Assembly: GCA_903927965.1 (NCBI GenBank)
Contig: CAIYPA010000305.1
Coordinates: 1-62,917 of the forward strand
Length of the DNA stretch: 62,917 nucleotides
Source of the DNA: an uncultured Bacteroidia bacterium
GTDB taxonomy: Bacteria; Bacteroidota; Bacteroidia; Bacteroidales; Prolixibacteraceae
Reading direction: 5' to 3'
Positions 1 to 62,917 of the stretch are shown one piece after another (position 1 is the first letter of the stretch; each line of letters starts with the position of its first letter). Below the pieces are notes generated by a model. It saw only the letters and a list, made by a program, of their open reading frames with translations. It did no database searches and was not told the origin of the DNA. Position numbers and translations under genes: made by a program.

Positions 1-2
1 AA

Positions 3-149
3 GGAAATGAAAAAATGTTGACATACTGGCGGAAAAAGATGGTGGACCACCTGAAAGAGCGTGGCGAAAACTGGGTGAAAGATGGGAAACTGGTGATTCA
101 AAAAGAGTCCGTCCAATTTGGGGCTAACCACCCGAAATTCAAAAAATAA
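3..149 (+). CDS. C-terminal fragment of a probable sulfatase
   Basis: An open frame enters from the left edge and stops at 147-149, leaving 48 codons. The visible tail is hydrophilic, with a WRKKM-DHLKERG-WV-GKL-ESV pattern ending in HPKFKK. This resembles the C-terminal strand-helix region of formylglycine-dependent arylsulfatases of polysaccharide-degrading Bacteroidota, but no catalytic motif lies in the window. An exported FAD oxidoreductase follows 24 bp downstream on the same strand, so the two may be co-transcribed. The family call is inference from a short tail; another hydrolase ending is possible. Confidence 0.45.
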   Translation, partial: GNEKMLTYWRKKMVDHLKERGENWVKDGKLVIQKESVQFGANHPKFKK

Positions 150-173
150 TACAATTCTTGTAATCTATTATAT

Positions 174-1862
174 ATGAGTAAATTAATATTGACAGCGAAT
201 AAGTTTTCTCTTTCTTTTATTTTGGTTATTTCACTATTTTTATTTGCAGGTTGCAATTCCTCAAAATCTATCCCGAACCTCAACTCAGCCGACATCATTG
301 TTTATGGAGGCACTTCGGCCGCAGTAATTGCTGCCGTTGAAGCTGTCCATTCGGGAAAAACAGTTTTGGTGGTTTCGCCTGATACGCACATTGGTGGGCT
401 TTCATCTGGTGGATTGGGTTATACCGATACCGGGAACAAATCATCCATCGGTGGACTTTCGCGTGAATTTTACCATCGTGTGTGGTTGCACTACAATGAT
501 TCATCAGCCTGGAACTGGCAGAAAAAATCGGAATATGGGAATAAAGGGCAGGGAACCATTGCCATGGATGGAGAAAACCGTACGATGTGGATTTTTGAGC
601 CACATGTTGCGGAGCAAGTTTTTGAAGACTTTATCCGTGATAACAAGATCACTGTTTTGCGCAACGAATGGCTGGATCGATCTAAAGGATTGGTAAAAAA
701 GGATGGCAGGATTATTTCCTTTAAAACCTTATCGGGAAAAACATTCTCGGGAAAGGTCTTTATCGATGCCACTTACGAAGGTGACCTGATGGCTGCTGCC
801 GGAGTTTCGTACCAGGTAGGACGTGAGGCATGTACTGTTTACGATGAAACGTGGAACGGTGTACAGGCCAATGTAAAGCATCATGGACACTATTTCAAAA
901 CCAACATCGACCCCTATAAAATCCCGGGCAAACCCGAAACTGGTTTGTTGTATGGCATTTCAAAGGAATCCATCGCCTCAAATTGCACAGGCGACAACAA
1001 GATCCAAGCCTATTGTTTTCGTTTGTGTATGAGCAACAATCCAGAAAATCGGGTTGCATTTCCAAAACCTGAAAATTATGATCCTGCAAAATATGAACTT
1101 TTGGTGCGTGTCTTCGATTCAGGTTGGCGCGAGTGGTTCGAAAAGTTCGACCTGATCCCCAATCGCAAGACTGACACCAACAACCATGGCCCATTCAGCA
1201 GCGATTTCATTGGGATGAACTACAATTACCCCGATGCATCCTACGAAAGAAGAAAAGAAATCATCAAAGAGCACGAAGACTATCAAAAAGGGCTTCTCTA
1301 TTTTGTCTCGAACGATTCCCATGTGCCCAAAGAGGTGCGCGAGGAAATGAACAATTGGGGCCTGGCCAAAGACGAGTTTACTGATAACGGGAATTGGTCC
1401 AGACAGTTGTATATCCGTGAAGCACGGCGAATGGTTGGTGTATCGGTGAGCAGCGAAAATGATGTACTGGCGAAACGTGAGGTTCAGCATCCGGTTGGAA
1501 TGGGTTCATATGCAATGGATTCGCACAATATCCAGCGCTATGTGACCTCTGAAGGTTTTGTCCAGAACGAAGGGGATGTTGGGGTAAGCCCAAAACATCC
1601 ATATGCGATTTCATATGGAGCCCTGGTCCCGAAAAAGGAGGAGTGTACCAATTTAATCGTCCCCGTCTGCCTTTCTTCGAGCCACATTGCATATGGTTCT
1701 ATCCGGATGGAGCCTGTCTTTATGATTCTAGGGCAATCTGCAGCATGTGCTGCGTCCATTGCGATCGATAAAAAACAAGCAGTTCAGGAGGTGGATTATG
1801 AAAATTTAAAAGATATTTTGATCCAACGCAAACAAGTTTTATCTGTATCTAAAATTGATTAA
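174..1862 (+). CDS. exported FAD-dependent oxidoreductase (FAD_oxidored family)
   Basis: This 562-residue protein has an N-terminal hydrophobic stretch ending in a lipobox-like LFAGC (about residues 22-26), so it is probably a lipoprotein. The dinucleotide-binding fold follows at once: strand, VYGGTSAA in place of the classic GxGxxG, then the acidic end VVSPDTHIGGLSSGG. This arrangement is typical of the FAD_oxidored family (PF12831), often found in polysaccharide utilisation loci. Further family-type segments are FIDATYEGDLMAAAG (about 197-211) and, near the C-terminus, ECTNLIVPVCLSSSHIAYG and GQSAACAA. The substrate is unknown; xanthan-lyase-like annotations of this family are not evidence of lyase activity. 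A Gfo/Idh/MocA gene follows 49 bp downstream. Confidence 0.85.
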   Translation: MSKLILTANKFSLSFILVISLFLFAGCNSSKSIPNLNSADIIVYGGTSAAVIAAVEAVHSGKTVLVVSPDTHIGGLSSGGLGYTDTGNKSSIGGLSREFYHRVWLHYNDSSAWNWQKKSEYGNKGQGTIAMDGENRTMWIFEPHVAEQVFEDFIRDNKITVLRNEWLDRSKGLVKKDGRIISFKTLSGKTFSGKVFIDATYEGDLMAAAGVSYQVGREACTVYDETWNGVQANVKHHGHYFKTNIDPYKIPGKPETGLLYGISKESIASNCTGDNKIQAYCFRLCMSNNPENRVAFPKPENYDPAKYELLVRVFDSGWREWFEKFDLIPNRKTDTNNHGPFSSDFIGMNYNYPDASYERRKEIIKEHEDYQKGLLYFVSNDSHVPKEVREEMNNWGLAKDEFTDNGNWSRQLYIREARRMVGVSVSSENDVLAKREVQHPVGMGSYAMDSHNIQRYVTSEGFVQNEGDVGVSPKHPYAISYGALVPKKEECTNLIVPVCLSSSHIAYGSIRMEPVFMILGQSAACAASIAIDKKQAVQEVDYENLKDILIQRKQVLSVSKID

Positions 1863-1911
1863 ATTTGTAGGATAGATTACCGCATGTAATAATCATACTA
1901 AAACTAAAATC

Positions 1912-3270
1912 ATGGATGACAGCATTTTAAAACCGATCAATCGAAGGGAATTCGTTCAAAGTTCAACCCTTGCAACGGCAGGTTTCACAATTGTTCCTGC
2001 ATTTGCTGTTTCAGGCCTGGGGCATACCGCCCCTAGCGACAAACTAAACGTTGCCGGTGTCGGTATTGCCGGGATGGGGAGGGGAAATCTGGCCAATGTG
2101 GCAAAGACAGAAAACATCGTTGCTCTGTGTGATGTTGACTGGGGAGAAGCTTCCGCAAAGGTGTTCAAGACTTATCCCAAAGCAAAACAGTACAAGGATT
2201 TCAGGATCATGCTGGATACCCAGAAAGACATTGATGGTGTGATCATTGCTACGCCCGATCATACACACGCCATTATCAGCCTCGAAGCCATGAAACGTGG
2301 GAAGCATGTTTATACGCAAAAACCATTAACACATACAGTCCATGAGGCTAGGGTCTTAACTGAAGCCGCAAAAAAATACAAGGTCGCTACCCAAATGGGA
2401 AACCAGGGCCAGGCTGGTGAAGGCCCCCGGCGATTGAGGGAAATGATCTGGGACGGCGTGATCGGCCCTATCCGCGAAGTCCATGTCTGGACCGACCGCC
2501 CAAACAATGGCCTGTTTAAAACCTACTGGCCGCAAGGGGTTGCCCGTCCCGAAGCGACACCCCCGGTTCCTGAAACGTTGGATTGGGACTTATTTATCGG
2601 ACCAGCACCAATGAGGCCATACAATCCTGCATATCATCCATTTAAGTGGCGTGGCTGGTGGGATCTTGGAACAGGTGCCCTTGGCGATATTGGTTGCCAT
2701 TCGTTGGATCCGATTTTCCGGGCATTGAAACTTAAATATCCAACAAGCCTCCAGGCAGTTTCGACACTTGTAAATAGTGAAACATATCCATCTGGTTCTA
2801 TCGTACGCTACGAATTTCCGGCTCGTGAAAATATGCCACCTGTAACCCTTACATGGTATGACGGAGGACTACGCCCAATGCGGATTCCCGAATTGGACGA
2901 AGGGATGCAGATGGGTCCTGGTGGTACTTTGTATGTTGGCGACAAAGGCAAAATCCTTGATGACAAAATTATTCCAAAATCGTTGCGTGATTCCTATAAA
3001 GCACCTGTGCCATATCTTCCATCTTCGCCTGGTCATGAAGAGGAGTGGATCCGTGCCTGCAAAGGTGGCCTTCCTGGGGGTTCCAATTTCGACTGGGCAG
3101 GCCCGCTCACAGAAACAGTCCTTTTGGGCAATATCGCGATCCGCAACGACCTCAAGGAAAAATTAAGCGGCCAATCACTGCTCTGGGATCCCGAGAAATT
3201 TGGTTTCCCGAACTTCCCCGAAGCGGATAAATTCCTCAAAACTGAATATCGTAGTGGCTGGAGTTTGTAA
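1912..3270 (+). CDS. Gfo/Idh/MocA family oxidoreductase, Tat-type signal
   Basis: The 452-residue product starts with a twin-arginine stretch (NRREFVQSS, residues 10-18) and a hydrophobic segment, consistent with Tat export. The Rossmann core has VGIAGMGRGNL, the CDVDW acidic strand end, and IATPDHTHA. The usual EKP motif reads QKP (YTQKPLTH), so the lysine is kept and the glutamate replaced. A GDIGCHSLD segment supplies the C-terminal active-site histidine region. Family members are NAD(P)-dependent sugar oxidoreductases. The likely promoter -7 element TAAATTTG (1860-1867) overlaps the stop codon of the preceding gene. The substrate cannot be told from sequence. Confidence 0.88.
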   Translation: MDDSILKPINRREFVQSSTLATAGFTIVPAFAVSGLGHTAPSDKLNVAGVGIAGMGRGNLANVAKTENIVALCDVDWGEASAKVFKTYPKAKQYKDFRIMLDTQKDIDGVIIATPDHTHAIISLEAMKRGKHVYTQKPLTHTVHEARVLTEAAKKYKVATQMGNQGQAGEGPRRLREMIWDGVIGPIREVHVWTDRPNNGLFKTYWPQGVARPEATPPVPETLDWDLFIGPAPMRPYNPAYHPFKWRGWWDLGTGALGDIGCHSLDPIFRALKLKYPTSLQAVSTLVNSETYPSGSIVRYEFPARENMPPVTLTWYDGGLRPMRIPELDEGMQMGPGGTLYVGDKGKILDDKIIPKSLRDSYKAPVPYLPSSPGHEEEWIRACKGGLPGGSNFDWAGPLTETVLLGNIAIRNDLKEKLSGQSLLWDPEKFGFPNFPEADKFLKTEYRSGWSL

Positions 3271-3426
3271 AAGAGGCAGTCCAAAAAGCATCTTTAACGC
3301 AAAGTACGCCAAGGTTTCGCAAAGGTACGCAAAGATAAAATACTATGATTTAATACTTTGCGATCCTTTGCGAAGTTAACTTTGCGGACCTTTGCGGTAA
3401 TATTCTGACTTTTTAGACAATCTCTT
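3271..3426. repeat. MITE-like intergenic inverted-repeat element
   Basis: A 156-bp element starts directly after the Gfo/Idh/MocA stop codon. Imperfect 18-bp terminal inverted repeats lie at 3271-3288 (AAGAGGCAGTCCAAAAAG) and 3409-3426 (CTTTTTAGACAATCTCTT), matching at 14 of 18 positions. Inside, a second inverted repeat is built from CGCAAAGG-type units: 3297-3334 pairs with 3357-3398 around a 22-nt loop. It contains no ORF. It could act as a terminator for the upstream gene or be a non-autonomous mobile element; no target-site duplication was identified. Confidence 0.7.
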
Positions 3427-3504
3427 TGTGTTGCTGGTTGGTTGGCAATGCAAAGTCCTTTTATTTTGGGTGCGTTTGATTCTTTGAGTGATATGAGGGC
3501 AATG

Positions 3505-3936
3505 TTACCGCTCTGCCTTTGATAAGTCTAAATGATTTTCAATAAATTCTTTGAGTTCTCCCATTTTGTCAATTTGGGAAACGCGCCTGATCCGGTTGTT
3601 TTTCAGTTTGATATCCAGAAATTCATTGTTAAACCTATGTTTCACTTTTATCGATTTCACCTCCTTTAAGTCGATTTCACTCTTCACTGACCGAAATAGT
3701 GTCCCAACAATCACAATACCATGACCTAATCCAATGATTAATCCCGTCCAAAGTAGAAATTCATCACCCGTTTTTAAATACCTAAATACCGACAGAACTC
3801 CATAAAGGATCCACATACCTGAAATAAAAAGTGTATATCGACTCTTCTTTTGGGCATTGTCTGTAATCGTAATCTTGTCCCCTTCGAATTTGAGATCGCC
3901 TCTTTCAAGATGGAATGTCTGCTTGGGAATGTTCAT
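3505..3936 (-). CDS. small two-TM membrane protein of unknown function
   Basis: The 143-residue protein is not recognised. It has a polar N-terminus, two predicted membrane helices (about 34-54 and 61-81) joined by a short loop, and a basic C-terminal domain with alternating beta-strand pattern (KSEIDLKEVKSIKVKHRF, about 85-102) and a final helix. The layout resembles small bacterial PH-like membrane proteins, but that is only an impression. It lies 33 bp after the HAD gene on the same strand and is the last gene of the operon beginning at 10483. The region is AT-rich like the rest of that operon. Confidence 0.7.
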   Translation of the reverse strand: MNIPKQTFHLERGDLKFEGDKITITDNAQKKSRYTLFISGMWILYGVLSVFRYLKTGDEFLLWTGLIIGLGHGIVIVGTLFRSVKSEIDLKEVKSIKVKHRFNNEFLDIKLKNNRIRRVSQIDKMGELKEFIENHLDLSKAER

Positions 3937-3969
3937 TTTTAAGTATTTTGTCAGTTGTAAAAGTAATAT

Positions 3970-5415
3970 TTAGTCCGGTATTGACTCTTTTGGATAACTT
4001 GAACCAATACCAGAAAATCGTTCCAATTCATTGTCATCCAAGGCTTCCATGATTTCATCAAGTTCATTCACAAGGATATTAGTCCATTTCTTGGCCGATT
4101 CGTCATTTCTGTGAATCAAAGTGATAAACGTATAGAGTATTTGTAATTCTTCGGTTGACAGTTTGTTTTCAGTAAATGTGTTCTTGATTTTTCCGTTAAT
4201 TTTTTCAGAGAACCACTTCTCCTTGAAAAGCTTAATCGCGTTTTTCTGTGGAAAATCATTCTGTGGATTTAACCGTTCCCATCGTTTCAACTCGCTTTTT
4301 ACATTTTTGTTAAATAGGGATAAAACCAATGAAGTGGCCTCTGGTCCAGACTTGGGATTTGGAATAATAACACGTGATTTAAATGGAACATGCTTAGGAA
4401 TTTTATTTACAGCCAAAACCAAAACTCCGTCTATTTTAGTTAAAGGAAAATCATTGCCACCTCCGCTTAATACTTCATCACCCATATAAATAACATTTGA
4501 TCCAAATTTCTCTCCTTTTCGCTCGTTTCCTTCAATCCCCAAGTGATCTACCAAAAACCGTATTGCATAAGCCTTATTTATTTTTGATTTTGTAACATCG
4601 ATGCTACTGTTTCCTCCAGCACTTGCTGTATAACTTGTTAAGCCCAAAAGGTCAAATCTTTCATGAATACGGTCTATAAGATTCTTTCGAATATCTGCAT
4701 TAATTTTCTTTCCAGGCTCAACTGCATATTTCCAACTTAATACTGGTTTCAGGGTAATCTGAACCGTACTTTTTGGCCTGTCTTCAAAATACAGATAACG
4801 GATATCTACATGGTCTGAACCATCCAAAGCAATATTAATAGGATATTGAACAGATTCACTGTCTTTCTCTGGTTCTTTATCGATATAATATTCAGCTTTA
4901 TATTGCATTATATTGTTCTCTAAATTCGAAAGATAGTCGTTCCATACTATTTCAAGTACTTCTTTGATTTTTTCAATATCAGATGTATTTATTTCTGTTC
5001 TATCAAGATACGACTTGAAAATAAATTTTGATTTAATACTATTCGGGTTTTCCAAGTCAAAAAACTGCTGACCAGGACCCTCATTTTTAAGTAATTTCAA
5101 ATCTTCGTCATTAATATGAAAATAGACTCCGCCGGAATTACAGAAAAAATGGAATTTGCTTAATACTTCGATTTTTGATTTCCTTACCAAATAATTAAAA
5201 AGAAATCGAAAAAACCTTGAGGATATTTCACCAAAACTATTTCCGGTTACCACAGCTATGTTTGTACCTGCCAAGGCAATTTTTAATAATTCAGGGGCTA
5301 CATTCAATACAAAATCGCCCTCTTCACTCTTGGAACCTACGTTTAATAAAGTTTTATCGATATCGGAAGCGATAAGGCAGGTACTTGTAATAAATTTTTT
5401 TGCATCTGAGTACAT
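3970..5415 (-). CDS. HAD-superfamily protein, phosphomannomutase/Cof-like (class IIB)
   Basis: About 481 residues from the chosen start at 5415; an in-frame start at 5487 would add 24 residues, but the HAD fold begins soon after the later ATG. Motif I is SDIDKTLL, motif II VVTGNS. A conserved lysine region follows SAGGNSSIDVTKSKINK, and motif IV reads GDEVLSGGGNDFPLT, strikingly like the GDK-GGND segment of eukaryote-type phosphomannomutases and sucrose-phosphatase-like HADs. A helical extension of roughly 110 residues has no recognised domain. It probably hydrolyses or transfers a phosphate on a small molecule; the substrate is unknown. It sits 118 bp after the coiled-coil NTPase gene (46 bp with the longer start), which suggests a role in the same operon. 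Confidence 0.75.
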   Translation of the reverse strand: MYSDAKKFITSTCLIASDIDKTLLNVGSKSEEGDFVLNVAPELLKIALAGTNIAVVTGNSFGEISSRFFRFLFNYLVRKSKIEVLSKFHFFCNSGGVYFHINDEDLKLLKNEGPGQQFFDLENPNSIKSKFIFKSYLDRTEINTSDIEKIKEVLEIVWNDYLSNLENNIMQYKAEYYIDKEPEKDSESVQYPINIALDGSDHVDIRYLYFEDRPKSTVQITLKPVLSWKYAVEPGKKINADIRKNLIDRIHERFDLLGLTSYTASAGGNSSIDVTKSKINKAYAIRFLVDHLGIEGNERKGEKFGSNVIYMGDEVLSGGGNDFPLTKIDGVLVLAVNKIPKHVPFKSRVIIPNPKSGPEATSLVLSLFNKNVKSELKRWERLNPQNDFPQKNAIKLFKEKWFSEKINGKIKNTFTENKLSTEELQILYTFITLIHRNDESAKKWTNILVNELDEIMEALDDNELERFSGIGSSYPKESIPD

Positions 5416-5533
5416 GAAATTATTTTTTATTGCTTTAACAATTAATAATTTGGTGAATTTATTCCTTTCAATAAAGCTTATCAACAACCATAAACATTTA
5501 AATATTTCTGTTTATTTGACCGGAAATACTATT

Positions 5534-6868
5534 CTATGCTTTGAAGTGCGTTAAATAGTCGGCAAAGGCTTCCCCGAGTACTTTGTAATGTCCATCAACC
5601 TTCTCTATAAATCCATAATTTTCAAGACGTTCTAAAGTACGAGGAAAGCATGTATTTGATAATTTTTTGCTCACTTTAACCAAAGAACCTATTTCTTCAT
5701 CTTTCAATTGTTTTAATTGTTTAATAAAGCGATTTTCCATAGAAGTAATAAACTCATTTTTCATTTGCATACACCCCTCATGACCAGTTAAACCTTTTTT
5801 ATGCAGATCATATAGTAATGAGGATGCTTTTTGAATATTATATGGCATTTTCCCCGCAACCTTGATTATGAAATCAATATCTTCATTTTCAAATTGATGG
5901 CAAAAACGCGTAGCTGGCTCTTTGATAAGATTGCGAGCATCTTGATCTGATAACGGCCCCAAATAATGAAATTCCGTAAAAATATTTGCAAATGGAGAAG
6001 TGAACGTTTTTGACTGTTCAATATTTTCAAAAGCTGAAATAATAAAGGCTATGTTGCCGGTTAATACTAGTGATCTCAATGCCCCAAAAAACTTCTCATC
6101 CAAGTTGGGATTATTTGTTAGATAAGTAAAATCATCCAAAAGTATAAGAAAACCCCATTGTTTATTACTTAATTGCTCAATTGAATTACTAAGGGTTTCA
6201 AACGGGATCCAGTTTGGAACGTTAGGAGAACCTTGTGTATTTTTGTTGCGCTTTTCTAAATTTTTAAACATTTCACGCAGCAAATAGGCATAAAAATTCT
6301 CAGGACTAATGAATTGAGCTCTTGCATCAATATATACTGGAATAATTTTTGACATTTGTCTCAAAACTGAGTATTCTAAAAAATGCAAAAAAGACGTTTT
6401 TCCTGATCTTTTAACTCCCAGAATCTGTACTGACTGCATTTGCACACCATATGCACAACTAATAACTGATTGCAAAATATCTTTGCGACCATAGAATAAA
6501 TCAGGCTGATTAACGTGTATGCCGATTAAAAATGGATTACCAAAATCAACATTTAATTTATCATTTAATTCAGCAGGTGACGGGAGATCCTTAAGCCATC
6601 CATTCATTCGTTCTACAACCGTAATAAACTTTTCATTGAACTCTTTCAAGTCAATTTCTATTCTGTGCCTTATTTCTTCCCCTTTTAGACGGATATCTTC
6701 GTCTTTCTGTGCTAATGTCCTGTGGATTTCTTCATCTTTTAGACGGATTTCTTCATCCCTCCGTTTAAGGGTTTGTCTCATTGATCTTTCTTGCAACAAC
6801 CAGCCAATTACAGTTGTTAAAATTGCAAAAATCGAACCATACTGTTTAATTACTTCTAAAATATTCAT
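5534..6868 (-). CDS. membrane-anchored coiled-coil P-loop NTPase (STAND/AAA_16-like)
   Basis: The 444-residue protein begins with a hydrophobic helix (about 9-26). A highly charged coiled coil (about 27-95) follows, made of repeated RLKDEEI/RLKGEEI-type segments. The NTPase domain starts near NQPDLFYGRKDIL; Walker A is GVKRSGKTS (about 151-159) and Walker B LILLDDF (about 242-248). The C-terminus looks like a winged helix (FPRTLERLENYGFIEK). Such R-D-rich ATPases belong to the STAND/Archaeal_ATPase group, which acts in signalling and defence. The gene starts 33 bp after the triple-GAF NTPase gene, whose ATPase core is a divergent relative. No effector enzyme domain is visible, so the output is unknown. 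Confidence 0.82.
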   Translation of the reverse strand: MNILEVIKQYGSIFAILTTVIGWLLQERSMRQTLKRRDEEIRLKDEEIHRTLAQKDEDIRLKGEEIRHRIEIDLKEFNEKFITVVERMNGWLKDLPSPAELNDKLNVDFGNPFLIGIHVNQPDLFYGRKDILQSVISCAYGVQMQSVQILGVKRSGKTSFLHFLEYSVLRQMSKIIPVYIDARAQFISPENFYAYLLREMFKNLEKRNKNTQGSPNVPNWIPFETLSNSIEQLSNKQWGFLILLDDFTYLTNNPNLDEKFFGALRSLVLTGNIAFIISAFENIEQSKTFTSPFANIFTEFHYLGPLSDQDARNLIKEPATRFCHQFENEDIDFIIKVAGKMPYNIQKASSLLYDLHKKGLTGHEGCMQMKNEFITSMENRFIKQLKQLKDEEIGSLVKVSKKLSNTCFPRTLERLENYGFIEKVDGHYKVLGEAFADYLTHFKA

Positions 6869-6901
6869 TGATTTATATTTAATTGATTTTCTATTCCTTA
6901 G

Positions 6902-9900
6902 CTATTTCTCATGTTGTTCCTCTGGAAAATTCTTGTAAATCCAGAGTGAAAACAACATAATCGTATGAGAGTATTTACACTCATTATCTCTTTCTATTAG
7001 CCTTCGCTTGCTTAATCGTTTAATTGTATCCCAAACTTCCATCTCAGTAAAAGAAGTAAGTTGAGCAACTAAATCAGAAGTTGACATTTTATTTTGTTTT
7101 GAATGGTTTTCAATAGCAAGAAGATATAAGATGGCCTTTTCATGTTTATGACATTCGTTCCAAAGGTTGTTTAAAAAAAAGTGTCGCTCACAAATTATTT
7201 TTTGAATAACATTACCCACATGACCTTTTGCAATATAATTCCCATCGCCCCTCTTATTCATATCTCTGATCAGCTCATTACACAAATACTGAATTAAATA
7301 CGGATGGCCATGTGTATATTGCCATAATTCTTCCACTGCTGCATCTTCGAAGCCGACCAACCCTGCTATTGGCTGGCGGATAAGGTTTTCCGAATCTTCT
7401 TTACTTAAATAGCTTACTTCGTGAATTAATGCTATACTTTGCACCAATCCTCTATATTCAGTTGACAGTTCCTCCAATTCGTGAGATCCGGAAAAAATGA
7501 TTGTCAAGTTTTGTAAGTGTTGCATCAAATATCGGAGTTGTTCATAAATCTTTTTATCCAAGGACTTTAACACCATTCTGTCAAGTTGTTCGAATTCATC
7601 GATCATCAACACAAGCAACTTATTACCCAATTGCAAACAAATTTTATAAATGTATTCCTGAAAAGTACCAAAAGGAGATTCTCTGAAAGAAGATAAATGG
7701 GGAACTATAATTTCACGAATCAATAAGGGATTTTGTGATATGACCTCCTTGGTAATCACTTTGCACAGTCCATGCAAAAAATTACAAGTCTCCCAATCGT
7801 TCAAACCTTGTAAATCAATATAGACAGGACATGTTGGCCGTTCAGGGTTGTTTCGAAATGTTTCACCCAATTTACCTTTCTCCAATTGCAACAGGATAGA
7901 TGTCTTCCCAATACGTCGTTCGCCATGAAAAACAAGAATGTTTTTTTGGGTCGCACCATGCAAATTTTCTGTTACCCATTCGAATACATCGCGCCGGCCA
8001 AAAAATGGGCTTTTTGTGGGATCAATAGGAACACCAACGATGTAAGGGCTTTCAATTCTGGTAAAATCATCTTCGGTATTTTTTATTATGGTTAACCATC
8101 TATTTATAATTCTTGACATGATTCCCATTTCAGGAGGAGTGAGGTTCTGAGTACGAGTTTTGGCATTTTCCAAATGAATTCGAACGTTTTCTAAAGAATT
8201 CCGAGTAACTGCTTCCCCTTGAAGATCGTGTTTTACTTGTCCAATTAATTCAATGAATAAATCCGTAGGCTTAGCAAGAAAAAACTGAGGTCCTAATTGA
8301 ACATCTATTCTCAATGTTGAATGAGAACAGAAATTGGCCAAACCCTCAACTCCAATTAAGCTTAAAGCCCTTGAAAATTCAACGTACAAGCGCCCCATTG
8401 CACGGCCACCTTCAAGAAAATCACCAAATTGACTTACCAAATTTGGAATCCCATCCAAGTATCGTTCTAAAAAATCTGGTTGGAGCAACGAAGCATAATT
8501 CTCAACAATCTTGGCAATATCACCTTTTTCACCTTTGAGCAATTTGGCAACTTGATTTAGTGTCTCAACGGCAGGGGTATTGTTTTTTACAAATTTATGC
8601 AAATCGGGTAAGACACTGTTACTGTGTGCAAGAATCTGTTCTGCAAAACGTCGCGACTCGGATAATCTGGCATTTTCGATCGCAATTGCAACACTTTTCG
8701 CGATCAAATCAAACACTAGCTCATCCTGTTCATTAAAATAGGTGTATTCTTCGTTGCGATCAACTATCTTCTTTTTCGATTCCACTTTTAACACACCAAG
8801 CAGTTCGTCACCAACAACCAACGGCACACCCATAAACGATTCACACTGTTCTCCTAACTTTTTATCGAAGTTGAAATTGTCATAAACTCCCTTGTGGTGT
8901 GGATGCAGCCTCAATTCGGTATTGCTCCGTGCAGTAAACTTTTTCTGTTTGACCGCAATCCATACAGTAAGCCCTATTTTTTCATCTTGCTTAGGATTTT
9001 CGATAATTTCATCTGGTCTTACCAAATAATATTCTCTTCGTTTGCCGGGCAAATTTTTAGAATAACCAACCGCAGCCCAATCCGGTTGGATCAACATATT
9101 TCCCTCTTTTAAAAACAATGCGCAAGCTCTAGCTTGTAGCAATTCCATTGTTTTATTTACCACCGTACTAACAAGTGCCTCAACATCCTGATTTCCGCGC
9201 AAGATCTGAAAAATAGTTTTCTGGGCGTTGATAATGACCTGATATGGATCAGTAGCATGTTGCTGCAAGCGTACTATCGCCAAGGCAATATCCTGGGCCA
9301 ACACATCAAAACGTCGATGAGCCTCCTTGTCGAATTCACGTAAATCGGGTTTCCCTATATAAGATATATTTTCAACTTTTAAAGTACCTACAATATCCCC
9401 ACCTACTTGTAAAGGTACGCCTAAAAAAGCACCGCATATTTCATTTCCTGTTTTAAAATTGTGAGGATCATATTCACCACGGTGGTGGGGATGGATATGT
9501 AAAACTTCAAAATTTGGGGCATAATAAGATTTACCCGTGGCTGCAATCCAGGCCGTAAGTCCCACCTTTTCACAATCTTTGGAGGGAATTATAGGAATAT
9601 TCTCCTTTTTGGGTAATAAATAAGACCTTATAACAGACTTGGTTTTTTGAGAACCAGTTCCTGCACGCTGTGTCAGCGTATTTTTATCTGGATCTGTCAG
9701 GAAAATGCCACACGAATCGGCATGCATTGCAGATGCAACAACATTGACAACAAGGCTTAAAAAGCCATCCAAATCACTTTCAGTGATAGAGGCTTCGGAA
9801 ATCACATCGCGAGCCCAGGCGGTGATGGCAGAATTAACATTTCGGGTTCGGGCTGTTTTTAAATAATTTAGTGATTTACTCGTGACACGGGCTATAGTTT

Positions 9901-10483
9901 CAAGGACGATTTGTTCTTCTACTGAAAAAACTAAGGTTGTTGATGATTGGTCACAACGTCTCTCAGCCTTTAGGGCACCAATAATCTCCCCATGTATTCC
10001 GCGGATCGGAACCCCCAAAAATGTCTTTAAACTTAATCGGCTATCAGGAGACATTTCAGGGTCATGGGTACCCAATCGATGCGGATGTTTGATAACCTCT
10101 TCAGTTGTTCTTGCCAGAAAAGATTTGCCGGTTGAAAGAATCCATCCTGTAATCCCAAGTCGTTTATCAAATATAGGAGGATTTTCATCGACCTCATCAT
10201 CTGGAACGACTTCACATTTTGCCTTACCAATAAATTGTCGTTGGTAACCATCCCCGGCACATTGTGTCGCTGTTTTCCTATCTTCGTCCACAATATAAAT
10301 GGAGCAAGCACTCGCCTGTAGGATAATTTGCACCTGTTCGGCAATGTATTGCAATACTTCATCCCTGTTTAATTGGGGTGAAAGAGTACGTAAAAAATGG
10401 CATTGTATGTCGGCAGAATGTTTCTGTGCAGAAAGTTTTTCAGTTGTCATATTTTCGGAATTAAATGATTGGTCAGTTTTCAA
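6902..10483 (-). CDS. triple-GAF sensor fused to STAND-like NTPase
   Basis: A 1193-residue protein. Three GAF domains span roughly 28-205, 220-400 and 420-620. Each carries a GLT/GITxWI segment and an HPHxxGxxD motif near residues 134, 331 and 526, a regular spacing of about 196. A helical linker (about 620-815) leads to an NTPase with Walker A GERRIGKTS (about 853-861) and Walker B LVLMIDEFEQLD (about 957-968). The C-terminal ~80 residues look like a winged helix. GAF domains bind small molecules such as cyclic nucleotides, and the STAND fold suggests a ligand-gated switch. It is the first gene of an operon and has a well-formed promoter at 10522-10553. Ligand and output are unknown. Confidence 0.85.
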   Translation of the reverse strand: MKTDQSFNSENMTTEKLSAQKHSADIQCHFLRTLSPQLNRDEVLQYIAEQVQIILQASACSIYIVDEDRKTATQCAGDGYQRQFIGKAKCEVVPDDEVDENPPIFDKRLGITGWILSTGKSFLARTTEEVIKHPHRLGTHDPEMSPDSRLSLKTFLGVPIRGIHGEIIGALKAERRCDQSSTTLVFSVEEQIVLETIARVTSKSLNYLKTARTRNVNSAITAWARDVISEASITESDLDGFLSLVVNVVASAMHADSCGIFLTDPDKNTLTQRAGTGSQKTKSVIRSYLLPKKENIPIIPSKDCEKVGLTAWIAATGKSYYAPNFEVLHIHPHHRGEYDPHNFKTGNEICGAFLGVPLQVGGDIVGTLKVENISYIGKPDLREFDKEAHRRFDVLAQDIALAIVRLQQHATDPYQVIINAQKTIFQILRGNQDVEALVSTVVNKTMELLQARACALFLKEGNMLIQPDWAAVGYSKNLPGKRREYYLVRPDEIIENPKQDEKIGLTVWIAVKQKKFTARSNTELRLHPHHKGVYDNFNFDKKLGEQCESFMGVPLVVGDELLGVLKVESKKKIVDRNEEYTYFNEQDELVFDLIAKSVAIAIENARLSESRRFAEQILAHSNSVLPDLHKFVKNNTPAVETLNQVAKLLKGEKGDIAKIVENYASLLQPDFLERYLDGIPNLVSQFGDFLEGGRAMGRLYVEFSRALSLIGVEGLANFCSHSTLRIDVQLGPQFFLAKPTDLFIELIGQVKHDLQGEAVTRNSLENVRIHLENAKTRTQNLTPPEMGIMSRIINRWLTIIKNTEDDFTRIESPYIVGVPIDPTKSPFFGRRDVFEWVTENLHGATQKNILVFHGERRIGKTSILLQLEKGKLGETFRNNPERPTCPVYIDLQGLNDWETCNFLHGLCKVITKEVISQNPLLIREIIVPHLSSFRESPFGTFQEYIYKICLQLGNKLLVLMIDEFEQLDRMVLKSLDKKIYEQLRYLMQHLQNLTIIFSGSHELEELSTEYRGLVQSIALIHEVSYLSKEDSENLIRQPIAGLVGFEDAAVEELWQYTHGHPYLIQYLCNELIRDMNKRGDGNYIAKGHVGNVIQKIICERHFFLNNLWNECHKHEKAILYLLAIENHSKQNKMSTSDLVAQLTSFTEMEVWDTIKRLSKRRLIERDNECKYSHTIMLFSLWIYKNFPEEQHEK

Positions 10484-10521
10484 ATGTGAGCAAACGTATT
10501 CGCTTTAAATTTAGCGCTTTC

Positions 10522-10553
10522 CAAAAGTAAATTAAACAATAATTAAATGCAAA
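10522..10553 (-). promoter_or_regulatory. Bacteroidota-type promoter of the GAF-NTPase operon
   Basis: Read on the minus strand, TTTG (10553-10550), a 20-nt spacer, and TACTTTTG (10529-10522) match the Bacteroidota consensus TTTG / TAnnTTTG. The ATG at 10483 lies about 38 nt downstream, giving a short leader. No operator is evident. Confidence 0.65.
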
Positions 10554-10860
10554 TAGAATGAACTATTTTTTGGTGCCATGGACATTAAAAAAAATAATAA
10601 ATAAAGTAGGTCAATATGCTGCTATACTGTTAGCTATTAGATAAATAGATCATTTCAATTATTTGTTCTATGATTATAACAAATTTTACAGATTTTCATC
10701 AAATCCATCCGTGCCATCTTGTCAGAGTTGCGTGTCAGTAAAATACAGGGCTTAAAGGTCTGTAATACAATTAAATAAAGATAGATTTATTTTGTAGTGG
10801 AATTTTCTTGTGCAAAAATGTCCTGTCTCCGGGTCAAAACAGGTCATTTCCATTTCTGGC
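10554..10860. other. AT-rich intergenic region, nothing coding seen
   Basis: The stretch between the divergent GAF-NTPase and groES promoters holds only short ORFs with no family resemblance. No CIRCE (TTAGCACTC-N9-GAGTGCTAA) or tRNA-like fold was found. A segment near 10690-10740 (CAGATTTTCATCAAATCC, CCGTGCCATC) looks like a decayed dispersed repeat. Confidence 0.5.
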
Positions 10861-10871
10861 ATATTTTCTGA

Positions 10872-10879
10872 TAGGTTTG
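10872..10879 (+). promoter_or_regulatory. -7 element upstream of groES-groEL
   Basis: TAGGTTTG fits TAnnTTTG and lies 46 nt before the groES ATG. The -33 region (TTTCCA, about 10847-10852) is only a weak match. No CIRCE operator is visible, so heat-shock control by HrcA is not supported from sequence. Confidence 0.5.
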
Positions 10880-10924
10880 CGCTACAACGATAAAATTATT
10901 GTCTAATTATAAATAAAATTCGAA

Positions 10925-11203
10925 ATGGCAGAACTTAAAGGAAAGATCCTTGCCGGCAAAGTATTGGTAGAGCCGAAGCAAGCAGTTACAAAAACAGCAG
11001 GTGGAATCATCATCCCTGACTCAGCGAAAGAAAAACCCCTTGCAGGTACAGTTGTACTGGTAGGAATTGCAAAAAAAGACGAAACAGTTGAAGTAAAGGT
11101 TGGAGATACCGTTTTCTACGGAAAATATTCAGGAACCGAATTGACAATCGAAGGCAACGACTATCTTCTGATTTCACAATCTGATGTTCTTTTCATCGCT
11201 TAG
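10925..11203 (+). CDS. groS: co-chaperonin GroES
   Basis: The 92-residue protein has the full Cpn10 fold. The mobile-loop region reads TKTAGGIIIPDSAKEKP (about 21-37), and the VGDTVFYGKYSGTE and C-terminal YLLISQSDVLFIA segments are family-typical. It forms the heptameric lid of GroEL in the cytoplasm. groEL follows 49 bp downstream, the usual two-gene operon. Length equals that of typical bacterial GroES (90-97). Some Bacteroidota place groES elsewhere with extensions; here it is canonical. Confidence 0.97.
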   Translation: MAELKGKILAGKVLVEPKQAVTKTAGGIIIPDSAKEKPLAGTVVLVGIAKKDETVEVKVGDTVFYGKYSGTELTIEGNDYLLISQSDVLFIA

Positions 11204-11249
11204 TTAACTGATTAATTTATTGATTATTACAATTATTTAAAAACATTGA

Positions 11250-12890
<1,641 letters not shown>

Positions 12891-12936
12891 TCCATAAACC
12901 CAATATATAAATCAGCCTTTTTAAGGTTGAATCATT

Positions 12937-12967
12937 AAAACCGACAGGAATTCCTGCCGGTTTTTTT
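12937..12967 (+). terminator. Rho-independent terminator of groES-groEL
   Basis: AAACCGACAGGAA pairs with TTCCTGCCGGTTT (one A-C mismatch), followed by seven T residues. It lies 47 nt after the groEL stop and just before the mntP promoter. Confidence 0.88.
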
Positions 12968-12987
12968 ATTACTCAATGGAAGAATTT

Positions 12988-12995
12988 TATCTTTG
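12988..12995 (+). promoter_or_regulatory. -7 element of mntP
   Basis: TATCTTTG fits TAnnTTTG and lies 16 nt before the ATG at 13012. Transcription from it would begin downstream of the alternative ATG at 12976, which argues that 13012 is the real start. Confidence 0.5.
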
Positions 12996-13011
12996 CAGCT
13001 CAAAATTTTTC

Positions 13012-13578
13012 ATGGATCTATTAACTGTTATTATTCTTGCCATTGGCCTCTCGATGGATAGTTTTGCGGTCTCAATCGGATGTGGCCTGGCAGAGCAGAA
13101 AATTTCGTTCCGCCACGCTGCGAGGATCTCTTTCTCCTTTGCTTTTTTTCAGGGAATGCTTCCTGTTGTGGGATGGTTCTTGGGAACAGGAATAAAGGAA
13201 TACGTCGAAGGATTTGACCATTGGATTGCCTTTTTCCTGTTGCTGTTCTTAGGTGGCAAAATGATTGCAGAAAGTTTCAATCGCGATGATGAAGGTGGAA
13301 TGTCCAATATCTATTCCTGGAAACACATTATCACACTTTCGATTGCGACAAGTATAGATGCTTTGGTGGTAGGTTTCACTTACGCTTTAGCTTCAACGCG
13401 CAATATTTTTGGAGGTGCTTTGATTATCGGCGCGGTTACATTTTTCTTTGCTATGCTGGGAATTAAAATAGGCAAGGATGTGGGCAGTTCGCTTGGTCCA
13501 AAAGTTGAATTAATCGGGGGTTTAATTCTGATTGGAATCGGGATTAAGGTTTTAATCCAACATTTATTTTCAATATGA
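13012..13578 (+). CDS. mntP: manganese efflux pump MntP
   Basis: 188 residues from the preferred ATG at 13012; an upstream in-frame ATG at 12976 is inside the promoter. Six hydrophobic helices are seen. The two conserved acidic signatures of the MntP/YebN family are GLSMDSFAVSIGCG (first helix) and IATSIDALVVGF (fourth helix), whose aspartates lie in the membrane. The family exports Mn2+ and protects from manganese excess. Length matches E. coli MntP (188). No yybP-ykoY-like riboswitch was seen: the leader is too short. A bidirectional terminator separates it from the convergent gene. Confidence 0.93.
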   Translation: MDLLTVIILAIGLSMDSFAVSIGCGLAEQKISFRHAARISFSFAFFQGMLPVVGWFLGTGIKEYVEGFDHWIAFFLLLFLGGKMIAESFNRDDEGGMSNIYSWKHIITLSIATSIDALVVGFTYALASTRNIFGGALIIGAVTFFFAMLGIKIGKDVGSSLGPKVELIGGLILIGIGIKVLIQHLFSI

Positions 13579-13579
13579 T

Positions 13580-13614
13580 AAACCCTCAAGGTTATGCCAT
13601 CCTTGAGGGTTTAT
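13580..13614. terminator. bidirectional terminator between convergent genes
   Basis: A perfect 12-bp stem, AAACCCTCAAGG (13580-13591) with CCTTGAGGGTTT (13601-13612), and a 9-nt loop. It is T-rich on the plus side and followed by ATCATATTG on the minus side. It serves mntP (+) and the small gene ending at 13621 (-). Confidence 0.82.
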
Positions 13615-13620
13615 TTCTTT

Positions 13621-13908
13621 CTATTTTGCGATTAATCCTTCGAGTTTCCCATAAGTACTTTCAAGGCCCACAATAAAATCACTTTTAATTTTGCGGTAAT
13701 GCTGTTTTACCAAGGCTGAATTTGCTTTGCCTTCCGGATGGTTGGTACGGTCGAGCATTGTATTGTTCAGTATTACAGCTTCTTCAATGATTGATAATAC
13801 ATTCAGGTCTTTCTTGTCATCAAATGTTTCCAAAAAGTCGATACAATCACCGATTAATTGAGAGGTCATCATCCCAATTTCTTTTTTTAAACGTCGTACA
13901 CTTGCCAT
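13621..13908 (-). CDS. small helical protein of unknown function
   Basis: About 95 residues starting at MASVRRLKKEIG; a start at 13944 would add 12 residues of poor character. The protein is all-helical by pattern (IGMMTSQLIGDCIDFLETF, LNVLSIIEEAVILNN) with no signal peptide and no membrane helix. It resembles small hypothetical proteins found in many Bacteroidota but no named family is recognised. It lies 82 bp after the Ig-like lipoprotein gene on the same strand and may be the last gene of that operon. It ends at a strong terminator. Confidence 0.7.
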   Translation of the reverse strand: MASVRRLKKEIGMMTSQLIGDCIDFLETFDDKKDLNVLSIIEEAVILNNTMLDRTNHPEGKANSALVKQHYRKIKSDFIVGLESTYGKLEGLIAK

Positions 13909-13990
13909 TTCCTTTGTTTTTATGTGAAGGCATCTTTTAATCATAGGGTCAACGATGCCATATTGCCCCTGGACTTATCTTTATATTGTT

Positions 13991-15853
13991 CTAAAACGCT
14001 TTTGTGCTTTTCCTTTTCTTCAATTTATCCTTGAGTTTCTGGGCTTCCAATTCTTCGTCCACAATCTTTTTACTGAAATTGTGCTGGGTTGGCAGCGTCC
14101 AATTGTCCTTGTTTTCCCAATTCGACCTAACCTTTACAACACTAAGATAATACATGACCTCTTCTGGTTGGACCCTCTTTTTCAAATCGCCAGAATCCCA
14201 TTTACCATTGCCATTCCTGTCAAAGATCGCTTTGATCAAATATTTTCTTGGTTCGAGGTACTTAAAAGTTACCAAGCCATCTTTTAATACTGTGACAGAT
14301 TGAATGACCTTCTCATCTTTTTCATCCCCAAGTAGCTGTATAATAGTGGGAATTGTGACATTTTTGATATTCAATATGATTTTGCCGTAAGCCTCTTCCT
14401 CCTTGGTTTTGAACTCCTCTTTCAATTTTTTGGAATAGATACCATAGATATTCCCGATAGCACCCGAGTCGATCGCCATTTTATAGTTTGTCCCATATTT
14501 CCATTTATGCTGTAAATGATACCTTCGTTTATTTAGGGAATCAATTTTAAGCCTATACGATATGGATTTGAAAAGGGTATCCACTTTTTCAAAAAGTGAT
14601 ATTTTCGTACTGTCAAAAGTTGAAATGGGTTCAGGTGATTCAATTGTTATGTCACGATAGACATCGAATCCTGACCTGGCATTGGTACCGATAGGGAAGG
14701 AAAGTATCTCCTTTTCGATTTTGTGCCGTTCCTTTCGCTTGTTTTTATTGGCTTGCATAACGTCGGTAAAAAAAAGCTTGATCGTATCATTCTTGACATA
14801 GAACTTCTTTAAGCTATCTTGCTGAATATAAGAGAGTTTAAATATTAAAGTATCCCTATTGTAAACTGTTGAATCGGTCAGCCAAATCCTTATGGAATCA
14901 GATTTTACCGACTTTTCGGTATAATTCCAACCTGGCTTAGCTTTAAAATTAATCGGCTCAATATTAAAAGTATCGGCAACACTTTGCGTGAAAAAAAGAT
15001 TGACAACTTTACGGGAAGGGTGTTCGGATTTGTCGAGACGTAGGTTAAAGAAGTCCTCCCCAAACCGTAGAAGGTAGAGCGGATCGGGTGAGAATTTGGT
15101 TTTCCCAAAAATAAGAAGGGTATCATTACCCGTAACAACGGTGTCCCTTTTAGCCAGGAATTGAGCGGAGGGGATCACCAAATTATCTATAAAGGAGATT
15201 GAATCTGCCCCAGGTGTGAACTTCCGGTTGTTGTCAATGTCGCTAACACCATAAACCTGAAAAGTATCGGCTGGTAGATTCGTAACAGCAAAAAAGCCCT
15301 TTGAGTCAGTTTTGGCAATAAAGTCGGGTTTTGTCTTATAAATCAATGTATCTGATCTACCTTTATACAAAAATACATAGGAGTTGGTAACAGGTTCCAG
15401 ATTAAATGCGTCTTTTACAAATCCTACGATCCTAAGCGTGTCGAGTTTTGGTCCTGTCGAGAAAGCAATTCTCAGGTTCCTTAACGGATTTCTTTCGTTG
15501 TTATCCGAAATACCATCTTTGAGGTCAAGAGAATAGGTCGTATTTGGCTTCAACTTCTCATTCAAATCGATCACCAAGGACTTCCCTTTCGTCCTGAAGA
15601 CAGGTCGTTTGGTGGTTGGCGGTGAAACGACAAATTTTTCGTTAAGCCCTTCAACTACTACAAATTCATTGAAGTATAACCTAATTTTCTGATCGGTATA
15701 ATTTGTCTGATTGAACGATGGGCTGCTTCTGATAATAAAAGGTGGAATGGTATCTTTTAATCCGCCACGGGGCATGCCGATATTGGCACACGAAACGAAA
15801 AAAGAGAGATAACCAATGACAATAATTACCAGATAGATTAATTTATTTGCCAA
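13991..15853 (-). CDS. Ig-like domain lipoprotein (SbsA/Big_5 type)
   Basis: 620 residues with an N-terminal hydrophobic segment ending SFFVSC, a lipobox with Cys near residue 22. The mature part opens with the Big_5 pattern KDTIPPFIIRSSP, IRLYFNEFV, KPNTTYSLDL and GISDNNERNPL (about 35-130). A long beta-rich region follows, and a C-terminal part holds AIFDRNGNGKWDSGD, like a surface-protein loop. It is probably an outer-membrane lipoprotein of structural or envelope role; no enzymatic motif is seen. It starts 14 bp after the DUF4270 gene, so the two are co-transcribed. Its basic tail (KLKDKLKKRKSTKAF) is unusual. Confidence 0.82.
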   Translation of the reverse strand: MANKLIYLVIIVIGYLSFFVSCANIGMPRGGLKDTIPPFIIRSSPSFNQTNYTDQKIRLYFNEFVVVEGLNEKFVVSPPTTKRPVFRTKGKSLVIDLNEKLKPNTTYSLDLKDGISDNNERNPLRNLRIAFSTGPKLDTLRIVGFVKDAFNLEPVTNSYVFLYKGRSDTLIYKTKPDFIAKTDSKGFFAVTNLPADTFQVYGVSDIDNNRKFTPGADSISFIDNLVIPSAQFLAKRDTVVTGNDTLLIFGKTKFSPDPLYLLRFGEDFFNLRLDKSEHPSRKVVNLFFTQSVADTFNIEPINFKAKPGWNYTEKSVKSDSIRIWLTDSTVYNRDTLIFKLSYIQQDSLKKFYVKNDTIKLFFTDVMQANKNKRKERHKIEKEILSFPIGTNARSGFDVYRDITIESPEPISTFDSTKISLFEKVDTLFKSISYRLKIDSLNKRRYHLQHKWKYGTNYKMAIDSGAIGNIYGIYSKKLKEEFKTKEEEAYGKIILNIKNVTIPTIIQLLGDEKDEKVIQSVTVLKDGLVTFKYLEPRKYLIKAIFDRNGNGKWDSGDLKKRVQPEEVMYYLSVVKVRSNWENKDNWTLPTQHNFSKKIVDEELEAQKLKDKLKKRKSTKAF

Positions 15854-15867
15854 CCTATTCCAATTTA

Positions 15868-17187
15868 TTATTTGTAGCGTGTGTAAGTAACGTTAAATTC
15901 AATTGGTAAGGCACTTTTGGCCCCTTTCAAAACAACTCTCCTCCCTGAAAAGTTGCGCTCGGTAGAAACCAGGTAAAATCCGTTATTGTGCATCGCTGTA
16001 CCATCAGTATTCAACCCTTTCATCAGTTTCTCCAAATGTTGGGTCACGTTAAAGGAATATGTTGCTGTTGTGGCATCAAAATATCCGCCATAATAAGTAC
16101 TTGAAAGCTCGCTATCTTTAGGAAATTCTTCATCACCTGAATCCGTAATAACTTTCAGGTACAATCTGTCGGGCATATTGTAGCGCTTGAAGTCGCTCAT
16201 AATTGTATCGGCATGGATGATAAGGGTTGCCTTATTGATAATATAATTCGTGGAATCCTGCCATTTGGAAAGCGTAGGCACCAATATTTTTGTCCTGATC
16301 CCCCCGGTAGGTTGAACATATATAAGCGAATCGGTACTGGTCTGGGTATCCAAAAATTGCTTGAACCTTGCACGGGTATAATCATGGACATATCCAGCCA
16401 CATTGGCCGAGTTTTTCGAAATCCGGTATGCAAAACCAAGTGTATCTTTATAGGCATCATGATAATATAAAACAAGCGAGGAAGATGTAGGGTCAATGCT
16501 TACAAGTGTACCCTTCCTGCTGATTGGGGCAGACTCTACATACAAACCCTTGAAGATATCCATGAACACATCATTGCTTATCATCTTTAACGAGTCAACA
16601 CTTAGGAGTTTAGTTCCAAAAGAGTTGTTCAAACGGACACTGATTACTTGTTGAGTTGTGTCGGCCAAAGTGGAATCAGTCCTTAATTTAGGTATAAAAC
16701 TGCCACTTCCAAGAGGCTCATTTGAGGCTAGATTTTTAATATTGAATGATGAAAGATATTTTGCATCATAGTTCAGGCTATTGGTCAATTCGTAAACCTT
16801 AAAATTCTGAACGCTAACCGTGTCCCCATAGATAATTTTGTAATACATTCTTAAAACAGTGGAATCAAGGATGGCGCTTGGATCATAATCTGGATGATAA
16901 GGAAGCCTGAACTGGGCAGCAAAAGATGCATCGGTACGCCCGAACAATGGATCATTGAAACTACCTAGTAAATTGTATTTGGGACGGTCAACCCTTATTT
17001 TAGTATCAGAAAATGGATTGGTTGAAATGGTGGAGACATCCTGATAATACTTTGTTTCCAAAACTTTAACGCCAGGCAACAAATTAATTCCGAGGGTTTG
17101 GTCACCCTTTGTACATCCCCAAACAAGCACAGAAAATAAAAGAAGCACCCCAATCAGGTTTTTCAAAGCAAAATATCTATCTTTCAA
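15868..17187 (-). CDS. DUF4270 lipoprotein
   Basis: 439 residues with signal peptide and lipobox VLVWGC (Cys near 25). The mature N-terminus (GDQTLGINLLPG, then PKYNLLGSFNDPLFGRTDAS) is characteristic of DUF4270 (PF14092), a beta-rich family limited to Bacteroidota. The biochemical role is unknown. The gene sits between a GT5-like gene (34 bp upstream) and the Ig-like lipoprotein gene (14 bp downstream). The arrangement next to panC-panD recurs in Bacteroidota as I recall it, so the context is probably ancestral. Confidence 0.88.
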   Translation of the reverse strand: MKDRYFALKNLIGVLLLFSVLVWGCTKGDQTLGINLLPGVKVLETKYYQDVSTISTNPFSDTKIRVDRPKYNLLGSFNDPLFGRTDASFAAQFRLPYHPDYDPSAILDSTVLRMYYKIIYGDTVSVQNFKVYELTNSLNYDAKYLSSFNIKNLASNEPLGSGSFIPKLRTDSTLADTTQQVISVRLNNSFGTKLLSVDSLKMISNDVFMDIFKGLYVESAPISRKGTLVSIDPTSSSLVLYYHDAYKDTLGFAYRISKNSANVAGYVHDYTRARFKQFLDTQTSTDSLIYVQPTGGIRTKILVPTLSKWQDSTNYIINKATLIIHADTIMSDFKRYNMPDRLYLKVITDSGDEEFPKDSELSSTYYGGYFDATTATYSFNVTQHLEKLMKGLNTDGTAMHNNGFYLVSTERNFSGRRVVLKGAKSALPIEFNVTYTRYK

Positions 17188-17221
17188 TGTGTTATACTTT
17201 TATTAAAATCAGCGAAAATTA

Positions 17222-18028
17222 TTAAAAAATATTGTAAAAATCGAAATAGGAATTGATGTAAGCTTCTTTTGACTGATAATCAAGAAACGGTTTGCCCGAA
17301 GCTTTCATATAATCCTCTAATTCCTTATTGATGCTTTCACTCCCCTTTGTAGTTGCGTCAGAATAATCAATTGCCAACTTCCCAAAATTTACAAAATTTG
17401 GATCTTTGATCACTGAAATCTCATTGATGTCAATTCCATCCTCTGCAATTTTTTGGGCCATGTTGCTATTCAACGGACTGTTGTAGTGATCGTCATAAAC
17501 CGTATAAATTATTTTCGCATTGGCAAACAGGGGGTTGTCCTTGTAAGTTCTTTTGACAAATAAGGGTACCATTCCAGTAAACCAACCATGACAATGAATA
17601 ATATCGGGCGACCAACGCAATTTGATTACCGTTTCCAACACGCCCCTGGCAAAGAATATTGCCCTTTCGTCGTTATCATCGAATTCTATTCCCTCATCGT
17701 TGGCTATTGTAAACTTTCGTTGAAAATAGTCCTCATTATCAATAAAATAAACCTGCATACGAGCCGCCTGGATAGATGCCACCTTAATAATAAGCGGATG
17801 GTCATTGTCGTTAATAACCAGATTCATACCAGAAAGACGGATCACTTCATGAAGCTGGTTCCTCCTCTCATTGACACATCCGAAACGGGGCATAAATGTG
17901 CGGATCTCTTTTCCTCTTTCCTGAATACCTTGCGGAAGGTATCTTCCAATCTCAGAAATCTCAGATTCAGGTAGATAGGGTGTGATTTCCTGCGAGATAA
18001 ATAAAACCTTCTTCTTTTCCATTGCCAC
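17222..18028 (-). CDS. one-domain GT5-like protein (glycogen/starch synthase N-terminal domain)
   Basis: 268 residues, about half of a normal glycogen synthase (~480). It matches the N-terminal Rossmann domain: KVLFISQEITPYLPES, FMPRFGCVNERRNQLHEV, YFIDNEDYF, and DIIHCHGWFTGMVPLF. Two features are missing. The ADP-glucose-binding KTGG motif is replaced by PESEISEIG, and the C-terminal nucleotide-binding domain is absent. It is therefore unlikely to be a full synthase by itself; it may need a partner or have lost catalysis. A TTG-N20-TATTTTTG promoter precedes it. It starts the operon with the DUF4270 and Ig-like genes. Confidence 0.82.
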   Translation of the reverse strand: MAMEKKKVLFISQEITPYLPESEISEIGRYLPQGIQERGKEIRTFMPRFGCVNERRNQLHEVIRLSGMNLVINDNDHPLIIKVASIQAARMQVYFIDNEDYFQRKFTIANDEGIEFDDNDERAIFFARGVLETVIKLRWSPDIIHCHGWFTGMVPLFVKRTYKDNPLFANAKIIYTVYDDHYNSPLNSNMAQKIAEDGIDINEISVIKDPNFVNFGKLAIDYSDATTKGSESINKELEDYMKASGKPFLDYQSKEAYINSYFDFYNIF

Positions 18029-18043
18029 AACTTAAATATTTTG

Positions 18044-18074
18044 CAAAAATATATAAAATATACTGAATATTCAA
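18044..18074 (-). promoter_or_regulatory. Bacteroidota-type promoter of the GT5-DUF4270 operon
   Basis: On the minus strand, TTG (18074-18072), a 20-nt spacer and TATTTTTG (18051-18044). The ATG at 18028 is 15 nt downstream, so the leader is very short. Confidence 0.6.
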
Positions 18075-18197
18075 TCATTTCTCTGACCGCTTACTAATAA
18101 GTAATGTTGAGGATGTTAAAGTTTGGTCATTGAAGTTAAACAAAGACCTTTTATTGTGTTCACATTTTTTGTTCCTTTGCATTTAGTTTATTCATAA

Positions 18198-19043
18198 ATG
18201 GAACTTTATACTACAATTGCATCAATTAAGGAGGCCCTGGAAATCGGACGCTCTAAAGGTTTTACTATAGGATTTGTTCCTACCATGGGTGCCCTGCATA
18301 TAGGTCATTTGTCACTTGTCGAAGAGGCAGGTAAACTGTGCGACATCGTGGTCGTATCTATTTTTGTCAATCCAACCCAGTTTAATGACCCAAATGACCT
18401 TGCCAATTATCCCAGGACACTCGAATCGGACATGAAACTCCTTTCACCCATACGTTGTGATTGTGTTTTCGCACCTACTGTAGGGGAAATGTATCCCGAC
18501 CCGGATCAAAGAAAGTTTGATTTTGGAAATCTTGAGAGGGTCATGGAAGGCCGTTTCAGACCAGGACATTTCAATGGCGTTGCACAGATTGTCAGCAAAC
18601 TCTTTGACATCATAAGACCTAATAAAGCATTTTTTGGTCAAAAAGATTTTCAACAATTGGCAATTATTAATGAGCTTGTCCGCCAGAAGGGTTATCCAGT
18701 CGAAATTATCCCGTGTCCCATCGTTCGTGAAAATGATGGTCTGGCAATGAGCTCAAGAAACAGGTTATTGCTTCCACAATATCGTGAATGTGCACCACTG
18801 ATCTATATAACACTTCTTGAGGCCAAAAAACTTTCTTCAAAAAAATCAGTTGAAGAAATTCGTGAATACGTTGTTGATCAAATAAATGGTTCAAATTTAC
18901 TGGAAGTTGAGTATTTTGACATTGTCGATGACCGGTATTTAACATCTATTGAGAACTGGAGCACTTCAGGTGGAAAAATTGGGTGCATTGCCGTTTTTGC
19001 GGGGAAAGTGCGACTTATCGACAATATTATTTTTGACCTATAA
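18198..19043 (+). CDS. panC: pantothenate synthetase
   Basis: 281 residues, standard length. It condenses pantoate and beta-alanine with ATP through a pantoyl-adenylate. The HIGH-type motif lies in [17 protein letters not shown] (about 29-45), pantoate-binding residues in [15 protein letters not shown] is conserved, and the KMSKS equivalent is MSSRNRLLL (about 184-192). It is cytosolic. panD, which supplies beta-alanine, starts 11 bp downstream, so the two steps are co-transcribed. Upstream TTCCTTTG (18172-18179) is an imperfect -7 element. Confidence 0.97.
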
Positions 19044-19054
19044 AAAAAGCAGAA

Positions 19055-19408
19055 ATGTTCATAGAAGTATGTAAATCCAAAATACACAGGGCTACCATTA
19101 CCGGGGCCGATCTTCAATATGTGGGAAGTATAACAATCGATGAAGACCTCATGGATGGTGCCAATCTGATTGAAAACGAAAAAGTCCAGGTTCTTGATGT
19201 CAACAATGGGGAACGCCTTGAAACCTATGTCATCCGTGGGGAACGGGGCAAAGGGGAGATTATCCTGAATGGACCGGCAGCCCGCAAAGTTTCGGTTGGA
19301 GATGTTGTTATCATTGTTTCATATGCTTCAATGGAATTTGAAGAAGCAAAACGGTTTAAACCAAGAATAATTTTTCCGGATACGGATACAAACAGGCTTG
19401 TAGGATAG
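19055..19408 (+). CDS. panD: aspartate 1-decarboxylase proenzyme
   Basis: 117 residues. The Gly24-Ser25 self-cleavage site in [13 protein letters not shown] generates the pyruvoyl cofactor; the catalytic Lys9 (CKSKIHRA) is present. The C-terminal beta-barrel segment [16 protein letters not shown] and VIIVSYASM are family-typical. It makes beta-alanine for PanC, encoded 11 bp upstream. It is of the short bacterial PanD type. Confidence 0.97.
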
Positions 19409-19494
19409 AACATTAGCACTCAATTAGCAACAATGCAACCTTATACAGATTCAATTCTTTCTGGATCGTCTGATAATACATAAAAATAATCCCT

Positions 19495-20847
19495 GTGTCG
19501 AAAGCTAAAACCACTTTTGTTTGTCAGATTTGCGGAATTCAATCCCCAAAATGGATTGGGAAATGTACTTCATGCGGTGAATGGAATTCTTTTGTGGAGG
19601 AGGTTGTTGTAGAAAGAAAAAATACAAATTCCCTTGTAAAAGGAAACCTGAAACCATTGCTCTTGTCGGAAATTGATCTTGATAAACAATCCAGGATTGT
19701 TACAGGGAACGATGAATTCGATAGGGTTATCGGAGGTGGTATCGTACCGGGTGGGTTGATCCTATTGGGAGGCGAGCCTGGTATAGGCAAATCGACTCTT
19801 GTTCTTCAGATTGCCTTGCAGATGACACAATTGAAAGTCCTTTACATTTCAGGAGAAGAAAGTTTGCAACAATTAAAGATGAGGGCTATCCGGTTAGAAG
19901 GGAAACAATCGGGGTGCTTGTTTTTATGCGAAACATTACTTGAAACGATCCTGGCCCACATCGAGCGTGAAAAACCCGACCTTGTCATTATCGATTCCAT
20001 ACAGACAGTTGCGACAGAAATGGCTGAATCATCACCTGGTAGTGTAACCCAGATCAGGGAATGTACTGTTGGGATTATGAAGGTTGCCAAATTAAACCAG
20101 ATTGCAGTCATCTTAATCGGACACATTAACAAGGAAGGAAGCATTGCCGGCCCAAAAGTTCTGGAACATATAGTAGATACAGTGCTTCAATTTGAAGGGG
20201 ACCGGAACTATCTTTTTCGGATCCTGCGTTCCGTAAAAAACCGTTTTGGGTCAACCTCAGAATTGGGGATTTTCGAAATGCGACAGGATGGGCTTCATGA
20301 AGTTGTCAACCCATCGGAAATGCTTTTGTCATCACATAATGATGGACTGAGTGGTACAGCTACCGCAGCGACAATGGAGGGATTACGTTCATTTCTGATC
20401 GAAGTACAAGCCTTGGTAAGCTCGGCTGCTTATGGCAATCCACAACGGTCGGCAACCGGTTTTGACCTGCGACGGATGAACATGCTGCTGGCAGTTCTTG
20501 AGAAAAGGGCGGGCTTTAAATTGATGACCAAAGATGTATTTTTGAATATTGCAGGTGGCTTACGTGTGGATGATCCTGCAATGGACCTTGGCGTAATAGC
20601 AGCCATTCTATCATCTAATTTTGATGTGGCCATTAATAAACAGATTGCCTTTGCCGGAGAAGTCGGATTGACTGGAGAAATAAGACCGGTAAACCGGATC
20701 GAGCAACGGATAGCTGAAGCCCAAAAACTTGGTTTCAAAGAGATTTACCTTTCAAAATACAACAAAGGAGTTGATTTTTCACGGTTTGAGATAAAAATCC
20801 ATCAGATCGACAGGGTGGAAAAAATGATCAGGACACTGTTTTCATAA
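19495..20847 (+). CDS. radA: DNA repair protein RadA/Sms
   Basis: 450 residues from a GTG start at 19495. A four-cysteine zinc finger opens the protein (CQICG..GKCTSCGEW, about 10-29). The RecA-like core has Walker A GGEPGIGKST (about 91-100), and the RadA-specific KNRFG motif is present (about 248). The C-terminal part is a Lon-like domain (GGLRVDDPAMDLGVIAAILS; GEVGLTGEIRPV). It promotes branch migration in homologous recombination. It lies 86 bp after panD and ends in a bidirectional terminator shared with gldN. Confidence 0.96.
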   Translation: MSKAKTTFVCQICGIQSPKWIGKCTSCGEWNSFVEEVVVERKNTNSLVKGNLKPLLLSEIDLDKQSRIVTGNDEFDRVIGGGIVPGGLILLGGEPGIGKSTLVLQIALQMTQLKVLYISGEESLQQLKMRAIRLEGKQSGCLFLCETLLETILAHIEREKPDLVIIDSIQTVATEMAESSPGSVTQIRECTVGIMKVAKLNQIAVILIGHINKEGSIAGPKVLEHIVDTVLQFEGDRNYLFRILRSVKNRFGSTSELGIFEMRQDGLHEVVNPSEMLLSSHNDGLSGTATAATMEGLRSFLIEVQALVSSAAYGNPQRSATGFDLRRMNMLLAVLEKRAGFKLMTKDVFLNIAGGLRVDDPAMDLGVIAAILSSNFDVAINKQIAFAGEVGLTGEIRPVNRIEQRIAEAQKLGFKEIYLSKYNKGVDFSRFEIKIHQIDRVEKMIRTLFS

Positions 20848-20850
20848 AAT

Positions 20851-20888
20851 AGGACGGGATTCACGAATGTGAATCCCGTCCTATTTTT
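20851..20888. terminator. bidirectional terminator between radA and gldN
   Basis: A perfect 14-bp stem: AGGACGGGATTCAC (20851-20864), loop GAAT, GTGAATCCCGTCCT (20869-20882), then ATTTTT. The minus side reads into ATTTTATG, so it can serve both convergent genes. Confidence 0.92.
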
Positions 20889-20902
20889 ACGGTAAAAATT
20901 GG

Positions 20903-21745
20903 TCAATATTCCCAAAGGTCTTGTTCGTAATTGAAAATCGAATTTTTAATCCTTTCCGATTCCAGAGCAGCATATTCGCCGGTTGCATATGCCTCAATAG
21001 CCCTGTTGTTGTACATGTTCTCTTCCTTAACGATGTATCCATCAAAACGACGGGTAAGGAAAAGATCATCAAAACTTAAATTACGAGATCCATTAAACCC
21101 GTTCAGCGATTCTTCTTTGGCTAGCAGCCCACGTATTTCAGGATAATTCACCCAGAAAAGACGTTTGCGGACATATTCAGGATCTTTTGGATCCTTTTTA
21201 TAAACCCTTATTGGACAAATGCCCAAAATCCGAACCTGCAGAGTTGATTTTTGTTTGTCAAAATACCACACCTCTTTAATTTCCAGCTGTTTCACCTCCT
21301 GTGTAGGTAAACCGACTTTAGCGATTGAGTCATGATCAAGCCCGGTATTAATGTCGGTCACTTTAATAACTTTGGTTGTATCCCCAAATTCGTTTTTCGC
21401 TTGACTGTATGTAATGGTCTGCTTGAATTCGTCTTCAGCCGCTTGTGCATCAAAGGCCGTAATTGTTTTTTGCTCAATTCCCTTTAATAAGATATTGATA
21501 AGGTTTTTACGGCCTTGAATTTCTTTTGTGGGGAAATAAAACTGCTGGTTGGATTTTTCACGCAGGTCGATCAAACGCCAGACAGTTCTGGACCAAACTA
21601 CATCAGCTTCCCGTACAGCAGGAAGGGGGGCTGGCTTACGCTCTTTTGTCGTATTCTTGACATAAGCACTTTCAACGACCCTCACCTGAGCAGAGAGGCT
21701 GATCCCAATATAAATTAATGTTATAAGAAAAAATAGTTTTTTCAT
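20903..21745 (-). CDS. gldN: type IX secretion component GldN/PorN
   Basis: 280 residues with an N-terminal signal peptide (FFLITLIYIGISLSAQ). The mature part has VWSRTVWRLIDLREKSNQ and, further on, VRILGICPIRVYK, typical of GldN. GldN is periplasmic and, with lipoprotein GldK, forms the ring under the outer membrane of the type IX secretion system. It is the last gene of porP-gldKLMN and lies 1 bp after gldM. Length fits the family (about 280-340). Confidence 0.92.
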   Translation of the reverse strand: MKKLFFLITLIYIGISLSAQVRVVESAYVKNTTKERKPAPLPAVREADVVWSRTVWRLIDLREKSNQQFYFPTKEIQGRKNLINILLKGIEQKTITAFDAQAAEDEFKQTITYSQAKNEFGDTTKVIKVTDINTGLDHDSIAKVGLPTQEVKQLEIKEVWYFDKQKSTLQVRILGICPIRVYKKDPKDPEYVRKRLFWVNYPEIRGLLAKEESLNGFNGSRNLSFDDLFLTRRFDGYIVKEENMYNNRAIEAYATGEYAALESERIKNSIFNYEQDLWEY

Positions 21746-21746
21746 C

Positions 21747-23300
21747 TTAGTTAATTTTAAAGCTTATTGTTGGTAAGGTACGCGTTGTTCCATCATCGCC
21801 TTTGACAACAATGCTCTCAATGTACAACCTATTACCAATATTTAACCCCTTCATCAAATCAATTTGATCCTGTGTGAACCGGTTTCCCTTTGCTGGTTTA
21901 TCGACAATAAATCCACCCCTGGAAGTTGAGAGGTTAAAAGATTGAACGGTAAATTTCATTTCGAAATCAAAATCGACGGGCATTCTGGCCAAAACACCTT
22001 GCTGGGCCAACAATTCAGTTTTACTTATTGTGCCATCGAGCTTGCCTGCTACATATGCCAGTGGATCCGGAACCTTTTTCACGCGAAAAGGGGTACTTCC
22101 GATTAATTTTGATTGTCCATCGATCATCGCATTCACTGTGATTCTGGATTCAACACCAACTTTCTCTGGTCGAACAAGATATCCGTCAGAACCTTTTTGG
22201 ATCGTTCCGTTGGTAATGGTAGGAATCAGATTGTTAGCGGAAATCCCTGGAACCGAAATAGAAACAGGATTGTCAAGCCCCATATAAAAAACATTCATTT
22301 TAGTCGGTGAAACGGTCATCGATGGTTTTGCCACTTCATATTCACTTTCAAAAGGTAAGGAAATGATTGTACCGTCTTGTTTTTTGTAATCAATCCGTCC
22401 ATTGAATTTGTTCTTACCTTCTACATTTGAAGTGATAAACTTATAGACGGATGCATTTATTTTAGGATCAAACGGCAACTTGGTACTGCCTACATAAACA
22501 TCCGGAGTGACTGTTGCATCGACAGCGGTGAGAAAAATTTTCGCCTCATAGCTATTGCCCGCCAGGACATAATTTGAGGTGGGCAAGACTACAGCCTGCA
22601 AATTATCAAATTTCATAGCTATTGCGTCCTTTTTACCTGAAAGGTAGTTGATCACATCAGATTCGGTATTTCGAAGGTCACTTTGCATCTTCGACATTAA
22701 GGTGATTACAGCAATCAACGGATACCCCAAAAATTTACTGTCTTCCCATGTTGGGGTACTACCATCCTTTGTAACTGGTTTAGACGTATCAAGACTTATT
22801 TTGATAGAAGATATCAGAGCCTGCCCTGCCTTTGAGCTATCAACTACCGATAGTAAGGCATTCCGATAGGATTCAATTGCAAGCCTTAATTTCATCCCAT
22901 TTTTTTTGTTGATCATTAGATTCGGGGTGATATTAAGGTCGCCTTTTGAGGAAATATTGTTGATATCGCCTTCCTCCCCATCCACAGCTTTTACAAGTAC
23001 CACCTTTAACGAATCTATATACCGGTAAAGTGATTCCGCATCAGCCTTCACTTTAAGTGATTTTTGGTAGTCGGCTTCAAATTTTTGCTTGTTTACAGCA
23101 GTTTTTGCTTGAAAATCACTGTAAACAAGTTGGTTTTCCGAGTCTACATTTTTAATGGTCTGCACAAAACTCTGATCAACTACAGCAAATGCATTCAGTA
23201 CCTCCTTGTCAACGTTGAGTGCCAACATTGCAGTCAGTACGAGGTACATGACATTGATCATTTTTTGCCGGGGAGTTTCCGGACAGTTTTTAGTTCCCAT
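21747..23300 (-). CDS. gldM: type IX secretion/gliding motor protein GldM/PorM
   Basis: 517 residues. The N-terminus has a single membrane helix in the canonical PRQKMINVMYLVLTAMLALN, preceded by NCPET. A helical periplasmic part (about 40-220) and several beta-sandwich domains follow, as in the known GldM periplasmic structure. With GldL it forms the proton-driven rotary motor of T9SS; its periplasmic arm contacts the GldKN ring. The gene lies 7 bp after gldL and 1 bp before gldN, so translation may be coupled. Confidence 0.95.
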   Translation of the reverse strand: MGTKNCPETPRQKMINVMYLVLTAMLALNVDKEVLNAFAVVDQSFVQTIKNVDSENQLVYSDFQAKTAVNKQKFEADYQKSLKVKADAESLYRYIDSLKVVLVKAVDGEEGDINNISSKGDLNITPNLMINKKNGMKLRLAIESYRNALLSVVDSSKAGQALISSIKISLDTSKPVTKDGSTPTWEDSKFLGYPLIAVITLMSKMQSDLRNTESDVINYLSGKKDAIAMKFDNLQAVVLPTSNYVLAGNSYEAKIFLTAVDATVTPDVYVGSTKLPFDPKINASVYKFITSNVEGKNKFNGRIDYKKQDGTIISLPFESEYEVAKPSMTVSPTKMNVFYMGLDNPVSISVPGISANNLIPTITNGTIQKGSDGYLVRPEKVGVESRITVNAMIDGQSKLIGSTPFRVKKVPDPLAYVAGKLDGTISKTELLAQQGVLARMPVDFDFEMKFTVQSFNLSTSRGGFIVDKPAKGNRFTQDQIDLMKGLNIGNRLYIESIVVKGDDGTTRTLPTISFKIN

Positions 23301-23307
23301 GGTTGGA

Positions 23308-24324
23308 TTAACCTTTTACGTTCATAGCTCCTAGCATGTTACCATACACATGGTTAAGTGCTTCGAGGTTTTTATTCAATTGCTCTGTCTGTTTCCTGTA
23401 TTTCTGTGCTTCTTCAAGTGAGCTATTTACGATTTCCGTAATTTTTGAATATCCATCAATTGCTTTTGAAGATGAATCGGAAACTCTTTTAACGTTTTGA
23501 AGATGTAATTCATATGAAGAATTCAAGGCTGACAAACTTGAATTGAGATGGGAAAGCCCGGAACTGTAAGTTTTAGTATGCTCGTCAATTACGTTGATGT
23601 CCTTATTGACAGATTCGGTAAATGCTTTATATGATTTTGTAAGTTCATTGCCCGTCTGGGTAAGTTGTTCGTTGATCTTTTTTGAAGATTCAGAAAAGGT
23701 CAGTGCAAGGTCGCGTGATGAACTGGTTAAAATTTGGGCAGATTTATCGTAAGATTGGGACAGTTCCTTGGTGGATCTTTCAAGGTCATTGGTAGAGTTT
23801 TCAATCAAATGGGTAGCCCTGTTGTTGGTTTCCTTAAATGCGGAAATTGATTCAGAGGCAGAATTCAAATTTGAGACAAATTCGCCAGCAGCAAATGTTG
23901 CACTCGAAATATCAGCAATTCCGCTGGCAGTCTTAGAGAAGTCCAGAAGTCCCTTTTTAACTTTGGCCAACAAATCAGAGGAGATATCGGCACTTTTAAA
24001 TACATCATCAACTGTAGTAGGCTTTTTCGTAATCCCCAACCGGTTTAGTTTTTCTGTTTCTTCATCTGGAACATAGGCTTTATCAAGTTCCGGATAAACT
24101 CTTTCCCAATCACTTTTGGTAGGTATGTCCAAGGGTGGTTCCAATGCTGAAATAAGAAAAATTACTATTTCCATAGCCATACCAACGAAAAGAGCGGCCC
24201 CTCCTATTTCCCAATGCTCCAATTTACCTAACGCTCCGAACAAAACAATTGCGGCACCCACGCTATAGACCCTGTTAGTCCAGGCTTTCCATTTTTCCGA
24301 ATGTGCCAATTCTGCCATTCCCAT
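23308..24324 (-). CDS. gldL: type IX secretion motor protein GldL/PorL
   Basis: 338 residues. Two N-terminal membrane helices are seen (VYSVGAAIVLFGALGKL and GGAALFVGMAMEIVIFLIS); the second includes the conserved glutamate thought to carry protons. A long Ser/Asn-rich helical cytoplasmic domain with coiled-coil character follows (about 110-330). It forms the stator-like inner-membrane motor with GldM. The start may be the ATG 6 nt further in (MAELAHSEKW). It lies 23 bp after gldK. Confidence 0.94.
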   Translation of the reverse strand: MGMAELAHSEKWKAWTNRVYSVGAAIVLFGALGKLEHWEIGGAALFVGMAMEIVIFLISALEPPLDIPTKSDWERVYPELDKAYVPDEETEKLNRLGITKKPTTVDDVFKSADISSDLLAKVKKGLLDFSKTASGIADISSATFAAGEFVSNLNSASESISAFKETNNRATHLIENSTNDLERSTKELSQSYDKSAQILTSSSRDLALTFSESSKKINEQLTQTGNELTKSYKAFTESVNKDINVIDEHTKTYSSGLSHLNSSLSALNSSYELHLQNVKRVSDSSSKAIDGYSKITEIVNSSLEEAQKYRKQTEQLNKNLEALNHVYGNMLGAMNVKG

Positions 24325-24347
24325 AATTGCGAAATTTAATTTTTTTG

Positions 24348-25700
24348 TTATTTTCTAGACTGTAAATCATCCCCAAAAGTTGACCTGACACAACGAAAGC
24401 CAATATAAGATTTTGAAGTGTCCTGGTATTCAAATGTTCGGGTGCCGACCTGAATAAAATAGGCAATATCTTTCCATGAACCTCCTCGGATAACTTTCCG
24501 TTTCATGGCAGGAGGATCAGTAGGTAGGGCATTTTGTTCAAAATTAGGGTTTAAGTCGTGCATAAAATTATAAGTTGACTCATCATAAGCTGAAATTGTC
24601 CACTCGGCCACATTACCCGCCATGTCGTAAAGCCCATAACCATTTGGATCATAAGTTGCTACACGTACAGTTGCCTTCCCTCCATCGTCACTATAATTTC
24701 CTCGCATTGGTTTAAAATTTGCTAAAAAACAACCTGTTTGAGAGCGGGTATAGTACCCTCCCCATGGATACATTGAATTGTTCAACCCACCACGTGCGGC
24801 CAATTCCCATTCCGCCTCTGATGGTAAACGATAATCCTGAACACCAAAATCACCCCTTTGCGAAAGATTAAAATTCTTAAAGTTTGTACGCCACATGCAG
24901 AACGCCTTGGCCTGTTTCCAGGTCACACCTACAACCGGGTAATCATCATAACCAGGATGTGAAAAATACCGGTTGGTCAAAGGTTCATTATATGCATAGG
25001 AAAAATCCCGGATCCAAACCAAAGTGTCGGGATACACATTAACGACTTCACTCATAACAAAGCTTGACCTATTTGTTATAGGTACAACTTTACCAGTTAG
25101 ATCGATCACAGTCCCCTGATAACTTTGCGAAGTAAAATTATAGGCATTCTGAAGACGTGCAGCCTGTTGAAGGTCAACCCAATTGTAAATATAATTCAAT
25201 TTCCGTGGATCGATCTCCTTTTTTCCAAGGATCCTATCGTCTCCCTGATAGTACATCGAATCGAGGGCCTTGGTATATTTTGGATCCAGCCATCTTATTT
25301 TTCTGTTCCAATCAATAATTGGGGGGTCAATTTTGTTTCCCTTTCGATCTGCTGCTATCTGATAATTTTCAAAACCTTGAACCCTGGCCAACATTTGACG
25401 TGCAAGGGAATCCCGGACCCAATATACGAACTGCCGATACTCATTATTTGTAATTTCAGTATCGTCCATCCAGAAGGTGGCCAAATCAACAGTGCGGGTC
25501 GGAGCCGTTGCATAAGCGACATCCTGGTCACCTGGGCCCATATTAAAACTTCGTCCCGGTATCATCGCCATACCAAGGGGGGAAGGTTCAAAATATTTCC
25601 CCCGTTTTTCCACACCTGTCAGTTCCCCGTTACTGCCTTTTTGGCAACTGACTAACAGGAGAATAGCCGATATACTACCTAAGAAAAACAATTGCTTCAT
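24348..25700 (-). CDS. gldK: type IX secretion lipoprotein GldK/PorK
   Basis: 450 residues with signal peptide and lipobox LLVSC (Cys near 19). The mature protein is a SUMF1/FGE-fold domain: GRSFNMGPGDQD, TFWMDDTEITNNEYRQFVYW, DYRLPSEAEWELAARGG, YGLYDMAGNVAEWT, KVIRGGSWKD and IGFRCVR. In GldK the fold is structural, building the outer-membrane-associated ring with GldN. The gene follows porP by 45 bp. The protein has no expected catalytic role. Confidence 0.94.
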   Translation of the reverse strand: MKQLFFLGSISAILLLVSCQKGSNGELTGVEKRGKYFEPSPLGMAMIPGRSFNMGPGDQDVAYATAPTRTVDLATFWMDDTEITNNEYRQFVYWVRDSLARQMLARVQGFENYQIAADRKGNKIDPPIIDWNRKIRWLDPKYTKALDSMYYQGDDRILGKKEIDPRKLNYIYNWVDLQQAARLQNAYNFTSQSYQGTVIDLTGKVVPITNRSSFVMSEVVNVYPDTLVWIRDFSYAYNEPLTNRYFSHPGYDDYPVVGVTWKQAKAFCMWRTNFKNFNLSQRGDFGVQDYRLPSEAEWELAARGGLNNSMYPWGGYYTRSQTGCFLANFKPMRGNYSDDGGKATVRVATYDPNGYGLYDMAGNVAEWTISAYDESTYNFMHDLNPNFEQNALPTDPPAMKRKVIRGGSWKDIAYFIQVGTRTFEYQDTSKSYIGFRCVRSTFGDDLQSRK

Positions 25701-25745
25701 AGTTCGTTTAAATATGTTGTGCTCAACAATTTTTTCAAGCCAAAA

Positions 25746-26732
25746 TTACAAAAATCTTACACTTCTGTATGCATGAGTACGTTTTTTGTTTAGTAATACA
25801 GAATAAGAGAGGAAAAATTCATGTGATCCGCCATTGTACCTTGACAATGCTGATGTACTGATGTCATATGAATAACCAAATTTAATTCCATTCCACAATT
25901 CTGAACCAATAGAGACAATGATCGCATCCTGAATACGATATCCAAGTCCCCCCCAAAACCGGTTATCGTACTGCACTATCAAATTTAAATCAGACTGCCA
26001 GGTTGTTCCTTCAGTCTTTAAAAAAAATGAAGGCAGGGCAACAAAACGTTCGTCAGACATATGAATTGTGTAACCTCCATTAAAATAATAATGTCTTCTC
26101 AAAGAATACCTGCCAGACTCATCAAATGACAAAATCGCCTGGTTTATGTGCTTTACCGATAGGCCAAGGTAATAATCTTTATGCTGATAATAAAGTCCTA
26201 CCCCAATATCCACAAGTACACCGTTTGCCTCACCTGTTGGAAGTGCCGGATCAGAAAGATTGACCAAATTGCTCCCATCAATACCAGTCATATCAAGTTT
26301 GAGGATTTTATTCATTACTCCGAGCGAAATTCCGGAACCCAATATGCCATTGCCAACTTTTTTCCGCCATGAATAATTCAACCCAACTGAAATGTTTTTT
26401 TCAAAACCTATAACATCGCTCAAAATCGATAACCCCAAACCATCATTTTTGCCAATTAGATTGAACGCTCCATCAGTATTGAAAACAATTGTAACAGGGG
26501 CACCAGGAAAACCAACCCATTGATATCTATTTAACAATGAGAGATTTATAAAACCAGAAGACCCTGCAAAACCCGGATTTACTGTCAATTGATTAAATTG
26601 GTTTTGACTGAACTGGGGATCTTGCTGTGCTTTGACAGCGAAATTACAAATAATTAGCAATATCCACAACAGTAGGACCTTATCCAAATTAATTTTTATC
26701 CATCCGGCAATATATTTATCTTTATCGTTCAT
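25746..26732 (-). CDS. porP: PorP/SprF-family type IX secretion outer-membrane protein
   Basis: About 328 residues from the preferred ATG at 26732; an ATG at 26750 adds six residues. A signal-peptide-like hydrophobic segment (VLLLWILLIICNFAVKAQ) precedes the family hallmark QDPQFSQNQFNQLTVNPGFAGS. The rest is a 14-strand-type outer-membrane barrel with repeated aromatic-glycine strands (LGLSVKHINQAIL, GLGYRIQDAIIVSIGSEL). PorP/SprF proteins help retain or export T9SS cargo and link to PorK. It is the first gene of the T9SS operon. Confidence 0.9.
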   Translation of the reverse strand: MNDKDKYIAGWIKINLDKVLLLWILLIICNFAVKAQQDPQFSQNQFNQLTVNPGFAGSSGFINLSLLNRYQWVGFPGAPVTIVFNTDGAFNLIGKNDGLGLSILSDVIGFEKNISVGLNYSWRKKVGNGILGSGISLGVMNKILKLDMTGIDGSNLVNLSDPALPTGEANGVLVDIGVGLYYQHKDYYLGLSVKHINQAILSFDESGRYSLRRHYYFNGGYTIHMSDERFVALPSFFLKTEGTTWQSDLNLIVQYDNRFWGGLGYRIQDAIIVSIGSELWNGIKFGYSYDISTSALSRYNGGSHEFFLSYSVLLNKKRTHAYRSVRFL

Positions 26733-26790
26733 TATAAGTAAGGTAACCATTTGTTTAGGATTACATTTGACATTTAACCCTAAAAGGAAA

Positions 26791-26798
26791 CAAATATA
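26791..26798 (-). promoter_or_regulatory. -7 element upstream of porP-gldKLMN
   Basis: TATATTTG on the minus strand fits TAnnTTTG; the porP ATG is 58 nt downstream. No -33 TTG with 19-21-nt spacing was seen, so the site is tentative. Confidence 0.4.
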
Positions 26799-26807
26799 GA
26801 ATTTTAC

Positions 26808-27935
26808 TCAATATAACCTGTCGAAATATTTCCACCATCTTTCAGGAATCTCATTTTGGCATGCTTTGTGGTAATCTTTCCTGGAACAGGGAATCCTGAC
26901 CGGAAAATTAGTACAATCGTCAGAAGTCACTTCCATCCACCATCTGTGAGAAACCGGATGCCTTAAAAAGGATATTTCATCTTCTAAACCATCGATAGCC
27001 ACATGATAAGCTTCAAAGTCTGTCGCTTCATCCACAGGTTCTGAATCGAGCCGCTTTGAAATGCCATTGATAAAATACCAGCAAATCTGGGCAGCCATCA
27101 TGGCACCGGAAGTTGAGACATCAATTGACGGAGCATAGCCAAATATTCCAAACCAAACAGGCGATGTGGAAATCCCAGAATACCACGATATCTGACAAGC
27201 TTCCTCACCAGTCAGCCCATTAGGTGACACGCGATACTGACCGGGAGCATCCGCCGATTTCAAAGCTCCAAAATCAAAACTTACAAGGTTTGAATTCCGG
27301 ATCAGTGGCTCAATCTCTTTAGGGTCAGATCTCATATTTCCGAGGGTAATGATCTCCCCATTGAAGCCTTCAGCAAAAAGTTCATGGTCATTCTGACCAA
27401 GAAAATAGGACTGCCCTGCCAATACAGTCAAAGACGTGCCGGTGGGAAGGTTGTTGATATAGGATTCATCAGTTGGAGAATCCTCTGCAATTGAATTATC
27501 GACCCTGTCATCCACTATGATCAACTTAGATTCCTGAACGTTGAACCCTGTAACAATTGGAACGGTCACCTCCTGTCCCCCACCCAAAATCAGGACAGGT
27601 AACTTTAATGCAGACAATTCCTCGGCAACCATTTTAACAGCTGCATAAGTATCTTTCAAGGTTTTGCCACGACGAACATTTCCAATGTCAAAAATCCTGA
27701 TCGCGGGAGAGAATGTAGCAAGTGTATAAAGATACCTCCTGATGGCGTCGGGCGCTTCTGCCACATCATGGCACAGCGATCCCCTACCTTCAGGAATGCC
27801 CAAAATAACTACACCGGGTAAATTGTCGGGATCCCAGGCCTGATTTTTAAGATAATGGCCCAACTGATCCGAACTCCCCCTATATTGTTTTACAACCTCC
27901 AGCTCTGCAGCTGGGATAACCAGTTCGTTTAGCAT
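26808..27935 (-). CDS. arginase/ureohydrolase-fold protein with degraded metal site
   Basis: 375 residues with an arginase-fold pattern, but key Mn2+ ligands are replaced. The GGDHS motif reads GGGQE (His to Gln), DAHAD reads DDRVD (His to Arg), and SxDxD reads SFDFG (second Asp to Gly). Two aspartates remain, so three of six canonical ligands are gone. The protein may therefore be a non-hydrolytic member of the formimidoylglutamase/arginase family. It lies between topA (59 bp) and the T9SS operon (75 bp), an order that I believe recurs in Bacteroidota. No signal peptide is seen. An annotation as formimidoylglutamase would be unsafe. Confidence 0.8.
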   Translation of the reverse strand: MLNELVIPAAELEVVKQYRGSSDQLGHYLKNQAWDPDNLPGVVILGIPEGRGSLCHDVAEAPDAIRRYLYTLATFSPAIRIFDIGNVRRGKTLKDTYAAVKMVAEELSALKLPVLILGGGQEVTVPIVTGFNVQESKLIIVDDRVDNSIAEDSPTDESYINNLPTGTSLTVLAGQSYFLGQNDHELFAEGFNGEIITLGNMRSDPKEIEPLIRNSNLVSFDFGALKSADAPGQYRVSPNGLTGEEACQISWYSGISTSPVWFGIFGYAPSIDVSTSGAMMAAQICWYFINGISKRLDSEPVDEATDFEAYHVAIDGLEDEISFLRHPVSHRWWMEVTSDDCTNFPVRIPCSRKDYHKACQNEIPERWWKYFDRLY

Positions 27936-27994
27936 TTGAAACGAAATAATTAATTTGCTTTTAATTAGTAATTTCGATTATACCCTTTAAAGTA

Positions 27995-30331
27995 TTATTT
28001 TCCGCGCTTTTTATTTGTTTTTGGCTTGACTCCTTCGGATTCAATTATCATTTTACAGTCAGCGAATGACAATGCCTGGACATCTGTTCCTTTTTTAATC
28101 TTATAATTATCCTTTTTAAAGGAAATATAAGGACCCCAACGCCCTTCCAAGATACGGATCTCAGGATCTTCACCAAACGTTTTTATAACTGATTTGATCG
28201 TATTTTCCCTTTTTTCCTCTATTAATTCGATTGCCCGTTCAATTGTTACCGTAAGGGGATCATCGATATCTTTTTTCAATGAAACAAAATTTCCATCGTG
28301 GCGAACATATGGACCAAACCTTCCAATCCCTACAATCACTTTTTTACCCTCAAATTCTCCAAGGTCACGTGGCAACTCGAACAATTTGATCGCCTCTTCC
28401 ATGGAAATGGTCTCAATGCTCTGTCCTTTCTGAAGGCTTGCAAATTGGGGTTTTTCATCACTACCCTCAACTGCTTCACCCAATTGAACAAAAGGCCCAA
28501 ACCTTCCGATTTTGGCTGAAACCAATTTGCCTGTGGCCGGATCTTGACCCAAAATCCTCTCACCCCTCGCTCTTTCAGAATTAGTCAAGGCATCTTCGAT
28601 TTTGACATGGAAAGGCTGATAAAAATCATCGATCATCCGATTCCATACCAATTGCCCTTCTGCAATCTCATCGAACTGTTTTTCGACAGAGGCGGTAAAA
28701 TTGAAATCGACTATAGGTTCAAAATACTTAACTAGAAAATCATTTACAACCAAACCAATGTCCGTTGGGAAAAGCTTTGATTTTTCCGCACCTGCAATTT
28801 CTGTCTTTACCTCTTCCCCGATCATTCCATTCCGTAAGATTAAGGTAAGAAAGGTACGTTCTACACCTTCCCTATCTTCTTTAACAACATATTCGCGTTG
28901 CTGAATGGTTGTGATTGTTGGGGCATAAGTTGATGGACGACCGATTCCCAACTCCTCAAGTTTTCGGACCAGGCTTGCTTCAGTATATCGTGCAGCTTTT
29001 TGTGAGAACCTTTCAAGTGCCTGAATATGATCTGGTAGCAACTTTTGATTTACAGAAAGTACCGGAAGCATACCCTTTTCATCCTCATTACCACTCTCAT
29101 CATCGGTCGATTCCATATATACGCTTAAGAATCCATCAAACCGAAGAACCTCCCCCGAGGCTACAAACAGCTCGGTTGCCTTGGAAACGGTAATGTTTAC
29201 CGTTGTCCTTTCGATTTCCGCATCTGCCATTTGCGAAGCCAGGGTCCGCTTCCAGATCAAACTATAAAGCCTTTGTTCCTGTGGTGTCCCTTCAACCTCC
29301 TCCTGATCAAAATAGGTTGGACGGATTGCTTCATGAGCCTCCTGAGCACCTTTTACCTTGGTCTTGTATTGGCGGATTTTTACATATTTTTCACCATACG
29401 ATCCGATTATTTTTTTCTTTGCCGCGCCGATAGCCTCATTTGACAAATTCGTAGAATCTGTACGCATATAGGTTATTTTCCCAGACTCATACAATCTTTG
29501 GGCCAACGACATTGTAAGCCCTACCGGAAAACCAAGTTTCCTGCTTGCTTCCTGCTGAAGCGTTGATGTTGTAAACGGTGCAGCAGGCGATTTTTTCGCT
29601 GGACGGGTCACAATATCTGCAATTGTGAAATCCGAACCTTTACATTTTAAGAGGAATGACTTCGCGGCTTCAGCTGTATCAAAGCGGTTGTTCAATTCGG
29701 CTTTAAGCAGTGAAACCTTTCCGTTCTTTTCGGGAACTAAAAATACAGCGTTTACCCTGAAAAATGGGACGCTAAGAAAATTGGTAATCTCCCGTTCACG
29801 ATCTACAATCAACCTCACTGCGACAGACTGAACCCTACCAGCTGACAATGAGGGTTTTACCTTTTTCCATAAAACTGGGGAGATTTCAAAACCAACCAAT
29901 CTGTCGAGAACACGACGTGCCTGTTGGGCATCGACCAAATCTTTGTTCAACAAGCGCGGGTTTTCGATGGCTTTCAAAATAGCCTCCTTCGTGATCTCGT
30001 GAAAAACGATCCGGTTTGTATTTTTGGGATCAAGGTGAAGCACCTCCATTAAATGCCAGGCGATTGCCTCCCCTTCGCGATCCTCGTCCGATGCGATCCA
30101 TACCGTTTTTGCCGATTTGGCACATTTTTTTAAGTCGCTGACAACCTTTTTCTTATCTTCAGAAATAATATAATTTGGTTGATAATTGTTGTTGATATCA
30201 ACTCCAAAGTCCTTTTTATCGAGGTCTCGAATGTGCCCAAAACTAGACTTGACGAGAAAATTTTTTCCTAAAATTTTCTCGATTGTTTTCGCTTTTGCCG
30301 GCGACTCGACTATTACCAGATTCTCTTCCAT
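27995..30331 (-). CDS. topA: DNA topoisomerase I
   Basis: About 778 residues from the ATG at 30331; a 30400 start would add 23 residues of non-family sequence. The Toprim domain begins at once (ENLVIVESPAKAKTIEKILG) with the DEDREGEAIAWHL acidic triad. The catalytic tyrosine lies in GKITYMRTDSTNLS (about residue 286). The core is followed by C-terminal repeats of the GRFGPFVQLG / GRFGPYVRHDG type (Toprim_Crpt-like) instead of zinc fingers, usual in Bacteroidota. It relaxes negative supercoils in the cytoplasm. Confidence 0.95.
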   Translation of the reverse strand: MEENLVIVESPAKAKTIEKILGKNFLVKSSFGHIRDLDKKDFGVDINNNYQPNYIISEDKKKVVSDLKKCAKSAKTVWIASDEDREGEAIAWHLMEVLHLDPKNTNRIVFHEITKEAILKAIENPRLLNKDLVDAQQARRVLDRLVGFEISPVLWKKVKPSLSAGRVQSVAVRLIVDREREITNFLSVPFFRVNAVFLVPEKNGKVSLLKAELNNRFDTAEAAKSFLLKCKGSDFTIADIVTRPAKKSPAAPFTTSTLQQEASRKLGFPVGLTMSLAQRLYESGKITYMRTDSTNLSNEAIGAAKKKIIGSYGEKYVKIRQYKTKVKGAQEAHEAIRPTYFDQEEVEGTPQEQRLYSLIWKRTLASQMADAEIERTTVNITVSKATELFVASGEVLRFDGFLSVYMESTDDESGNEDEKGMLPVLSVNQKLLPDHIQALERFSQKAARYTEASLVRKLEELGIGRPSTYAPTITTIQQREYVVKEDREGVERTFLTLILRNGMIGEEVKTEIAGAEKSKLFPTDIGLVVNDFLVKYFEPIVDFNFTASVEKQFDEIAEGQLVWNRMIDDFYQPFHVKIEDALTNSERARGERILGQDPATGKLVSAKIGRFGPFVQLGEAVEGSDEKPQFASLQKGQSIETISMEEAIKLFELPRDLGEFEGKKVIVGIGRFGPYVRHDGNFVSLKKDIDDPLTVTIERAIELIEEKRENTIKSVIKTFGEDPEIRILEGRWGPYISFKKDNYKIKKGTDVQALSFADCKMIIESEGVKPKTNKKRGK

Positions 30332-30672
30332 GCTTTTACAGAGTAGTATTGGTGCTTCTAAAATTTTTGCAAAGTAAAGAAAATCAAAACCTAAGTTCAA
30401 ACTATTTCAACAAACTTACCAGTTGGGAACAGGAAATAAGAACAAAAATAGCAACATAGATTCACTGATAATCAGCTATATACGTCCTATAAATAAATTA
30501 TTCGTTTATCCTTTATTTTCAGTGGACAGGAGTTTTTTTCATAAGAAAAAATTCCTGATATTCACGAAAAAATGAACCATTTAATTCGCAAATATCAGGA
30601 ATTCAGATAATTAATAAATAATATCAAAATCTGACCATTATCGCCCGAACAAATCCTTTTTGTTACATTACT
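30332..30672. other. intergenic region upstream of topA, non-coding
   Basis: No coding ORF is seen. It holds an inverted repeat at 30550-30603 that may end the NIPSNAP/fucose operon, and AT-rich sequence that presumably carries the topA promoter on the minus strand. No clear TAnnTTTG element was identified there. Confidence 0.45.
30550..30603. repeat. 13-bp perfect inverted repeat downstream of the fucose operon
   Basis: AATTCCTGATATT (30550-30562) and AATATCAGGAATT (30591-30603) are perfect complements separated by 28 nt. Lying 70 nt past the NIPSNAP stop, it could form a long-loop hairpin that ends the operon or be a protein-binding site upstream of topA. No T-run follows. Confidence 0.55.
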
Positions 30673-31455
30673 TTAAAAATCCGAATAATCGGTAGGATTA
30701 AGCAACAAGATGACAGATTTTGATACTGTATGTTTATATTCTTCGAGTGCGGAAAGCTTTTTCCAGTCGGGATGGTTCCTGAATGCATCCCAATGGGCGT
30801 TGTGCGCGGCCATGTCAGAAAAAGTAGTAAGGTACATCAGGTTTGGCATAGTAGGACCCGAAATAACCTCAGCATAGAAAACTGCGTTAAATTCGAGTGT
30901 TTTAAAAAGTTTTATTTCCCCACCCTCGTTGAACATCTTCACTTTCTTAAGAAACAAGTTCTGGGTTGGACCTTCATAACTTCTTAATTCATAAATTCTT
31001 TCTGAAGGTTTTGTCTGATGCTTCGGAATAGATATTTCAGGGGCTCCAGGGAAAGCTTTTAGAAGGATAGATTCCTTTCTAAAAAAAGGAACATTGTCCC
31101 AAGCTGCATTCAGGAAATCAGCACCAGATGACTGATATACTGCATCATTGGCAAGAGTTGCATTTAGCTTTTCAAGTTGATCAAGTGAATTTAATGAATA
31201 GACTATGTACACCTTATTTTTATTGGCTGTGTCACTTGGAATTGGCTTTAAAACACCCACATTTTTAATACCAGCCCTGTGTAGGGCAGGCAAATATGCG
31301 TTTTTTAGGTAACTGTCAATCTTTGCTTCCTGATCTTTCCCACTTAACTTATAAATCTGAATCTGATAAAAATCTCTACCACCTGCCACTCCCAACTGAG
31401 CCATAACGATGAGCAGAATGGCCAAAAGGGAAAATTTTCTGAATGCTTTTTTCAT
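30673..31455 (-). CDS. secreted NIPSNAP-family protein
   Basis: 260 residues with a signal peptide (LLAILLIVMAQLGVAGG). Two ferredoxin-like NIPSNAP repeats follow: FYQIQIYKLSG with VYIVYSL, and RIYELRSYEGPTQ with NAHWDAFRNHPDWKKL. The second is the classic NIPSNAP pattern. The bacterial role is unknown, though such genes are frequent in glycan-utilisation loci. It is the last gene of the operon starting at fucU, 53 bp after the GH105 gene. Confidence 0.88.
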   Translation of the reverse strand: MKKAFRKFSLLAILLIVMAQLGVAGGRDFYQIQIYKLSGKDQEAKIDSYLKNAYLPALHRAGIKNVGVLKPIPSDTANKNKVYIVYSLNSLDQLEKLNATLANDAVYQSSGADFLNAAWDNVPFFRKESILLKAFPGAPEISIPKHQTKPSERIYELRSYEGPTQNLFLKKVKMFNEGGEIKLFKTLEFNAVFYAEVISGPTMPNLMYLTTFSDMAAHNAHWDAFRNHPDWKKLSALEEYKHTVSKSVILLLNPTDYSDF

Positions 31456-31508
31456 TTTTTATGATTTTAAATATTGAATAATGATGTGCAATCTAATTTT
31501 TATTGTAC

Positions 31509-32642
31509 TTACCGTAATAACGCTGTTGCGCACCAGATTAGAGGTGCCTGACCGTGTAAATCACCAACAATTCTCTTGCGTTGAAGGTAATAATCGTGGT
31601 CATTTTTAATATTGGTACCTTCACAAACTTCGGTCAACTCGTCATTCCCGTTGATGAAGCCAAGCAGGGCGAGCCAACCTTTCCGTGCCGCAACACCGTA
31701 AGTTTTCTTATCAAGCCAGCCATTTTTAACACCTGTGATCATGGCATATGTAAACATGGCAGTACCGGAGGTCTCCTTCCATGCTTCTGGATCATCAATG
31801 ATCTGCCTCCACATCCCTTCCGGAGTCTGGTATCTCAATAAAGCAGCCATCATTTTATTATAACCGGTCATGATCTGATCCCTGTTGGGATTGTCTTTAG
31901 GCAAAATCCGAAGAATTTCGGCCATCCCTACTGCCATCCATCCATTTCCTCGTCCCCAACTGTAATGGGTCTCTGGGGAGTGATAAAATAATCCATTATC
32001 AAGCTGTATCTTATTAATATACAATACCATTTCTTTGGCAGCCCTGTTAATGTATTTTTTATCGCCAGTTGCACGATAGGCCTGAGACTGAACAGCAGTG
32101 ATCATGAACATATCATCAATCCATATCCTTGTCTGCCAAGAAAAGCCCTGATCGGCCCAAACCTTATCTGCTGGTTTGGCATTCTCCGGAAGTTTCCATT
32201 GTTCATCGGCATAGCGTAACCCCAAATCAAGGTATTTTGATTGTTTGGTCTGAAGATAAAGTTCCAGTGCCAGCGAACCGAAAACATTGTTGTCCACATG
32301 GTTGGGCTTTGGAAGGAGATTTTTCTGGCTGTCGAACAAGGGGGCAAACCTGGATTCAAGCCCCTCAAACAGTTTTTGATCATGGGTGATCCGCGAGAAC
32401 CATAACCCTCCCAACCATGCACACACATCAGGATAGGTTATCTGGACCGGAGGAGTATAAGGATGTGTATTCCCATAACTGGAATGGGGCGTGTTCAGAA
32501 ATTTGACCACAATGCGTTTTCCAACTTCAGCCGGTGATGAACCCTTGGGCCAGTGTTTCAGGTCGGAACTATTGTTTTTTGCGTTCAATTCTAAAACACT
32601 GGATGACAATAATATAAAAAATGCAATGCGAAAAATGTTCAT
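31509..32642 (-). CDS. GH88/GH105 family unsaturated glucuronyl/galacturonyl hydrolase
   Basis: 377 residues with a signal peptide (FRIAFFILLSSSVLELNA). The (alpha/alpha)6 barrel motifs are WIDDMFMITAVQSQAY (with the candidate catalytic Asp), HYSWGRGNGWMAVGMAEIL and ETSGTAMFTYAM. The RGNGW motif is typical of YteR-like GH105. These enzymes remove the terminal unsaturated uronic acid left by polysaccharide lyases through hydration. Together with fucosidases and FucP it suggests a fucosylated, uronate-containing target glycan. The gene lies 17 bp after the GH29 gene. Confidence 0.9.
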   Translation of the reverse strand: MNIFRIAFFILLSSSVLELNAKNNSSDLKHWPKGSSPAEVGKRIVVKFLNTPHSSYGNTHPYTPPVQITYPDVCAWLGGLWFSRITHDQKLFEGLESRFAPLFDSQKNLLPKPNHVDNNVFGSLALELYLQTKQSKYLDLGLRYADEQWKLPENAKPADKVWADQGFSWQTRIWIDDMFMITAVQSQAYRATGDKKYINRAAKEMVLYINKIQLDNGLFYHSPETHYSWGRGNGWMAVGMAEILRILPKDNPNRDQIMTGYNKMMAALLRYQTPEGMWRQIIDDPEAWKETSGTAMFTYAMITGVKNGWLDKKTYGVAARKGWLALLGFINGNDELTEVCEGTNIKNDHDYYLQRKRIVGDLHGQAPLIWCATALLR

Positions 32643-32659
32643 ATGTTGCGTTTCAATTC

Positions 32660-34330
32660 TTAATCGGCCCTAAGCAAGATCCATTCGTTGATCGTAGGTT
32701 CCTTTGCTTCAACAATTTTTAACCTGAAATAACGGGCAGTCACAGTCTTAAATGATGCAGTTTGACCAGTTCCATTCGTTGTTACAGCCAATGCGACGGC
32801 CCATTTATCTCCTGATTTGTATTGGAGTTCGAGTTTCTGCCCCTTGTTGTCCCATGGATGCCATGGTTCAACGACAGAAAACGCGCCAATTGCAGTTTCT
32901 TTACCAAGGTCAACTTCGGCCCATTTGTCCTTATCTTCAAAAGTAGGTTGCCATTTGTCTTTGGGATTGCCATTGAAAAGATTTTTTGCTGAAGTCCCTT
33001 CTTTTTCGGAAGAGGCAGTTGCTGTTTTACCAGTTGTCGGCAGGGGCAATACTTCGGGGGCTCCATTTAATTCAACAACAACAACAGAAGCAATCGGATC
33101 GGGGGCATTGCCAACAAGGGTAATCGTATTTTTGGAGGTTGTCTTTTCGACAGAAAGAGATTTTTTTGGATCTGAAAGCAAATAAGCCTTATTGACTTTG
33201 TTCAGAACCGGAATAGAAATTTTCCCATCTTTTGGCCAGTCAAAAACATGAAGATAAAGTTTGTTCCCTTTTTGGGTACACCTTCCCCACGGCAGATAGC
33301 TGAAAGGACTTGCAGTAGTTCCATAAATGGCTTCTCCATTTATTTTCATCCACTTTCCAACTTCCTGAAGCCGTTCAATACTTGGTTGCGGAATTAATCC
33401 TTCTTGTGTAGGACCAACATTTAATAGATAATTTCCACCTTTGCTGACGATGTCGATAAGGGTCTGAATAATCACCGTTGGTGATTTCCAGTTGTTGTCT
33501 TTTGATTTATACCCCCAGGTATCGTTCATGGTCATACAGGTTTCCCAATTCCGGCCAGGAAAGCCAGTCGCCGGAACAAATTGTTCGGGAGTTTCGGTAT
33601 CACCATTGTAACCGCCACCTAACCTGTTATTGGTGATCAGATTGGGATATTTGCTGATCACAGGCAGAAATTTCTCGGCCCGTTCTTTTGTCATGTCAGT
33701 TGGGGTATCCCACCAAAGAATGTCCACCTGTCCATAGTTGGAAAGGATTTCCTGAACCTGGGGAACCGCTATTTTTTCAATGTATTCGTCCATAGAGCCT
33801 TCCTGAGCCTTATCCCATTTGCCGCCACTGGCAGAACCGCCGTTGTTCCAGTCCTGAGCCTGTGAATAGTAAAATCCAAGCCTGATCCCAGCCTTATGGC
33901 AAGCTTCGGCCAATGGTTTCAGCACATCTTTCCCATAAGGGGTTGCATCCACAATATTCCACTTTGATGCTTTGGTCGCAAAGTTGGCAAAACCATCATG
34001 ATGTTTGGAAGTGATCACAAGGTATTTCATCCCTGCATCCTTTGCCATTTTCACCCAGGCTTCAGGATTGTATTTCACCGGGTTATATTCCTTTGCATAA
34101 GCCTGATAAGTCGCTTTGGGAATCTTCCCACGGTTCATGATCCATTCACCGATACCTTCTACATCTTTCCCATTGTAAACACCTGCAGGAACAGAATAAA
34201 CTCCCCAATGGATGAAAAGTCCAAATTTGGCTTCTTTCCACCAATCCATCTTGTCAGGCTTTGTTTGGGCAAACACATTGATTGTCAATGCAATTGCAAT
34301 AATCAATAAAATATTCCCTTTCATAACCAA
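32660..34330 (-). CDS. alpha-L-fucosidase (GH29) with C-terminal F5/8 C-like domain
   Basis: 556 residues with a signal peptide. The GH29 barrel starts WWKEAKFGLFIHWGVYS, then YLVITSKHHDGFANF. The nucleophile is Asp208 in VDILWWDTP. The domain after about residue 330 is a beta-sandwich linker; the C-terminal ~125 residues (TASSEKEGTSAKNLFNG..WAEVDLGKETAIGAFSVVE) form a discoidin/F5-8-C carbohydrate-binding module. It hydrolyses terminal alpha-L-fucose outside the cytoplasm. It lies 8 bp after the Gfo/Idh/MocA gene in the fucose operon. Confidence 0.93.
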   Translation of the reverse strand: MVMKGNILLIIAIALTINVFAQTKPDKMDWWKEAKFGLFIHWGVYSVPAGVYNGKDVEGIGEWIMNRGKIPKATYQAYAKEYNPVKYNPEAWVKMAKDAGMKYLVITSKHHDGFANFATKASKWNIVDATPYGKDVLKPLAEACHKAGIRLGFYYSQAQDWNNGGSASGGKWDKAQEGSMDEYIEKIAVPQVQEILSNYGQVDILWWDTPTDMTKERAEKFLPVISKYPNLITNNRLGGGYNGDTETPEQFVPATGFPGRNWETCMTMNDTWGYKSKDNNWKSPTVIIQTLIDIVSKGGNYLLNVGPTQEGLIPQPSIERLQEVGKWMKINGEAIYGTTASPFSYLPWGRCTQKGNKLYLHVFDWPKDGKISIPVLNKVNKAYLLSDPKKSLSVEKTTSKNTITLVGNAPDPIASVVVVELNGAPEVLPLPTTGKTATASSEKEGTSAKNLFNGNPKDKWQPTFEDKDKWAEVDLGKETAIGAFSVVEPWHPWDNKGQKLELQYKSGDKWAVALAVTTNGTGQTASFKTVTARYFRLKIVEAKEPTINEWILLRAD

Positions 34331-34338
34331 TTGTAATT

Positions 34339-35706
34339 TTAAAGATTCTCACCGAAAGAAAATCCCTTGCGCGCCGGTTCTTTGATGTAATTGTCCAGCT
34401 CGGGATGATTGGTAACCTTCATATTTTTGGCATCGTATTCGATCCGTGTATTAAACCTCTGGGCCAATACGCCTGTCAGCGACATCTCGACCAATTGGGT
34501 GGCATAATCAAAATTGGAACCAGGGACTTTTCCGTTTTTAATTGCATCAATCCATTCACGCTGAGGGTTTTCCTCAAATGTTCTTGGAATTGTTTTCTCT
34601 GGAAGCTTGGTCTGGAAGGTTTCCCATTCACCTTTTGGCATCATCAATGCAGGGGTATTCGGCCTACCGCCTGTGGCGAGGCACATTTTGTCACCTACCA
34701 TGATCATGCCACTTCCCGGCAACTTGTCGGTGTACCATTCGGGGCGAACTTCTGGTTTAAGGCCACCTTCGTACCAATGCATTTTAACCGGTACCTTGTT
34801 CCCGCGTGCTGGAAATTCCCAACGCATGATCGCCTGGTCTGAAACATACCCATTGTCGGGAACAGGTGATTTGAATTCTGCCTCAACAACATCGGGCAAT
34901 CCCAGATCCAATGCCCAGAAAGGGGCATCCAGGGTATGACAGCACCAATCGCCCAATTCACCATTCCCAAAATCAAAATAACCGCGCCAGGTTTTAGGGG
35001 CATATGTGTTGTTGAATGGTCTGAAAGCGGCCGGTCCAAGCCACAAGTCCCAGTCGAAACCGGCTGGAATGGGTTGTTCCGGCGGTGGAAAACTTGCTGG
35101 TTTGTTGAAATATTTTGTCGGGCCAAAGTCAGGCCCGTCAAACCATGCTATAACTTCGGTCACATTTCCAAGTAAACCAGCTTCGTACCACTCTTTAACC
35201 TGCCGTATTCCATTTGTGGCATGACCCTGATTGGCCATCTGAGTTATCACATTGTAATGTTTGGCCGCTTTCCTTAGTGTACGCAATTGCCAGATGTTGT
35301 GTGCCAGTGGCTTCTCGCAGATCACATGTTTCCCCAATTCCATAGCTGCCATTAATGCCGGGAAATGGGAATGATCAGGTGTACAGACCATTACAGCATC
35401 AATCTCCTTGTGCATCTTGTCGAACATGACCCTGTAATCTTTAAACCTTTTGGCATTGGGCATCGCTTTAAAAGCATCTGCAGCTCTGTTGTCATCGACA
35501 TCGCACAAAGCAACAATGTTTTCATTCCATGTCGGATCCTTCTGATTGATCAACTTGCTCCAGTTGCTTTTCCCCTGTCCACCCACGCCAATGACAGCCA
35601 CATTCAGGCGGCCAGAAGGGGAACAACTCATCATATTTGGAATGAATACTGCCCCTGCACTCAACAGAGATGCCGATTTGATAAAATCTCTTCTTGTTGT
35701 TCTCAT
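34339..35706 (-). CDS. Gfo/Idh/MocA family oxidoreductase, Tat-exported, in the fucose operon
   Basis: 455 residues with a twin-arginine signal (TTRRDFIKSASLLSAG). It ends IPNMMSC, so it may also be lipidated. The Rossmann motif is VIGVGGQGKSNW, the CDVD strand end and CTPDHSHF follow, and the catalytic ICEKPLAH motif is intact. The GDWCCHTLDAPFWAL segment holds the active-site His. It presumably oxidises or reduces a sugar with a bound nicotinamide cofactor outside the cytoplasm; the substrate could be L-fucose or a fucoside, inferred only from the operon. It lies 21 bp after fucP. Confidence 0.9.
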   Translation of the reverse strand: MRTTRRDFIKSASLLSAGAVFIPNMMSCSPSGRLNVAVIGVGGQGKSNWSKLINQKDPTWNENIVALCDVDDNRAADAFKAMPNAKRFKDYRVMFDKMHKEIDAVMVCTPDHSHFPALMAAMELGKHVICEKPLAHNIWQLRTLRKAAKHYNVITQMANQGHATNGIRQVKEWYEAGLLGNVTEVIAWFDGPDFGPTKYFNKPASFPPPEQPIPAGFDWDLWLGPAAFRPFNNTYAPKTWRGYFDFGNGELGDWCCHTLDAPFWALDLGLPDVVEAEFKSPVPDNGYVSDQAIMRWEFPARGNKVPVKMHWYEGGLKPEVRPEWYTDKLPGSGMIMVGDKMCLATGGRPNTPALMMPKGEWETFQTKLPEKTIPRTFEENPQREWIDAIKNGKVPGSNFDYATQLVEMSLTGVLAQRFNTRIEYDAKNMKVTNHPELDNYIKEPARKGFSFGENL

Positions 35707-35727
35707 CAGTTTATAATTTGTTATATT

Positions 35728-36969
35728 TTAAGCAATTACAGTGTGTCTTGTTTTGTATCCGTACGATCCGAAAAAGAAAATGATCACAAAGCATAACAAA
35801 GGAACAATAAATCCTAGCTGCATACTGGATACATCGGCAATATATCCCATAAAAACCGGGCATATTGCGCCGCCTACAATTGCCATTACCAGATAAGATG
35901 AAGCCTGCTTTGTTTGGGCTCCCAATCCTTTAATACCTAATGCAAAAATAGTTGGGAACATGACCGACATACAGAAGTAGGTCACAAAAAGGGCGATAAT
36001 TGAAATCCAACCCAAATTGGCGATTACCGTACCCATGGCAACAATATTGACCAAAGCATACGCTGCAATCATACGGTTGGGTTTGATCCATTTCATAAGG
36101 ATACTACCCGATACCCTTCCGAACCAAAAGAAGAAAAAACCGACTGATAGCATATAGGCTGCTTTTTCAGGTGTAATCGCAGGCATGGTTTCGGTGACAT
36201 AATTGATAAAAAAACTGTTTATCCCTGTTTGGGCTGCCACATAAAAGAATTGGGCTACCACGGCAAAAATAAAATGGCTTTGCTTCCAAAACGGTTTGGT
36301 GATTTCGCCGACTTCATGGTGCACTCCTTCTTCCTCATTTATCTCAGGAAGCTTGGTCAGGATAAATAACAAGGCCACAAGGAGAACAAAAGAACCGATG
36401 ATCATATAGGGCAAAGCCATCGATGAAAATTTGTTCGCTCCACCTGAAGTGTTTCCAAGAATCAAAAGGCCACCAACAGTTGGACCGATCATCCATCCAA
36501 GTCCGTTAAATGATTGCGAAAGATTAATTCGTTGAGCAGCACTGTGTTTTGGTCCAAGAACCGTGGTATATGGATTAGCAGCCGTTTCGAGAAAAGTAAG
36601 CCCGCAGGCGATAACAAACAAACAAAGGAGTGTAAACTGAAAGGTCTGTACGTAAGTTGCTGGGAAAAACAGGAATGCCCCGAAAGCATATAGCAAAAGA
36701 CCGGAAATAATCCCTTTCCGATAGCCAAATCTTTTCATAAACAATCCCGCAGGAATGCCCATCAGAAAGTACCCTCCATAAAGCGCTGCCTGGATCCATC
36801 CTGAGGCAGCCTTTGTTATTCCCAGTATATCCTGAAAATGTTTGTTCAGCACATCGAGAAGACTGTGTGCAAAGCCCCAGAGAAAAAAGAGGCTCGTAAC
36901 CAAAATAAAAGGAATAAGATACGATGTACCGTCCTCACTTTTAATGAGCGAAACTGATTTTTTTTCCAT
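35728..36969 (-). CDS. fucP: L-fucose:H+ symporter, MFS FucP family
   Basis: 413 residues and 12 predicted membrane helices. The first helix region LFFLWGFAHSLLDVLNKHFQ and the loop GLFMKRFGYRKGI are FucP-type; ETAANPYTTVLGP and QSFNGLGWMIGP are further family signatures. It imports L-fucose with protons through the inner membrane. Neighbours support this: the fucose mutarotase gene ends 14 bp upstream and two GH29 fucosidases flank it. A related glucose/galactose or other hexose symporter is the alternative. Confidence 0.9.
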   Translation of the reverse strand: MEKKSVSLIKSEDGTSYLIPFILVTSLFFLWGFAHSLLDVLNKHFQDILGITKAASGWIQAALYGGYFLMGIPAGLFMKRFGYRKGIISGLLLYAFGAFLFFPATYVQTFQFTLLCLFVIACGLTFLETAANPYTTVLGPKHSAAQRINLSQSFNGLGWMIGPTVGGLLILGNTSGGANKFSSMALPYMIIGSFVLLVALLFILTKLPEINEEEGVHHEVGEITKPFWKQSHFIFAVVAQFFYVAAQTGINSFFINYVTETMPAITPEKAAYMLSVGFFFFWFGRVSGSILMKWIKPNRMIAAYALVNIVAMGTVIANLGWISIIALFVTYFCMSVMFPTIFALGIKGLGAQTKQASSYLVMAIVGGAICPVFMGYIADVSSMQLGFIVPLLCFVIIFFFGSYGYKTRHTVIA

Positions 36970-36983
36970 ATGAACAGTTGATT

Positions 36984-37418
36984 TTAAAGTATAGGAGTAA
37001 CCCCCTTCTTGAGTATAATATTTCCATATTTTGCTGTTTCTCCAGTCATTACAACGGCGAAAGCACTTTTTGCCCTTTCGTAGAATGCAAACCTTTCGAC
37101 CCTTTCGATGGGCGCAGCATTGGGATTTGTACGATGGATGCTTTTCAAATAACCCTCTTCGACAGTCGGGTCGAGAGTATCGCCGGGAACGGCAGCCATC
37201 ATCGCAAGTGGCTGTGGTACATAGGCATCCAATTCAAACAGCGGAAGGACAGCGGCAAGCAGGTCCGCAATTTTTAGCCCATCGGCACGTAAAACACGAG
37301 GGTTAAATGTTTCACCAGGGAAATGGGCATCGGCCAGTACAATTTCGTCGCCATGGCCCATTCTTGCCAATACGGCAAGCAATTCGGGACTGATCAGAGG
37401 GGAGATTCCTTTTAGCAT
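36984..37418 (-). CDS. fucU: L-fucose mutarotase (RbsD/FucU family)
   Basis: 144 residues. The RbsD/FucU pattern [20 protein letters not shown] with the active-site His-Asp region (about 16-35) is intact. [17 protein letters not shown] and AVPGD follow, and the [20 protein letters not shown] segment is FucU-type. It speeds interconversion of fucose anomers in the cytoplasm. It is the first gene of the six-gene fucose operon and starts beside a divergent fucosidase gene. Confidence 0.93.
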
Positions 37419-37438
37419 AGTTATTATGAGTTTGGGGT

Positions 37439-37446
37439 CAAATATA
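37439..37446 (-). promoter_or_regulatory. -7 element of the fucU operon
   Basis: TATATTTG on the minus strand, 20 nt before the fucU ATG, in the 100-bp divergent intergenic region. No well-spaced -33 TTG was seen, which would suit an activator-dependent promoter. Confidence 0.45.
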
Positions 37447-37491
37447 AATGTTTATTCCCGTTATTTTTTTTCTGCCAAATATAACAAATGA

Positions 37492-37499
37492 TACTTTTG
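37492..37499 (+). promoter_or_regulatory. -7 element of the divergent GH29 gene
   Basis: TACTTTTG fits TAnnTTTG and lies 19 nt before the ATG at 37519. It faces away from the fucU -7 element 45 bp away, so one regulator between them could control both directions. Confidence 0.5.
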
Positions 37500-37518
37500 T
37501 GAAGAAATTTGAAAAAAG

Positions 37519-39633
37519 ATGAAACGAAAAATAAGTTTGTCATTTCTGCTTTGTGTCTTCGTGTTTTGCTACGTATTTTCACAGGATCGGCCATTGGCCC
37601 TGAAAAGCTGGCATGACAATAAATTCTCGATGTTTATCCACTTTGGGGTATATTCCGAACTTGGGGGAGTCTGGAACGGTCAACCTGTCAAAAATGGTTA
37701 TAGTGAACAAATACAGGCACATGCAGGAATCTATTCGGATGTTTATGAAGAGGTGCCGTCCCGTTTCAACCCCACCAAATGGAATGCCGATTCGATTGCT
37801 ACCCTGGCCAAAAATGCAGGAATGCGCTCAATCGTGATTACCTCAAAACACCACGATGGATTTTGTATGTACAAAACTGCAACAACCCGTTTTAACATAG
37901 TTGATGCCACCCCGTTTAAGCGTGATGTAATCAAAGAGTTGTCTGAGGCCTGCAAAAAGGCTGGACTTAACTTTGGCCTTTATTACTCGCTGATTGATTA
38001 TAGGTTACATCCCTGGACAACCCACAATGCCAATCCGATTACAGCCGACCACCATGAATACAACAAGAAACAGATCACAGAATTGTTGACCAACTACGGC
38101 CCCATCTCTGAAATGTGGTTCGATATGGGTTCGCTCACCTCAAAGCAGAGCCATGAAGTTTATGACCTTGTACACAAGCTGCAGCCAAATTGCATGGTTA
38201 GTGGTCGCCTGGGAAACAATGCTTATGACTTTTGTGTGATGGGCGACAATGAATATCCTGATTATAAGATAGATGCTGCCTGGCAAACTCCTGCTTCGAT
38301 GTTCAATGAAACCTGGGGTTACCGTTCGTGGCAAAAAAGGGAAAACGCACCTGCCAAGATGGACGAAAAGTTGCTCAGTTTGTTAAAAGTGGTCAGTCGT
38401 GGCGGAAATTATTTACTAAATATTGGTCCCAAAGGGGATGGGACAGTAGTTCCCTATGAAACAGAGGTATTAAAAGGAATGGGGCAATGGCTTCACAAAC
38501 ATGGGGAAGCCATTTACGGCACAAACGGCAACCCGTTTCCGGAATCCTTCTCCTGGGGAGAGGTGACGACCAAAGATAACCATCTTTACCTGATCCTGTC
38601 CGGTAAACCAACCAATACGATCGTTTTGCCGGGAATTTCTGGGAAACTGAAAAAAGTGGTCTTGATGGATGATCAAAAATCTGTTTTCAAAACAAAGACT
38701 GAAAAAGGCAACCTTGTCGTCCCCGTTTCGGAAGGGATGTTTCAAAGCCATAATATTCAGGTAATTGCAATTGACTTTGATGAAAGGTATCTGCTTCAAC
38801 CGGAACAGTTGCTCACTGGCAAAACGGTTACCCTAGATTTTCAGGATGCAATCAAACATTACAGTTACTCGTGCACCGATTATTACACAAACCACAGAAG
38901 TGTGGTGAAGGAGTCCTGGAATTTCAGCAGGAACCAGAAGAATGCTTTTCCTGTTATGTTTTATTCCGATGAAGAAAAAGGCAAAGAAATTGAAATCCAA
39001 TGGAATAGGAAATCAGAAGTTGTTAAGCTTGACGGGGGTGAAAAAGTTGTACTTAATGAAAAACCGGGGAAAAGCACATGGGGCAACCGATATTCTTTTA
39101 CTCCTTATCAATCTGATTTTGAAGGTTCACCTGGACCTATCGTCTCAATATTGGATCCCAATTCGGGTTGGGGAAGAAACAAGGAAAGAAAGTGGAACCT
39201 GATTACCGGATGGGAAAATGGGGTTGTCGTTTCAAAAGATTCCAAACCTATGGAATCATTGTTTATCCTGCAAGAGATCAACGCTGATCAGGATCAAAAC
39301 CAACTCATCGAATTGCAAAGCGGTAGTGGTGTGATGGTTTGGCTGAACGGCGAAAATCTTGTGAAGCACAACAATCCAAAGGCCAGCAATTTGAACAAGG
39401 AGATTGTGCTTTTGCCTTTAAAGCTTGGGAAAAACCAGTTGCTGATCAAGTTTTATAACCGGTCCGATTATCAATTAAGTTATGGCATCAACAATTCGAT
39501 TCCACAAGCCATTTATCGGCAAAAACTGTCGCCCCGGGACTTTACCGGGATAAACAACTGTGAATTGAAGTTGTACAAACCGGAAAGCGAACATCAGCCG
39601 ATCAGGATGAACAATGTAAGGATTGTTCTTTAA
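37519..39633 (+). CDS. alpha-L-fucosidase (GH29), long multidomain form
   Basis: 704 residues with a signal peptide (LSFLLCVFVFCYVFSQ). GH29 motifs are WHDNKFSMFIHFGVYS, IVITSKHHDGFCMY and the nucleophile Asp202 in ISEMWFDMG. The barrel and its beta domain end near residue 430. A further ~270 residues are beta-rich, including VMVWLNGENLVKH and KLGKNQLLIKFYNRS, like a galactose-binding/NPCBM-type module. It is exported. It differs clearly from the other GH29 in the window, so the two may act on different fucosyl linkages. It is transcribed away from fucU. Confidence 0.92.
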   Translation: MKRKISLSFLLCVFVFCYVFSQDRPLALKSWHDNKFSMFIHFGVYSELGGVWNGQPVKNGYSEQIQAHAGIYSDVYEEVPSRFNPTKWNADSIATLAKNAGMRSIVITSKHHDGFCMYKTATTRFNIVDATPFKRDVIKELSEACKKAGLNFGLYYSLIDYRLHPWTTHNANPITADHHEYNKKQITELLTNYGPISEMWFDMGSLTSKQSHEVYDLVHKLQPNCMVSGRLGNNAYDFCVMGDNEYPDYKIDAAWQTPASMFNETWGYRSWQKRENAPAKMDEKLLSLLKVVSRGGNYLLNIGPKGDGTVVPYETEVLKGMGQWLHKHGEAIYGTNGNPFPESFSWGEVTTKDNHLYLILSGKPTNTIVLPGISGKLKKVVLMDDQKSVFKTKTEKGNLVVPVSEGMFQSHNIQVIAIDFDERYLLQPEQLLTGKTVTLDFQDAIKHYSYSCTDYYTNHRSVVKESWNFSRNQKNAFPVMFYSDEEKGKEIEIQWNRKSEVVKLDGGEKVVLNEKPGKSTWGNRYSFTPYQSDFEGSPGPIVSILDPNSGWGRNKERKWNLITGWENGVVVSKDSKPMESLFILQEINADQDQNQLIELQSGSGVMVWLNGENLVKHNNPKASNLNKEIVLLPLKLGKNQLLIKFYNRSDYQLSYGINNSIPQAIYRQKLSPRDFTGINNCELKLYKPESEHQPIRMNNVRIVL

Positions 39634-39674
39634 GATCATAAAGTATTCATATATAGGTTATTACTAAATTAAGA

Positions 39675-39712
39675 AGAAATCCATTTTTCCCAAAATGGGA
39701 AGTTGGATTTCT
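39675..39712. repeat. hairpin downstream of the GH29 gene
   Basis: AGAAATCCA (39675-39683) pairs with TGGATTTCT (39704-39712), with an inner stem TTCCC/GGGAA around AAAAT. It is 41 nt past the stop codon and may end transcription, although no T-run follows. Confidence 0.55.
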
Positions 39713-39756
39713 ACTAACATGCTGAATAATAACAAATAAATAAAAATCCCCCTTGG

Positions 39757-39777
39757 TCCCCCTTTTTCTAAGGGGGA
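39757..39777. repeat. C-rich/G-rich hairpin in the 39634-39965 gap
   Basis: TCCCCCTT (39757-39764) and AAGGGGGA (39770-39777) form a perfect 8-bp stem. The surrounding CCTTGGTCCCCC sequence resembles a dispersed intergenic repeat. The rest of the 332-bp gap shows no gene; a partial -7 element TAATTTCG lies near 39910. Confidence 0.5.
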
Positions 39778-39965
39778 GAACCTCCATAGTTTGATCAGGT
39801 GCTTTATACAACGAGAATCTTACTTTTCCGGTCTCCCTTCTCCATTTATTTCAGTACGAGACACAAAACTTTTCTCATAAAATTAATACTTATTTGATTT
39901 AAATAATCGTAATTTCGTAGTTGCGAATTGCAAAAAGGTTTTCTGTTTGAGAAATAACTAGGATC

Positions 39966-40766
39966 ATGAAAAAAACATTGTTGACCTCTGTTTTAATGAC
40001 GATCGTTCTAACAACCTTCGCTCAATTACCCCTAACCTTTGGCTTTGGTTTAAAAGGGGGGATAAACGCAAGTGTCATAACTAACAGTGATATGTCCACT
40101 GGAAGTATAATCCTCAAGAATGATCCGAAAACTGGCTTTCAGTTTGGTGCTTTTGCACATTTAGGCATTAAAAAGTTCTACTTGCAGCCCGAATTGTTTT
40201 TTGTGAAAAAAAATGGCTCAGTTCAGTTTGCTTATTCAGGTTCAAACTATTACCAGAATCTGACTATCAATTCGGTTCAGATTCCGGTTTTGTTGGGTAT
40301 GAAAGTTTTCAATTTTAACGTAGCTTCATTACGTGTTTTTACCGGGCCGGCAATTTCAATTGCGATGAGCAATAGTTATGTCTCAACAGCTAAAAGTAAT
40401 ATTGTCTCAACAGCCATAAACAATAATAATGTACCAACATTAAATACCGTAACTTCCAATCAACAATATCCCATGTTTATTGGTTTGATAAGAGATGGTG
40501 TTGTGCAAACAACAATTAGTGAAACTCAAACTAATGGTAATTTGCCAGCTGCTATTATTGTACCTACCGATGATCCATTTTCCATTAAAAACAACATCTG
40601 GGATTGGCATTTGGGACTCGGTATTGACATTGGTCCATTGACCATTGATGTCAGAAAGGAGTGGGGCATAACCAACGTTTCTGATGGGACAATTACGAGT
40701 TCAAATGTTGGATTCTCTTATAAAGCAAATTACCTGACCTTTTGTATAGGGTTTAAATTCAACTAG
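39966..40766 (+). CDS. PorT-like outer-membrane beta-barrel protein
   Basis: 266 residues with a signal peptide ending TTFAQ. The mature part shows FGFGLKGGINAS, FQFGAFAHLGIKKFYLQPELFF, VQIPVLLGMKVF and a C-terminal strand YLTFCIGFKFN. This is the small outer-membrane beta-barrel family (PF13568-like, PorT group). A long Ser/Thr/Asn-rich loop (about 138-185) would face outside. The function is unknown. It is a single gene flanked by repeats, convergent with the GHL6-type gene downstream. Confidence 0.85.
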   Translation: MKKTLLTSVLMTIVLTTFAQLPLTFGFGLKGGINASVITNSDMSTGSIILKNDPKTGFQFGAFAHLGIKKFYLQPELFFVKKNGSVQFAYSGSNYYQNLTINSVQIPVLLGMKVFNFNVASLRVFTGPAISIAMSNSYVSTAKSNIVSTAINNNNVPTLNTVTSNQQYPMFIGLIRDGVVQTTISETQTNGNLPAAIIVPTDDPFSIKNNIWDWHLGLGIDIGPLTIDVRKEWGITNVSDGTITSSNVGFSYKANYLTFCIGFKFN

Positions 40767-40799
40767 TTTTAAGTTCACCTAGCCCCATGCCCCCTGCCC

Positions 40800-42959
40800 T
40801 TATCCTAGGTCCAATGCTACTATTTCATGATCCGAAACCTGTGGTACATCCAGAACTACTTTTCCATTGCTGACTTCATATTTTGGGTTTTGCCCCTTAA
40901 CGAGCAATTTAACACCTTTAATTTTGGTTCCTTCAGGGATTTGAATGGAAACCTTTAAATCGACAGGGATCAGCTCGCGGAATGGCCCCTTCATCATCAT
41001 TGGGTTGGTGAGGTTCACAAGATGCACTGCTATAGAGCTTTGCTGACGCCAGACTGTAATGTCGATCACGCCAGGCCCTTCAACTGTAACATCCTGATTT
41101 TCATTAAGTGCCCATAAAATCGTGTTGCGCAACAACTTGCCATGATCGACAGACATGATCTGCCAGAAGGTCCTGTCAATATCTCCAGGAAAATAAGCAA
41201 CACGCCCTTTACCAATTTCACGAAGGTAAAGACCGCAAATATTGGTATCAGGGACTCTTGGATAGACATCTTCCATTGGCAGGTCGGGATACGAAGGAAT
41301 CAGAGTAACCGGCTCAGGGAATTGTGTTTTTGGCAGCACCTTAACCTGATAAATTGTATTGATGATCCGGTAGGCATCTTCAAGTCCCTGTAATACAGGA
41401 TGAAAATGGTTAGTAACAGGATCATTTTTCAACCTTAGATAGCTGTTTTGCATGGGTCCTTCAACTTTCTGGTCATAGGAAATGCCAAACAAATCGTTCA
41501 AGCCAAAATCTTTGCGTTGTTTTCCATTTTCATCGTAAAGTGATGTTTCATAAGTTGCTACAATGCTTCCTCCACTTTTTGCAAAATCACGGAGCTGGTC
41601 ACATTGTTGGTCAGAAAGTGTGGAAATATTGGAAAGGACCAGTAGTTTAAAGGATTTCAAATGTCCGGCATCAAGCAAGCTCGAATTGACCATCTCAAAA
41701 GGAATACGGTTTTCAATCAGCGCATGGTACATCCCCAATGAATGGTCGCCACTTTTTTGCTGCCAACCTTTGTTCCCATAGTTTGGATCCTTTTCCGAAA
41801 AAACCAAACCCACCCTGGCCAATGGGGCAATGTTCCTCAAATAGCTTTCGTTTTTGTAAAATACTTCATAAATTTTGGCGACTGTTTCAAGCCACCTTTT
41901 ATCGTACAGGACACCCGAGAATTTGGTGAACCAGGGCCTCATTCCATTTGCCACACATTCTGCAACCCAAACCCTGATTTCAGCTTCGCTCTGCACAGAA
42001 TCCTTCCAACGGTAGGGTTCTTCAACGCCAACACTGAAAATCCCTCCCAATGGTTTCATTCCGATAGATGCCCTCAGCTCTTTGGCCACTTTGCCATTCG
42101 ACCAGGGTGGGATCACACCGCTCCTTGCCTGGTGATCGGTAAAAACAATATCAGAAAGTTTTCCTGTAATCACCTTGTCGGGAAAACCATTCGGGATAAA
42201 ACGTGATGTGGATTTTTGCTTCCGGATCACCCCATCCCACAAAACCCATAATTCCTTAAGCCTGAATGTATTCCATTCATTCCATTTCTGTAGGACAGGA
42301 TCGAACTTGTCGGAGCTGCGGGGTAGTTCGAGTCCTGAGAAATCTTTGAAGTTTTGTTTGCAGTTTTCGCAATAACAAACCCCATGTCCAGCCCAACGAT
42401 TCGAAAAGATGCCATCCGGCTCGTACCGCTCCATAATCTCCTGATGGACAAGGGTCATAAACTCAAAATTGTAAGGACCCAAGGCACAGGTGACCCATAA
42501 ATCGGGATTTGCCCAATGACGCCGTTTTTCACCGTTTGCGGTTACTGCGATCCAGTCGGGGTGGGCATCGTAAACATTCTGCCTGACGGCATGTGGATCG
42601 GTGCGTGCCATTACCGACATGTCCATTTTCCGGCAACCTTTCACAAGATATCCAAATGGGTCAGAACTCCCCAACCAATCACTGCGGTGGTGCAATGGAA
42701 CATCAGTGGGATAATAGGCCACAATTCCGCCGGCACTCAGGCAGGCAGCATCGGCATGTATCCGTTTAAAATAACTTAACCAGAAATCGGGATCGAACTT
42801 GCCTGGATCGTTCTCAACCAGTGTAAGTTGCGCCCAACGCATAGGACGGTTGTACCAGGTTTCGTAATTTGGAACCAATGAGTTGGCAATTGAAGAAGTA
42901 CCTGCTAAAGTGAGGGTGCTGCCGATACCGATGGTTTTGATAAAATTTCGTCTTTTCAT
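40800..42959 (-). CDS. Tat-exported glycoside-hydrolase-like protein (GHL6 plus GH42 middle domain)
   Basis: 719 residues starting with a twin-arginine signal ([18 protein letters not shown]). The N-terminal barrel (about 35-330) has [20 protein letters not shown] and [15 protein letters not shown], followed by a CYCENC cysteine cluster (about 198-203), typical of hypothetical glycoside hydrolase 6 (PF14871). A GH42-type beta-galactosidase trimerisation domain follows ([37 protein letters not shown]). Family GH151 alpha-fucosidases have similar architecture, which would fit the neighbouring fucose genes, but this is inference. Its ATG overlaps the enolase-type stop by 4 bp, so the two are translationally coupled. 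A paralogue is at 44863-47214. Confidence 0.8.
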
Positions 42960-44245
42960 CCTTTTACAATCTGGTGCTTTTTAATAAAATCAACGTCGAT
43001 CTCCACTCCCGAACCAGGGCCAGTAGGAACTTTGATCATTCCGTCTTCAACTTTCATAGGCGAGGTGCTGCAATTGTAAACGACATCTGTTTTCAATCCT
43101 TTGAATTCGTGGTAGGGCAAAGCATTTGGCAGGGCCGAAACAAAATGGATCATATACAAAAACCCAAGTCCGCCACCAGTCATATGCGGGGTACATTTCT
43201 TGCCAAAAGCAGCCGCCATTTTTGCCACCTTCATTGATCTGATCATCCCACCAAAATAATACAAATCGGGTTGGACGATCTGAAGTCCATCATTGGCGAT
43301 CAGCCAACGGAAACCATGAAGACTGTATTCCTGTTCGCCACCTGCAACCGGAATCTTCAAGGCATCCGCAACCTGTTTGGTCTCTTCATACCAATCGAAG
43401 GAGACAGGTTCTTCAAAAAAATCAAATTTATAGGTTTCCAAAAGTCTGCCAACACGGATCGCCTCATCCACAGAGTAAAAGCCATTTGAATCGGCATAAA
43501 GTACCATCTTGTCACCGAAGGTCTTGCGAACCAAAGGGATGATTTCCTCGGTCCGTCCTTTAGGACCAACTGCATGAAGGTCCTCTGTCCCAAACATCAA
43601 ACCGCCGACTTTGATCTTTAATGCCTTTGCATTGTACTCGGCTACATCCCTGTTGATCAGTTCCATTGATTCCTTAACAGATTTTTCCCGGTATTCAGTC
43701 GCCTGATAGACAGCTATTTTTGGATTATGGATCGTTCCGATCAATTCCCCGATCGACTTTTTGGCAATATGTCCCATCATATCCAGGATGGCAAATTCGA
43801 TCGTTGCCAATGGGACGCCCAAAGCCATTCCGTTCAACCGGAAATTGAGCTTATAAACAAAGACCCTTTCGAGGATCAGGTCTAGATCACGAGCATCTTT
43901 GTTGATGAAAAAAGGTCTGAGTAAGTTTGTGAAGATCGGGTACTGCGACCGAAGTTGCCCGCTGTGGCCAACAGAAATCCCTTCTGCACCATCCTTGGAC
44001 CTGACCTGGCATAGAAAACTATCTTTAAAACGCAACAATTCAAGTGTTTCGATAATTACCGGATTTGGGAAAAACTCTTTTTTGAAAACCGGTTGTTGCA
44101 GGATTTCATCAAGTTGGACATAATTGGCATTGAGGACTCCCGCATTGCTACCGGAAGACTCAGAACCAATGGAGTTGAAAGGTAATGTGGCAGCAAGTCC
44201 GCCTGTTAAGGCAGTTCCAAGAAATTGACGTCGATTGGATTTCAT
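42956..44245 (-). CDS. exported enolase-superfamily protein (mandelate racemase/MLE type)
   Basis: 429 residues with a twin-arginine signal ([18 protein letters not shown]). Enolase-superfamily residues are intact: KxK in [10 protein letters not shown] (about 210), metal ligands in [12 protein letters not shown] and AGGEQE, and a histidine in [10 protein letters not shown] (about 353). Such proteins are acid-sugar dehydratases or epimerases; L-fuconate dehydratase would suit the neighbourhood. Export of this enzyme class is unusual, since most are cytosolic. The gene overlaps the following GHL6-type gene by 4 bp. Confidence 0.85.
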
Positions 44246-44315
44246 GACCGTTAAAATTAGTTTGGAAACAAAGGTAGGATTTAACTTGGAAGGGAATTGG
44301 GGAAACAGAAAAAAA

Positions 44316-44440
44316 GCGGCTGGCAGTTGGCTTCTGGCGGCTGGCAGTTCGTGACAGGGGGAAAATTGCGGCTGGCGGTCGGCTTCTGGCTGTTGGCAGT
44401 TCGTGCAGGGAAAAATGCGGCTGGCTGTTCGTGCTAGGAG
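44316..44440. repeat. tandem ~50-bp GGCTGGC-type repeat array
   Basis: Three imperfect head-to-tail units start with GCGGCTGGC at 44316, 44368 and 44417 (the third is truncated). Units share CTTCTGGC and TTGGCAGTTCGTG blocks and end in an A-rich step. Related sequence recurs inverted at 44801-44866 and directly at 58641-58706. The array is non-coding, in the 617-bp gap 44246-44862. Confidence 0.72.
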
Positions 44441-44590
44441 GATGAATGGATTTCCAAAATTAGCCCCGGAATCGGATATTAAAAAAAATAGCCGATGTTC
44501 TTTGTTTGGCTGTGGCTTTGCGGCGCAGAATAGATTTGATCTTTGGGGGAAATCCTGATTGCGTCGCTTTGGTGTGCTTGTTACCTTTTT

Positions 44591-44668
44591 TACTAAGGTT
44601 AGGGAAATAGGAAAATAAGGTTTTAAAGCGATTTTAAACCTTATTTCTCCGTTGTTTCAACCTTAGTA
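44591..44668. repeat. nested palindrome (cruciform-like element)
   Basis: Outer arms TACTAAGGTT (44591-44600) and AACCTTAGTA (44659-44668) are perfect. Inside, AAATAAGGTTT (44613-44623) pairs with AAACCTTATTT (44636-44646). The AAGGTT core therefore appears four times in alternating orientation. It is non-coding and lies between two minus-strand genes, so it may be a terminator or a small mobile remnant. Confidence 0.65.
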
Positions 44669-44800
44669 GAATGGGGTCATCGTACGAAAATAACCTTATT
44701 GACCTTATTTTCACATCTTTAATTTTAATCTCGCGTATATTAAAAATTTAGAACCTTGATCAAAACTGACGAATAACAGGCGGTCGTAAGAAGTCAATTC

Positions 44801-44866
44801 AAGCTAGGAGTAGCCAGCTGCTAATTGCTAGTCACCAGGCGCCAAATGCCAGTCGCCAGCCCCTAC
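44801..44866. repeat. inverted-orientation GGCTGGC-family repeat
   Basis: The stretch AGCTAGGAGTAGCCAGCTGC followed by CACCAGGCGCC and GTCGCCAGCCCC is the complementary orientation of the GGCTGGC repeat family at 44316-44440. It abuts the stop codon of the GHL6-type gene on the minus strand. Confidence 0.5.
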
Positions 44867-47214
44867 CCGATCACCACCACCTCATGATCCAATACGAAAC
44901 CAATTTCAAAACTGCACCACCCATTATTTAAAGTTGATTTTATAACCTGCATAGATACAAGTAGTTGCAAATTTTTGAAATTGACGTTTTCCGGCAACTT
45001 TACACTGACTTTCAAAGGTCCTACCGGTATAAGTTCGTCAACAGGTTGCCGCCAGGTGCCGGCACTTGTCAGGTTCACAATATGCAAAACCAATCGGTTG
45101 GCTTGTTTGTACAAATGGCAATCCAACAACCCTTTACCTTCAACCTTGAGCGGGATATTATTCTCTTTGGCAACCCATCTGACTATATTTTCAATAAGAT
45201 CCCCATGGTCAGGAAGGTTGTACCTGCCAAATTGCCGGTCGAGGTCGGCTGGCATAAAAGCAACACGGCCACCTCCGGGCAATATGTTTAAAATCAGTCC
45301 CGGAATATCTGTTTTTGGTGTTCGCATCCACGACTTTTCAGGCGGATACATTGGGAAAGAAGGGATAAAAGTTGCCACGACTTCAGTTCCCGGATCGGTC
45401 TTTATGGCTTCCAATGTCCCACCAAACGAAAGGATATCAGTCTCTTCAAAACCTTTAAGAACAACGTGGCGTGCTCCGGTAACCTGAGGTTCCGTTCCAT
45501 TTTTTGGACCATCAACTTGTCCGCGCAACTCGGGCGAAAGACGAAGGTAAGTATGTGAAGTATCACCCGCATTCTTAACGCGGATCTCCTCTGTGATGAT
45601 TTTATCTGGTTCAATCACATGTGCTCCAAACAGATCGCCCAAAGCATAATCTTTTCGCTGATCCCCCAATTCGTTAAAAAGACTGGTTTCTCCAGTGGCT
45701 ATCAGGCAACCTCCATTTTTCACAAATTGCTTTACACTTGAAACCTGTTCATCGGACATTGCAGCAAGATTGGGAAGTACCAATACTGAGAACTGTTTGG
45801 TATCCCTTTCGATGTAGTCGGCATGGACCGGAAGAAATGGGATCCTTGCCCTGATTAAGGCTTGCGTCATGCCCCGCCATGGCAATTCCACCAACTGTTC
45901 GGTGGCATCATGCCCATAGAAATCAAAATTCAGTTGCGACCAGACAACACCTACCGTTGCCATAGGTATTCTATTAATCAGGTAATTTTCGTTTTCCTTA
46001 TGCCAATTGAAGATGGGTGCCGCAGTATGGTATGCCCGGCGGTCTTCGTGGTACGCCCCAATGTGGTGCCACCAGGGTTGGATCCCCCCAGCGATCCCTT
46101 CGATCATCCACAATTGTGATTCGTGCAACGGTTTGGCCGACAACCTGAAAGTTGGCCTTCCCATCTGGTACAGAGCCATACTTTCGGGGATCAGCTTTTC
46201 CCATCCCAAAAGCCCATGGATCATTTGGCCAACAATGCTGTTTTGCTGAAAACCATCGGAATCGCTGCGTGACTGACTGTCGAGCATAATGATCCCGGCA
46301 CGTTTACAGATTTCTTTGTAATCGCGGAAACTTCTCGATTGACCACTTATTGAGCCACTGTTCATTCCTGCCCAGATGCAATCCGTGCCTCCGGCAGTCC
46401 GGGTAACTTTGTTGAACAAGTCCCAAATTTCGAGGCGACGGTCGTAATTCCACCTGATCCATTTCTTGTAGGTCGGGTCGTTCCAGTTTGCTTTGGTCGG
46501 AATACTTTTGCCAGAACGCTTTAAAAACCCCGTTTTGCAATTCTCACAGTAACAAATCGAACCACGACCCAGGCCACTCCAGCTATTGTCGGTAAATCCT
46601 TCAGGGTGGTACAATTCGATGATTTCGCGTAATATATTGGGAATATGCTCGTTATAATAAGGTCCATTGATACAGGTCACGTAAAGTTCCCCGTTCCGAT
46701 AAGGTTTTCCGTAACCATCAATGGCAAACCAATCGGGATGCGCTGTATAGAATTCTTCATGGACACTGTTAGAATCCATCCTGGCAAAAACAGCCAGGCC
46801 ATCTTCATGGGCTGTTTTGCACAAATTGCCAAACAGGTCAATCCCACCCAGAAATTGCGACTGCCGGTGAAGGGGCACTTTGCTTGGATAATAGGCTACA
46901 ATTCCACCGGCATTGACGATAATTCCCTGAATATTAGTTGTTTTCCAATAGTTCCGCCACCATTGGATGTCATAATTGGCTGGGTCCTTTTCGGTAATAT
47001 TGGTTTGTCCCCAACGGGTCACCCTTCTGTACCATGGGGTGTTTTGTTCTGATGAATTATAGCCAACTTCCTCATTTGCATGGAGTCCATAAATATCGGT
47101 TGTAGCAATAGTGCCCGCTGCAACGACAGATTTCTTTAAAAAAGACCTTCGGGTTTCACTAAAATTGGATTTCATGGAATCAAGTTTATTGTTTTTCAAC
47201 TCAGGATTGCTCAT
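44863..47214 (-). CDS. Tat-exported glycoside-hydrolase-like protein (GHL6 plus GH42 middle domain), paralogue
   Basis: 783 residues; a start at 47175 would give a shorter, more typical Tat signal (SETRRSFLKKSVVAAG). The same architecture as the 40800-42959 product is seen: [34 protein letters not shown], a CYCENC cluster, then the GH42-type domain (VLVLPNLAAMSDEQ; GGCLIATGETSLFNELG). The C-terminal beta part ends in FVLDHEVVVIG, parallel to the paralogue's HEIVALDLG. The two genes probably arose by duplication and flank the exported enolase-type gene. The catalytic residues are not identified. Confidence 0.8.
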   Translation of the reverse strand: MSNPELKNNKLDSMKSNFSETRRSFLKKSVVAAGTIATTDIYGLHANEEVGYNSSEQNTPWYRRVTRWGQTNITEKDPANYDIQWWRNYWKTTNIQGIIVNAGGIVAYYPSKVPLHRQSQFLGGIDLFGNLCKTAHEDGLAVFARMDSNSVHEEFYTAHPDWFAIDGYGKPYRNGELYVTCINGPYYNEHIPNILREIIELYHPEGFTDNSWSGLGRGSICYCENCKTGFLKRSGKSIPTKANWNDPTYKKWIRWNYDRRLEIWDLFNKVTRTAGGTDCIWAGMNSGSISGQSRSFRDYKEICKRAGIIMLDSQSRSDSDGFQQNSIVGQMIHGLLGWEKLIPESMALYQMGRPTFRLSAKPLHESQLWMIEGIAGGIQPWWHHIGAYHEDRRAYHTAAPIFNWHKENENYLINRIPMATVGVVWSQLNFDFYGHDATEQLVELPWRGMTQALIRARIPFLPVHADYIERDTKQFSVLVLPNLAAMSDEQVSSVKQFVKNGGCLIATGETSLFNELGDQRKDYALGDLFGAHVIEPDKIITEEIRVKNAGDTSHTYLRLSPELRGQVDGPKNGTEPQVTGARHVVLKGFEETDILSFGGTLEAIKTDPGTEVVATFIPSFPMYPPEKSWMRTPKTDIPGLILNILPGGGRVAFMPADLDRQFGRYNLPDHGDLIENIVRWVAKENNIPLKVEGKGLLDCHLYKQANRLVLHIVNLTSAGTWRQPVDELIPVGPLKVSVKLPENVNFKNLQLLVSMQVIKSTLNNGWCSFEIGFVLDHEVVVIG

Positions 47215-47270
47215 AATTGGTCAATTGTTGGATATGGATGAAATACGATCGTGAACGATTTTTATAGCAT

Positions 47271-47278
47271 CAAATGTA
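47271..47278 (-). promoter_or_regulatory. -7 element and candidate operator of the GHL6-enolase cluster
   Basis: TACATTTG on the minus strand fits TAnnTTTG. Eleven nucleotides downstream lies the palindrome ATCGTGAACGAT (47248-47259), placed where a repressor could block initiation. No well-spaced -33 element was seen. Confidence 0.4.
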
Positions 47279-47411
47279 ATTCTTTGTATAAAGTAAAATG
47301 AATTCCAATAACAATAATCTAAGCTGCTCCAAAAGACAAATAATAATCTAACTGTAATATATTAAATATCATTATATTACAAACACACTTCAAATTATCC
47401 CAAAGAAAGCG

Positions 47412-47419
47412 TACCTTTG
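47412..47419 (+). promoter_or_regulatory. -7 element of the DEAD-box helicase gene
   Basis: TACCTTTG fits TAnnTTTG, 22 nt before the ATG at 47442. The -33 region (TTCAAA, near 47389) is weak. Confidence 0.5.
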
Positions 47420-47441
47420 CGGCGAAATTAAAAGGATCAGA

Positions 47442-48764
47442 ATGACAACATTTGAAGGATTTGGGATTGGTAAATCAATTTTGAAAGCATTGGATGAGAT
47501 TGGCTTTACCACACCAACTCCAATTCAGGAACAGGCAATCCCCGTAATCAAGTCGGGAATGGATATTTTAGGGATTGCCCAGACCGGCACCGGCAAAACG
47601 GCAGCCTATGTCATTCCGTTGTTGATGAAACTGGTGAAAGCCGAAGGGAAAGAGCCACGAGCAATTGTCCTGGTTCCCACACGCGAGCTGGCCATTCAGG
47701 TCGGCGAAGATATTGCGGAATTGTCGCAATACACAAATATCCGTCATGCAGCCATTTACGGAGGCGTTGGTTGGACCAAACACGCTGCACTTTTCGAAAA
47801 TGGCATTGATATCATAATTGCTACACCTGGACGTTTGTGGGAGCTTTACCGTGCCGGGGCATTTGCGATGAAGCAGGTCAAGACCCTGGTTGTTGACGAA
47901 GCAGACCGGATGCTGGATATGGGTTTTATGCCGCAATTGAACCAATTGTTCGAGGTGATCCCCCCAAAACGGCAAAACCTGCTTTTCTCCGCTACATTCT
48001 CCGAACGCATTGAAATGATGAGTCATGAATTCCTAACTTTTCCCACACGTGTGGAGGTTGCCCCATCTGCAACCCCAGTCGAGAAAGTCAAACAATATTT
48101 TTACCGCGTCCCCAACTTCAGGACAAAGCTCAATTTCGTCAATTATCTACTCAAAGATGAAGAAGAATTCAAAAGAGTCCTGATCTTTTGCAGGACAAAA
48201 GAGAATGCCGAAGATGTCTATAAAGTGATCCACCGGAAAACAGAGGGTGAGGTCAGGATCCTCCATTCCAACAAAGCCCAGAGTTCGAGGATTAACGCAA
48301 TCGAAGCTTTTAAAGCTGGAGGTGTCCGTGTTCTTGTATCGACCGATGTCTCCGCAAGGGGAATTGATGTGAGCAAAATATCCCATGTTATCAACTTCGA
48401 CCTTCCACCACAATATGAAGATTACATCCACCGCATCGGTAGGACGGCCCGTGCCAATGCCGATGGGATCGCCATCTCTTTTGTTGGCCCCGAAGAAGAT
48501 TTCCACCTTGAGAACATCGAGAAAATGATCCGCATGGAGATCGAAGAGTTGCAATTGCCTGAAGAAGTAAATATTGTACCCTTGAGCAAGCCTGAGCAGC
48601 AAAATATTGACCGCGAAATCGATCGTCAGAAACGGCTTGCAGACCCTGAGTTTAAGGGGGCGTTTCATGAGAAAAAAGCGCGTCATTCCAAAAGTTCCTT
48701 CAATTTCAACGAAAAAAGCAGGCATCTCCGCGACACTAAATTGAAAAGCCATAAAAGGAGATAG
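47442..48764 (+). CDS. DEAD-box ATP-dependent RNA helicase (RhlE-like)
   Basis: 440 residues. All core motifs are present: Q-motif region FTTPTPIQEQAIP, Walker A AQTGTGKT (about 46-53), PTRELAIQ, TPGRL, VDEADRMLDMGF, SATF, ARGIDV and HRIGRTARA. The C-terminal ~70 residues are basic and charged, with no zinc finger or RRM. It remodels RNA or ribosomal intermediates in the cytoplasm. RhlE is the closest group by motif pattern; another DEAD-box subfamily is possible. Confidence 0.93.
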   Translation: MTTFEGFGIGKSILKALDEIGFTTPTPIQEQAIPVIKSGMDILGIAQTGTGKTAAYVIPLLMKLVKAEGKEPRAIVLVPTRELAIQVGEDIAELSQYTNIRHAAIYGGVGWTKHAALFENGIDIIIATPGRLWELYRAGAFAMKQVKTLVVDEADRMLDMGFMPQLNQLFEVIPPKRQNLLFSATFSERIEMMSHEFLTFPTRVEVAPSATPVEKVKQYFYRVPNFRTKLNFVNYLLKDEEEFKRVLIFCRTKENAEDVYKVIHRKTEGEVRILHSNKAQSSRINAIEAFKAGGVRVLVSTDVSARGIDVSKISHVINFDLPPQYEDYIHRIGRTARANADGIAISFVGPEEDFHLENIEKMIRMEIEELQLPEEVNIVPLSKPEQQNIDREIDRQKRLADPEFKGAFHEKKARHSKSSFNFNEKSRHLRDTKLKSHKRR

Positions 48765-48860
48765 TGTTTAAAATAGCTGTCGATTTCAATTTAAACCACT
48801 GCGACGATCAGCGCGATCTGCGGGAAATAAAAGGAAAATTTTTAATAACACTGGATTCAA

Positions 48861-49604
48861 ATGAAAAAACTTACCGGTTGGCTGATCATTATCACCTGTT
48901 CCATCTTCCTGTTGATCTTTTCGGCAGCAATGATCGCAATCATTCCTGGTCTGGTTACCAATCATGCCAACGTCCACAGTTCAACTTCCGACATTGTGCG
49001 TTCCTTGTTTGGAGTTGCAGTAGCCATGTTCCTGTTTGTCCTGGGATTGCGATATGGGATCAAAAACGTCAGGAACACCAAAGCCATCGAAATCATTGCC
49101 TATCCCGAAGAGTTGAATATCCATTTTTCAGGAAAAATCGGTTATAAGGATTACCGGAATTTAATTCTGGGATTGACCTATAAGAAGCCTTTCTATTTGG
49201 GATTAGTGGCTGTGATCGTTCTTAATCTACTGGCATTCATAACAGATCAGAAAACTGTGTCAAATAATCCCTTCACAAATTATATCCTATACCTGATTTT
49301 CGGAATCTTCCTGATGTCACCAATTTTTACCTTTTACAGGATTAAAAAATTGTATGAAACCAATAAAATCTTTCAGGAGAACCTTGTCTATTCACTTAAC
49401 AATGAATCTATTCAGATACATGGCGGTACCGTTGATTCAATCCAGAAATGGTCCCATTTTTTCAAGATAAAGGAGACAACGGATTTTTTCATGCTTTATC
49501 AGAGTGCAGGCCTGGCAACCTTACTTGACAAAAAGATGTTCAACAACGGAGATCTGGAAGAGTTCAGGCGGTTTATTGAGTCAATCAAAGTGATTAAGGA
49601 ATGA
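48861..49604 (+). CDS. four-TM membrane protein with YcxB-like C-terminal domain
   Basis: 247 residues. Hydrophobic helices lie at about 4-27, 43-63, 111-130 and 138-158. After the last helix, ENLVYSLNNESIQIHGG, WSHFFKIKETTDFFMLYQS and LDKKMFNNGDLEEFRRFI match the YcxB-like pattern (PF14317), a PH-like fold of unknown role. The gene lies 96 bp after the helicase gene on the same strand. It is not otherwise recognised. Confidence 0.72.
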   Translation: MKKLTGWLIIITCSIFLLIFSAAMIAIIPGLVTNHANVHSSTSDIVRSLFGVAVAMFLFVLGLRYGIKNVRNTKAIEIIAYPEELNIHFSGKIGYKDYRNLILGLTYKKPFYLGLVAVIVLNLLAFITDQKTVSNNPFTNYILYLIFGIFLMSPIFTFYRIKKLYETNKIFQENLVYSLNNESIQIHGGTVDSIQKWSHFFKIKETTDFFMLYQSAGLATLLDKKMFNNGDLEEFRRFIESIKVIKE

Positions 49605-49635
49605 AATAATCTTACGTATTGCGGTTTTGGTTAAG

Positions 49636-49986
49636 CTATTTCAGCCTCCGAATCTTTTTAATATTTGACGGCCTTCGATGTTGATGTATTATACCAAGAA
49701 TTACAATTTCCAATGGTTTAATCTTATAGATGATCAGCCATGTCAGACAAATTGCTTTGCGATAAATTTTGTTTGTGGTGGGAATATCCTGACATTCAGG
49801 AAAGTATGTTGGATTAAAATGAATCCTGTCTATGGTTTTGAAAATTTCATCGCCAACCCGGATCGCATTTAAGGGCTCATGGTTAATAAAGGCAATATAA
49901 CCAGTAATTTCGCTTAGATTTTGAAGTGCGTATTCCGTTATCCTTAAAGAATAGACTTTTTGAGTATCCTTTTTTGATCTTCCCAT
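49636..49986 (-). CDS. RelE/ParE-superfamily toxin
   Basis: 116 residues. The pattern RITEYALQNLSEITGYIAF (first helices), RVGDEIFKTIDRI, then YRKAICLTWLIIYKI and VILGIIHQHRRP is the RelE/ParE fold with its basic C-terminal strand. RelE-type members cleave mRNA on the ribosome and ParE-type members poison gyrase; this one cannot be assigned. The gene overlaps the upstream antitoxin frame by 43 bp, the usual antitoxin-first order. Confidence 0.82.
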   Translation of the reverse strand: MGRSKKDTQKVYSLRITEYALQNLSEITGYIAFINHEPLNAIRVGDEIFKTIDRIHFNPTYFPECQDIPTTNKIYRKAICLTWLIIYKIKPLEIVILGIIHQHRRPSNIKKIRRLK

Positions 49987-50195
49987 CTTTGTTTAGCTTC
50001 AATTAAACTAATGGTCGGAGAATTATCTACGTACTCAATCCAATTAGTAAAATCATCATTACTAATAGGTCCACCTGGAAGGGAGTACAAATTTGAATCA
50101 GGTTCCCTAACAATCCGAATCAAATCCTTCTGTTCCAGATTATGCAATTCCTTAAGGGCTTCGTCTCCTTTAAATTCTATAGTTAATATTTCCAT
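49944..50195 (-). CDS. antitoxin of the RelE/ParE-type module
   Basis: About 83 residues from MEILTIEF at 50195; a 50297 start would add 34 basic residues with no family support. The small acidic protein (KELHNLEQKDLIRI, then SLIEAKQRWEDQKRILKKS) fits the antitoxin shape: an N-terminal fold and a C-terminal helix that wraps the toxin. The antitoxin family is not recognised. It overlaps the toxin gene by 43 bp and would bind and autoregulate. Confidence 0.7.
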   Translation of the reverse strand: MEILTIEFKGDEALKELHNLEQKDLIRIVREPDSNLYSLPGGPISNDDFTNWIEYVDNSPTISLIEAKQRWEDQKRILKKSIL

Positions 50196-50336
50196 TGCAT
50201 TCGTATGTTTTTTGTATCTCAATAAAGTCCTTTGATGGTATCCAGAATACAATTTTATTTTCCATGTAAATTTATACTTATCTTTCCTAAAAAGCAAAAA
50301 TAGTCAATACAAATTTGCCTATCCATAAAGATACTC

Positions 50337-50972
50337 TTATGGAGCCAATCTTAAAATTCTCCATCCATCGCTTTCATGAGTAAATAATATCCTGTCGTGC
50401 AACCGGTTGGAACGCCCTTGCCAAAATTCGATGCGTTGAGGTTCAACGATATAGCCTCCCCAATAATCGGGCCTGACCAATTCTCCAGTTGCAGTTTCAG
50501 ATTGTTGCAGCACCCAAAGTTGCTCAAGATAATTCCGATCGGGGACTTCCTGGCTTTGATTGGAGATCACTGCACTTAACCGGCTTTCAAAAGGGCGGCT
50601 GTTAAAATAGTCATCCGAAATTTGGGGCGAAGTTCTTTTTGCCAGACCTTCAATCCTCACCTGACGCTCCAGTTCCGGCCAGTGAAAAAGTAAAGCAACT
50701 TTTTGATTTGAAGATATTTCCGAACCCTTTCTACCTGAATAGTTTGTAAAGAAGCCAAACCCATCAGATGAAAATGCCTTTAACAAAACGACCCTGCTCG
50801 ATGGAAACCCATCGGGAGTGGCAGTTGCCAAAACCATTGCAGTTGGTTCATTCACTTTTGCTTCAAGGGCTTCGGTCAGCCACGATTCAAACTGGATCAT
50901 AGGGTTGTGGTTGATCAGTTTCTCATCCAATATTTTAAGTTTATAATCCTTTCGGATATCTGCAATGTTCAT
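50337..50972 (-). CDS. pdxH: pyridoxamine 5'-phosphate oxidase
   Basis: 211 residues, near the E. coli length of 218. The FMN/PLP-binding segments SRVVLLKAFSSDGFGFFTNY and GRKGSEISSNQKVALLFHW are intact. EVPDRNYLEQLW follows, and the C-terminal signature is EFWQGRSNRLHDRILF. It oxidises pyridoxine or pyridoxamine phosphate to PLP in the cytoplasm. The gene stands alone between a TA module and a divergent coiled-coil gene. Confidence 0.95.
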   Translation of the reverse strand: MNIADIRKDYKLKILDEKLINHNPMIQFESWLTEALEAKVNEPTAMVLATATPDGFPSSRVVLLKAFSSDGFGFFTNYSGRKGSEISSNQKVALLFHWPELERQVRIEGLAKRTSPQISDDYFNSRPFESRLSAVISNQSQEVPDRNYLEQLWVLQQSETATGELVRPDYWGGYIVEPQRIEFWQGRSNRLHDRILFTHESDGWRILRLAP

Positions 50973-51132
50973 GACTTTTGTTTTTGGAATAAACGAATTT
51001 CCTAATCGGATTGTTTCATGTTTTAAATTTTGGTAAGCAAAGCCTATACGAAATTGTCTTCTTTTTGTTAAGCCATAAAAAAATCCTTAAATTCGCAAGC
51101 TCAAAATTGGGTGTTCAATAGCAAAAATTCGT

Positions 51133-52026
51133 ATGGAAAATCAAATAGGAAGTTCATCTAAAGACAAAAGAAACAATCTGATTGTCATTGTTTTATCTGT
51201 TATCGTTGTCGTGTTGGCTATTCTCTTCTTCTGGCAAAGGAGCTCCTACCAGGCCGATGCCGCATTAATCAGGGCAGAAAAAGACTCGATAGCATCTGAA
51301 CTTTCAACTATGGTTGTTAACTATAAATCTCTTCGCACTGAGAACGATTCGTTAAACAAGACGATTGGTTATGCGCAGACCAAAGTAAAAGACCTGCTTG
51401 ATGAAGTTCAGCAAGTAAGAAACGTTAGTTATCAGCAAATTACAAAATATCGTCAGGAAGTGACGACCCTTCGCAATATTATGCGCGATTACATTGTCCA
51501 AATCGATAGCCTCAACCTGAAAAACCAACGTTTAATGGCTGAAAACAAGAATGTTAAAGAAGAGGTTACCGAAGTAAAGACGATCAATCAGAAATTGCAG
51601 GAAGATAAGAAAAAACTGGAGCAGACGGTTACATTGGCCGCACAACTTGAAGCAGGTGACCTCAAAGCCGTTGGGATTTCGGCCAAAGGAAAGGAACAGG
51701 TCAAATCGAACAGGATCGAGAAATTGAAAATTGATTTTACTTTGCTTAAAAATCAAACTGCAAAACGGGGGGCCAAAAATATCTATGTAAGAATCCAACG
51801 CCCTGATCAGATTTTGCTGTTGAAATCCGAAAAGGACATCTTTAAATTCGAAGATATGAAAATCCCCTATTCGGCGATGCGCGAAGTAGAATATGAAGGG
51901 AATGACCTTCCTGTAAGTATTTATTGGGACAACTCAGGCGCCTCCCCACTAATGCCAGGCAAATATACAGTCGATGTTTTTGCAGATGGGAAAAATATCG
52001 GCACGACAAGTTTTGATGTAAAATGA
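51133..52026 (+). CDS. membrane-anchored coiled-coil protein of unknown function
   Basis: 297 residues. One membrane helix (LIVIVLSVIVVVLAILFFW, about 16-34) is followed by a long coiled coil (about 40-180, with LRTENDSLNKTI and KTINQKLQEDKKKLEQT) and a C-terminal beta domain (about 190-297) ending DVFADGKNIGTTSFDVK. The topology suggests a periplasmic or cytoplasmic spacer protein anchored in the inner membrane. Similar hypothetical proteins occur in Bacteroidota, with no known function. It is convergent with the following T9SS cargo gene, 10 bp apart. Confidence 0.8.
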   Translation: MENQIGSSSKDKRNNLIVIVLSVIVVVLAILFFWQRSSYQADAALIRAEKDSIASELSTMVVNYKSLRTENDSLNKTIGYAQTKVKDLLDEVQQVRNVSYQQITKYRQEVTTLRNIMRDYIVQIDSLNLKNQRLMAENKNVKEEVTEVKTINQKLQEDKKKLEQTVTLAAQLEAGDLKAVGISAKGKEQVKSNRIEKLKIDFTLLKNQTAKRGAKNIYVRIQRPDQILLLKSEKDIFKFEDMKIPYSAMREVEYEGNDLPVSIYWDNSGASPLMPGKYTVDVFADGKNIGTTSFDVK

Positions 52027-52036
52027 AAATCCTGCC

Positions 52037-54175
52037 CTAATTGATCAGCATGATTTTTTTGACAATGAACCCCTTGTTTGTTGTCAACCTGCAAAGGTAC
52101 AATCCTGTTCTGGCATTATTTGGCACATAAACAACCTGATGGAGGCCAGGGGTCATTCTTTGGTCTAACAATGTTGAAACCAGACGACCAGACATGTCGT
52201 AAATATCCAATTTAACAGGTGATTCTTCCGGCAAGACAAATCCGATAGTCGTTTGTGATGTAAATGGATTCGGATAGGCTGACATCGAAAGTTGAATTTC
52301 AGGAAGCTTGTTGTTTTGGATTCCGGTAAATATCTCTTTTTCACTGAAATAAACAATCAGATCATTGCTTTCAAAATTCGATTTGAGTGCCTTGATCGAC
52401 TTCCCGTCCTGTTTTTGAACTAGTAAAGATTTTAGGTCCCTTCCATTGTTGACCACGATGCTCAATCGGTCATCGAAGGGATAGGTGGAATCGGGGATCG
52501 TGATGACCATTGAATCATTTTTTATGGATTGAGAATACTTAAATGCTTCCCTGTTCCGCCAATATTGACCCAATTCATCAACCGACATATATTCAATATT
52601 GGGCGACAAACTTCTGATCAATTCGATTTGAACCTTAAATTTATAAAAATTGGTAGGATGGATCAGCACAACAAATGGGGCATAGTTGGCATAAACCCTT
52701 TTAGAAATATCTTTGAGGGAATTGATGAGACTGTCTATCTTCTCTATGGGAGTGGGATCTGTAAACCATGAAATTGGCACTTCGAGGACTTTGGAAATAT
52801 CGCTTGATTTTGCCCTGACTTTAGATAAATAATATGGGAAATTTGTTAAAACATCATTGGCTGAATTAATTGAGCTTTGCTTATAGCCCAAAGAATCGAG
52901 AGCAATTCCCACTTCGTTGGGATAAAGCAGGTATCCCGGGCGGAATGTGGAGACCTTAAGATGTGCGTCATTTTCCAATAAGTATTTCGACACTTCACAT
53001 TCACCAAAAATAGTTCCACCTATGGTTGCTGAACTTTGATATTTTGGGGAATAATTCGATTTTGTATTGCCCGATTGTCCCAGAGGCAATTTTTGAAAAT
53101 CGGGGAAATGTCCAACCGAATGACTTCCTATTTCAAAACCCTTCTTATCAACGGAATCTACCTTCATAATATAGGGAGTATAATAGTCATGATCCTGCGT
53201 ATCACTTATATAATGAGTAGTTATAAAGTAGGTCGCATGGATGTTGCAGATCTTTTCCCAATCTGCGAATGTGTTGATCAATTCCATTGCCTCTTTGCAA
53301 TCGACATCATGGGTGAGAACAAAAATAGGGACGTTGTTGTAAGGTGCTGTATGTTTCCATGTAGCATATTTGATGTATTTGGCGTAGATTCCTTTAATAA
53401 ACAGAAGTACAACATCTGAAGTTGGTTCAAATCCACTACTATAGGTCCTTTGTGCGTCCCCATCATTATTGGTCTGGGGCATAAATATCAGTGCCTGAAA
53501 GGAGAAGCCAAGGCTGTATGCAAATCCTTTCCCATAGCTGTTCCTTGCTATTCCCACAGTGGCATCTTCCTGAAAAATTGCCAAAGGAATGGCAGTTGTC
53601 AGTTTATAAGAACATGAATTCATTACACTGGCATAACTGCTCCTTCCCAGGGACATCGTCCTTTCAAGTGGGTCATCTATCCAACGCAATGCAGTTTCAG
53701 TAAAATCTGTCCAAGTCAAAGTATGGTGTTTTTGGGTTGTCGTACATGAGGAGATGCCAAACAGAGTGAGGACATTCTTGTTTGAGACATAAGGGGCAAT
53801 CAGGACGCCCCCATTATCGACATATTTTATTAAAAGAGCCGTTTCTGCGGATTGAAATGTACGCTCAACTATATCGGAGCAGACGATTAGAATTGGATAA
53901 CTTACGGCAACCGAAACATCTTTGGTGATGAAATAAGGAATACCGATGGTTTTACAAATGTGTTCAAGGGAATAAACATTTTTGGTCGATTCACCATTTT
54001 TTTCTGTAACATCAAGAATGGCAATGGTCCTGTAATTTTCGGAAGTACCTGTTTGGGAATAGGCTGCATTTTTTGACAGAAAAAAGGCAATCATTAACAA
54101 GATGCTGATTGACAGGTTAAACCTATTGTTAATTATTGAATAGGTCGGTTGAATTGCATTTATAGATGAAGGCAT
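52037..54175 (-). CDS. T9SS-secreted polysaccharide-deacetylase-like protein
   Basis: 712 residues. A signal-type hydrophobic segment (SISILLMIAFFLSKNAAYSQ) precedes a Rossmann-like N-terminal region (about 45-270). A NodB-type deacetylase domain (about 275-540) follows, with THDVDCKE and GSHSVGHFPDF (Asp and His-Ser-x-x-His metal site). The end (about 630-712) is a type A T9SS sorting domain: YPNPFTSQTTIGF, VKLDIYDMSGRLV, GLYLCRLTTNKGFIVKKI. It would be exported by the T9SS encoded at 20903-26732. The substrate is unknown; N- or O-acetylated surface sugars fit the fold. Confidence 0.85.
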   Translation of the reverse strand: MPSSINAIQPTYSIINNRFNLSISILLMIAFFLSKNAAYSQTGTSENYRTIAILDVTEKNGESTKNVYSLEHICKTIGIPYFITKDVSVAVSYPILIVCSDIVERTFQSAETALLIKYVDNGGVLIAPYVSNKNVLTLFGISSCTTTQKHHTLTWTDFTETALRWIDDPLERTMSLGRSSYASVMNSCSYKLTTAIPLAIFQEDATVGIARNSYGKGFAYSLGFSFQALIFMPQTNNDGDAQRTYSSGFEPTSDVVLLFIKGIYAKYIKYATWKHTAPYNNVPIFVLTHDVDCKEAMELINTFADWEKICNIHATYFITTHYISDTQDHDYYTPYIMKVDSVDKKGFEIGSHSVGHFPDFQKLPLGQSGNTKSNYSPKYQSSATIGGTIFGECEVSKYLLENDAHLKVSTFRPGYLLYPNEVGIALDSLGYKQSSINSANDVLTNFPYYLSKVRAKSSDISKVLEVPISWFTDPTPIEKIDSLINSLKDISKRVYANYAPFVVLIHPTNFYKFKVQIELIRSLSPNIEYMSVDELGQYWRNREAFKYSQSIKNDSMVITIPDSTYPFDDRLSIVVNNGRDLKSLLVQKQDGKSIKALKSNFESNDLIVYFSEKEIFTGIQNNKLPEIQLSMSAYPNPFTSQTTIGFVLPEESPVKLDIYDMSGRLVSTLLDQRMTPGLHQVVYVPNNARTGLYLCRLTTNKGFIVKKIMLIN

Positions 54176-54488
54176 AGTTGAGATGATTATGTCTGTAAAA
54201 CGGTCTATACTGTACAGAAAAAAGTCGGACGAACATAAAAATTTTATTGAAATTTTAGTCGTGGTTTTCAGCGGTAAATATAGGTATTCCCTTAGGGATT
54301 CGGAACTGCAAATGGAAAATTTTTTTACGTTTTTTTTAATAGAAAAGAGGCCGTCTTCTGGCCTCTTAAACCTGAACCCCTGCTATGAAAGATCTCCCAA
54401 TTTTATCAGGCACAATTTATTTATAATATTAAATGTTAATACATTGATATACTATGGTTTATACATCTGTCATATAAAGTTAATGACA
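54176..54488. other. AT-rich intergenic gap with a terminator, otherwise empty
   Basis: No coding ORF or RNA gene is recognised. It holds the hairpin at 54345-54367 and presumably the minus-strand promoter of the deacetylase-like gene near 54190-54300. No clear TAnnTTTG match was found there. Confidence 0.4.
54345..54367 (-). terminator. candidate terminator downstream of the 54489-55238 gene
   Basis: AAGAGGCC (54345-54352) and GGCCTCTT (54360-54367) form a perfect 8-bp stem with a 7-nt loop. On the minus strand it is followed by TTCTATT, a weak T-rich tail. Confidence 0.6.
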
Positions 54489-55238
54489 TTATTCTGTTTT
54501 CATCTTTTTGAGAAGATCTTTCAGGTCATTCAATTTCTTTTTTTGAGCATCCCCGACAGGGGTGTCTTTTTTTGTAGAATCAGCTCCATTTCTCCCCTTT
54601 CCCTTCATTTTATTCAATATCTCTGTCGCATCACCAGATTCAACCACTTCAAATTTGATGTCGGAGGGAATGGCGAACTTATCGGCAGGAACAACTCCAT
54701 CTATTTTAATATTGGTAGCAGTAAAGATTGTTTTTGTGCCAAACATATTAATCTCCGATTTCAGTGTCAGCCCTTTCCATAACCATATTTTCGTTGAACC
54801 ACCTAAGCCGCTCCATATTTCACACAATTTACCGCTGATCGTTTCAGTCCCTTTCTTTTCAAACCCCATGGTCTCCATAGAAAATTTGCCAAATTCCTCC
54901 GTTTTGATTGTGGGATCGTTCATCATTTGTTCCGTCAACGCATTGTGAATTTTTCTCCCTAGCCGGGTTTTGATGTCCCACAAATAAATATCAAGTTCTT
55001 TGGTGACCCTTGTTTCGTTTTTTTCAATCTTTTTCCCAAGTGTTGTTGAAATAGTTTGTACTATGTTACACTGTAGGAATCCGTAATTGTCGATATACAG
55101 GATTTGTTTCCCGGTCGAATTCCCTTCGTAGGCATATTCGATTTCGGCAGTCTTAAAGGGATAAAGTTTTTTGGTTATTACTTGTGCGGAGAGGCTTGAC
55201 AGGAACATAACGCAAATAAAAAATACAAAAGTTTTCAT
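54489..55238 (-). CDS. secreted protein of unknown function (DUF4412/LolA-like impression)
   Basis: 249 residues with a signal peptide (FVFFICVMFLSSLSAQ). The mature part is beta-rich with segments GFEKKGTETISGKLCEIW and IWLWKGLTLKSEINMFG, followed by a charged helical tail (KKKLNDLKDLLKKMKTE). The repeated strand pattern resembles DUF4412-type or LolA-like periplasmic proteins, but no specific family can be confirmed. No neighbour clarifies the role. Confidence 0.72.
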   Translation of the reverse strand: MKTFVFFICVMFLSSLSAQVITKKLYPFKTAEIEYAYEGNSTGKQILYIDNYGFLQCNIVQTISTTLGKKIEKNETRVTKELDIYLWDIKTRLGRKIHNALTEQMMNDPTIKTEEFGKFSMETMGFEKKGTETISGKLCEIWSGLGGSTKIWLWKGLTLKSEINMFGTKTIFTATNIKIDGVVPADKFAIPSDIKFEVVESGDATEILNKMKGKGRNGADSTKKDTPVGDAQKKKLNDLKDLLKKMKTE

Positions 55239-55525
55239 AATACTGATATTTAATGGTTTAACAATATTTCAATATATTTCCATCGTATTTCTTCTGTCAA
55301 AATCTTCCAATTTCCAATTTATCCATCGAATTCAATATCGATTTTTAATAAATAAATCGAAGGAATATCCAAAATTCTCATTAATTGCAGCCAATGACAA
55401 ATTTACATGGAAATTTCAACATTCCGACTTTTAAAGCTGTTCAAGTATAAATTTTTTACAAGTACTTTGTACTATTAAGAATCAATCCAGATTAAAAATT
55501 CATAAATTCAAAACTTTTTATTTAC
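55239..55525. other. intergenic gap, no gene seen
   Basis: The 344-bp gap 55239-55582 between divergent genes holds the -7 element at 55526-55533 and a perfect short palindrome AGTACTTTGTACT (55461-55473) that could be an operator. No ORF or RNA fold is recognised. Confidence 0.4.
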
Positions 55526-55533
55526 TATATTTG
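55526..55533 (+). promoter_or_regulatory. -7 element of the cytochrome-SUMF1 gene
   Basis: TATATTTG fits TAnnTTTG and lies 49 nt before the ATG at 55583. No -33 TTG is seen at the usual distance; the palindrome at 55461-55473 lies about 50 bp upstream. Confidence 0.45.
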
Positions 55534-55582
55534 GCGTCTCAGAACAACTAAATTAATTATTTGCTATCATTTTCTTTTTTTT

Positions 55583-57121
55583 ATGATCAAAAAATTCAAA
55601 CTTGGCAAATGGTCCTGGGCAGTATTTTTTACCGGGTTATTTGCATGTGTTATTATCCTCTTTATCAGCAATAAAGCTATACATGTTACCTCCACAGATG
55701 ATTATTGCATGTCGTGCCACATTCACCCAACAGCAGATGCCGCCTGGAAAAAGTCGGCCCATTTTTACAATAAGAGTGGCGTAAAGGTGCATTGTGTCGA
55801 ATGTCATTTACCGCCCAAAGAGAGTTCAGCTTATCTATTGACAAAAGCAAAAACAGGACTTCATGATTTATATGCCTTTTATACGAAGGACAGTTCCTCG
55901 TTCAACTGGGAAAACAAAAGGCTTCTTGAACATGCCGTCAAAATCGTTTACAACGAGTCGTGTTTAAAATGTCATCAGAATATTTTTTCCAAGGGACTAT
56001 CGGCAGAGGGGGGGACTGCTCACCTCTATTATGAAAATAATGCTGCAAAGCTTGATCTGCAATGTATTAACTGCCATTTGGATGCTGGTCATTACAACCC
56101 GAACTACAAACATTCCAAAATGACAGGTGTCCCTGTATCAAGTTCAGCTTCAAAAAATTTATACACAGCACCTGCTCAGGTGACCAAATTTGAGAATTTT
56201 ACTGAACTGATACCAAATAGCGCAGTGTCTTTTAACATGGTTGCTGTTAAAGGAGGTGCATTTAAAATGGGTAGTCCTGATAATGAACCCTATCGTAAAA
56301 ACGATGAAGGACCCGTGCGCAACGTGACGGTCTCGCCATTCTTTATGGGCGAAGTTGAAGTGACATGGGACGAATTCTGGACGTTTTTTGCTTCAACAAT
56401 GTCAGAGGGTCGTGTTGACCCGAATGAGGTGATGGCACACAACGCCAGTTCTCCGGATGCAGTTACCGGGCCAACACCTCCGTTTGGAATTCCTGACCAA
56501 GGTTGGGGCAGTGGCAAACGTCCTGCAATTACGATGACCCATTATTCCGCCTCGATTTATTGTATGTGGCTTTCGAAAGTCACCGGAAAACATTACCGGC
56601 TTCCAACAGAAGCTGAATGGGAATACGCATCCCGGGCTGGAACCGAAACACCCTACTTCTTCCCGGGCGATCCAAATCGGTTGTCAGAACAGGGGTTCAG
56701 GAGCAAGATATTTGGGGCCGACACTGCCAACATCAGCAGATACATCGTTTATTCCTTGAATTCAACGGGGAAGACACAGGAGCCACAGTTTGTAAAACCG
56801 AATCCTTTTGGCCTGAAAAACATGCAGGGCAATGTATTGGAATATTGTTCAGACTTTTACGATGAAAAAGCTTATTCCAAGACCGGCACAACGATAACTG
56901 ATCCCAAAGGTCCTGAATCAGGCGAAGAACATGTAGTCAGAGGAGGGAATTACAGCTTTGATGCAAAAGATTTGAGGGCAGCAGCCAGGGGATATACAAA
57001 AACTACCGATTGGTTAAAAACCGATCCGCAACAACCCAAGAGTATCTGGTGGTATTCAGATATTAAAGGAGTGGGGTTCCGTGTAGTTTGCGAACCAGAT
57101 AGCACATTAATTGCAAGATAA
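55583..57121 (+). CDS. tetraheme NapC/NirT-type cytochrome c fused to a SUMF1 (FGE-like) domain
   Basis: 512 residues. A membrane anchor (WAVFFTGLFACVIILFIS, about 12-29) is followed by four CxxCH heme sites: CMSCH (42-46), CVECH (71-75), CLKCH (127-131) and CINCH (161-165), as in NapC/NrfH quinol-oxidising cytochromes. From about 215 a full SUMF1 fold follows: MVAVKGGAFKMGS, EVEVTWDEFW, YRLPTEAEWEYASRAG, GLKNMQGNVLEYCSDF, HVVRGGNYS and VGFRVV. The cytochrome part would take electrons from the quinone pool, or deliver them, in the periplasm; the role of the SUMF1 part is unknown. An exported Gfo/Idh/MocA gene follows 42 bp downstream. Confidence 0.88.
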   Translation: MIKKFKLGKWSWAVFFTGLFACVIILFISNKAIHVTSTDDYCMSCHIHPTADAAWKKSAHFYNKSGVKVHCVECHLPPKESSAYLLTKAKTGLHDLYAFYTKDSSSFNWENKRLLEHAVKIVYNESCLKCHQNIFSKGLSAEGGTAHLYYENNAAKLDLQCINCHLDAGHYNPNYKHSKMTGVPVSSSASKNLYTAPAQVTKFENFTELIPNSAVSFNMVAVKGGAFKMGSPDNEPYRKNDEGPVRNVTVSPFFMGEVEVTWDEFWTFFASTMSEGRVDPNEVMAHNASSPDAVTGPTPPFGIPDQGWGSGKRPAITMTHYSASIYCMWLSKVTGKHYRLPTEAEWEYASRAGTETPYFFPGDPNRLSEQGFRSKIFGADTANISRYIVYSLNSTGKTQEPQFVKPNPFGLKNMQGNVLEYCSDFYDEKAYSKTGTTITDPKGPESGEEHVVRGGNYSFDAKDLRAAARGYTKTTDWLKTDPQQPKSIWWYSDIKGVGFRVVCEPDSTLIAR

Positions 57122-57163
57122 TTTTATTGACAAATTTTCAACCATTCATTAAACACAAAAAAC

Positions 57164-58579
57164 ATGACAAAGAAGAATTCTCTAAGCAGGCGTGATTTTT
57201 TTACAACTACAGCAGTTGTTGGTGCAGTTGGAGCAGTCGGAACATTAGGTGCAGGTTCCATCCTGACATCATGTTCTGAAGGAGCCCCAAAATTGGTTCC
57301 CATTGTTTCTTTACAAGGTGCTTACATTCCCAACCTGGTTGACAAAGCCACTGATGGAAAACCATTAAAAGCTGGTGTTATTGGTTGTGGTGGCCGTGGG
57401 TCAGGTGCTGCCCAAAACTTCCTTGATGCAGGCCCAAACCTTCAGATTGTTGCACTAGGTGACCTTTTTCAGGATAGGATTGACGATTGTCGTAAGGGGC
57501 TTAAAGATAAATATAAAGTTGAAGTTCCTGACAATATGTGTTTTACAGGTTTTGACAATTATAAAAAAGTTCTTGCGGCTGGTGTTGACCTCGTCATCAT
57601 TGCGACACCTCCAGTATTCCGTCCTATCCATTTTGAAGCTGCTGTTGAGGCTGGGAAACATGTGTTCATGGAAAAACCAATTTGTGTTGACCCCGTAGGT
57701 GCCCGTTCAATCCTTGCTACTTCCAAGAAAGCCGTTGCCCAAGGCCTTTGTGTGGTAACCGGTACACAGCGCCGTCACCAAAGAAGTTATGTCGAGAGTT
57801 TCAAACAGATCCAGAGTGGGATTATTGGCGAAATCGTTTCTGCAAATGTATATTGGAACCAATCGATGCTTTGGTACAGGGAGCGTAAAGCTGAGTGGAG
57901 CGACATGGAATTCATGGTACGTGACTGGGTAAACTGGAAATGGCTTTCCGGCGACCATATCGTTGAACAACACGTTCACAACCTTGATGTTGCAACATGG
58001 TTCCTTGGTAGAAAACCTGTTAAAGCTGTCGGATTTGGTGCCAAACAACGTAGGTTGTCAGGAGACCAGTATGACATGTTCAGTATTGACTTTGAATATG
58101 AAGGTGGTATTCATGTTCATAGCATGTGCCGTCAGATTGATGGTTGTGTAAATAACGTATCTGAGCGTATCCAGGGAACCAAAGGCGCATGGAACAGTGC
58201 CAAAATGGAAATTACGGACTTAGCCGGTACTGTGATCTGGAAATTCGATGCTGAAAAAGAAAAGGCCGAATTCAAACAGACCAATCCTTATGTTCTTGAG
58301 CATGTTGACCTTGTTAACCATATCAGGGCAAATACCCCAATCAACCAGGCTGACGAAACAGCTCAATCTTGTCTTACAGCAGTTATGGGCCGTCAATCGG
58401 CTTATACCGGTGCAGCAGTCACATGGGAAGAAATGACCAACTCTACATTGACCTATCTTCCTGAAAAACTGGAAATTGGCAAAATGGACATGAGCGGTTA
58501 TGTAATCCAGGTTCCTGGAAAGGCAAAAGAAGCCAAAAAAGAAGAACCAAAAAAAGAAGCAGCAAAGAAAAAAGCATAA
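57164..58579 (+). CDS. Tat-exported Gfo/Idh/MocA family oxidoreductase with Lys-rich tail
   Basis: 471 residues. The signal is twin-arginine (SRRDFFTTTAVVGAVG) with a cysteine in ILTSCSEG that could be lipidated. The Rossmann motif is VIGCGGRGSGAAQNF, the EKP motif FMEKPICV is intact, and DHIVEQHVHNLDVATW holds active-site histidines. The C-terminal ~20 residues are repeated Lys/Glu/Ala (KKEEPKKEAAKKKA), unusual for the family. It follows the cytochrome-SUMF1 gene by 42 bp and ends in a terminator, so the two probably form an operon. It may oxidise a sugar outside the cytoplasm; the substrate is unknown. Confidence 0.9.
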   Translation: MTKKNSLSRRDFFTTTAVVGAVGAVGTLGAGSILTSCSEGAPKLVPIVSLQGAYIPNLVDKATDGKPLKAGVIGCGGRGSGAAQNFLDAGPNLQIVALGDLFQDRIDDCRKGLKDKYKVEVPDNMCFTGFDNYKKVLAAGVDLVIIATPPVFRPIHFEAAVEAGKHVFMEKPICVDPVGARSILATSKKAVAQGLCVVTGTQRRHQRSYVESFKQIQSGIIGEIVSANVYWNQSMLWYRERKAEWSDMEFMVRDWVNWKWLSGDHIVEQHVHNLDVATWFLGRKPVKAVGFGAKQRRLSGDQYDMFSIDFEYEGGIHVHSMCRQIDGCVNNVSERIQGTKGAWNSAKMEITDLAGTVIWKFDAEKEKAEFKQTNPYVLEHVDLVNHIRANTPINQADETAQSCLTAVMGRQSAYTGAAVTWEEMTNSTLTYLPEKLEIGKMDMSGYVIQVPGKAKEAKKEEPKKEAAKKKA

Positions 58580-58609
58580 CGCTTGAATTAGATTTTCATT
58601 CAATATCGA

Positions 58610-58640
58610 CCCTGCCACTGCGAAGTGGTGGGGTTTTTTT
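58610..58640 (+). terminator. terminator of the cytochrome-Gfo operon
   Basis: CCTGCCACT (58611-58619), loop GCGA, AGTGGTGGGG (58624-58633, with one G-T pair), followed by seven T residues. It lies about 30 nt after the stop codon. Confidence 0.8.
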
Positions 58641-58706
58641 GGCGGCTGGCGGCTGGTAACTGGTGGCTGGCAAATGATACAGGCGGCTGGCAACTAGCGG
58701 CTGGCG
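58641..58706. repeat. GGCTGGC-family dispersed repeat
   Basis: GGCGGCTGGC, GGCTGGTAACTGGTGGCTGG, AGGCGGCTGGC and AGCGGCTGGCG blocks follow one another. The family is the same as at 44316-44440 and, inverted, at 44801-44866. The element is non-coding and begins right after a terminator T-run. Confidence 0.6.
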
Positions 58707-58860
58707 TTCTCTATTAAAAATGTTTCTATCCATTGAGTTAAACCTCACCTGATCAGTATTATCCAGCTGAATCAGGAGACCCATTTTCATTTTTTAGTTT
58801 TCTACCTTCAATTCTCCTGATCACTTTCCCGGTTTCCGGTCTCCCTTTTTCGGTTTTCAA

Positions 58861-58882
58861 GGGCGATCACAAGGGTTCGCCC
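58861..58882. repeat. short hairpin repeat in the 58580-58916 gap
   Basis: GGGCGA (58861-58866) pairs with TCGCCC (58877-58882), a common dispersed form (GGGCGATCACAAGGG..). It abuts the 3' end of the M15 peptidase gene. The rest of the gap, apart from the terminator and GGCTGGC block, holds no gene. Confidence 0.4.
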
Positions 58883-58916
58883 CTACGCAGCCACGCCCAT
58901 TGCCCCTGGCCCCAAG

Positions 58917-59420
58917 CTAGTTGATCTCAAAATGGACCGGATCGTGATAGGTACGATAGGTACCACCCCAAAGCAAACGATGTTTCCTGGCAATATCAGG
59001 AACTTTTGATTTCCGCCATAAACCAAGGGAACTCCCTTTCTTTAACCAGACGATTCTCAGTCCTTCACGTTTGTAAAGGTTGATGTCAACTGCACGGCCC
59101 AACACATGCCTGCTCTTTTTATATGAGGCATTCCTTGGGTTATCACGTTTCAACTGGATTTGTTCATCCTTTGTCCTCAATCCACTTATTATTAAGACTT
59201 TCCACTCACCATTTTTTTCTATTTCACCAATGAACCGGTCAAACCGAGCCGCATAAACAGGATTGATACCGGCGATGTCCTTGAGTTCTGAATGATTGAT
59301 GATCCGCACCCTTAGATCGTATATTATTGTGTATAAGAAATATAAGGTACATATTGCAATAGTGGCAAGCAGGATATTGATCAAATTCCGGATGAGTGGT
59401 TTTCGCTTTTTAGGACCCAT
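58917..59420 (-). CDS. membrane-anchored M15-family metallopeptidase (D,D-carboxypeptidase/endolysin-like)
   Basis: 167 residues. One N-terminal membrane helix (LINILLATIAICTLYFLYT, about 13-31) is followed by a zinc peptidase domain. The SRHVLGRAVDINLY segment gives His105 and Asp112, and HDPVHFEI gives His163, the M15 metal triad. LIISGLRTKDEQIQLK is the usual first segment. It would cut peptidoglycan stem peptides in the periplasm. Lysis-gene neighbours are absent, so a housekeeping role is more likely than a phage origin. It stands alone, divergent from the next operon. Confidence 0.85.
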   Translation of the reverse strand: MGPKKRKPLIRNLINILLATIAICTLYFLYTIIYDLRVRIINHSELKDIAGINPVYAARFDRFIGEIEKNGEWKVLIISGLRTKDEQIQLKRDNPRNASYKKSRHVLGRAVDINLYKREGLRIVWLKKGSSLGLWRKSKVPDIARKHRLLWGGTYRTYHDPVHFEIN

Positions 59421-59493
59421 TATAATTAATCTGTGCTACTTCGTTTAAATTTCAAAAACGGCGAATGTAACACCAATATTTGAAATAGTAAAA

Positions 59494-59523
59494 TTGGATA
59501 AGATGCAAAAATACTTAAATTTG
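59494..59523 (+). promoter_or_regulatory. Bacteroidota-type promoter of the Gfo-isomerase operon
   Basis: TTG (59494-59496), a 19-nt spacer and TAAATTTG (59516-59523) fit the consensus exactly. The leader to the ATG at 59605 is about 75 nt and holds a 10-bp direct repeat (CGTTGAAATT, CGTTGATATT at 59549-59568) that could bind a regulator. Confidence 0.7.
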
Positions 59524-59604
59524 TAACTGATACGATCTAATCACATTTCGTTGAAATTCGTTGATATTTAGAACGATAATGTATAATAACTAATTTCTTT
59601 TTAC

Positions 59605-60765
59605 ATGAACAGAAAATTACGAATGGGAATGGTTGGTGGAGGGAGCGATGCCTTTATTGGTGCAATCCACCGTCTTGCAGCTTTTATGGACAACCAGATC
59701 GAACTGGTTTGCGGTTGTTTCAGTGTAAACCCTGAGATCTCAATTTCTTCAGGAAAATCTTATTTTCTGCCCGACGACCGTGTGTATAAAACTTATACCG
59801 AGATGTTCGAGCATGAAGTTACACTTCCTGAGGGTGAAAGAATGGATTTTGTGACCATTGTGACGCCTAATTTTGCACACTTCGAACCAGCCATGATGGC
59901 ACTCGACAATGGCTTCAATGTTGTGATCGACAAACCGATCACCTTTACACTTGAACAGGCCAAGATCCTGAAAGCCAAGATTGAAGCCACCGGGTTGATC
60001 CTTGCCCTTACGCATACCTACTCAGGTTATCCGGCTGTAAAGGAAGCGCGTGAACGTGTCCGTCGTGGCGACTTCGGCAAGATCAGAAAAGTTTATGTTG
60101 AATATCCGCAGGGGTGGCTATCTGCAAAAGTAGAAGATGCAGGTAACGCACAGGCTTCCTGGCGTACAGACCCAAAACGTTCCGGTAAGGCGGGTTGCAT
60201 GGGCGACATTGGTACACACGCTCACCACCTCGCCGAATATGTAACCGGGTTAAAAACCGTTGAGATTTGTGCTGAATTGAATGTATTTGTTCCAGGTCGC
60301 CAATTGGACGATGATGGAGCTGCATTGCTAAGGTTCGACAACGGAGCTCGCGGAGTTTTGACCGCCACCCAAATTGCCGCAGGGGAAGAAAATGCAATCA
60401 GATTGAGAGTTTATGGTGAAAAAGGCGGCCTTGAATGGTTGCAGCATGAACCCAATACCTTAATCGTAAAATGGAACGATCAGCCGACCCAGATTATCCG
60501 AACAGGGACTGGTTTTATGGGCGACATTGCAAAACACAATACGCGCACACCTGGAGGACACCCTGAAGGCTACCTTGAAGCTTTTGCAAACATTTACCGT
60601 AATTTCTCGTTGACTGTAAGGGCAAAAATGAATGGCGAAACACCAAAGGCAGAATGGCTCGATTTCCCAACTGTTGAAGACGGTATCCGTGGCATGCAAT
60701 TTATTGATACTGTTGTCGAAGCTGGATACAACGACAATGTGAAGTGGGTAAAATTTGCTGAATAA
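59605..60765 (+). CDS. cytosolic Gfo/Idh/MocA family sugar oxidoreductase
   Basis: 386 residues without a signal peptide. The Rossmann motif is [26 protein letters not shown] follows, and the EKP motif reads VIDKPITF (Asp for Glu, Lys kept). The histidine segment is [18 protein letters not shown]. It resembles the glucose 3-dehydrogenase YcjS type. A TIM-barrel isomerase gene follows 15 bp downstream, the common partner arrangement for handling oxidised (keto) sugars. The start was chosen for the first ATG after the promoter at 59494-59523. Confidence 0.92.
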
Positions 60766-60780
60766 TTAAATCCTATTAAA

Positions 60781-61776
60781 ATGAAAAGACCAGTTACGCT
60801 TTTTACCGGCCAATGGGCCGATCTGACCCTTGAAACAGTGGCTCAAAAAGCCAAATCGTTTGGTTACGATGGTCTCGAATTGGCCTGTTGGGGCGACCAT
60901 ATCGAAGTCGATAAAGCCGATCAGGCCTATTGCGATGCCAAACTTGCTTTGCTGAAGAAATATGACCTGCAATTGTTCTCGATCTCTACGCACCTTGTAG
61001 GTCAGGCAGTTTGCGACAATCCCGATCAGCGCCACAAAGGGATGCTCCCGGGTTACATCTGGGGTGATGGCGATGCAGAAGGGATCCGTCAGCGGGCCGC
61101 TGCGGAAATCATTGAAACAGGGCGAGTTGCAAAACGGCTTGGATTGAAGGTTGTGAATGGCTTTACAGGAAGTTCGATATGGCAGTATCTCTATTCGTTC
61201 CCGTCTGTTTCGCAGGAGATGATCGACGAAGGTTATCAGGATTTCGCAAAACGATGGATCCCAATTTTGGATACCTACCAGGAAATGGGCATGAAATATG
61301 CCTTGGAAGTACACCCTACTGAAATCGCTTTCGATATCGAAACTGCGAAAAGGGCTTTGAAGGCACTGAACAACCATCCGGCTTTCGGATTCAATTTCGA
61401 TCCAAGCCATTTTGGCTACCAGGGTGTTGATTATGTGAAGTTTATCTATGAGTTCAGCGACAGGATTTTCCATGTCCATATGAAAGATGTGACCTGGAAC
61501 GAATTTCCAGGCACAGTTGGTGTGTTTGGTGGTCATGTTGATTTTGGCGACAACCGTCGTTTCTGGAATTTCAGGAGCGTTGGCCGTGGCAGGATTAACT
61601 TTGAAAAGATCATCCGCGCCTTAAACGACATCCAATACACCGGACCACTTTCGGTTGAATGGGAAGACAGTGGCATGGACCGCGAGATGGGAGCAGCCGA
61701 ATCGTGCGAATACGTTAAAAAGAAAGATTTCTCCCCGAGCAACCTCGCTTTTGATGCGGCTTTCAGCAAGGAGTAA
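60781..61776 (+). CDS. sugar phosphate isomerase/epimerase (AP endonuclease 2-like TIM barrel)
   Basis: 331 residues. TIM-barrel landmarks are [33 protein letters not shown], a metal-binding [35 protein letters not shown] and [15 protein letters not shown]. The Glu/Asp/His set fits the xylose-isomerase-like AP_endonuc_2 family (PF01261). YcjR, a 3-keto-sugar epimerase, is a related example. It is cytosolic. It lies 15 bp after the Gfo/Idh/MocA gene, so they act together, probably in isomerising an oxidised sugar. The substrate is not visible. Confidence 0.92.
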
Positions 61777-61798
61777 AATCGTTCCTGAATATTAAAGA

Positions 61799-61830
61799 CT
61801 GTTTTTACGTTTAAACCTAAAAACAGAATA
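61799..61830 (+). terminator. weak hairpin after the isomerase gene
   Basis: CTGTTTTTA (61799-61807) pairs with TAAAAACAG (61818-61826) around an internal GTTTAAAC palindrome. The stem is A-T rich and no T-run follows, so termination is only possible. Confidence 0.4.
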
Positions 61831-61926
61831 AATAAAAACAAGGTGCACTTCCCAAACAATCAGGATATTGCATCTTGTTTTTTCTTTATCGGATTAACCT
61901 GTGTTTTATAACCCAGATAGGACATT

Positions 61927-62075
61927 AGGTGCAGAGCACCGCCAATATTTGTAGAATTTACAATCGTTCTTAGCCCAGAAGGTACAGCGTACCGCCATAT
62001 AAGATTTCGGTGCTCTGCACCTCTCCAATAATTAATTTTTCATCTTTCTACAAATATTCCTCAGCTCTGCCGCTT
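61927..62075. repeat. compound palindromic intergenic repeat (GGTGCAGAGCACC family)
   Basis: AGGTGCAGAGCACCG (61927-61941) recurs inverted as CGGTGCTCTGCACCT (62008-62022), perfect over 15 bp. AATATTTGTAGAA (61944-61956) recurs inverted as TTCTACAAATATT (62046-62058), perfect over 13 bp, followed by a degenerate CAGCTCTGCCGC (62062-62073). A GGTACAGCGTACC palindrome (61981-61993) lies inside. The 347-bp gap 61777-62123 shows no gene. Confidence 0.75.
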
Positions 62076-62123
62076 TAATAACAAAACATTTACCCTATTT
62101 TCATTTAGATAATTAATTAAGTA

Positions 62124-62917
62124 ATGCTTGTAAACGGCAAAAACCATCACACCATTTGGGTACATCCTGATAATAAGGGGATTATACAAGTCATTGATCA
62201 GAGGAAGATCCCTTTTGAATTTGAAGTAATTGACCTTAAATCACCGGAAGATACTTTTGAGGCGATCAAAAATATGACAGTCCGAGGTGCGCCCTTGATC
62301 GGGATAACCGGAGCTTATGGCGTTTATCTTGGATTGGCAACTGACCAATCAGCAAAGTGGAAGACCAACCTTATACATACCGCCAATTACTTAAAATCAG
62401 CCCGTCCCACAGCCGTAAACCTGGCATTGATTATCGATGAACTTATTGGTATCCTTGGAATTTGTGAAACCCGGAAAGAAGCATGTGAGTTGGCTTTTGA
62501 GACTTCCAACCTGATGAAATTGAGGGAGATCGAATGGTCGGAGGCCATTGGCAACTTTGGGTGCGGACTAATTGAGGAGATCAGCATTCGAAAGAAGGGT
62601 GAGCCGGTCAATATTTTGACACATTGCAATGCTGGTTGGCTCGCCTGTATCGATTGGGGAACCGCTACTGCACCGATGTACAAAGCTTTCCACAAAGGGA
62701 TTCCCATCCATATCTGGGTTGACGAAACAAGGCCGCGAAACCAGGGCGCAAGGCTAACAGCATGGGAGTTGGCACAGGAAGGCGTACTACATACGGTGAT
62801 TCCAGACAACACGGGTGGCCACCTGATGCAACATGGTTTGGTCGATTTGTGTATTGTGGGAAGCGACCGGACAACTTTGTCGGGTGATGTGGCCAATAAG
62901 ATCGGTACTTATCTTAA
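62124..62917 (+). CDS. mtnA: S-methyl-5-thioribose-1-phosphate isomerase, 3' end beyond the window
   Basis: 264 codons are visible; the frame is open at the right edge. MtnA signatures are TVRGAPLIGITGAYG, ARPTAVNL, ILTHCNAGWLA (the active-site Cys), VDETRPRNQGARLTAWEL and GSDRTTLSGDVANKIGTY (the catalytic Asp). It converts 5-methylthioribose-1-phosphate to the ribulose form in methionine salvage. The ATG at 62124 follows the repeat region by about 50 nt. eIF-2B-like relatives exist, but the Cys/Asp pair supports MtnA. Confidence 0.93.
   Translation, partial: MLVNGKNHHTIWVHPDNKGIIQVIDQRKIPFEFEVIDLKSPEDTFEAIKNMTVRGAPLIGITGAYGVYLGLATDQSAKWKTNLIHTANYLKSARPTAVNLALIIDELIGILGICETRKEACELAFETSNLMKLREIEWSEAIGNFGCGLIEEISIRKKGEPVNILTHCNAGWLACIDWGTATAPMYKAFHKGIPIHIWVDETRPRNQGARLTAWELAQEGVLHTVIPDNTGGHLMQHGLVDLCIVGSDRTTLSGDVANKIGTYL

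Follow-up and report, generated by a model that had tools for sequence, protein, structure and literature searches.

The window analysed here is a stretch of 62,917 nucleotides from an uncultured Bacteroidia bacterium of the Prolixibacteraceae (contig CAIYPA010000305.1). It contains a block of four minus-strand open reading frames (ORFs), all confirmed as real: a large STAND-like NTPase with GAF domains (A), a second, smaller STAND-like NTPase (B), a HAD protein and a small protein with two hydrophobic segments, here called the two-TM protein (Table 1). Based on the longest ORFs, the intergenic gaps are 33 bp (A to B), 46 bp (B to HAD) and 33 bp (HAD to two-TM), and the second of these widens to 118 bp if the HAD gene begins at its first ATG.

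Table 1 Features of the four-gene block and its surroundings. Positions refer to the window.
Feature	Positions	Strand	Basis or remark
2TM protein, 143 aa, two hydrophobic segments (by eye)	3505..3936	-	ORF
HAD-IIB protein, 505 aa, phosphomannomutase-like core (predicted)	3970..5487	-	Pfam, HAD motifs; possible ATG start 5415
B-class STAND-like NTPase, 444 aa, hydrophobic N-terminus and coiled coil	5534..6868	-	ORF, Pfam, profile HMM
A-class STAND-like NTPase, 1193 aa, three GAF domains	6902..10483	-	ORF, Pfam, profile HMM
Promoter candidate TTTG-N20-TACTTTTG, Bacteroidota-type, upstream of A gene	10522..10553	-	10-of-10 consensus match
Left edge of homology to groES side of closest same-genus genome	10811..10811	.	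secG-groES neighbourhood broken here

Proteins, promoter candidates and genomic setting

In protein A, Pfam identified three GAF stretches (1.9e-35) and an AAA_22 domain (1.6e-8), with ATPase_2 remaining sub-threshold. The GAF domains span approximately residues 40-620 and are followed by a linker and by the ATPase at about residues 830-1070, in which Walker A (GERRIGKTS) and Walker B (VLMIDEFEQL) are both intact. The C-terminal end yielded only weak wHTH matches and is probably a wHTH. The listed start codon is TTG, with an alternative ATG 11 codons in. The ATPases of A and B share 26% identity (E 8.5e-12). Protein B has a single hydrophobic stretch at its N-terminus, read by eye, and a coiled coil, which a model of low confidence (pLDDT 55.6) shows as a single long helix spanning residues 3-93. 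Its Walker A reads GVKRSGKTS, its Walker B (ILLDDF) has Asp where Glu is usual, and it carries the class B motif SPFANIF. Pfam matches of B to ATPase_2, nSTAND1 and nSTAND2 (1e-6 to 1e-4) are all under the curated cut-offs, that to nSTAND2 (PF20702) reaching 21.9 bits (E 1.2e-4) against a cut-off of 24; protein A had no nSTAND2 match at E 1. Apart from the hydrophobic segment and the coiled coil, no recognised effector domain was detected in B with Pfam. PADLOC gave two weak matches for B (0.0045 and 0.01) and none for the A, HAD and two-TM proteins.

Judged by its sequence, the HAD protein appears to be PMM-like. The motifs DIDKT, SIDVTKxxINKAY and GDxxxxGGND are present, Hydrolase_3 is matched above its cut-off (2.7e-5) and PMM below it (1.1e-3; 19.3 bits, cut-off 22.4). 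A low-confidence model (pLDDT 62.8) had its best Foldseek matches in 4bnd (E 2.1e-8) and 6rn1 (E 6.8e-8), and the matches listed reach whole-query TM-scores of about 0.3-0.4 at 12-17% identity. The protein retains HAD motifs and may resemble the atypical alpha-phosphoglucomutase and eukaryotic-type phosphomannomutase (4bnd, PMM2) in fold, and the Plasmodium IMP-nucleotidase ISN1 (6rm- entries) is also among the best Foldseek matches, but the low identity, the sub-threshold PMM match and extra insertions and a C-terminal extension distinguish it from all three. These insertions and the extension are likewise unmatched in the HAD relatives, which are only partial. The two-TM protein contains no Pfam domain.

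Promoters were scored against TTTG-N20-TAnnTTTG, which we take to be the Bacteroidota consensus. Next to the candidate upstream of the A gene lies a second match of 9 out of 10; the background rate of matches scoring at least 9 is 0.24 per 450 nt. No Bacteroidota-type match was found in the A-B, B-HAD and HAD-2TM gaps by the scan, which covered these gaps and little of the gene interiors. Sigma-70-like sites were rejected as promoter evidence, as 32 were found in positions 1-13000 compared to 33.6 expected by chance. The first-pass annotation had placed one consensus promoter before the set.

The annotation had also described the block as more AT-rich and suggested later acquisition, which is supported. 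The GC content of the block is 36.2% compared to 41.7% in the rest of the window. Among the window's ORFs of at least 150 aa, the HAD gene (33.1%, z -2.9) and the B gene (33.5%, z -2.8) have the two lowest GC contents, the z values being relative to 38 other ORFs. The shift is mild for the A gene (38.8%, z -1.1), and GC3 of the two-TM gene is ordinary. Furthermore, the secG-groES neighbourhood is present in 15 of 15 same-genus loci, and in the window the block occupies that spot; the neighbourhood is broken at 10811, with the secG side on a different contig. The position of the block together with the AT-richness of the HAD and B genes indicates that it was likely acquired later. Of the 43 ORFs outside the block that reach 100 aa, 10 neighbouring ones were scanned; no defence island was found among them, and one weak mad8 match was obtained.

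Pairing of A and B across genomes

We surveyed 201 genomes from one phylum, that of a Chloroflexi-deposited MAG (E 1e-6), scoring up to three candidates per genome. This revealed at least 37 places in 25 genomes, a lower bound and no full census because of the restricted scoring. Among the 37 listed places, 30 span the A ATPase module (22 genomes), five cover GAF only and two are partners of other matches. All 30 A places were examined and 27 have an NTPase partner close by, while the remaining three start no more than 10 bases from the beginning of a contig. In one pair (L172) an ORF lies between the two genes, in another (L242) about 1.4 kb. The B profile scored higher than the A profile for 26 of the 27 partners; the exception, in locus L165 (101 bits with B, 124 with A), was assigned to the B set by hand. 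Thirteen partners went into the B profile and are therefore no independent tests; in the loci fetched after profile building, a partner was present in 9 of 10. A profile search of the 30 loci gave, beyond the paired genes and the pair described next, only two weak matches (22.9 and 21.9 bits), and no A or B match was found in 107 other loci (1,517,616 bases, unmatched for phylum). Outside the phylum of the Chloroflexi-deposited MAG, pairs were found in the window and in one same-genus genome (L033) only; adjacent pairs of this type are thereby seen in bacteria that are only distantly related. In the latter the gap measures 11 bp, and the B gene, missed by a single-sequence search and found by the profile, belongs only weakly to class B (70 vs 58 bits).

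Profiles built without the window score protein A at 308.5 bits with class A and 94.9 with class B, and protein B at 174.8 bits with class B and 107.0 with class A. In a tree of 47 domains, one branch (96/95) separates the 22 A rows from the 20 B rows without exception. The L033 and L165 partners do not join the main B group; they and stand-alone ATPases meet at a fork that the tree does not resolve. By profile and tree, the window proteins thus fall into the two classes. Distances within A and B co-vary (Mantel r 0.72, 20 pairs, 0 of 10,000 permutations as high), which may be partly due to shared host ancestry. GxxRxGK and DE are kept in 22 of 22 class A sequences. In class B the Walker A Lys is lost in 1 of 20 and the Walker B Glu is absent in 4 of 20, the window included; as 15 of 20 keep both motifs, erosion in this class is not general. 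Both class alignments have a conserved Arg located between Walker B and the following strand, which A and B of the window also possess.

It could be argued that chance brought two unrelated NTPase genes next to each other in a genomic island, since some genomes are rich in STAND-like ATPases, the block sits at a rearranged junction and stand-alone relatives occur in the window's phylum. Most of the A relatives found there are indeed stand-alone ATPases. On short loci, 25 ORFs of 234-410 aa lack a neighbouring second A/B match and have intermediate scores (56-105 bits with A, 28-97 with B); one of them (L036) is unpaired within the 16 kb viewed. An A-like ORF of 962 aa (L034, 154 bits) is likewise without a partner on its contig of 5.7 kb. 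The pairing counts nevertheless disfavour chance, with 27 of 30 listed A places paired and the other three at contig ends, only two weak further matches in the same loci against none in 1.52 Mb of other loci, and a class assignment of the two window proteins by profiles that did not contain them. We regard chance adjacency as very improbable. The proposal of the first-pass annotation that the two adjacent NTPases, 33 bp apart, belong together is accordingly supported by both the pairing and the co-variation.

Searches beyond these genomes returned little. A Pfam search for nSTAND2 in 395 genomes of the window's phylum gave no match; it also missed the window and the controls. In plasmids (tblastn), B and the HAD protein were not found and A had two Acinetobacter matches in the ATPase region, and tblastn with one B relative gave one Deinococcus match. 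Viral-contig scans with A and with B were negative, and that with HAD alignment A1 detected one HAD-core locus.

The first-pass annotation had further proposed a conserved four-part system, and in the conserved-adjacency check only the two NTPases passed. Homologues of the HAD and two-TM proteins were absent at E 1 (tblastn) from the 30 loci with A genes, the L033 pair among them (495,215 bases). Conversely, A or B homologues were absent from 80 loci with HAD relatives; a first genome-contig scan with HAD alone gave no match, and a match to the HAD protein in locus L006 was rejected as chance, as it sits in a 708-aa NERD/helicase-like protein (named by eye). Of 140 genomes from the window's taxonomic family, 14, its own included, carry a member of the two-TM family; no A, B or HAD homologue lay nearby in 10 regions taken from 10 of the 13 other genomes, and the gene belongs to this resident family. 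This residency and the missing homologues place the HAD and two-TM genes outside the conserved core, probably as local additions. A true four-gene system, with the HAD protein as effector or signal-remover and the two-TM protein as membrane partner, would be in line with the shared strand, the short gaps, the lack of promoter candidates in the B-HAD and HAD-2TM gaps and the low GC shared by HAD and B, and with HAD phosphatases being known from other defence operons (PMC13092281). Given the adjacency results and the only partial relatives of the HAD protein, we consider it improbable.

Domain exchange and the published two-gene operon

Pfam scans of 21 of the 27 partners identified Trans_reg_C in six, HEPN_Swt1 in three, EAD10 in two (under cut-off), and CHAT and a protein kinase in one each; the C-terminus of the L171 partner matches PADLOC PDC-S54. 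Among the 16 of 30 A proteins scanned, the extra parts were propellers (5), TPR (5), TGS (3), HEAT (2), FGE-sulfatase (1) and GAF (1, under cut-off), and some A proteins carry Reg_prop/Y_Y_Y, HD, TGS or RelA_SpoT parts. A proteins thus bear varied sensor-like parts and B proteins outputs (wHTH, HEPN, CHAT, kinase). The earlier prediction of a signalling or defence-like module is supported. In single-protein STAND immune receptors (Avs, bacterial NACHT), a STAND ATPase switch lies between sensor and output, whereas here the two would be divided over two NTPases. Plant sensor-helper NLR pairs likewise consist of two co-encoded NTPases, one sensing and the other providing the output; this is an analogy only, and the domains differ.

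The relevant section of Kaur et al. (2021; PMC8195603) predicts that a mobile operon of two genes, each encoding a STAND NTPase, acts as a counter-invader system (the nSTAND2 operon). There, the NTP-binding motifs of one partner are eroded in some pairs, an arginine finger is conserved in both, and the eroded partner bears a variable effector, most commonly GT4 or HEPN, a wording from which it follows that no single effector is strictly defining. The window shares the two adjacent genes with a STAND NTPase module in each. Possible parallels in the A/B pairs are a damaged motif in one partner of some pairs, a conserved arginine in both classes, which may act as a finger, and HEPN on the B-side partner in three relatives (3 of 21 scanned). 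In contrast, A of the window has no nSTAND2 match and B lies below the cut-off, while several B homologues match nSTAND2 clearly (e.g. L164, 2.5e-23); most B proteins keep both motifs; neither GT4 nor HEPN is present in the window, whose B has only the hydrophobic segment and the coiled coil; and that section makes no mention of GAF domains on A or of a membrane anchor for B. The A/B pair resembles and widens the published prediction. In the open-access literature, the name nSTAND2 was found in that paper and otherwise in one unrelated chemistry paper. The first-pass annotation's statement that no such system had been described needs revision in so far as a two-gene STAND operon was already predicted, with a composition that differs from that of the window.

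Proposed function

We favour, with a probability of roughly 0.55, the reading that the core is a sensor-output STAND NTPase pair, in which A would sense through its GAF domains and the membrane-anchored B would relay, most likely, an immune or stress alarm. The computation itself shows the two classes, how regularly they lie together in one phylum, their co-variation, the state of their motifs and the domain exchange; ligand sensing, a hetero-oligomer, membrane output, the immune role and a role of the HAD protein are what we infer. The GAF domains of A may detect a small ligand, which would free its ATPase for nucleotide exchange. A could then assemble with membrane-anchored B, whose Walker B has Asp for Glu, and B would pass on the signal at the membrane. 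The HAD protein might serve as enzymatic effector or remove a phosphorylated metabolite.

MalT-type STAND ATPases serve as ordinary signalling switches, and the pair may likewise couple the sensing of a metabolite or of the envelope to a change in gene regulation or to a response at the membrane, and have no immune function. The transcription-factor ends (Trans_reg_C, DNA-binding) on six of 21 scanned partners suit ordinary regulation, those A proteins that carry Reg_prop/Y_Y_Y, HD, TGS or RelA_SpoT parts look like sensors of metabolism or stress, and no clear defence gene was seen among the 10 neighbouring ORFs scanned. However, partners of the same kind bear outputs of the HEPN, CHAT and kinase types and also show weak matches to EAD10, and the related operon was predicted to act against invaders (PMC8195603). 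We consider an ordinary switch possible, but less probable than the immune or stress alarm.

More tentatively still, it may be speculated that the pairs form a widespread modular STAND relay, with swappable sensors on A (GAF, lectin-like, propeller, RelA/SpoT-like) and outputs on B (HEPN, CHAT, kinase, transcription factor, membrane anchor), as a bacterial counterpart of sensor-helper receptor pairs; the window would then join ligand-gated GAF sensing, a membrane-anchored B and a PMM/ISN1-like HAD protein as metabolite-depleting effector. The A/B pairs widen a family that we found in the literature as a computational prediction only. If the sensor-output reading is true, receptor and executioner would be split over two co-evolving STAND ATPases whose sensor and output parts are swapped freely. 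The general rule would be that A senses and B acts, and the two would offer a compact pair for hetero-oligomer formation.

Composition and origin of the block

The four minus-strand ORFs reported by the first-pass annotation are present as it described them, flanked by a convergent oxidoreductase-like gene and the divergent groES-groEL genes. The window spans the whole of C305, one of the 584 contigs that make up a 7.57-Mb genome. According to Pfam, the first gene encodes three GAF stretches and an ATPase, and the third a HAD-IIB core; the second encodes an ATPase that has a coiled coil and whose N-terminus is hydrophobic, and the fourth, which Pfam does not match, a protein with two hydrophobic segments. 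Homology links the two ATPases (26% identity, E 8.5e-12); we refer to them and their relatives as class A (first gene) and class B (second gene). Just behind the operon, CGCAAAG/CTTTGCG repeats cluster in both orientations (7 of the window's 18 copies), perhaps forming a terminator or representing a repeat element.

Features of the window and of two further loci (G000, the window's genome)
Location	Strand	Feature
1912-3270		Oxidoreductase-like gene (named by eye)
3298-3396		CGCAAAG/CTTTGCG cluster
3505-3936	minus	Two-TM gene
3970-5487	minus	HAD-IIB gene
5534-6868	minus	B, STAND-like NTPase
6902-10483	minus	A, three GAF domains and STAND-like NTPase
10811		Start of homology to the closest relative
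10925-12890		groES-groEL
19495-20847		450-aa protein, weak PADLOC mad8 match (1.1e-7)
L208 4272 (G000:C488)		Break in the secG-groES neighbourhood; on C488, homology to the closest relative stops at most a few bases from the stop codon of the SecG-like gene
L034:2749-5415 (G048)		A-like ATPase

In all 15 same-genus loci examined, four genes lie ahead of groES-groEL, the last of them encoding a SecG-like protein of 108-128 aa (names assigned by eye). All four were confirmed by tblastn in these loci and in a single locus from a different genus of the family; in the window's own genome, tblastn placed them on contig C488. Homology to the closest relative has edges both on C488 and in the window, so the secG-groES neighbourhood is broken in this genome; the ends of the contigs fit either an insertion or a rearrangement. 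Beyond the SecG-like gene, the genes on C488 are new; among them are ORFs of 1593, 1447 and 1379 aa. HAD and B are the ORFs with the lowest GC and lack close relatives in the genus; together with the broken neighbourhood, this supports later acquisition of the block, as had been suggested from its AT-richness.

The HAD core belongs to a broad PMM-like HAD family. Its model, built from 25 sequences (pLDDT 62.8), matches atypical alpha-phosphoglucomutase, Plasmodium IMP-nucleotidase and PMM2, and in two Bacteroidota loci its relatives adjoin mannose-6-phosphate isomerase-like and GH130-like genes (named by eye). A scan of genome contigs found HAD relatives in many phyla (best 80 of 362, all 80 matches partial), and none of these 80 best loci contained an A or B homologue. 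Relatives of the two-TM gene occur in 13 other genomes among 140 of the window's family, often in tandem, and in the 10 regions fetched around such relatives neither HAD nor NTPase homologues were present. In L229, L230 and L224 (G030, G028 and G031), members of this 140-aa family stand in tandem, two to four in a run. The 30 loci with A genes contained no HAD or two-TM homologue at E 1. The four-gene module proposed earlier is not supported as a conserved unit; both genes are therefore probably local neighbours of the pair, possibly co-transcribed.

Pairing of A and B across genomes

Among the 140 family genomes, B matched only the window's own two genes, while 22 other genomes contained partial relatives of A, matching almost exclusively in the ATPase region; among 296 genomes of the window's phylum, A had partial relatives in 10 others. 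A related pair is present in the same-genus locus L033, where the large protein runs on into repeats and a GTPase-like region (by eye). In 201 genomes from the phylum to which a MAG deposited as Chloroflexi belongs, A matched at E 1e-6 in at least 37 places, spread over 25 genomes, with no more than three candidates scored for each genome. Of the 37 listed places, 30, in 22 genomes, span the ATPase module, five are limited to a GAF domain and two are partners of other matches.

The surroundings of all 30 ATPase places were fetched and their ORFs scored with an A profile (20 sequences) and a B profile (14 sequences), both including the window's own proteins. An NTPase partner lies near A in 27 of the 30, and 26 partners score higher with the B profile, the L165 partner alone favouring A (124 versus 101 bits). 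The partnerless A genes (L167, L181, L243) each start at most 10 bases from the contig start. The B profile was built partly from 13 partners of the first locus set; of the ten loci fetched later and not used for it, nine contain a partner. Gaps between A and B, measured on longest ORFs, are mostly short or overlapping. The genes are divergent in L168, L170 and L172, the last with an extra ORF between them; the gap in L176 is 723 bp, and in L242 a stop interrupts the A frame, with about 1.4 kb between the matched ORFs.

Only two further profile matches, both weak (22.9 and 21.9 bits), occurred in 30 loci (29 with A genes of that phylum and L033), and none in 107 other loci around HAD, groEL and two-TM genes (1,517,616 bases, not phylum-matched). 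With profiles built without the window's proteins, window A scored 308.5 bits for class A and 94.9 for class B, and window B 174.8 for class B and 107.0 for class A. Two observations count against regular pairing. In the window's phylum, 25 ATPase ORFs of 234-410 aa stand alone: they score between the classes and have no second A or B match in their short loci, one of which, L036, was viewed in 16 kb. The A-like ATPase of L034 (888 aa from a TTG start within a 962-aa open frame), which extends into a long additional C-terminal region, has no B gene beside it on a contig of 5.7 kb.

A branch supported at 96/95 divides a tree of 47 ATPase domains into 22 A sequences with one stand-alone and 20 B sequences with four stand-alones. 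The B sequences of L033 and L165, the latter assigned to B by hand, sit on long branches apart from the main B group, and B therefore takes two label changes; support for an exclusive A group is weak (56/0). Identity distances of A and B co-vary (r 0.72 for 20 pairs; 0 of 10,000 permutations as high), to which common host descent may contribute. Both Walker motifs are kept in all 22 A sequences and in 15 of 20 B sequences; the Walker B Glu is absent in four, including the window's, and the Walker A Lys in one. An SPFxNIF-like motif is common to B proteins and absent from A.

Domain exchange and proposed working

Pfam scans covered 16 of the 30 A proteins and 21 of the 27 partners. Like the pairing and the motif states, exchange of extra domains in both is a computational result. 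Those on A are TPR (5), FG-GAP or Reg_prop propellers (5), TGS (3, one with HD_4 and one with RelA_SpoT), HEAT (2, one also with NACHT) and FGE-sulfatase (1), some proteins carrying two; a sub-threshold GAF was found in one, and nothing further in the L234 protein. FGE domains in other STAND systems are regarded as lectin-type antigen sensors (PMC10907252). Thirteen of the scanned partners carry Trans_reg_C (6), HEPN_Swt1 (3), EAD10 (2, both below cut-off, one partner also with NNH2), CHAT (1) or protein kinase (1); PADLOC on eight partners added a C-terminal PDC-S54 in L171 and an N-terminal HTH in L174. In L235, L236 and L237 (G631, G575 and G619), a TGS-carrying A NTPase adjoins a B protein with C-terminal Trans_reg_C, a possible ppGpp-linked version. 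We read this distribution as suggesting that A senses and B acts.

The transcription-factor outputs are the basis of a rival, regulatory reading of the pair. An immune role is suggested by the HEPN, CHAT, kinase and weak EAD matches and by a published prediction: Kaur et al. 2021 (PMC8195603) describe a mobile two-gene operon with nSTAND2 modules in both proteins, one eroded and effector-fused, most commonly to GT4 or HEPN. The first-pass annotation knew of no described system; in outline the window resembles this operon, but family score, degree of erosion and effector differ. Searches of open-access papers yielded no description of the broader A/B class and its range of sensors, part of which may be covered by the figure and source data of PMC8195603.

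In the most likely working, each functional step of which we infer, a ligand would be bound by the GAF domains of A, which would exchange nucleotide; A and B would assemble into a hetero-oligomer, and the membrane-located B would carry out or relay the response.
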